Positions 1-25,160 of a DNA stretch of 25,160 nucleotides are shown here, piece by piece. Source of the stretch: a virus; IMG/VR virus record IMGVR_UViG_3300027963_000315, positions 1-25,160 of that record. One strand, written 5' to 3'. Under the pieces are notes generated by a model. That model was not told where the DNA came from, did no database searches, and saw only the letters and a program-made list of their open reading frames with translations. Each line of letters opens with the position of its first letter. Position 1 is the stretch's first letter. The position numbers and the translations under genes were made by a program.

Positions 1-135
1 GGTCATCCAAACGCGCGTTATTTATCTAGCGTCAGATGCTAAAGGTCTTAAACGTGTCTCAACATGAGACTCGTGGGCATAGTCTCCCCACCTGTTAAGA
101 TGCTTGTTAGTGCTAATTAGGCAAAACTTTAGCCT
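1..135. other. Non-coding leader upstream of terminase, with short inverted repeats
   Basis: No open frame of useful length crosses this stretch and no tRNA shape is apparent. It holds three mutually complementary 5-6 base words: GTCTC at 56-60, GAGAC at 66-70 and GTCTC at 82-86. They allow a GTCTCA/TGAGAC hairpin with a 3-base loop (56-70) or, alternatively, GAGACT/AGTCTC with a 9-base loop (66-86). The word AGATGCT occurs twice (about 34-40 and 98-104). A near-palindrome, TAGGC...GCCTA, spans 118-136 and runs into the TerS start codon. Cos or pac sites commonly lie next to terminase small-subunit genes, so this is a plausible packaging or promoter region. I see no convincing -35/-10 pair, so that role is only inferred. 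Confidence 0.4.
56..86. repeat. Competing inverted repeats (GTCTC / GAGAC / GTCTC)
   Basis: The middle copy (66-70) can pair with either the left copy (56-60) or the right copy (82-86), giving two mutually exclusive small hairpins. The left pairing extends to 6 perfect base pairs, GTCTCA with TGAGAC. The right pairing is GAGACT with AGTCTC. No T-run follows either hairpin, so an intrinsic terminator is unlikely. A protein-binding site or packaging site is possible. Confidence 0.4.
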
Positions 136-654
136 ATGTTAATCTCTTTTTCAGAATTAGCTGCAATTAAGGGATGCTCAAAGGCTGCGGTTACTGCCGC
201 AACTAAATCTCGCATTGCTAATGCGGTCGTGGAAAAGGATGGCAAGCGTTTTGTAGATCGGGATTTGGCACTTGAATTATGGGATCGCAATACGCTAAGG
301 ACTCATAACGCAAAAGTATATGAAGCTGACCCGATTGAGCCCAAGGATTTAAAAGAGGCAATCAATCAACTGCCCGACGATGCAATCCCAGATCTAAATA
401 TCAGCCGTGAGCGTAGGGAGCATTATCAAGCTGAATTGGCCAAGTTGCAGGTTGCATCGCAGCGCAAGGAGTTGGTATCAGCCGAAGAGGTAAAGCGTGA
501 TGCCTTTAACCTTGGGCGTAGTGTGCGTGAAGCATTGGCTAATTTAGCCGATAGGCTTAGCCATCAACTTGCAGGCGAGACTGACCCGGTGGTGATCCAT
601 AAGATGTTGAGCGATGAGCATCGCGCCGCATTGGTGGAGCTATCCAATGTCTGA
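136..654 (+). CDS. Terminase small subunit (TerS, Nu1-like)
   Basis: A 172-residue protein directly upstream of a GpA-type large terminase, the usual place for the DNA-recognition subunit of the packaging motor. Residues 1-50 read as a helix-turn-helix (FSELAAIKGCSKAAVTAA, then a basic wing-like KDGKRFVDRD), matching the winged-helix DNA-binding head of Nu1-like subunits. Residues 85-172 are helical and charged, fitting an oligomerisation and TerL-contact region. The ATG at 136 has no good Shine-Dalgarno sequence and sits inside a TAGGC/GCCTA near-palindrome, so translation could be modulated there. The end overlaps the TerL start by 8 bases. The assignment rests on position, the HTH and size; sequence of this family is poorly conserved, so it is an inference rather than a motif match. 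Confidence 0.78.
   Translation: MLISFSELAAIKGCSKAAVTAATKSRIANAVVEKDGKRFVDRDLALELWDRNTLRTHNAKVYEADPIEPKDLKEAINQLPDDAIPDLNISRERREHYQAELAKLQVASQRKELVSAEEVKRDAFNLGRSVREALANLADRLSHQLAGETDPVVIHKMLSDEHRAALVELSNV
633..649 (+). promoter_or_regulatory. Ribosome binding site that fixes the TerL start at 647
   Basis: GGTGGAG at 633-639 lies 7 bases before an ATG at 647 and 4 codons before the end of TerS. This favours 647 over the upstream in-frame start at 614, which would add 11 residues and has no such site. Confidence 0.7.
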
Positions 655-2515
655 TGTTTATCGTTTGGCTTTTCTTGATGGTTTGCGACCTGAAGCTGAC
701 CTAACGGTCAGCCAATGGGCCGACCAATATCGAATGCTTAGCAGCAAAGCCAGCGCCGAACCTGGTCCATGGCGCACCAATCGAACGCCATATTTACAGG
801 AACCAATGGATGCGCTTAGCAGCAACAGCCCTATTCAAAGGGTGGTGTTAATGTTTGCAGCTCAAACCGGTAAGACCGAAGCCGGTAGCAATTGGCTTGG
901 CTATGTGATTGCCCATGCCCCTGGGCCGATGCTGTGCGTGCAACCTACGGTTGAGATGGCCAAAAGGCTTAGCAAGCAACGGCTTGAAAGCATGATTACT
1001 GAAACGCCAGTGTTATCTGAAAAGATAGCGCCAAGTCGCAGCAGAGATAGTGGAAACACAATGTTTTCAAAGGAATTTCCAGGTGGCATGATGCTGCTAA
1101 CTGGTGCCAATAGCGCTACCGGCTTGAGGTCTACGCCATGTCGATATATTTTTTGTGATGAAGTGGACGCGTTTCCGCTTGATGTGGATGGCGAAGGCGA
1201 CCCAGTAAGCTTGGCCGAAAAACGCGCTACAACATTTGCAAGGCGCAAGATTTTACTTACTAGCACACCAACGGTAAAAGATTTTAGTAGGATTGAGTCC
1301 GAATATAACCGCAGCGATCAAAGACGTTTTTATGTGCCATGTCCCGCCTGTGGAGTTATGCAATGGTTGAAATGGTCGCAATTAAAATGGCAAAATAATG
1401 ATGCAAGTACAGCTAAATATCAATGCGAAAGTTGCCGTGAGCAATTTTCCGAAATCAATAAGCCGGTGATGCTACGCAAAGGTGAGTGGCGGGCTACCGC
1501 GCCAAGCGATGGCAAGACTGCTGGGTTTCAATTGTCGGGTTTGTATTCACCACTTGGTTGGCTTAGTTGGTCGGATATGGTTGATGAATTTTTACGCGCT
1601 AAAGGTGATGCGCCAATGCTTAAAAGTTATGTAAATACAAGGCTTGCGGAAACGTGGGAGGAAGATTATGCCAGCAAGGTTGATGCTGCTGGATTGCTTG
1701 AGCGCTGCGAGCACTATGAGCCAGCGGTGTTACCCGAGGAAGCTTTGGCATTGACGGTTGGTGTTGACGTTCAAGGCGGCGGCGGCAGTGCTGGCGATCG
1801 GTTGGCGTTTAGTGTCTGGGCATGGGGCCGTGATGAGGAAGGCTGGTTGGTGGCGCACCAGGAAATTTATGGCGATCCATGCCGGCCAGAAGTATGGAAG
1901 CAATTAGATGAAGTGGTGCTGCGCGAATGGCCTCATGCTGCTGGCGGGAAACTGCGGCCTGATGTGGTTGCGATCGATAGCGGCGGCCATGCCACTGCTG
2001 AGGTCTATCAATATGCGCGCGAACGTGGCCGCCAGGGCGTGGTGGCTATCAAGGGTTCCAGCCAGCGAGGCAAGCCACCAATCGGGAAGGCCAGCAAAGT
2101 CGACCTTAATAGCTCTGGCAAATCGCTAAAACGTGGTGCAACGGTTTACCCGGTGGGTGGCGACACGATTAAGACAACGTTGTTTGGCCGGCTTAAACAC
2201 AACGAGCTGGGGCCTGGTTTTTTGCATTTCCACATGGATACAACGGGTGAATATTTTGAGCAACTGACCGCTGAAAAGCAGGCATTACGTTTCGTGAAGG
2301 GTTTTCCGGTTCGTGAGTGGGTCAAGAAACCATCGGCACGGAATGAAGCGCTTGATTGCTTGGTCTATGCGTATGCGGCATTGAATTTGATGTACCAGCG
2401 CTATGATCGACGCACAATATGGGATCAGCTGGAACGCCGCTTGGAACAACCAACAGCTCCGCTAAGATCAAAGAAGGCCGCCGCTGCTGGCCCTGCATTC
2501 GTTAACAATTGGTAA
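647..2515 (+). CDS. Terminase large subunit (GpA/lambda family)
   Basis: A 622-residue packaging motor that translocates DNA into the procapsid using ATP and cuts concatemers with its C-terminal nuclease. The N-terminal ATPase shows a Walker A-like AAQTGKTE at 71-78, a Walker B YIFCDE at 167-172 and a coupling motif LLTST at 203-207. Two cysteine pairs, CPAC (232/235) and CESC (260/263), make a zinc-ribbon-like element common in GpA proteins. The nuclease part carries VGVDVQ (Asp374), VVAIDSGG (Asp443 region) and NEALDCLVYA (Asp570), consistent with an RNase H-like acidic triad. The length is typical of the family. The upstream in-frame start at 614 gives a longer N-terminus but lacks a ribosome binding site. 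The gene is followed after 4 bases by the connector gene. Confidence 0.95.
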   Translation: MSDVYRLAFLDGLRPEADLTVSQWADQYRMLSSKASAEPGPWRTNRTPYLQEPMDALSSNSPIQRVVLMFAAQTGKTEAGSNWLGYVIAHAPGPMLCVQPTVEMAKRLSKQRLESMITETPVLSEKIAPSRSRDSGNTMFSKEFPGGMMLLTGANSATGLRSTPCRYIFCDEVDAFPLDVDGEGDPVSLAEKRATTFARRKILLTSTPTVKDFSRIESEYNRSDQRRFYVPCPACGVMQWLKWSQLKWQNNDASTAKYQCESCREQFSEINKPVMLRKGEWRATAPSDGKTAGFQLSGLYSPLGWLSWSDMVDEFLRAKGDAPMLKSYVNTRLAETWEEDYASKVDAAGLLERCEHYEPAVLPEEALALTVGVDVQGGGGSAGDRLAFSVWAWGRDEEGWLVAHQEIYGDPCRPEVWKQLDEVVLREWPHAAGGKLRPDVVAIDSGGHATAEVYQYARERGRQGVVAIKGSSQRGKPPIGKASKVDLNSSGKSLKRGATVYPVGGDTIKTTLFGRLKHNELGPGFLHFHMDTTGEYFEQLTAEKQALRFVKGFPVREWVKKPSARNEALDCLVYAYAALNLMYQRYDRRTIWDQLERRLEQPTAPLRSKKAAAAGPAFVNNW

Positions 2516-2519
2516 TGCC

Positions 2520-3089
2520 GTGAACATTCCAAGCCAAATCCGAGCGGACAATACGGTCAAATGGCGCGATGATTCGGGTGTTGATGTATTCGGCAATGCA
2601 ATTACCAGCGCAACGTGGACGCTGACTTATTACCTCCGCACCAATACAGCAAGCGAAGGCGCAACGGTGGTTGGCAGCGCTTATGGTATCGGCTGGGAAA
2701 TGACGATTTCAGCCGCAACCAGCGCTGGCTTTGATGCAGGGCAATGGTTTTGGCAGGCGATTGCAACGTATAACAGCGAAAAGATTACGCTTGGCGCTGG
2801 CCAGCTTGAGGTGCTGCCAGCGCTTAATTACACCAGCACACCAGGCGCATTTGACGGTAGGACGCAAGCGCAAAAGGATTTGGAAGCTGTGCAGGCTGCG
2901 ATTAGAACGATCGTATCCGGCGGCGTGGTGCAGGAATATCGGATTGGCACCAGAAATTTGAAGAAATATGAAATGGCTGATTTGTTGATGCTTGAGGGTA
3001 AACTAAAGGCTGAGGTGAAGCGCGAGCAAGCCGCCCAGCTGCAGGCCAACGGCCTGGGCAACCCCCATAACCTGTTTGTGCGCTTCTGA
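2520..3089 (+). CDS. Head-tail connector-like protein with gpW-type C-terminus
   Basis: A 189-residue protein lying between terminase and portal, where lambda keeps its small gpW joining protein. Residues 1-100 look like a beta-rich domain (RADNTVKWRDD..., ATWTLTYYLRT, QWFWQAIATYNSEKITLG), of the kind seen N-terminal in baseplate or BppU-like proteins. Residues 110-189 are helical, with DGRTQAQKDLEAVQAAI and the gpW-like end MADLLMLEGKLKAEV and LFVRF. I recall this two-part arrangement between terminase and portal in other GpA-type siphophages. The start is GTG at 2520; the next in-frame ATG is 60 codons later. An ATG at 2515 opens only a two-codon frame (ATG CCG TGA) that contains the GTG. 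The exact virion role is inferred. Confidence 0.65.
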   Translation: MNIPSQIRADNTVKWRDDSGVDVFGNAITSATWTLTYYLRTNTASEGATVVGSAYGIGWEMTISAATSAGFDAGQWFWQAIATYNSEKITLGAGQLEVLPALNYTSTPGAFDGRTQAQKDLEAVQAAIRTIVSGGVVQEYRIGTRNLKKYEMADLLMLEGKLKAEVKREQAAQLQANGLGNPHNLFVRF

Positions 3090-4618
3090 TGGGCATTCGT
3101 TCTGCAATTTATAGCTGGCTACGGAGCGGCGCACCTAAGCCACGGCAACGCGGGTATCAAGGCGCTTCGGTAACAAGGCTGACGGCTGACTGGATTACCA
3201 GCTCAACCAGCGTTGATTCTGAGATTAAATCTAGTTTTAGAACATTACGCAATCGTGCGCGGCAACTGGTTCGTGATAATGATTTTGCGCGGCAGGCATT
3301 GCGGTCAGTGCAAAATAATGTGATCGGTCAAGGCATCAAGATGCAGCCGCAGGTCAAGATGCAACGCGGCGGCAAATTAGACGAAACATTGAACGAACAA
3401 ATCCACGAAAAGTGGGAAGAATGGAGCCGTAAGCAAAGTTGCCACACTGCTGGCATGTTGTGCTTTAGCGATATTGAGCGCTTGGCAATTCGATCAATTT
3501 GCGAATCAGGGGAAGTATTTATACGATTGGTGCGTCAACCATTTGGCGGCGGCAAGACTCCATTTGCGCTTGAAATCCTTGAAAGCGATTATCTGATTGA
3601 TGATGAAGTGCCCCAGCCAGTAAACGGCAACATGGTGCGGATGGGCGTCGAGGTTGATCGCTGGGGACGGCCTGTTGCTTATCACTTTTATCAGTCACAC
3701 CCTGGTGATCAGTTTGTTGGCGCCAATCGGCAGAATATGCGCCGCATTCGGGTACCAGCAGCAGATGTGCTGCATTTGTTTATTACAGAACGCCCTGGCC
3801 AAACCCGTGGCGTGAGCTGGTTTTCTAGCGCCATCCAACGGTTGCATCATTTGGCTGGCTACGAGGAAGCTGAAGTTATCCGTGCGCGGGCCAGCAGTAG
3901 CTTGATGGGCTTTATTACTAGCCCTGACGGCGAACTGCATGGTGATGAGATTTACAATGGCGAACGAGTAAGCAATTTTGAGCCTGGTGTGTTCAAGTAT
4001 TTGCAGCCCGGTGAGACTGTATCGGTTCCAAGCCTTGATGCACCAGATGGTCAGTTTGAACCATTTATGCGTTCGATGTTACGCGCTGTCGCGGCTGGTG
4101 TTGGCTGCAGTTTTGAATCTGTATCTAAAGATTTTACACAAACCAATTACAGCAGCAGCAGGTTGAGCTTGCTGGAAGAACGCGATACCTGGCGGGTGTT
4201 GCAGAAGTTTATGATTGAAAATTTCCATCAGCCTATATATGAAGCATGGCTTGAAATGGCAGTAATGAGCGGTGAGCTGCCAATTCAAGGGTATGAAATT
4301 AATCCAGAGCGATTCCGTAAAATTCAATGGATGCCCCGCGGTTGGAGCTGGGTTGATCCGCAGAAGGAAGTTGAAGCCTATAAGACCGCCGTCCGCTGTG
4401 GGTTTAAGACGTTATCTGATGTTGTGTCAGAGCAAGGTGGCGACCTTGAAGATCTACTGCTGCAACGACAGGCCGAGCTGGCCAAGTTTGACGAGCTTGG
4501 CATTGTGTTGGATACAGACCCAACTCAGGTAAATGATGCCGGCGCCCAACAGCCGGTGCCATTGGTGGAAACACCAACACCCACCGAATATGATTCTCAA
4601 GATGAGGTAATCGCATGA
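3089..4618 (+). CDS. Portal protein (lambda family)
   Basis: A 509-residue portal, the dodecameric ring at the packaging vertex through which DNA enters and to which the neck attaches. Family-typical segments are a helical N-terminal stretch with LRNRARQLVRDNDFARQALR then NVIGQGI, a central beta region with VDRWGRPVAYHFY, and the conserved PAADVLHLFITERPGQTRG followed by an arginine-rich stem helix region (EEAEVIRARASSSLMGFI). The C-terminus contains the NYSSSRLSLLEERDTWR signature of lambda-type portals. It overlaps the previous stop by one base (TGATG) and the capsid gene by ATGA, so coupled translation is likely. Size and order match the family. Confidence 0.93.
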   Translation: MGIRSAIYSWLRSGAPKPRQRGYQGASVTRLTADWITSSTSVDSEIKSSFRTLRNRARQLVRDNDFARQALRSVQNNVIGQGIKMQPQVKMQRGGKLDETLNEQIHEKWEEWSRKQSCHTAGMLCFSDIERLAIRSICESGEVFIRLVRQPFGGGKTPFALEILESDYLIDDEVPQPVNGNMVRMGVEVDRWGRPVAYHFYQSHPGDQFVGANRQNMRRIRVPAADVLHLFITERPGQTRGVSWFSSAIQRLHHLAGYEEAEVIRARASSSLMGFITSPDGELHGDEIYNGERVSNFEPGVFKYLQPGETVSVPSLDAPDGQFEPFMRSMLRAVAAGVGCSFESVSKDFTQTNYSSSRLSLLEERDTWRVLQKFMIENFHQPIYEAWLEMAVMSGELPIQGYEINPERFRKIQWMPRGWSWVDPQKEVEAYKTAVRCGFKTLSDVVSEQGGDLEDLLLQRQAELAKFDELGIVLDTDPTQVNDAGAQQPVPLVETPTPTEYDSQDEVIA

Positions 4619-6369
4619 TCCCAATGGAAAAGCTGACACGGGCGGAGGCCGTTGATTTTCAAATCAGCGACGACGAACGCACTTTTGAATTTCCGTTTAG
4701 TTCTGAGTATCCGGTGCAGCGTTATTTTGGCACTGAGGTGCTAAGCCATGAACGCGGCGCCGCTGACCTACAACGCTTGAACGATGGCGCACCGCTGCTG
4801 TTCAATCATGATCCCGCCAAAGTGATCGGCGTCGTCGAGCGCGGCTGGATTGACGAACAACTTAAACGTGGTTATGTAACGGTACGATTCAGCCAAAACC
4901 CTTTTGCTCAGGAGGTTTTGACTGATGTAAAAGATGGAATATTGCGTAACGTGTCGTTTGGTTATCAGATCAACGACATGGAGCAACGCGGCTCCGGCGA
5001 GTTTATTGCCACTTCATGGGGCGTACATGAAGTGAGCATGGTTAGTATACCTGGAGACCCCAGCGTCGGCATCGGGCGTTCGCTTGATGCTCAACCTGCG
5101 GCTTCTGCCGCACCACCACAACCCACTGTTGAAATCATGGACAACACCCCCGAAAATACGGCGGTGGTGGCTGAAGAAGCCGCCAAAGCTGAGCGCAGCC
5201 GCATCTCCGCTATTTCCGCCCTGTGCGATAAGCATTCAATGACCGATCTTAGCCGTCAACTCATCGAAGGTGGCCGCAGCCTTGATGAAGCTCGCGCTGC
5301 TGTACTGGAAAAGATTGGCTCTAAGCAAGAGCCCGTCAGCGCTCCTGAAATTGGCCTTACTTCCAAGGAAGCCAAGAACTTTTCTTTCCTGCGGGCTATC
5401 AACTTCCTGGCTAATCCCACCGACCGTGGAGCCCGTGAAGCTGCTGCATTTGAAATTGAAGCTTCTGAAGCTGCTGCCGCTCAGCTGGGCCGCCAATCCC
5501 GTGGCATCACGATTCCCGCTGATGTGCTGCGCCGCGACCTGACCGCTGGTGTTAGCTCCGGTGGTGGTGCGTTGATTGAAACCATGCTGGATTCCGGCAG
5601 TTTTATCGACCTGCTACGCAATGCATCCGCACTTGATCAAGCTGGTGCCACCGTGCTCACCGGCCTGACCGGCAACGTTGCAATTCCCCGTCAAAACGGC
5701 GCTGCTACCGCTTATTGGGTTGCAGAATCCGGCGCTCCTACCGAAAGTCAACAGTCTGTCGATCAGGTAAGCCTGACCCCCAAGACCGTGGCTGCTTATA
5801 CCGACTACAGCCGCCGCCTGATGCTGCAATCCAGCATCGACGTTGAGCAAATGGTTCGCCGTGATCTTGCCACCGTACTGGCGCTCAAGATTGACTACGC
5901 CGGCCTTTATGGCACTGGCACCAACAGCGAGCCTCTCGGCCTGAAGCTGACCACCGGCATCGGCACTGAAGATTTCGCCGCTAACACCCCGACATTCACC
6001 GAGGTGGTGGCTCTTGAATCTGACCTCGCAACTGCTAACGCATTGCTGGGCAGCCCTGTGTATCTGATGAACGCCGCCATGCGCGGTTCTCTAAAGACCA
6101 CCGAAAAAGCCAGTGCCACCGCTCAGTTCATCTACATGGACGGCGAAGTGAATGGTTACCGTGGCCTGGTAAGCAACCAAGTTGCAAGCAACGATCTGTG
6201 GTTTGGCAATTTTGCTGACCTAATCATTGCTTACTTCTCTGGCCTGGATATTATGGTGGATCCCTACACCCACAGCACCTCTGGCACTGTGCGCGTTGTA
6301 GCGATGCAGGATGTGGACATTGCCGTTCGCCATCCTGAATCCTTCACCCGTGGCAACAACACCCTCTGA
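4615..6369 (+). CDS. Fused prohead protease and HK97-fold major capsid protein
   Basis: One uninterrupted 584-residue frame joins two proteins that are separate genes in HK97. Residues 1-155 are an S78-type maturation protease: LLFNHDPAKVIGVVE gives the candidate catalytic His65, RNVSFGY the candidate Ser114, and WGVHEVSMVSIPGDPS the conserved end. A proline/alanine linker (157-170) leads to a charged helical scaffold (delta-like) domain at about 176-290. The mature capsid follows from about 297 (GITIPADVLRRDLT), with E-loop and P-domain features such as SGGGALIE and FADLIIAYFSGLDIMVDPYT. That leaves about 285 residues, the size of HK97 mature capsid. Codon use changes at the boundary (AAG, TTC and CTG favoured in the capsid part). 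An in-frame ATG at 5137 (Met175) could start the capsid alone but lacks a clear ribosome binding site. Confidence 0.92.
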   Translation: MIPMEKLTRAEAVDFQISDDERTFEFPFSSEYPVQRYFGTEVLSHERGAADLQRLNDGAPLLFNHDPAKVIGVVERGWIDEQLKRGYVTVRFSQNPFAQEVLTDVKDGILRNVSFGYQINDMEQRGSGEFIATSWGVHEVSMVSIPGDPSVGIGRSLDAQPAASAAPPQPTVEIMDNTPENTAVVAEEAAKAERSRISAISALCDKHSMTDLSRQLIEGGRSLDEARAAVLEKIGSKQEPVSAPEIGLTSKEAKNFSFLRAINFLANPTDRGAREAAAFEIEASEAAAAQLGRQSRGITIPADVLRRDLTAGVSSGGGALIETMLDSGSFIDLLRNASALDQAGATVLTGLTGNVAIPRQNGAATAYWVAESGAPTESQQSVDQVSLTPKTVAAYTDYSRRLMLQSSIDVEQMVRRDLATVLALKIDYAGLYGTGTNSEPLGLKLTTGIGTEDFAANTPTFTEVVALESDLATANALLGSPVYLMNAAMRGSLKTTEKASATAQFIYMDGEVNGYRGLVSNQVASNDLWFGNFADLIIAYFSGLDIMVDPYTHSTSGTVRVVAMQDVDIAVRHPESFTRGNNTL

Positions 6370-6371
6370 TC

Positions 6372-6563
6372 ATGAAAATTGAGGTCTTGCGGCAAACAAT
6401 GTTGGCAGGCCAGGTAATCCGTATTGGGGAAGTGCTTAATGCTTCCCCTGCGGATGCCAAATTCCTGATCGGCATTGGCAAAGCAATTAAGGCTGCAGAC
6501 GCTGTGGCCCAAGTAATTGAAACGATCCAACCCACACCCCCAAAACGGAGGACTAGCAAATGA
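6372..6563 (+). CDS. Small post-capsid protein
   Basis: A 63-residue protein starting 3 bases after the capsid stop and ending in an ATGA overlap with the next gene. The sequence begins MKIEVLRQTMLAGQVIRIGE and continues SPADAKFLIGIGKA, a pattern I recall from short proteins often found just after capsid genes in siphophages, probably a small beta-hairpin plus helix. The C-terminus is basic and proline-rich (PTPPKRRTSK). The function is not known. Tight coupling to capsid and decoration genes suggests a role in the head. Confidence 0.65.
   Translation: MKIEVLRQTMLAGQVIRIGEVLNASPADAKFLIGIGKAIKAADAVAQVIETIQPTPPKRRTSK
6547..6562 (+). promoter_or_regulatory. Strong Shine-Dalgarno (GGAGG) before the decoration-like gene
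   Basis: GGAGG at 6547-6551 sits 8 bases before ATG 6560. It is one of the best ribosome binding sites in the window and fits a protein made in large amounts. Confidence 0.7.
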
Positions 6564-6949
6564 CCATCCACAATCTCGGTTCTAAGACCGATCTGTTGAA
6601 CCTGCATAACACCGCTGTGGTTGCTTCCACCGGCGCTGGCACCCCTGCCTATGTTGACCTGCTCAACTATGAAGGCGACGTTGCTTTCATGATTGATGCC
6701 GCCGCCGCTGGCTCGGGTGTCACCCGTACCGCCAAGTTGCAGCATTCCGCTACAACTACCGCTGGCGATTTCGCTGATATTACTGGTGGCGGCTTTACCG
6801 CTGCTGCTGCTAATACCGCATTCAGCGAAAAAATTTATCTCAACAGCGACAACCTGCTGCGTTATGTGCGCGTGTTGTTTACTGTGAGCGGTGGCAGCGG
6901 TACCGGTTCAGTTTCAGTCACAGCTCTTGCTTCTAAGAAGTACGTCTGA
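6560..6949 (+). CDS. Probable capsid decoration or stabilisation protein
   Basis: A 129-residue protein with a strong GGAGG ribosome binding site and biased codon use like the major capsid and tail tube genes, which points to a high-copy virion component. It is rich in Ala, Thr and Gly and looks all-beta: YVDLLNYEGDVAFMIDA, TAKLQHSATTTAGDFADITG, RYVRVLFTVSG. The LQHS...DFADITGG...RYVRV...SKKYV pattern recalls small Ig- or jelly-roll-like proteins that commonly follow capsid genes. There is no enzymatic motif. Head decoration is inferred from position and expression signature; a neck protein is the alternative. Confidence 0.6.
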   Translation: MTIHNLGSKTDLLNLHNTAVVASTGAGTPAYVDLLNYEGDVAFMIDAAAAGSGVTRTAKLQHSATTTAGDFADITGGGFTAAAANTAFSEKIYLNSDNLLRYVRVLFTVSGGSGTGSVSVTALASKKYV

Positions 6950-7227
6950 TGGCTTTTGCTGAGGATCTATCGACGTTCCTCAACGATTTCGGCGTCAGCT
7001 GCACAGCTGGCGCCGTTACTGCATTGGGGATTTTAGATATGCCTGCCCAGGTGATCGCCGGCGATATGGTGCTGAGCACTGATTATACATTGACAGCAAA
7101 AGCCAGCAGCTTTGGCACCTTGGTCTACGGCAATTCGATTACAGTGGCTGGCACTGCCTATACAGTGCGCGAGACAAGGTTAATTGATGATGGTGCTTTT
7201 GTAGAAATTGGATTGCAAAAAACTTGA
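6949..7227 (+). CDS. Head completion / head-tail joining protein (FII-like)
   Basis: A 92-residue protein whose start overlaps the preceding stop (TGATG). It has the layout of small neck proteins of the lambda FII kind: a short helix (FAEDLSTFLNDFG) followed by a beta barrel with TAKASSFGTLVYGNSITV, then AYTVRETRLIDDGAFVEIGLQK. The closing strand ending in a short LQ-type tail is typical of that family as I remember it. Its position between capsid genes and the tail terminator supports a role sealing the connector and docking the tail. The call is by pattern and order. Confidence 0.7.
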   Translation: MAFAEDLSTFLNDFGVSCTAGAVTALGILDMPAQVIAGDMVLSTDYTLTAKASSFGTLVYGNSITVAGTAYTVRETRLIDDGAFVEIGLQKT

Positions 7228-7859
7228 TGAGTAATTTCAAGGCTGACAAGGCTTCCGTGTGGTCGGCATTGAACCCGACACTATTGATGGGTGAAACTGG
7301 CCATGAAATTGACACAGGTAATCTAAAGATTGGGAACGGCATTAAACCATGGAATCAATTGCCATATTTTGGTTGTCCTGGTTACTGGGGATCCTTTTGG
7401 GACGAAACCTCTCAAACCGCAACCGCCAACACGCCAACGTCTATTCTGCTGCGCTCCAGCGATACCAACAGCCGCGGTATTGCAATAGCGTCAAACAGCA
7501 GAATAACTTTTGATTATACCGGCGTTTATAGCATTACGTTTTCAATTCAATTTAGCAATACTGACAACAGTATTTATGACATTGACGTATGGTTAAGAAA
7601 AAACAATAATAATGCAGCTGGCGATGTACCAGCAAGCGACAGCAAATTTAGTATTATTTCTAGCCATGGCGGAACCGCTGGCAACGTAATTGGCACTGTT
7701 AATTTTGTCACAAGATTACAAGCCAAAGATTTTATCGAATTGATTTGGAATACGAGCAACGTGGCTGCTTACATTCACACCGAAGCTGCTAGCACCAGTT
7801 CGCCGGTGCATCCAAGCATTCCTGGCGTAATTTGCACCATCGTCCAGGTTGCGTCATGA
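7227..7859 (+). CDS. Mtd_N-like plus C1q-like jelly-roll virion protein
   Basis: A 210-residue protein. Residues 8-47 (ADKASVWSALNPTLLMGETG, then EIDTGNLKIGNGIKPWNQLPY) match the N-terminal attachment motif of tail-fibre and Mtd-like proteins. Residues 52-210 form a C1q/TNF-like beta sandwich with GSFWDETSQTATAN, YTGVYSITFSIQFSNT, IDVWLRKN, DFIELIWNTS and PSIPGVICTIVQV. Such domains trimerise and bind surfaces in phage adhesins. The ATG at 7227 overlaps the previous stop (TGATGA); a TTG at 7224 is less likely. The gene uses A/T-richer codons than its neighbours. It sits between two neck genes, not with the fibres, so it may be a head or neck whisker, or an accessory insertion. Confidence 0.7.
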   Translation: MSNFKADKASVWSALNPTLLMGETGHEIDTGNLKIGNGIKPWNQLPYFGCPGYWGSFWDETSQTATANTPTSILLRSSDTNSRGIAIASNSRITFDYTGVYSITFSIQFSNTDNSIYDIDVWLRKNNNNAAGDVPASDSKFSIISSHGGTAGNVIGTVNFVTRLQAKDFIELIWNTSNVAAYIHTEAASTSSPVHPSIPGVICTIVQVAS

Positions 7860-8281
7860 CGACCAAACGCGAAACAATTATTACCGCGATCCGTACTGCA
7901 CTCACCGGTACCACCGGCGTTAGCACCAGGATCTATCGCAGCCGCGTGGAGCCCATAGCTCGCGCTGAAAGCCCTGCAATCGTGGTTGAACCTATCAGCG
8001 ACCAAGCCAGCCAAAACACAAGCCTCCCCACGCTGGATTGGAGCCTTACCGTTCGTGTTGCAGTAATTGTGCGCGGCAACATCCCGGATCAAATTGCTGA
8101 TCCAATAATTGAAAGCCTGCACGGCAAACTAATGGCCGATCTTACGCTTGGCGGCTATGCCATCGACATTCAGCCAGTTGGGGTGACATTTGAAACCGTT
8201 GAAGCAGATCAACCAGCGGGCGTGGTAATGTGTGATTATCGAGTGCTTTACCGCACTTCGGTCGCAAATCTTGCGAGCTGA
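7856..8281 (+). CDS. Tail terminator / tail completion protein
   Basis: A 141-residue protein starting at ATG 7856 in an ATGA overlap; a longer frame from TTG 7832 is unlikely. The N-terminal helix KRETIITAIRTALTG, the strand RIYRSRVEPIARAESPAIVV, the LTVRVAVIVRG segment and the C-terminal CDYRVLYRTS match the alpha/beta fold pattern of lambda gpU/Z-like and related tail terminators. These form a ring ending tail polymerisation and docking to the head. The position just before the tail tube genes is the standard one. Confidence 0.75.
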   Translation: MTTKRETIITAIRTALTGTTGVSTRIYRSRVEPIARAESPAIVVEPISDQASQNTSLPTLDWSLTVRVAVIVRGNIPDQIADPIIESLHGKLMADLTLGGYAIDIQPVGVTFETVEADQPAGVVMCDYRVLYRTSVANLAS

Positions 8282-8283
8282 TC

Positions 8284-8451
8284 ATGGCTATCATGATGGA
8301 TGAATATTGGGGCCAAGGTGGTTCTTACCTTCTTGATTCCAAAACCGGCAAGCGGAAGCTCATTGAGCGGACAGAGCCGGCCAACACTCAACCCGAGGAA
8401 TTGAGCAATGGCTCTGCTAACACGGAAACGGCTGATCCTAGCCAAGGCTGA
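8284..8451 (+). CDS. Small overlapping protein upstream of the tail tube gene
   Basis: A 55-residue frame opening at ATG 8284, 2 bases after the terminator gene's stop, and ending at TGA 8449-8451, inside the tail tube gene (44-base overlap in another frame). The sequence begins MAIMMDEYWGQGGSYLLDSK and continues TGKRKLIERTEP; the second half is polar and acidic. I recall short proteins with this YWG-GGSYLxDxKTGKR pattern at the same spot in related phages, which argues it is real. The function is unknown. Translation of this frame would carry ribosomes up to the tube start, so coupling is possible. Confidence 0.55.
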   Translation: MAIMMDEYWGQGGSYLLDSKTGKRKLIERTEPANTQPEELSNGSANTETADPSQG

Positions 8452-9343
8452 AGCTACCTACGGCACCGACCCAACACCAACTGGATCGGCTAATGCGATC
8501 CTAGTGCGTAATTTAGAAATCACGCCGCTTCAATCTGACATTGTTCAGCGTGAACTAATCCGCCCTTATTTGGGTAATTACGAGCAGTTACTCGCACAAA
8601 CCCGTGTGCAGGTAACTTTTGAGGTTGAACTTGCCGGCTCCGGCGCTGCTGGTACTGCACCTGCCTATGGCCCCGTGCTTAAGGCCTGTGGGCTGTCTGA
8701 GACCGTGTTGGCCACCACTAGCGTTACCTACGCGCCAGTAAGCACCAGCTTTAGTTCGGTCACGATCTACTTCTATCAAGACGGCATTCGTCACATTGTG
8801 ACCGGCGCCCGCGGCACATTTACCCTCAACGGCCAGGTCGGAGCAATCCCTACCATCGCCTTCACGATGACCGGGATCTATAACGCTCCTACCGATACAG
8901 CGCTTGCTACGCCAACTTATGCCAACCAAGCAACACCGCTGATCTTTAAAAACGGCAACACCACCAGTTTCTCAGCATTCAGCTATTCCGGCGCCCTTCA
9001 ATCAATCGATCTCAATCTTGGCAACGAGATTGTTTATCGTGAATTGATTGGCGGCACTAAAGAAGTGCTAATTACTGACCGCAAGCCTGCTGGCACCATG
9101 TCGATTGAGGCCGTGCTGTTGGCCACCAAGAATTATTTCACGGTGTCCACCGGTTCGACCACCGGTAGCATTTCGTTCCAGCATGGCACCACTGCTGGTA
9201 ACATTGCAACGCTGACGATGGCTCAGTCAGATTTGGCGGACGCATCCTATGCCGACTTAAACGGCATTGCAATGCTAAACCTGCCTTATGTGGCGACTCC
9301 AACCGCCGCCGGCAACGACGAACTGTCCCTTGCTTACACCTGA
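8408..9343 (+). CDS. Major tail tube protein
   Basis: A 311-residue tail tube subunit. The opening LLTRKRLILAKAEATYGTDP then NAILVRNLEITPL and QRELIRPYLG is characteristic of a long tail-tube family of siphophages. The middle (FEVELAGSGAAGTAPAYGPVLKACG) and the DLNLGNEIVYRELIG segment also fit a duplicated tube fold. GAGG at about 8395 precedes ATG 8408 at suitable spacing. Codon use is strongly biased (ACC, GCT, CTG), as in the capsid gene, consistent with hundreds of copies per virion. It is followed after 6 bases by the chaperone gene G. Confidence 0.9.
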   Translation: MALLTRKRLILAKAEATYGTDPTPTGSANAILVRNLEITPLQSDIVQRELIRPYLGNYEQLLAQTRVQVTFEVELAGSGAAGTAPAYGPVLKACGLSETVLATTSVTYAPVSTSFSSVTIYFYQDGIRHIVTGARGTFTLNGQVGAIPTIAFTMTGIYNAPTDTALATPTYANQATPLIFKNGNTTSFSAFSYSGALQSIDLNLGNEIVYRELIGGTKEVLITDRKPAGTMSIEAVLLATKNYFTVSTGSTTGSISFQHGTTAGNIATLTMAQSDLADASYADLNGIAMLNLPYVATPTAAGNDELSLAYT

Positions 9344-9349
9344 TCCCCA

Positions 9350-9688
9350 ATGGCATTTGTTCTTAAGCAGTCGGATAGCTATTCCTGGCCGGTTACCGTC
9401 GAATTTCCAGTAGATGGTGGCCGGTTTGAAAAGCAAACTTTTGACGTTGAACTCAAACGGCTTTCGCAATCGCGAATCCAAGAAGTAATTGACGGCAAAG
9501 GTACCACCAACGATGCAGACTTCTCCAAAGAAGTGGTAATTGGCTGGAAAGGTGTATCTGACATTGAAGGCGCAGAAGTGCCCTTTAGCACTGCAGCGCT
9601 TGACCAACTGCTTAACGTGCCATTAGTGGGTGCGGCAATCGTCGAAGCATTTTTTGCTAGTTTGACAGGAGCCAAGCGAAAAAACTAA
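9350..9688 (+). CDS. Tail assembly chaperone G (zero-frame product)
   Basis: A 112-residue protein between tube and tape measure, where lambda has gpG. A short beta N-terminus (LKQSDSYSWPVTVEFPVDGG) is followed by a helical region (VELKRLSQSRIQEVIDG, STAALDQLLNVPLVGAAIVEAF). G proteins bind tube subunits and, with the G-T fusion, coat the tape measure during assembly, and are absent from the virion. The last codons read cga aaa aac taa, placing an in-register A AAA AAC slippery heptamer immediately before the stop. A fraction of ribosomes should shift -1 and extend into the frame ending at 10008. Confidence 0.88.
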   Translation: MAFVLKQSDSYSWPVTVEFPVDGGRFEKQTFDVELKRLSQSRIQEVIDGKGTTNDADFSKEVVIGWKGVSDIEGAEVPFSTAALDQLLNVPLVGAAIVEAFFASLTGAKRKN

Positions 9689-9717
9689 CAGAAGCCGCCG
9701 AGCATTGGGCTGGCGGC
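9679..9717 (+). promoter_or_regulatory. Programmed -1 ribosomal frameshift signal (A AAA AAC plus stem-loop)
   Basis: The heptamer A AAA AAC (9679-9685) is in the correct zero-frame phase (cgA AAA AAC), directly before the G stop codon. After an 8-base spacer (9686-9693) comes a GC-rich hairpin: GCCGCC (9694-9699) pairs with GGCGGC (9712-9717). A one-base bulge (9700) is followed by a 3-pair upper stem, AGC with GCT (9701-9703/9709-9711), and a 5-base loop. Slippery site, spacing and structure all match known -1 shift signals. After the slip the next codon is CTA at 9685, in the frame that stays open to 10008. Confidence 0.93.
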
Positions 9718-10008
9718 AGTGTGGTCGATGAGACCGAAAAGGACGCCGCAGGCCTGGGGATCAACCCTCCAAGCCTGCCGTCTGTATCTGAAAATTTTGA
9801 GGTGTGGCAAGAGAACTGGGACATAGTCCTGATGTTTTTGCGTATGCAAACCCAATGGAACGTGACCATGGGCGGCTACGTGGGGCTTAAATATGAGACA
9901 TTACGCTGGTTCTGTGAACTATACTCAATAGAAGACGCGCAAGCCATGCTGGAGGGCATCCAAGTCATGGAAGCAGCAGCACTTGGAGCATTAAACCGCG
10001 ATGGCTAG
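9685..10008 (+). CDS. Tail assembly chaperone T part of the G-T frameshift fusion (DUF1799-like)
   Basis: This frame has no credible start of its own; its first possible starter is a GTG at 9721 without a ribosome binding site. It is entered by -1 frameshifting from G at 9685, which gives a fusion of about 219 residues (112 from G plus about 107). The encoded part runs LTEAAEHWAGGS, a Pro/Ser linker (INPPSLPSVSENF), then FEVWQENWDIVLMFLRMQTQ, GGYVGLKYETL and IQVMEAAALGAL. That is the pattern I recall for DUF1799 proteins, which sit just before tape measure genes. The T part is thought to link G-coated tape measure to tube subunits. The stop overlaps the tape measure start by 8 bases. Confidence 0.87.
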   Translation, partial: LTEAAEHWAGGSVVDETEKDAAGLGINPPSLPSVSENFEVWQENWDIVLMFLRMQTQWNVTMGGYVGLKYETLRWFCELYSIEDAQAMLEGIQVMEAAALGALNRDG

Positions 10009-13000
10009 CGCTGATACCCAATTTAGAATTGAGGCCTTAGTCCGTGGCGTTGAAAACGTCGAGGGTCTTAAGTCTGCAATTAAATCCCTGCAAGGATCTG
10101 CAACTCCCGCCGCATCAGATTTAAATAGATTACGTGATGCTGCGGTAGCACTTGGTTCTGCGTCAAATGCATCAGAAAATAATCTACGTTCAGCAGTTAA
10201 TACACTTAAAAGCCTTAAAGATCAAGCATCAATTGCAAGCAGTGAATACAGGCAGTTTGCACAAGATATCAAGCTCGTAGAAAATCGCTTAAATTCTGTA
10301 ACGCAAGCTGCAACACAATTCAAAAGCGCCAGCAGCGGTATTGCTTCTGGTGGCAATGCAGGCCAAGCAATCATGGGCAGGGGGCGCACTTATGGTGCCT
10401 ATGGCCAAATGCCTTTTGGCACCAATGACCCCGAGTTTTGGCGCAACCAAGTTGAAAATGCATATCCAAATCCGATCGGTCCCCAACAATTAAATTACGG
10501 CCAAGCAAATCAAGCGCTTGACCAAATGCGGTCTTCGTTGGATCAGCAATATTCATTGCAACAACGAGCAAGAGTAGAACGACTTGAGTTGAATGAAAAA
10601 TATAATCAATTAGAAATTCAGGCAGAAAATAGGCAACAAGCTGCTTACTTAAAGGAACAAAGGGCTGGATTTGATGCTCAAATTGCAGATTTCGACAGGC
10701 GCCTTGCTGCGCGAGGTAGGCGTCAACAGCGTCGACAAGAATTTGGGCAATCCGCGGGTATTGTAGCTGCAGCCGGCATATTTGGCGGCCCTGAAGCGGC
10801 TGTAGGCGCTGGCGTGGGTGCAGCACTTGGCGGCCCAGCTGGCGCTCAAATGGGCGCCAGCATTGGGGCAACTGCAGCGCTGGTTCGGCAAAGTGTTGTA
10901 AGTACAGCGGAATATGCGGCAGAAGTTAGCAAGCTAAACATTGCCTTGAAAGGTGTTACTGGTACATCAAGTGAATACGCAAGAGCACAGCAGGCCATTA
11001 AATCTATAAGTCAAGATTTTAATGTTCCAATTCTTGACGCTACTCAATCATTTACTCGACTTTCCGCTTCCGTTAAAGGCGCAGGCGGCAATATAAAAGA
11101 TGCAAATCTTGTATTTAGAAATGTCACTGCTGCAATTAAAGCTACTGGCGGCAGCACAGCCGATACACAAAGCGCATTGCTTGCAATGTCGCAAGTGTTC
11201 AGTAAAGGCAAGGTTAGCGCAGAAGAGCTAAGCGGCCAGCTTGGAGAACGTCTCCCAGGCGCCGTGGCACTATTTGCTAAGTCAACTGGCAGAACATTGC
11301 CGCAATTGCAAAAAGATCTTGAGCAAGGAACTGTTGGCCTTAATGATTTAATGAAATTTGTTGCGGCGCTGGGGCCTCAATACGCAGAAACTGCCAAAAG
11401 AATGGCAAATTCAACGGATGAAGCAGGCGCAAGAATGGAAAATGCATTGAAAAAAATGCAACTTGCATTTGGTGAATTCTTTAAACCTGTAGGTGCCGGC
11501 ATACAAGATTTAATTACAAAATTTGCAAATCTAGCGACTGCTGCAATTGAATCATCAAAAAGAAGCGCTATTGAGATTGCAGCTAATCAAAAAGCTTTTG
11601 AACAAGCTTCCAAAGAGCAAGGCAGTAGAGGACTTCTAGGTTTTCTTGATCCTAAATTCAGGGAGCGTTACAATCAATTATCTACTACAGAAAAAAATAA
11701 AGAATTAGAAAAATTAAAAAAAGAACTTGACAAACCATCAAATTATGAAGATCCCAAGGGGGATGAAACCAAGGGAATGACAGAAAAAGAATATAAAATA
11801 TTGCAAAACGTGGCCAGCTTTAAAGCAAAAAGTAATTATGACATTTTAAGTAATTTAAAAAATATTGCAGTTCTTGAAAGAAAAATTCGCGAAGAAGAAG
11901 AAAGAAAAAATATTGCAGGAGTGCAAAGTTTAAGCGTAGCAAAACTGCAATATGAACTTGCAAATAAAGAAATTGAAAGATCAGTAAAGCTTTCGGAGGC
12001 GGGAGCACAAGTTGCACTTGAAAAAGATCCAAAAAGGAAAAAACTTCTTGCATTTCAGCGTGGATATTTAGAGGAAACTACTCTTAAAGAAAATGAAATT
12101 TTTAAATTTCAAGCGCAATTAAGAATTGAAGAAAATATTTCTAAATTAAAAAAAGATCAAACAAAAGAATTAGACAAACAAAAAGACAAATACGACGAAA
12201 TCAAAACCAAAATGCAGCAAATGCTGTACGAGCAGGCTGACGTAAATGCAAAGCAATTAACTGAAGCAGGTTTGCGTAAACAATATAGAAATGACCCCAA
12301 GGCTCTTGCCGCTGAATTGGGCGATTTAAAAGTAAGGCAAACATATGATCAATTATTAAAACAAGAAACAGAAAAAGCAAGGCAAGCAGGAATGGGGAAT
12401 AAAGATTTTCAAGAAATAGTTGATGGCCTTAACGCAAGCAGGGAGGAAGCCCTTAGAACAGCATATGCTATACGACAAATAGATGCAGAAATTGAAAAAT
12501 TAAATGCTGCTGATATTGGCCAAGGCCTTCGCGATGGCTTAAAAGGTTTTACTGACGGCATTGGAACATTAAATCAAAACGTATCTGCATTAACAACTAA
12601 TACGTTTAAAGGATTATCAGATAGTATTGTTGAATTAGCCACAACTGGCAAAGCAAATTTTAAAGATTTTGCAAATTCAATAATTAAAGATATGATTAGA
12701 ATTTTGACTCAACAATTAATATTAAAACCTATTGTGCAAGGCATTGGTAATTTATTTGGTCCGGCCGCATCTTCTGCTGGCTTTGGATCTGGTTACACCA
12801 ATCCAGTGACTGGCGTAGGTACTGCTGGCCCTAATTTTGGTTTTGCCAATGGCGGCATCATGACCCCCATGGGGCCAATGCCGCTCAAACGCTATTCCAA
12901 TGGCGGCGTTGCCAATAGTCCGCAGATGGCAGTATACGGCGAAGGCAGCAGGCCTGAGGCATTTGTGCCATTGCCTGATGGGCGCAGGATTCCGGTAAAA

Positions 13001-13282
13001 CTAGACGCTGCTGGAGCACTAGGCCGTTATCCACGGCTTGACGCCGGCGGCAATAGCGGCGACACTGCTACTGGTGCTGGCGCAGACAACAACACCGTAT
13101 TAGCGATGAACTTTGAAACCACGCAATTCCTAGGCCAAGATTGGGTAAGCAAAGATCAACTCATGGCTGCTATGGCTGCAACCGAGAAACGCGCCGCCAC
13201 CGCCGGTGCCAAAGCTGGAGCGCAACAGGTGGCAAGTAAGATGAGGACCTCGCCCGCATTCCGTAGGCAGGTGGGAATCTAA
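10001..13282 (+). CDS. Tape measure protein
   Basis: A 1093-residue protein that sets tail length and is ejected with DNA. The N-terminal 250 residues are helical and glutamine-rich. Residues about 250-295 form a hydrophobic glycine/alanine stretch (GIVAAAGIFGGPEAAVGAG, AALGGPAGAQMGASIGATAA), likely membrane-active. Residues about 300-480 hold the conserved tape measure domain, including NVPILDATQSFTRLSASVKG and SAEELSGQLGERLPGAVALF. Residues about 540-860 are lysine/glutamate-rich predicted coiled coil encoded by A/T-rich DNA. The C-terminus has the usual FANGGIMTP, NGGVANSP and YGEGSRPEAFVPLPDGR segments. Using the known rough scale of 0.15 nm per residue, a tail near 160 nm is inferred. 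Confidence 0.94.
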   Translation: MASADTQFRIEALVRGVENVEGLKSAIKSLQGSATPAASDLNRLRDAAVALGSASNASENNLRSAVNTLKSLKDQASIASSEYRQFAQDIKLVENRLNSVTQAATQFKSASSGIASGGNAGQAIMGRGRTYGAYGQMPFGTNDPEFWRNQVENAYPNPIGPQQLNYGQANQALDQMRSSLDQQYSLQQRARVERLELNEKYNQLEIQAENRQQAAYLKEQRAGFDAQIADFDRRLAARGRRQQRRQEFGQSAGIVAAAGIFGGPEAAVGAGVGAALGGPAGAQMGASIGATAALVRQSVVSTAEYAAEVSKLNIALKGVTGTSSEYARAQQAIKSISQDFNVPILDATQSFTRLSASVKGAGGNIKDANLVFRNVTAAIKATGGSTADTQSALLAMSQVFSKGKVSAEELSGQLGERLPGAVALFAKSTGRTLPQLQKDLEQGTVGLNDLMKFVAALGPQYAETAKRMANSTDEAGARMENALKKMQLAFGEFFKPVGAGIQDLITKFANLATAAIESSKRSAIEIAANQKAFEQASKEQGSRGLLGFLDPKFRERYNQLSTTEKNKELEKLKKELDKPSNYEDPKGDETKGMTEKEYKILQNVASFKAKSNYDILSNLKNIAVLERKIREEEERKNIAGVQSLSVAKLQYELANKEIERSVKLSEAGAQVALEKDPKRKKLLAFQRGYLEETTLKENEIFKFQAQLRIEENISKLKKDQTKELDKQKDKYDEIKTKMQQMLYEQADVNAKQLTEAGLRKQYRNDPKALAAELGDLKVRQTYDQLLKQETEKARQAGMGNKDFQEIVDGLNASREEALRTAYAIRQIDAEIEKLNAADIGQGLRDGLKGFTDGIGTLNQNVSALTTNTFKGLSDSIVELATTGKANFKDFANSIIKDMIRILTQQLILKPIVQGIGNLFGPAASSAGFGSGYTNPVTGVGTAGPNFGFANGGIMTPMGPMPLKRYSNGGVANSPQMAVYGEGSRPEAFVPLPDGRRIPVKLDAAGALGRYPRLDAGGNSGDTATGAGADNNTVLAMNFETTQFLGQDWVSKDQLMAAMAATEKRAATAGAKAGAQQVASKMRTSPAFRRQVGI

Positions 13283-13749
13283 TGTCAGTCGTTGTAATCG
13301 GCAATTTTCTGACGTTTACCAAACATGATGGCGGTAAAAGCTACTGGCAAAATTTCTTTAACGACAATGCCGTTAGTTTTGATGGCATTAGCTGGAACTT
13401 ACTGCCTTTTGTTTACCAAGGCGCAACCAAAACCAAAAATGGCGACAACATATCCAGCCAGTTAACGCTACCCACCAATCAACTAACGCTGGCTTGGACC
13501 CGGGACGCCGTAAATAACAATTGGGTTGCCGAGGTGCGTACATATCAACTCACCGATAGCTACACACCGATTACGCCACCGCGAGGCCAAGAGATCTGGC
13601 TTTGCACTGGCATGAGCTACAACACGCAAGGAACTCAGCTTGAACTCAGCAGCCCGCTTGATGCAATTGAATCCCGCGTACCAAACCTACGGTTCACCGC
13701 CAAGCAGGTTGGGGCGCTGCCGTCAACCGGTGCTATTAGGTCCGGCTGA
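13282..13749 (+). CDS. Minor tail (hub) protein downstream of tape measure
   Basis: A 155-residue protein in the slot that holds distal-tail or hub proteins (lambda M/L region) between tape measure and the NlpC/P60-like protein. It starts in a TAATG overlap. It is beta-rich with no enzymatic motif: MSVVVIGNFLTFTKHDGG, FDGISWNLLPFVYQG, QLTLAWTRDAVNNNWVAEVR and QGTQLELSSPLDAIESRVPN. The LELSSPLDAIESRVPN...LTAKQVGALPSTG-like ending resembles minor tail proteins that form a beta-barrel at the tail tip. The exact homologue is not clear to me, so the function is inferred from position. Confidence 0.68.
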   Translation: MSVVVIGNFLTFTKHDGGKSYWQNFFNDNAVSFDGISWNLLPFVYQGATKTKNGDNISSQLTLPTNQLTLAWTRDAVNNNWVAEVRTYQLTDSYTPITPPRGQEIWLCTGMSYNTQGTQLELSSPLDAIESRVPNLRFTAKQVGALPSTGAIRSG

Positions 13750-14113
13750 TCTAATCGGCCTACCGTACAAGTTAGGCGCTGATCCTTTTCGCCATGGCGC
13801 CACCGACTGCGTAAACCTATGCCGTGCGGTGCTGCAATTCCAAGGCATTGATACGCCAGTACCCACCCGCGATTGGTACAGGCGGCTTAAGCGTGGAGAC
13901 GTATCGGTTTTTGCGGAGCAGCTAAACTCATGGGGAAATCCGGTGATGTATGCATCGCCAGGGACAATTGCGCTTAGTCAGGCTAGAATTGGCTATGGGT
14001 TAGCCGCCTTCTACGATTCAGGATGGATCCATTGCAACGCCCAGACACTCCGCGTAGCATGGTCCCCAGCCGTCAATACCGTGGCGCTGTACTCCCCTGG
14101 GAAAAACAGTTAA
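13730..14113 (+). CDS. C40 (NlpC/P60)-like tail peptidase, gpK position
   Basis: From GTG 13730 this gives 127 residues. LIGLPYKLGADPFRHGATDC then VNLCRAVLQ is the NlpC/P60 start, with Cys27 the likely nucleophile. SGWIHCN (His101) supplies the expected second catalytic residue. Such proteins at the tail tip are thought to cleave peptidoglycan stem peptides during DNA entry, or to help J assembly. The frame is open upstream to TTG 13640 and ATG 13661, which would overlap the previous gene by about 90-110 bases. The added residues look like shadow coding, so I prefer 13730 without strong ribosome-site support. The end overlaps the J start (TAATG). It lacks the N-terminal JAB-like domain of lambda gpK. 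Confidence 0.75.
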   Translation: MLLGPADLIGLPYKLGADPFRHGATDCVNLCRAVLQFQGIDTPVPTRDWYRRLKRGDVSVFAEQLNSWGNPVMYASPGTIALSQARIGYGLAAFYDSGWIHCNAQTLRVAWSPAVNTVALYSPGKNS

Positions 14114-17100
14114 TGGATTCGCTGGGCATGAGCCCAGAGGAATATGCCTGGTATACCAGTGAAATTGCAAATATTAGGCCCGAGCGCAGTGCAGCCTATG
14201 ACCATATTCCGCATGTAGTTTGTGATCCGCTTACCGTCTCGATCGTTGGCACAGTTGTCAGTACAGGTCTAAGCTTTGCGGCACAGGCGCTAGCACCCAA
14301 ACCTAAGATTCCAAGGCAAGATGATCCGGCCGGAACGCCTCAAAACCTCGAAGGCGAAAACATAAGCAATAACCGTAAATTTGCCAATATAGATGGCTTC
14401 ACCTCAGTTCAAAACGTTGCAAGGCTGGGCGAGGTAGCGCCATTGGTGTTTGCCAAGCGGGAACAGATCGGCGGCAGGTGGTACGGCGGTGTACGTGCTG
14501 AAACCAAACTACTGTGGAGCCAGTTGCTAAGCCAAGGCGATGGCCAGGAGTTGGTGGCTTTGTTTGCGCTTAATGTCAATCAAATGGCAAAGCCTGATTT
14601 TGAAGGTCTAGCCATTGGCGATACGTTGCTTAAGAACTACCAAGAACCTAAATTGTGCATTTTTTACCGCAGTGGCGAAGTACCGCAACGACTGAACTCA
14701 AGCACCAGGATTGGTGGGACGCTTGCGCCCCGGTCACCTAGCGATATTATTGTTGCCGAATATGCCAACCAAGGACTGCAGGCGATCTTCAGCGGCACCC
14801 GCACACCAACTGGCAGCACCGAATTTGGTACGTATCAGCCTGTACGCAACGGCCAGGATTGGCGGCTGCCATTTAAGCGCGTAAAGGTTGTATTTGACTA
14901 TAAGAACATCACTGCCGATAGTCAAAGATCATTTTCCCTGGCCCAGCTTGAACGTCAAAAGATTGAAAGTTACTATGGTTCTTTTTGTGGAATTAATGTA
15001 ATTGATAGCACATCATTTAGTGGATACCAAGAAAATTTCCAAGAAGTTGACGCGAACGAGATTGAATATACAATTTATGCTGATCAAAATGAAACCAACT
15101 TTGCAGAGCATGGTTCTGCTGATATTCTTAATAAACGCAAAACCATAGGTGAGCAGGCTGATAATGCTTTTACTGTTGGCGAGACATATTCAATCGGCTC
15201 GGCCCAAGGCGTTTGCATAAGCACTAGCACTAATGCGCCCTACGATGGTACATTTCATAAATCATATCGCTTCAAAATTACATCACGCGGGTTAATATTG
15301 GCGCTTGGCATAGGCAAGATTGTTCATCCAGGCATATTTAGAACAATACTAGGCTCTAGCACGGCATACCCAACAATATCCAAGCTTGCCATTGGTAGTG
15401 TCACTACTACAAGAGCCGTTGACCAAGTTGAGATTGGAATTAAATCGACAGTTTACAAACGTTTTAATGGCCTTGTAAATTTCTCTAGCATTCAATCTGA
15501 AGCAACGGCAGAGCAAATCGAAGCTGGCGGTGGCAATGTTACATATGGTACATATGCGGACTATGGATTCCGTTATTCCTTTTTTCATGTTGAATATCGC
15601 AAATCTTCTGGAGATTCTTCATGGCAGCGTATATCTGATCGGCCATTTGGCGTAAAAGGCAATAATCCAGTTGGCCAATATAATTTTATTCGATTAGCTT
15701 TTTATGCTGGAGCGGATATTTATGAAGTGCGATTTGTGCCTGTATCAGGCGGTGCATTTATCAGGCTTCACCAATATGCTTACATATTAGATGCAAGCAA
15801 CGGAAGCTTGCAGTCATTTGCATCTAAGGATGGTGGTGTAAATATTAGCTATGTAGGCAATCCAGGCGCCGGAATTGATGCTTACGCAGGCACCAATAAA
15901 GTCATGTACTGGGGCGGCGTATCTGGACCGATTGAACCAACCAATAATGCAGTTACTGCTTTTGCTCCTGATTCATTGATTACAAGTAACCCGCCAGCCC
16001 CAGGGGTTTATGGCACTAGCGGCGGCGACGGTTCAGGCCTAACAGTCAGAATCGCGCATGAGAATATAATAAATTCATTTTCTGTTACGTCAATTACTAC
16101 CGGCTGGCGCCAGCGTTGGCTGCACATGGGCGTGTTAGGTGTTGAACTTCCCAGCAGCGCAGGGCAAAGGACGACAGGCAATTTAAACTTGCGTAGCTCA
16201 AGTGGACGTAATATAACCATAAATATAATGCTTTACAGCGTAGCCGTAGACGATCCAATATATAACTCTGATATGAACCAAGCTGGATACTCAGGCTACA
16301 CATATGGCTGGATCAGCGAGTTTCAAGTAAACGAAACAATCCAGCCAGTTGGTTTTGATGGCGGAATATATAATGGTGAGGAATTTTATGTTGACATACC
16401 TCCTGGCTGGTCAAGTTCTGTTAGCCGCGTTGGTATACGGGCTAATACAACTGAGACAATAATTGTTAAATTATTTGTCCAAAGCAAAGGCAATAATTAT
16501 GGATACCGCAAAACGTTCACGGTAAACGGCACAAGCTTACCGGCAATTATGATTACTGGCTTGGAAAGCACTCCAGGGTCAGCGGCAGTTGGAAGACCAG
16601 TCAACATTTGGGATGCTGTATCTGATGTGTATTTATTTAGCGAAGAGGAAGGCAGCCATCAAGATAGCCCAGAGCATCAGATTGTATATGTAAATGAGCA
16701 ACGCAGAAATTCAACTGCGCCTTTATACAACAGCCTTGCAATTGCTGGGATGCAACTGCGCAGCGGTAAGGACTGGAGCAGTTTTAGTAACTTTAGTTAT
16801 TACGCTAAATCTGGACGAGTTATCCCTTTGATGGTTGATAGCAGCGGCAATGGCGTTAACTCGCCAACAGATCTAAGAGTTACAGGTGCCAGCCATCTGT
16901 TCCCTGAGATTTTGCGTAACCTGCTGCGCTCTACTGTCTATGGCTCTGGCGCATTGGTGCCGGAGGCCATGATCGACTGGGATGGTTTCCGCGCTGCCGC
17001 AAAAGCCTGTCAGGCGAATGGTTGGTTTTTTGATGGCGTAATTTCAAGTCAAACCAACGTGCGCGAATGGGCTTATCAACATGCGCCATACTTCATGCTG

Positions 17101-17916
17101 GATTTTGTGATTAAAGGCGGCAAGATTTCGCTTGCGCCTACCTACCCAATTGATCCTAGTTCCGCCAGCGGGTATGGCATTGATTACGCCCGCCAGCCCA
17201 AGATCAGCGCGTTGTTCACAGATGGCAACATCATCGAGGATAGTCTGCAGGTTAATTGGTACTCAACTGAGCAACGACTGGCGCCGCAGGTCGTGGTGAC
17301 ATACAGGCAGGAAATCGAGAACGGATTTGCCGAGACGCGCAATGTGCTGGTGCGTCTGCTTACGTCAAACGAAACCGCACCAACCGAAGCCGTGGACTTT
17401 ACTGGCTTCTGCACCAATATCGAACATGCCAAAACCTACGCCAAGTTGCTGATTCAAGTGCGGGCCAATACGACCCACACCGTCCAATTCAAAACATTGC
17501 CTGAGGCCGTCTCCCTTGAGCCTGGCGCGTATTTCAAGCTTTCCAGCACTGCCAGACACGTAGCATCATTTCAAAATGGCCACGTGTTAAACGATGGCAA
17601 GGTGGTGACCACCACTAGCCTCGACAGTCAAACGGCAACAGTGTACTGGTGGCGATCTGGCATGGCGGCTGTTGAGTCGGCATCAATGACGGTCGACAGT
17701 AGCGGCATTGCAACCGATCCTAAATTTAGAGGTGCGGTGTTTACTGTTTATGATCCAGCCGATCAATACCCACGTGTATATAAGGTCGAGTCTATCGCGT
17801 ATGATGAAGATGGTCTATTGGATATCGGTGCTAGCCATGTTGGCACAAATGCCAATGGCGCCATATCTTACCTAGACTTGGACGACAATAAGTTCGTGAT
17901 CGAGGTGCAGTCATGA
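14113..17916 (+). CDS. Tail tip / central host-specificity protein (J-like)
   Basis: A 1267-residue protein starting at ATG 14113 in a TAATG overlap; an in-frame ATG at 14023 would add 30 residues that are a shadow of the peptidase gene. A hydrophobic segment at about 39-60 (VSIVGTVVSTGLSFAAQALAP) and IDGFTSVQNVARLGEVAPLV are typical of TipJ N-termini. GVRAETKLLWSQLLSQGDGQ then ELVALFALN continues that domain. The C-terminal third has RNLLRSTVYGSGALVPEAMI, LQVNWYSTEQRLAPQVVVTY and TGFCTNIEHAKTYAKLLIQV, matching J tail-hub modules. Between these (about residues 300-840) lies an A/T-richer, beta-rich region that may be an inserted receptor-binding part. J closes the tail tube and contacts the receptor. 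Confidence 0.92.
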   Translation: MDSLGMSPEEYAWYTSEIANIRPERSAAYDHIPHVVCDPLTVSIVGTVVSTGLSFAAQALAPKPKIPRQDDPAGTPQNLEGENISNNRKFANIDGFTSVQNVARLGEVAPLVFAKREQIGGRWYGGVRAETKLLWSQLLSQGDGQELVALFALNVNQMAKPDFEGLAIGDTLLKNYQEPKLCIFYRSGEVPQRLNSSTRIGGTLAPRSPSDIIVAEYANQGLQAIFSGTRTPTGSTEFGTYQPVRNGQDWRLPFKRVKVVFDYKNITADSQRSFSLAQLERQKIESYYGSFCGINVIDSTSFSGYQENFQEVDANEIEYTIYADQNETNFAEHGSADILNKRKTIGEQADNAFTVGETYSIGSAQGVCISTSTNAPYDGTFHKSYRFKITSRGLILALGIGKIVHPGIFRTILGSSTAYPTISKLAIGSVTTTRAVDQVEIGIKSTVYKRFNGLVNFSSIQSEATAEQIEAGGGNVTYGTYADYGFRYSFFHVEYRKSSGDSSWQRISDRPFGVKGNNPVGQYNFIRLAFYAGADIYEVRFVPVSGGAFIRLHQYAYILDASNGSLQSFASKDGGVNISYVGNPGAGIDAYAGTNKVMYWGGVSGPIEPTNNAVTAFAPDSLITSNPPAPGVYGTSGGDGSGLTVRIAHENIINSFSVTSITTGWRQRWLHMGVLGVELPSSAGQRTTGNLNLRSSSGRNITINIMLYSVAVDDPIYNSDMNQAGYSGYTYGWISEFQVNETIQPVGFDGGIYNGEEFYVDIPPGWSSSVSRVGIRANTTETIIVKLFVQSKGNNYGYRKTFTVNGTSLPAIMITGLESTPGSAAVGRPVNIWDAVSDVYLFSEEEGSHQDSPEHQIVYVNEQRRNSTAPLYNSLAIAGMQLRSGKDWSSFSNFSYYAKSGRVIPLMVDSSGNGVNSPTDLRVTGASHLFPEILRNLLRSTVYGSGALVPEAMIDWDGFRAAAKACQANGWFFDGVISSQTNVREWAYQHAPYFMLDFVIKGGKISLAPTYPIDPSSASGYGIDYARQPKISALFTDGNIIEDSLQVNWYSTEQRLAPQVVVTYRQEIENGFAETRNVLVRLLTSNETAPTEAVDFTGFCTNIEHAKTYAKLLIQVRANTTHTVQFKTLPEAVSLEPGAYFKLSSTARHVASFQNGHVLNDGKVVTTTSLDSQTATVYWWRSGMAAVESASMTVDSSGIATDPKFRGAVFTVYDPADQYPRVYKVESIAYDEDGLLDIGASHVGTNANGAISYLDLDDNKFVIEVQS

Positions 17917-18338
17917 GTCCGCAGGGGCCCGATTTCCCTAGTTACGTGCCGAGTAGTCGGTCACTGGCGATGGGCGATTTTCCCAGCAAGACTTTTACCT
18001 CGCAATCTGGCATACAAACCACGGTCCAATACGGAAGCCGCCGCACCAACCAAACGATTGATTTGGCGTACAACAACACCACCGAAGCCATTGCCGCTGC
18101 CATTTACGATCATTACGTGGCATGTCGCGGCACCATTTATACGTTTGGTTTGACGGAGCCCGCCAAATCTGGCAATCCTACGTTCCACCTAGGGGATAGC
18201 AGTGCAAGTACATCAAACCGCTATAGCGCTGCACCGTTTGGCATGAAGTACAAATATGCCGAGCCACCGCAGTTTGACAGCGTTAAACCTGGCCGCATGT
18301 CGGTTACGGTAAAATTAGTTGGGGTGCTTGACTCATGA
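17913..18338 (+). CDS. Minor tail protein downstream of J
   Basis: A 141-residue protein beginning in an ATGA overlap with J. Recognisable stretches are FPSKTFTSQSGIQTTVQYGS, RRTNQTIDLAYNN, AAAIYDHYVACRGTIYTFGL and the basic, beta C-terminus FDSVKPGRMSVTVKLVGVL. I recall similar short proteins with the YGSRRTxQTxDLxY pattern next to tail-tip genes in environmental siphophages, but know of no assigned function. It looks like a compact beta protein without a signal peptide or enzymatic motif. It is probably a distal tail subunit that links J to the adhesins. Confidence 0.6.
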   Translation: MSPQGPDFPSYVPSSRSLAMGDFPSKTFTSQSGIQTTVQYGSRRTNQTIDLAYNNTTEAIAAAIYDHYVACRGTIYTFGLTEPAKSGNPTFHLGDSSASTSNRYSAAPFGMKYKYAEPPQFDSVKPGRMSVTVKLVGVLDS

Positions 18339-18727
18339 CCTACTACAGCGGCAAGGATGGCACTCTGACCTATAACGGCAGCAGCGTTGCCAAGGTCAGT
18401 AACTGGAGTCTTTCGTCCAGTGTTGATGCGTTGGAAACCACGGCGATCAGCGATTCTGACCGCTCTTATGCGCCTGGGTTACGGCAATTTGGCGGTAGTG
18501 CAACTATTTTTTATTATGACGATGCACCCAAGGCGTTATTAGAAAAAATTGTTAGCACCAGTGCTGTTTCTGAATCTGCTGTTGCAATCAAACTTGGTTG
18601 GGGTGGTAAATATGTTCAAGGTAACGTGATTATAACCAGCGGCGAATTGAGTTGTTCGGTTGGCGAAGTAATGCAAGCCACAATCCAATTTCAATTTACC
18701 GGAGCACTAACTGGGGTAACGCTGTAA
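18335..18727 (+). CDS. Tail tube-like protein (second tube-fold copy)
   Basis: A 130-residue protein with strong resemblance to short tail tube subunits of the TP901-1 major tail type. It shows VSNWSLSSSVDALETTAISD, SYAPGLRQFGGSATIFYYDD, ALLEKIVSTSAV, then SGELSCSVGEVMQATIQFQF and TGALTGVTL. The loop followed by the aromatic strand and the final FxFTGALT strand are the usual tube-fold landmarks. The main tube gene (8408-9343) belongs to a different, longer family, so this is an extra tube-fold protein at the distal end. It begins in an ATGA overlap and ends in a TAATG overlap. It may form rings below the tube or an adaptor for fibres. Confidence 0.68.
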   Translation: MTYYSGKDGTLTYNGSSVAKVSNWSLSSSVDALETTAISDSDRSYAPGLRQFGGSATIFYYDDAPKALLEKIVSTSAVSESAVAIKLGWGGKYVQGNVIITSGELSCSVGEVMQATIQFQFTGALTGVTL

Positions 18728-19635
18728 TGGCAATTTATCTTGGCACTGCAGGCTTAATTCAGCTAACCAGAACTAGCATTGCCGATGGCTTGACGGCAAT
18801 TGTAAACCCTTCTGATGTAAATACAACTAAATCACGATTTAGTTTTGAATTTCCAGTTGGCGCCTTGTTGACTGGCGATTATGTAATGTTTAAAACCACC
18901 GATGGAACCAATCTTGATTTTGTTGCCGCTGCCGGTTGGAGCGGCGGCGTTCGCTATAAGGATGGTAATTGGTTTGTAAACGTTGATGACCTAGGCAGCA
19001 TTCGCTTGTATAACACTTTTGATAATGCAGTTGCAGGTGAAGCCACTGGCTTGATAGCATTATCGTCAATTGCAAGAAACATTCCAATTGCCGCTAGTGT
19101 ATTAAATAAAATTCCAAGGGTTGTTGGCAACCTTGAGCGATACGAAATATCAACAGATAGAGAAACAGTTGATACGTCATCACTGGGCGATGAATTTCGC
19201 AATAATTACGGAACAATGATCACCGGCAGCGGCCAAATGTCGTGCATCTTCGACTACCGTTACAGCCAAACATCCTCTTACCCTGGCGCAGCTGGCTATG
19301 TTGAGCTTGCATCGTATATGCATGCCTTAATCTTACGCCAACAATTTGGCGCTGAATTTCAAGCTAAGTTATTTTTAATTTCCAACGGTAAGGGCCAAGG
19401 CGCAGGTGGAAGCAACGATGAAGTATGGTTTGAAATTGATGGCATAATTACGCAAGCAAGCGTTGCATTTGACCCAGGGCAAATTGTAAGCTCTGTTTTT
19501 AATTTTATTTGCACTGGCGAAATTCGCCTAAGAGTTATCACCGATCCACCGTCCTACCTGCTGCAGCAGGACGGTGCTAAACTGAAGCTTGAGGACGGTA
19601 ACGGCGCCTTGCTGCTGGAGCAACAAAATGGCTGA
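18727..19635 (+). CDS. Tail protein with tube-like domain and LLLE-type C-terminal tail
   Basis: A 302-residue protein starting at ATG 18727 (TAATG overlap); an in-frame start at 18652 is a shadow. Residues 1-130 are a beta-rich domain (FSFEFPVGALLTGDYVMFKT). Residues 135-280 again resemble a tube fold: PRVVGNLERYEISTDRETVD then NYGTMITGSGQMSCIFDYRY, and FEIDGIITQASVAFDPGQIV followed by SVFNFICTGEIRLR. The extreme C-terminus is a repetitive strand motif (YLLQQDGAKLKLEDG, then GALLLEQ) that I associate with ends of marine phage tail proteins. It overlaps the fibre gene by 8 bases. An adaptor between tip and fibre is the likely role, by position only. Confidence 0.58.
   Translation: MAIYLGTAGLIQLTRTSIADGLTAIVNPSDVNTTKSRFSFEFPVGALLTGDYVMFKTTDGTNLDFVAAAGWSGGVRYKDGNWFVNVDDLGSIRLYNTFDNAVAGEATGLIALSSIARNIPIAASVLNKIPRVVGNLERYEISTDRETVDTSSLGDEFRNNYGTMITGSGQMSCIFDYRYSQTSSYPGAAGYVELASYMHALILRQQFGAEFQAKLFLISNGKGQGAGGSNDEVWFEIDGIITQASVAFDPGQIVSSVFNFICTGEIRLRVITDPPSYLLQQDGAKLKLEDGNGALLLEQQNG
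19547..19576 (+). repeat. 9-bp perfect inverted repeat near the module junction
   Basis: CACCGTCCT (19547-19555) is perfectly complementary to AGGACGGTG (19568-19576) around a 12-base loop. The loop overlaps the 14-base palindrome CCTGCTGCAGCAGG (19557-19570). It lies within the C-terminal codons of the preceding tail protein, about 50 bases before the fibre start. No T-run follows, so intrinsic termination is unlikely. Confidence 0.55.
19617..19630 (+). promoter_or_regulatory. Ribosome binding site fixing the fibre start at 19628
   Basis: GGAG at 19617-19620 is 7 bases from ATG 19628. This favours 19628 over an upstream in-frame start at 19589, whose extra 13 residues (cysteine and tryptophan-containing) are a shadow of the previous gene. 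Confidence 0.65.
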
Positions 19636-22012
19636 TCTTCGGATTACAGAACTAGCAGCATTAGCGTCGGCTGATTTGACCGCCACCGACCCGCTGGCAG
19701 TTGCCGACTTAAGCGCAAGCGAAAGCAAAAAGATTAGCGCTAAGGATTTTACGCAAAAGGCCGTCACACTGATCGACGACGCCTCGATCCCTGTTGCCAA
19801 GGTTAATCTCAGCGGCATCAGCGGCACTAACCTGACGGATGGCACGGTAACCGCCGCCAAGCTAAACACCAGCAGCATTCCAGCCACCGGCGGCCTAGCG
19901 GTATCCAGCGGCAACCTAGGGTTGGTTGCGCCTACTAGCCCAATTGTTCGCAATGGCAGCACTGGTTCGCTAGAACACGCAACCAGCGGCGCGTCAGCAG
20001 GCACCTACACCAAGGTGACGGTGGACGTTAGAGGCCACGTCACCGCTGGCACTACGCTTGCTGCTGCTGACATTCCACTGGCCACTTCGTCAGTTGTTGG
20101 TGGTGTATCCGTTGGCACTGGCCTATCTGTTACCGGCGGCGGCGTACTTAACCACAGCAACTCAGTTGCCGCTGGCACCACCAGCGGCATTACCCGCGAC
20201 GCACAGGGCCACATCACTGGCGCAGTGGCGCTGGTATCAGCTGATCTACCGCTGGCATCTGCTGGTGTGCCAGGCGCTGTTAGCCCAGGCACTGGCACCT
20301 CAGTCAGCGGCGCTGGTGCACTATCGGTTACGGCTGCCACCTCTAGCGCCCTAGGCGGCGTGATCGTCGGCAGTGATTTTGCCGTTAGCACCGGCACCAT
20401 TTCGCTGGCAACACAGGCAGGCCTTACCGCTGGCGCCTATCCAAAAGTCACAGTAACCACCAAGGGCATTGTCACCGCAGGCGCTAGTTTGACTGCGGCA
20501 GATATTCCAAACTTAGATGTAAGCAAGCTGACGACTGGGACGTTAAGCGTCAGCCTGCTGGGTACTAACTCAATTACCGGACCCAAATTAGCCAACTACT
20601 CAACCATCCAATTTGGTGGCGCTGGTAGTACTTCCGGTGTGGTTACATTCCCGACGCCAGACTTTACAGGTCAGGGATTCTACGATAGCACCAACCAAGA
20701 TTATTACATTTACGACGGCAATACCTGGCAACCATTGACAGTTATTAGTGGGAACCTTGTTTATGCTGGCACGTATAATGCATCAACCAACAGAGTTGCA
20801 TCAGTAACAACTGCAGGCACTGCAGGCGGTCTTACTGTCGGCAGTGCGTTGCCTGCTGGTTCGGCAACACTAAATCAGTATTACGTTGTTGTATCCGAAT
20901 CAGGTAACGGCGTCTCGCCTGCGCCGGTGGTAGCGCTTGCGCCGCCGGACATGATCATTTGTAACGGCGCAACCTGGGATCTGGTTGACGTTTCAAATGC
21001 TATTGCAGGTCAAACCGCCACAAATATCTCCTTTACACCTTATGGCAACCTTGCTGCTACCAACGTTCAAACAGCGCTGCAAGAACTAGACGATGAAAAG
21101 ATCGCCAAGACTGGTGGTGTTGTAACTGGTGAGTTGCTGATCGGCACTGCTGGCACATTTGGGTTTGAGGGCAGCACCGCCAACGCATACGAAACTTATC
21201 TGTCGGCGATTGATCCAACGGCTGACCGCGCCATCGTATTCCCTGATCAGTCGGGTAATGTAATCGTTAGCGGCAATGCCTCGATCGTCAATGCCGACAT
21301 CAATGCCAGCGCTGGGATTGTAGACACCAAACTGGCCACCATTGCTACTGCTGGCAAGGTCAGCAATAGCGCCACTACTGCCGCAAGCGCAAATACGGCA
21401 AGCGCAATTGTAGCCCGTGATTCATCGGGTAATTTTAGCGCTGGCACGATCACCGCTGCTCTGACTGGTACTGCTAGCAGCGCCACGGCATTGGCTACAG
21501 CTCGCACCATTCAAGGCGTTAGTTTTGATGGCACCGCAAACATTACAGTCGCCACCGCTGGCAGTGGCATCAGCGTAACCGGCACTGCAATTGCAAATAC
21601 CGGCGTCTTAAGCGTCAACGGCAATGCGGGCGCCATCACAAACATTGCGGCAACCAATGCCGTTCAGTCATTCACCGTTGCTCAGCGTGGGACGGTATCA
21701 GCATTGGGCGCTGTATCTGCCGGTACGACGACATTAGATCTGGCAACTGCCAATAATTTCAGCCTCAGCTTGCCCGCAGGTGGGGCGGTAACGCTTGCTA
21801 ATCCAAGCAATCAAACTGCTGGCCAGTCTGGTGTTGTGACAATCACTCAAAACAGCGGCACTGCTGCCACCGTTGCCTATGGAGGTAACTGGAAGTTCCA
21901 AGGTGGTGCGCCCAGCGTGAGTACCACGCTTAGCAGCGTAAACGTGATTGCTTATTACGTTGAATCTTCTAGCCGCATTACCGCCCAACTGCTTACCAAC
22001 ACCGTCTCATGA
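19628..22012 (+). CDS. Tail fibre protein, repetitive
   Basis: A 794-residue fibre. The N-terminus (MADLRITELAALASADLTAT, DPLAVADLS, DASIPVAKVNLSG) is the virion-attachment style common in phage fibres. Residues about 117-310 contain three related blocks with the core G-Y-KVTVD-GHVTAGT-L-AADIP: TYTKVTVDVRGHVTAGTTLA, GITRDAQGHITGAVALVSAD and YPKVTVTTKGIVTAGASLTA. Next come DYYIYDGNTWQPLT and MIICNGATWDLVD modules, possibly sugar-binding. TNVQTALQELDDEKIAKTGG and ARTIQGVSFDGTANITV follow, widespread fibre spacers. The C-terminal 130 residues form a beta-rich tip. It overlaps the adhesin by ATGA. It is probably a homotrimer; the receptor is unknown. Confidence 0.85.
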   Translation: MADLRITELAALASADLTATDPLAVADLSASESKKISAKDFTQKAVTLIDDASIPVAKVNLSGISGTNLTDGTVTAAKLNTSSIPATGGLAVSSGNLGLVAPTSPIVRNGSTGSLEHATSGASAGTYTKVTVDVRGHVTAGTTLAAADIPLATSSVVGGVSVGTGLSVTGGGVLNHSNSVAAGTTSGITRDAQGHITGAVALVSADLPLASAGVPGAVSPGTGTSVSGAGALSVTAATSSALGGVIVGSDFAVSTGTISLATQAGLTAGAYPKVTVTTKGIVTAGASLTAADIPNLDVSKLTTGTLSVSLLGTNSITGPKLANYSTIQFGGAGSTSGVVTFPTPDFTGQGFYDSTNQDYYIYDGNTWQPLTVISGNLVYAGTYNASTNRVASVTTAGTAGGLTVGSALPAGSATLNQYYVVVSESGNGVSPAPVVALAPPDMIICNGATWDLVDVSNAIAGQTATNISFTPYGNLAATNVQTALQELDDEKIAKTGGVVTGELLIGTAGTFGFEGSTANAYETYLSAIDPTADRAIVFPDQSGNVIVSGNASIVNADINASAGIVDTKLATIATAGKVSNSATTAASANTASAIVARDSSGNFSAGTITAALTGTASSATALATARTIQGVSFDGTANITVATAGSGISVTGTAIANTGVLSVNGNAGAITNIAATNAVQSFTVAQRGTVSALGAVSAGTTTLDLATANNFSLSLPAGGAVTLANPSNQTAGQSGVVTITQNSGTAATVAYGGNWKFQGGAPSVSTTLSSVNVIAYYVESSSRITAQLLTNTVS

Positions 22013-24873
22013 TTGTTCCAGGTTCTGTTAATCCTTTACTGCTGGCATCTGCTGCCGCTGCTGGCGGACTCCAGGTGAGTAGATCCCTCCGCTTCAATGC
22101 TAGTGACAGTGGTTACTTGTCTAGAGTCGTCGGCACTGCGGGCAATAGACGGACGTTTACTCTTTCGTGGTGGATAAAAAAAAGTGGTCTAACGACTTTC
22201 CAGAGTCTGTTCAATAGTTTTACGGATGCTAATAACCGAACCGCTATCAACTTTGACTCGTCCATCGGCGCTGGAGGCACCGGCGACTATTTGACAATGT
22301 TTAACGTTACCAGTTCAACTACTACAAATATTTTCCAAACCAATGCGCTGTTTAGAGATGCGTCTGCTTGGTATCACATTGTCGTTGCCGTAGACACGAC
22401 GCAAGCTACCAGCACAGAACGCGTAAAACTGTGGGTAAACAACACGCTCCAAACATTTTCAACGTATAATGCGCCATCCCAAAACGCAGATCTAAATTGG
22501 AATAGCGCCACTACGCATTACTACGGCGTTTATGGCGGATCGCCCAGTACTACTTCTTATGGCTTCAACGGCTACCTCGCCAACATCCACTTCATCGACG
22601 GTCAAGCACTCACCCCGGCATCATTTGCGGAGACTGATGCAACCACTGGGCAGTGGATACCTAAGGCATTTAGCGGCGGCAGTTATGGCACAAATGGTTT
22701 TTATCTACAATTCGCCGACAATTCCAGCAACACCGCCAGCACTTTAGGGAAGGACACTAGTGGGAACTCCCCGGCGAATAACTGGACCCCGAATAACTTT
22801 AGTGTTAGTACAACCACCACAACATACACTCCGGCTAGCAACACTAATCTTTATGGAATGACATGGGCGCAGATTTTTGATGCAAATAATTCTGCTGGTG
22901 TTTATTCGCTAGATAATACTCTTGCCACTGGTACGCTTGCTATCTCTAAGTCGTATTCATCTTCGGTGGAGTTGTTATGTTGCTCCACTAATTCTTCGGC
23001 CCCAATATATGCAAACGGGGTTGCAGTATCCAGTCCCCCTGGGGGGAATAATTTTAGCTCTGCTCAATGGAGAACAGTATTAAGTGGTAGCGGTACACTA
23101 ACAAGCGTTGGTGTGCAATCTGACGGAGCACAGCGAGGAATATTATTTCAAGTAAGAGTAGATGGAGTGCAGTTGGTAAACATATCAGCTGCTGGCAACG
23201 ACAGCCTCGTAGACTCCCCCACTAATTACGGGACCGACACCGGCGTGGGCGGCGAGGTGAGGGGGAATTATGCAACGTTAAATCCGCTTAATGCCGCTCA
23301 TACGTACACCAATGGAAACCTTGACCTAACCATATCAACCACTGGTCACGCCTCTATAGGCCCAGCGGTCGGTTCGATAGGTGTTAGTTCTGGTAAATGG
23401 TATTTTGAGTTTACACCAACCAGTATTACATCCAATCCTTTGATTGGCATTACAGCCGTACCAGCTACAGATAGATACCCTGGATACAGCGCTTTTTCTT
23501 ACGGATATTATGCTTCCGATGGAAATAAATATAACAACAATTCGGCCAGCTCTTACGGTAACTCATGGGTCGCAAACGATGTTATCGGAGTTGCGTTTGA
23601 TTTAGACGCAGGTAAATTGTGGTTCAGTAAAAACGGAACTTGGCAGGCAAGCGGCAATCCGTCTAGTGGGACAAACGCAGCTTTCACAAGCATCACCGCT
23701 GGCGTCTACTTTCCTTCTACGCATAAAGATAGTAATGGGGCAAGTACGTTTAGCGGTGTATTCAACTTCGGCCAACGCGCATTTGCCTACACCGCACCAT
23801 CAGGCTTCAAGGCACTCTGCACACAGAATCTGCCAGCCCCATTAGTCACGAAGTCTAATACGGTGATGGATGTTGTACTTTATACAGGGAATAACAGCAC
23901 TCAATCAATAACTAGCCTGGCATTTAATCCTGATATGGTGTGGTCAAAATGTCGCAATGTGGGAAGGTCTCACAGGCTTAGCGACGCAATTCGCGGCTCA
24001 AATGTAGATCTTTATACAGATACGACTGCATCAGACAATTTTTATGGTAGTGGCTCAATTACAGCGTTTACTGCAAATGGGTTTAACTTAGACAATTCCG
24101 CTTCCAGCCAATACAACACATCAGGCGAGACATACGTTAGCTGGTGCTGGGATGCAGGCACCTCAACAACCACAATCAACGCTAATGCTTACTCTGCCGG
24201 AGTACCCAGCATCACTAGTCAGGTGCGGGCTAATGCAAGCGCGGGGTTCTCTGTTGTTACGTATACCGGGACGGGATCTACCGCAACCGTGGGTCATGGT
24301 TTGGGAGTTGCACCATCTCTTATCCTGTGTAAGTCGCGCACTACAACTGTGCAGTGGGTTGTCTATCACGCCAGTCTAGGTAAAGATCAGTTTCTCGGTC
24401 TAAATACTACCGACGCAGCAATTACGTCGTCTTCTTACTGGGGTAGTGGTGTCACATCAACAGTATTTGGACTGCAGAATCTTGCTGGCGGCAACAACAA
24501 TGGCAACCTGGTCGCTTACTGTTTCGCCCCAGTAGTCGGGTACTCTGCGATGGGCAGCTACCAAGCAAGTTCAGGGCTTCCATTCGTCTATTTAGGCTTT
24601 AAACCCAAGCTTCTGCTAATCAAGAACATCACCTCAAGCAGCACAAGCTGGCGTTTAATGGATTCTGCCCGCGACACATTCAACGATGGTTCCGGGGCTT
24701 ATTGGCTCAAGCCCAACACGTCTGACGCTGAGGTTGATGAGCGCCCCATTGATTTCTTGTCAAACGGCTTCAAGCTGCGAATGACCGATGGAGGTGACCT
24801 AAATTATTCCAGTGACACCTACATTTACTGTGCCTGGGCCGAGTCACCCTTCAACTACTCCCGCGCTAGGTGA
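22009..24873 (+). CDS. LamG and SPRY domain adhesin (receptor-binding tail protein)
   Basis: A 954-residue protein. Residues 1-22 are a hydrophobic start (MIVPGSVNPLLLASAAAAGG). Residues about 25-215 are a concanavalin-like LamG domain: RTFTLSWWIKKSG, WYHIVVAVDTTQATSTERVK, then FNGYLANIHFIDGQALTPAS. Residues about 455-600 form a SPRY domain (SGKWYFEFTPTS, DVIGVAFDLDAGKLWFSKNG, FNFGQRAFAYTAP). Residues 615-954 hold repeated C-terminal modules such as VVTYTGTGSTATVGHGLGVA then PSLILCKSR, KLLLIKNITSSSTSWRLMDS, and the end YIYCAWAESPFNYSRAR. This architecture is frequent in picocyanobacterial phage adhesins as I recall, and suggests polysaccharide or surface-protein binding. An extra domain of about 120 residues appears at about 270-395. 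Confidence 0.85.
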   Translation: MIVPGSVNPLLLASAAAAGGLQVSRSLRFNASDSGYLSRVVGTAGNRRTFTLSWWIKKSGLTTFQSLFNSFTDANNRTAINFDSSIGAGGTGDYLTMFNVTSSTTTNIFQTNALFRDASAWYHIVVAVDTTQATSTERVKLWVNNTLQTFSTYNAPSQNADLNWNSATTHYYGVYGGSPSTTSYGFNGYLANIHFIDGQALTPASFAETDATTGQWIPKAFSGGSYGTNGFYLQFADNSSNTASTLGKDTSGNSPANNWTPNNFSVSTTTTTYTPASNTNLYGMTWAQIFDANNSAGVYSLDNTLATGTLAISKSYSSSVELLCCSTNSSAPIYANGVAVSSPPGGNNFSSAQWRTVLSGSGTLTSVGVQSDGAQRGILFQVRVDGVQLVNISAAGNDSLVDSPTNYGTDTGVGGEVRGNYATLNPLNAAHTYTNGNLDLTISTTGHASIGPAVGSIGVSSGKWYFEFTPTSITSNPLIGITAVPATDRYPGYSAFSYGYYASDGNKYNNNSASSYGNSWVANDVIGVAFDLDAGKLWFSKNGTWQASGNPSSGTNAAFTSITAGVYFPSTHKDSNGASTFSGVFNFGQRAFAYTAPSGFKALCTQNLPAPLVTKSNTVMDVVLYTGNNSTQSITSLAFNPDMVWSKCRNVGRSHRLSDAIRGSNVDLYTDTTASDNFYGSGSITAFTANGFNLDNSASSQYNTSGETYVSWCWDAGTSTTTINANAYSAGVPSITSQVRANASAGFSVVTYTGTGSTATVGHGLGVAPSLILCKSRTTTVQWVVYHASLGKDQFLGLNTTDAAITSSSYWGSGVTSTVFGLQNLAGGNNNGNLVAYCFAPVVGYSAMGSYQASSGLPFVYLGFKPKLLLIKNITSSSTSWRLMDSARDTFNDGSGAYWLKPNTSDAEVDERPIDFLSNGFKLRMTDGGDLNYSSDTYIYCAWAESPFNYSRAR

Positions 24874-24891
24874 GTAGTGGACACGTCTACT
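24854..24891. terminator. Possible bidirectional terminator or competing hairpins between convergent genes
   Basis: ACTACTC (24854-24860) pairs perfectly with GAGTAGT (24872-24878) around an 11-base loop. Alternatively AGTAG (24873-24877) pairs with CTACT (24887-24891) around a 9-base loop. The two hairpins exclude each other and straddle the + strand stop (24871-24873) and the - strand tandem TAG stops (24887-24892). No T-run follows on either strand, so this is a weak candidate. Confidence 0.3.
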
Positions 24892-25078
24892 AACTTGCAA
24901 GGATAGCGTCGATCAGGTGCTTGTAGCTGGCGCGTGGGTCTTCATCTTCCGGTTCTGGTGGGACCGTGCCAAGTAATTCATGGGCAAAATCAAGGATGCC
25001 CTGATCGGTAAATAAGATGCCGCTGGTAAATTCACTAACGTGGTTATACATGATGCTGCGGATTTCGTCGTCAGTCAT
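24890..25078 (-). CDS. Small reverse-strand hypothetical protein
   Basis: A 62-residue acidic protein, the only plausible gene on the minus strand, convergent to the adhesin with a gap of 16 bases. It reads MTDDEIRSIMYNHVSEFTSG, ILFTDQGILDFAHELL, then GTVPPEPEDEDPRASYKHLI and DAILAS, ending at two consecutive TAG codons. The MTDDEI start with a later FA-LL helix recalls small cyanophage early or accessory proteins, but the function is unknown. No strong ribosome binding site is seen; AGGGA lies about 15 bases before the start on that strand. It may mark the boundary between late genes and an oppositely transcribed region. Confidence 0.55.
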   Translation of the reverse strand: MTDDEIRSIMYNHVSEFTSGILFTDQGILDFAHELLGTVPPEPEDEDPRASYKHLIDAILAS

Positions 25079-25160
25079 AAGCTGGTTGGTGTGTCCCTGT
25101 TAAACTAAGAGCAAACCGCCCGCGTGGCATGTTCCTACTGAATGGCGTAACACTTCCAAT

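Follow-up and report, generated by a model that had tools for sequence, protein, structure and literature searches.

Fibres fixed at the neck of tailed phages, including optional ones with swappable modules, are already known. Of 113 phages in the 936 group, 73 carry the lactococcal neck passage structure (NPS), an optional extra fibre with exchangeable binding modules that is thought to serve as an ancillary adsorption device (PMC6669499, PMC9692632); in TP901-1, the NPS gene follows the RBP gene, past the baseplate genes (PMC4493119). Neck-fixed fibres have also been described for A-1(L) (gp82-gp81-gp80), T4 (the whisker, wac) and XM1 (collar spike gp40) (PMC10966104, PMC10491603). What is new in the present work is an exchangeable slot between the genes for the head-tail attachment protein (FII) and the tail terminator (TT), a small cargo type that joins an Mtd_N-type N-terminus to a C1q-type head, and a neighbouring retroelement slot. 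A literature search, with most subscription papers outside its scope, returned no account of the FII-TT slot or of its protein in the virion, and for that reason the novelty is not proven.

By analogy, the slot fibre would work like the lactococcal NPS without belonging to it, as both are optional within a phage group, a likeness of behaviour and not of descent. NPS proteins span some 500-900 aa and comprise a BppU-like N-domain and a coiled coil, whereas the slot protein examined here has 210 aa and is all-beta in its model; its N-domain, judged from its own matches rather than from a direct comparison with BppU, is of the Mtd_N type, and its gene lies between FII and TT rather than after the RBP gene as in TP901-1. 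The collar fibres of T4 and XM1 are rich in coiled coil and are different proteins, the T4 fibritin-type whisker having a coiled-coil shaft whereas no helix in the model of the 210-aa protein exceeds 5 residues. The neck fibres of A-1(L), bead chains of three proteins, are likewise different from it.

The window, by which we mean the whole stretch of 25,160 nt that was analysed, is a virus record with a siphophage structural operon in the order terminase, portal, protease-capsid fusion, cement-like protein, FII, 210-aa gene, TT, tail tube, tape measure, tail tip and fibres; large tail-fibre-type proteins of its own are also encoded. Among the phage records searched, its capsid protein is nearest to those of S-LBS1 (53%), S-CBS3 (50%) and S-CBS1 (49%), and by sequence comparison the virus is a siphophage akin to these cyanophages. 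In S-LBS1 (MG271909.1, L235), the gene between tail tube and tape measure, A18 (11026-11406), is named a cobalamin/siderophore transport ATPase; a tail assembly chaperone is expected at that position, and A18 is probably misannotated.

All features of the slot lie on the forward strand. The cement-like head protein (6560..6949) is Bbp16-like, with a Pfam Bbp16 match of 3.6e-4 that falls under the cut-off for that family. FII (6949..7227), the upstream border, matches Pfam Phage_attach with 33.5 bits, over the cut-off of 26, and phrog_82, head closure Hc1, at 0.002; TT (7856..8281), the downstream border, matches phrog_4204 at 4.5e-37. Between them lies the fibre-like cargo of 210 aa (7227..7859), with its ATG at 7227 and its stop at 7857-7859. 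The FII stop and the cargo start overlap by 1 nt in TGATG (7225..7229), the cargo stop and the TT start by 4 nt in ATGA (7856..7859), and in relatives with an empty slot FII is joined to TT by the same ATGA. The open reading frame that the initial annotation had placed inside the neck gene cluster is real and is overlap-coupled between FII and TT. In all 194 loci matching the 210-aa protein at more than 150 bits, many of which are repeat pieces of the same contigs, FII lies just upstream and/or TT just downstream, so the neck-slot position of the gene is not a matter of chance. No promoter signal was found for the gene itself, with 1 promoter-like site against 2.3 expected by shuffling. A search of a genome collection for relatives of the protein gave 15 pattern matches, 0 of them confirmed, and so no prophage or host was found.

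It had also been claimed that the gene uses more A/T-ending codons than its neighbours. Its GC3 is 0.438, as compared with 0.500 for FII and 0.518 for TT, and the claim holds to that extent; however, the effect is weak (the mean difference of cargo minus flanks is -0.04 over 77 relatives) and the gene is no outlier in the window, where the tape measure stands at 0.304 and others at 0.39-0.44. Codon usage was therefore discounted as a sign of foreign origin, as the GC3 of the gene falls within the range of the window.

The protein divides into an N-terminal attachment domain of the Mtd_N or hyaluronidase-N-terminus type (residues 1-50, 7227..7376) and a C1q/TNF-type jelly-roll head (residues 51-210, 7377..7856), the latter assigned from an AlphaFold2 model and fold matches. 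The monomer model has a mean pLDDT of 82.5, with values of about 83-94 over residues 51-210 and of 41-70, which is low confidence, over the N-domain. Residues ~4-50 are matched by PHROG tail-fibre, tail-spike and hyaluronidase families (best 5.6e-11), phrog_31660 matches residues 5-153 at 7.3e-12, and the family profile matches solved phage hyaluronidases at their N-terminus (6x3m, E 5.2e-6). The Pfam Mtd_N family (PF18454) itself scores 5.6e-5 and 23.4 bits, below its curated cut-off of 26.3, while related cargos pass it (S-CBS1 gp10 with 55.7, L124 with 40.8 and L134 with 62.7 bits). As such, the Mtd-type N-terminus proposed earlier stands as a match to fibre, spike and hyaluronidase N-termini, but not as a Pfam Mtd_N assignment. 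This type of N-terminal domain is common to Mtd, the major tropism determinant of BPP-1, and to streptococcal phage hyaluronidases, although the 210-aa gene, unlike these, lacks a retroelement and codes for neither a lectin-type VR domain nor an enzyme domain.

The C1q-like beta sandwich of the initial annotation is upheld as a prediction by the confident monomer model and its C1q/TNF fold matches, and the predicted fold is not that of a connector. The best PDB matches to the head, with Z of 14-17, include BxpB (17.1, rmsd 2.5 over 138), BclA (16.9) and the C1q domain of Caprin-2 (15.1). Other C1q heads also rank among the best solved matches, as do the central spike of phi812, the CBD of the A-1(L) short tail fibre and one chain of the portal-tail complex of cyanophage A4. 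While residues ~50-210 share the fold of the exosporium proteins BclA and BxpB (ExsF), these and the C1q heads are only 9-18% identical to the 210-aa protein and no common function is implied. Conservation of the head is high (77% mean column identity across the family), which by sequence is unlike a fast-changing primary receptor-binding protein, and because of this conservation strict host choice is less likely than a loose first contact or the binding of a generic ligand.

Gene order was compared across relatives, and the 210-aa gene is present in some and absent in others. Among the matches listed, the loci found with FII or TT as bait gave, after removal of duplicates, 100 distinct FII-TT intervals, of which 55 were empty with FII and TT overlapping, 27 held the 210-aa gene alone, 2 held it with others, 10 held a 106-aa protein and 6 held other genes, mostly fibre-like. 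Each search took the best 80 of 360 to 576 relatives, so that these frequencies describe the relatives closest to the window, and 14 of the 160 loci listed with the FII and TT baits had no complete interval. Over all loci, again among the matches listed, 225 intervals comprised 115 of the window type, 32 of the S-CBS1 type, 55 empty, 10 of the 106-aa kind, 6 with C1q and more, and 7 others, a total that includes loci found by the cargo itself, which are occupied by construction. Further cargos are an Mtd_N-collagen protein of 510 aa in L124, an Mtd_N protein of 368 aa in L134 and, in L118, L146 and L151, proteins whose repeats look YadA-like by eye; the 106-aa cargo has a weak family match only (phrog_16217, E 0.003) and was not called a fibre. 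A small DUF7936 protein was seen at the downstream end of filled neck slots, adjoining fibre-like genes (L099 2502-2816 by Pfam match; L094 4421-4735, L251 5053-5403 and L235 8903-9301 alike by eye). Of 11 gene boundaries in the structural module, the FII-TT boundary had more than 250 nt of extra length in 36 of 90 cases, portal-capsid in 10 of 67 (which may reflect longer N-termini of the capsid protein), cement-FII in 4 of 46, and the remaining eight in none.

The cyanophages S-CBS1 and S-CBS3 carry in the same slot a protein of the same size class (202 aa; gp10 and gp09, respectively, annotated 'tail fiber protein'), which in S-CBS1 gp10 has an Mtd_N-type N-terminus as in the 210-aa protein. 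S-CBS1 gp10 matches the window family in a profile-profile comparison over 157 columns with a probability of 98.3%, yet it is a distinct cargo family, as single sequences resemble each other chiefly in the N-domain (31% over 130 columns); the model of this family is of low confidence (pLDDT 58). S-CBS1 encodes a second Mtd_N-C1q-type protein, gp20 (L233 17056-17604), at the end of its tail genes, which is possibly a tail-tip twin of the neck-slot protein. In S-LBS1, the slot combines a 568-aa fibre and a 180-aa protein related to the S-CBS1 cargo with a tyrosine recombinase, the 'integrase' of that phage (L235 8088-8942), which is encoded beside the fibre genes. The S-LBS1 paper notes the integrase and a divergent tail-fibre gene of low GC, and the available part of its text does not discuss the FII-TT slot (PMC6157547).

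Five pairs of empty and occupied loci have flanks of 95.5-99.0% nucleotide identity over 0.7-4.9 kb either side, with the ATGA overlap kept, and start/stop overlaps were kept in every slot state examined. In a tree of FII and TT proteins with 140 rows (162 distinct intervals, reduced to 152 without short FII or TT matches and to 140 without identical ones), the window-type cargo underwent at least 17 state changes, of which well-supported branches force 11; for the empty state the minimum is 22, with 16 forced. Window-type proteins average 69% identity across backbones that are only 40-55% identical, about the same as between backbones of 65-75% identity. The S-CBS1-type cargo of L247 is 96% identical where FII is 71% and TT 66%, and in L244, FII and cargo are both at 99% where TT is at 38%. 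Sequence comparison thus identifies the slot cargo as an exchangeable accessory gene, gained and lost between near-identical phages. The suggestion of an accessory gene spliced into an overlap-coupled operon is borne out by this clean presence and absence, by the alternative cargos and by the occurrence of similar cargo on dissimilar backbones. Since direct repeats are lacking in window positions 6900-8500, besides one 20-nt pair at 75%, and the slot borders share only the start-codon overlap ATGA(C), it is simpler to suppose that exchange runs via flanking homology. A dedicated recombinase as the agent of insertion was considered and dropped, as kin of the S-LBS1 slot recombinase occurred in just one other locus of those examined (L392), which lacks this backbone.

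The two parts of the protein differ in how they follow the backbone. The identity of the N-domain tracks that of capsid (0.63), FII (0.54) and TT (0.49) in a Mantel-type rank correlation, with 0 of 200 permutations as high, whereas residues 151-210, though adjoining TT, hardly do so (0.20, 0.16 and 0.11, respectively); the comparison covers the 47 of 77 cargo loci with usable capsid and tube matches, and the loci are not independent. This fits a docking part adapted to the particle and an exchanged head, although linkage to FII may explain part of the correlation. Heads related to that of S-CBS1 (77-86%) without its N-domain were found in eight loci (L281-L288), one of which, L286, is cut short there, such that its missing N-domain may be simple truncation. 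L288 is an unrelated siphophage with other capsid and neck families, in which the head (77%) bears another N-terminus and its gene is flanked by those for Ad1 (phrog_477) and Hc1 (phrog_161) and precedes the Neck1 and terminator genes. Read by eye, L282 shows this arrangement too; L281, L283 and L284 were read as ORF lists only, and L285 and L287 fell outside the gene-order comparison. Distant relatives of the window head were examined in 12 named phage records: 2 lie near a portal gene (DC33, ctQRb9), 5 beside a P22-type 'phage stabilization protein', 1 after a capsid gene and 4 elsewhere or unclear. On these gene orders, related heads are commonly, though not exclusively, placed on the neck or portal side. 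Limnohabitans phage DC33 (PQ492659.1, L237) is filed under Inoviridae, yet has 39 kb and a podophage-type portal (phrog_332), and that filing looks wrong.

With a probability that we put at roughly 0.57, the 210-aa gene occupies an exchangeable adhesin slot as its cargo and encodes a short trimeric fibre docked at the head-neck. The cargo would be made together with the neck proteins by translational coupling and, although only the monomer was modelled, would form a short trimer whose predicted N-domains of ~50 residues dock onto the head-neck, while the C1q-type heads may tether the virion loosely to some common glycan or other surface molecule on host cells or on particles. Such binding would add to that of the window's own tail fibres, and the slot fibre would be dispensable for assembly. 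The head or neck whisker proposed in the initial annotation is the favoured form of this idea, given the related heads among neck- or portal-side genes of unrelated phages. Some observations weigh against it: the position of a gene does not fix the position of its product in the virion, as the neck fibre of TP901-1 and gp20 of S-CBS1 illustrate, distant C1q relatives are encoded at other sites too, and the distal neck-fibre module of A-1(L) did not bind host cells (PMC10966104). Taking neck and head together, we consider this end of the virion quite probable and the tail improbable.

A second variable slot, bordered upstream by the cement-like gene and empty in the window, lies between that gene and FII; the interval exceeds 400 nt in 18 of 167 loci (overlapping pieces counted). 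In L246 and L257 it holds an Mtd-like gene (Pfam mtd_2nd), accompanied in L257 by bAvd and a reverse transcriptase (RT) identified by Pfam, and in L246 by an RT identified by Pfam and an Avd by similarity to L257. The 120-nt VR/TR pair of L257 has 21 differences, 19 at template adenines, and that of L246 has 20, 17 at template adenines, with 0 adenines in the variable copy in either case; L376 has the same pattern (12 of 14 at template adenines). These diversity-generating retroelements lie in the head-neck cluster, between the cement and FII genes (L257 2495-5334, with L406 being the same contig; L246 863-3705; L376 1829-4660), and in L246 and L257 the FII-TT slot is filled by an S-CBS1-type fibre. 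Relatives of the retroelement are mostly in other backbones, 40 of 45 loci having neither FII nor cement in the piece examined. The 210-aa gene itself does not appear to be a retroelement target, as window positions 6900-8500 contain no direct-repeat family besides the one 20-nt pair at 75%, and a scan of 20 window proteins gave no match to an RT family. In the unrelated siphophage L282, the neck genes are accompanied (1193-4228) by a fibre-like ORF of 564 aa and by another that resembles an RT (30% identity); a retroelement there was dropped, as the repeat pair has no adenine bias (3 versus 3 of 13 mismatches).

Targets of such retroelements are typically receptor-binding or capsid-surface proteins (PMC5883640), which favours a reading of the slots as places for surface adhesins. 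A broader and more tentative proposal, which we hold to be possible but doubtful, is that the head-neck junction carries a modular adhesin platform separate from the tail tip. Both slots would accept interchangeable fibre cassettes, exchanged at the gene-overlap borders; one slot could evolve actively by retroelement, and the C1q fibre of the window would be a plug-in whose N-domain is the backbone-fitted plug.

Of the alternatives to the head-neck fibre, the one that survives best, though we consider it unlikely, is a capsid (head) fibre, with the N-domain docked on the capsid or cement protein. N-domain identity does correlate best with the capsid protein, but the capsid sequence is longer and the comparison hence less noisy; the relatives in the podophages DC33 and ctQRb9 lie just behind the portal gene, in ctQRb9 ahead of the scaffold and capsid genes, and the adjacent second slot comes after the cement gene, whereas the slot of the 210-aa gene is downstream of FII and does not adjoin the capsid gene. 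Somewhat less probable still is a tail-side or tail-tip fibre whose gene occupies a tolerated insertion point among the neck genes. Mtd_N-type N-termini are typical of tail fibres, spikes and hyaluronidases, S-CBS1 gp20 is of the same protein type and sits at the end of the tail genes, and C1q-type domains occur in tail proteins such as the A-1(L) short tail fibre and the phi812 central spike. However, window-type genes were found in the neck slot only (194 of 194 loci), and in the unrelated L288 a related head, joined to a different N-terminus, is likewise encoded among neck genes.

We regard as very improbable a passenger ('moron') without a virion role, for instance a protein secreted or displayed on the infected cell, for while the gene is optional, exchangeable and slightly lower in GC3, it encodes a fibre-type N-domain, has overlapping starts and stops within a virion operon and shows no promoter signal of its own. 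Last, an essential connector or head-completion protein, which the location between FII and TT might suggest, was rejected as next to inconceivable: the gene is no universally conserved neck gene, being missing from 55 of the 100 intervals among the matches listed, near-identical phages included, and its product has a predicted C1q fold.

If the head-neck fibre is the correct reading, cyanosiphophages would determine some of their surface binding away from the tail tip, by means of a slot that can lose or regain a gene while the neck genes are translated undisturbed. Because near-identical phages differ naturally in whether they have the gene, the purpose of neck and head fibres, long an open question, becomes directly testable. 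Furthermore, the label 'tail fibre' may be misapplied in operons of this kind, and predicting hosts solely from tail genes may overlook binding proteins.
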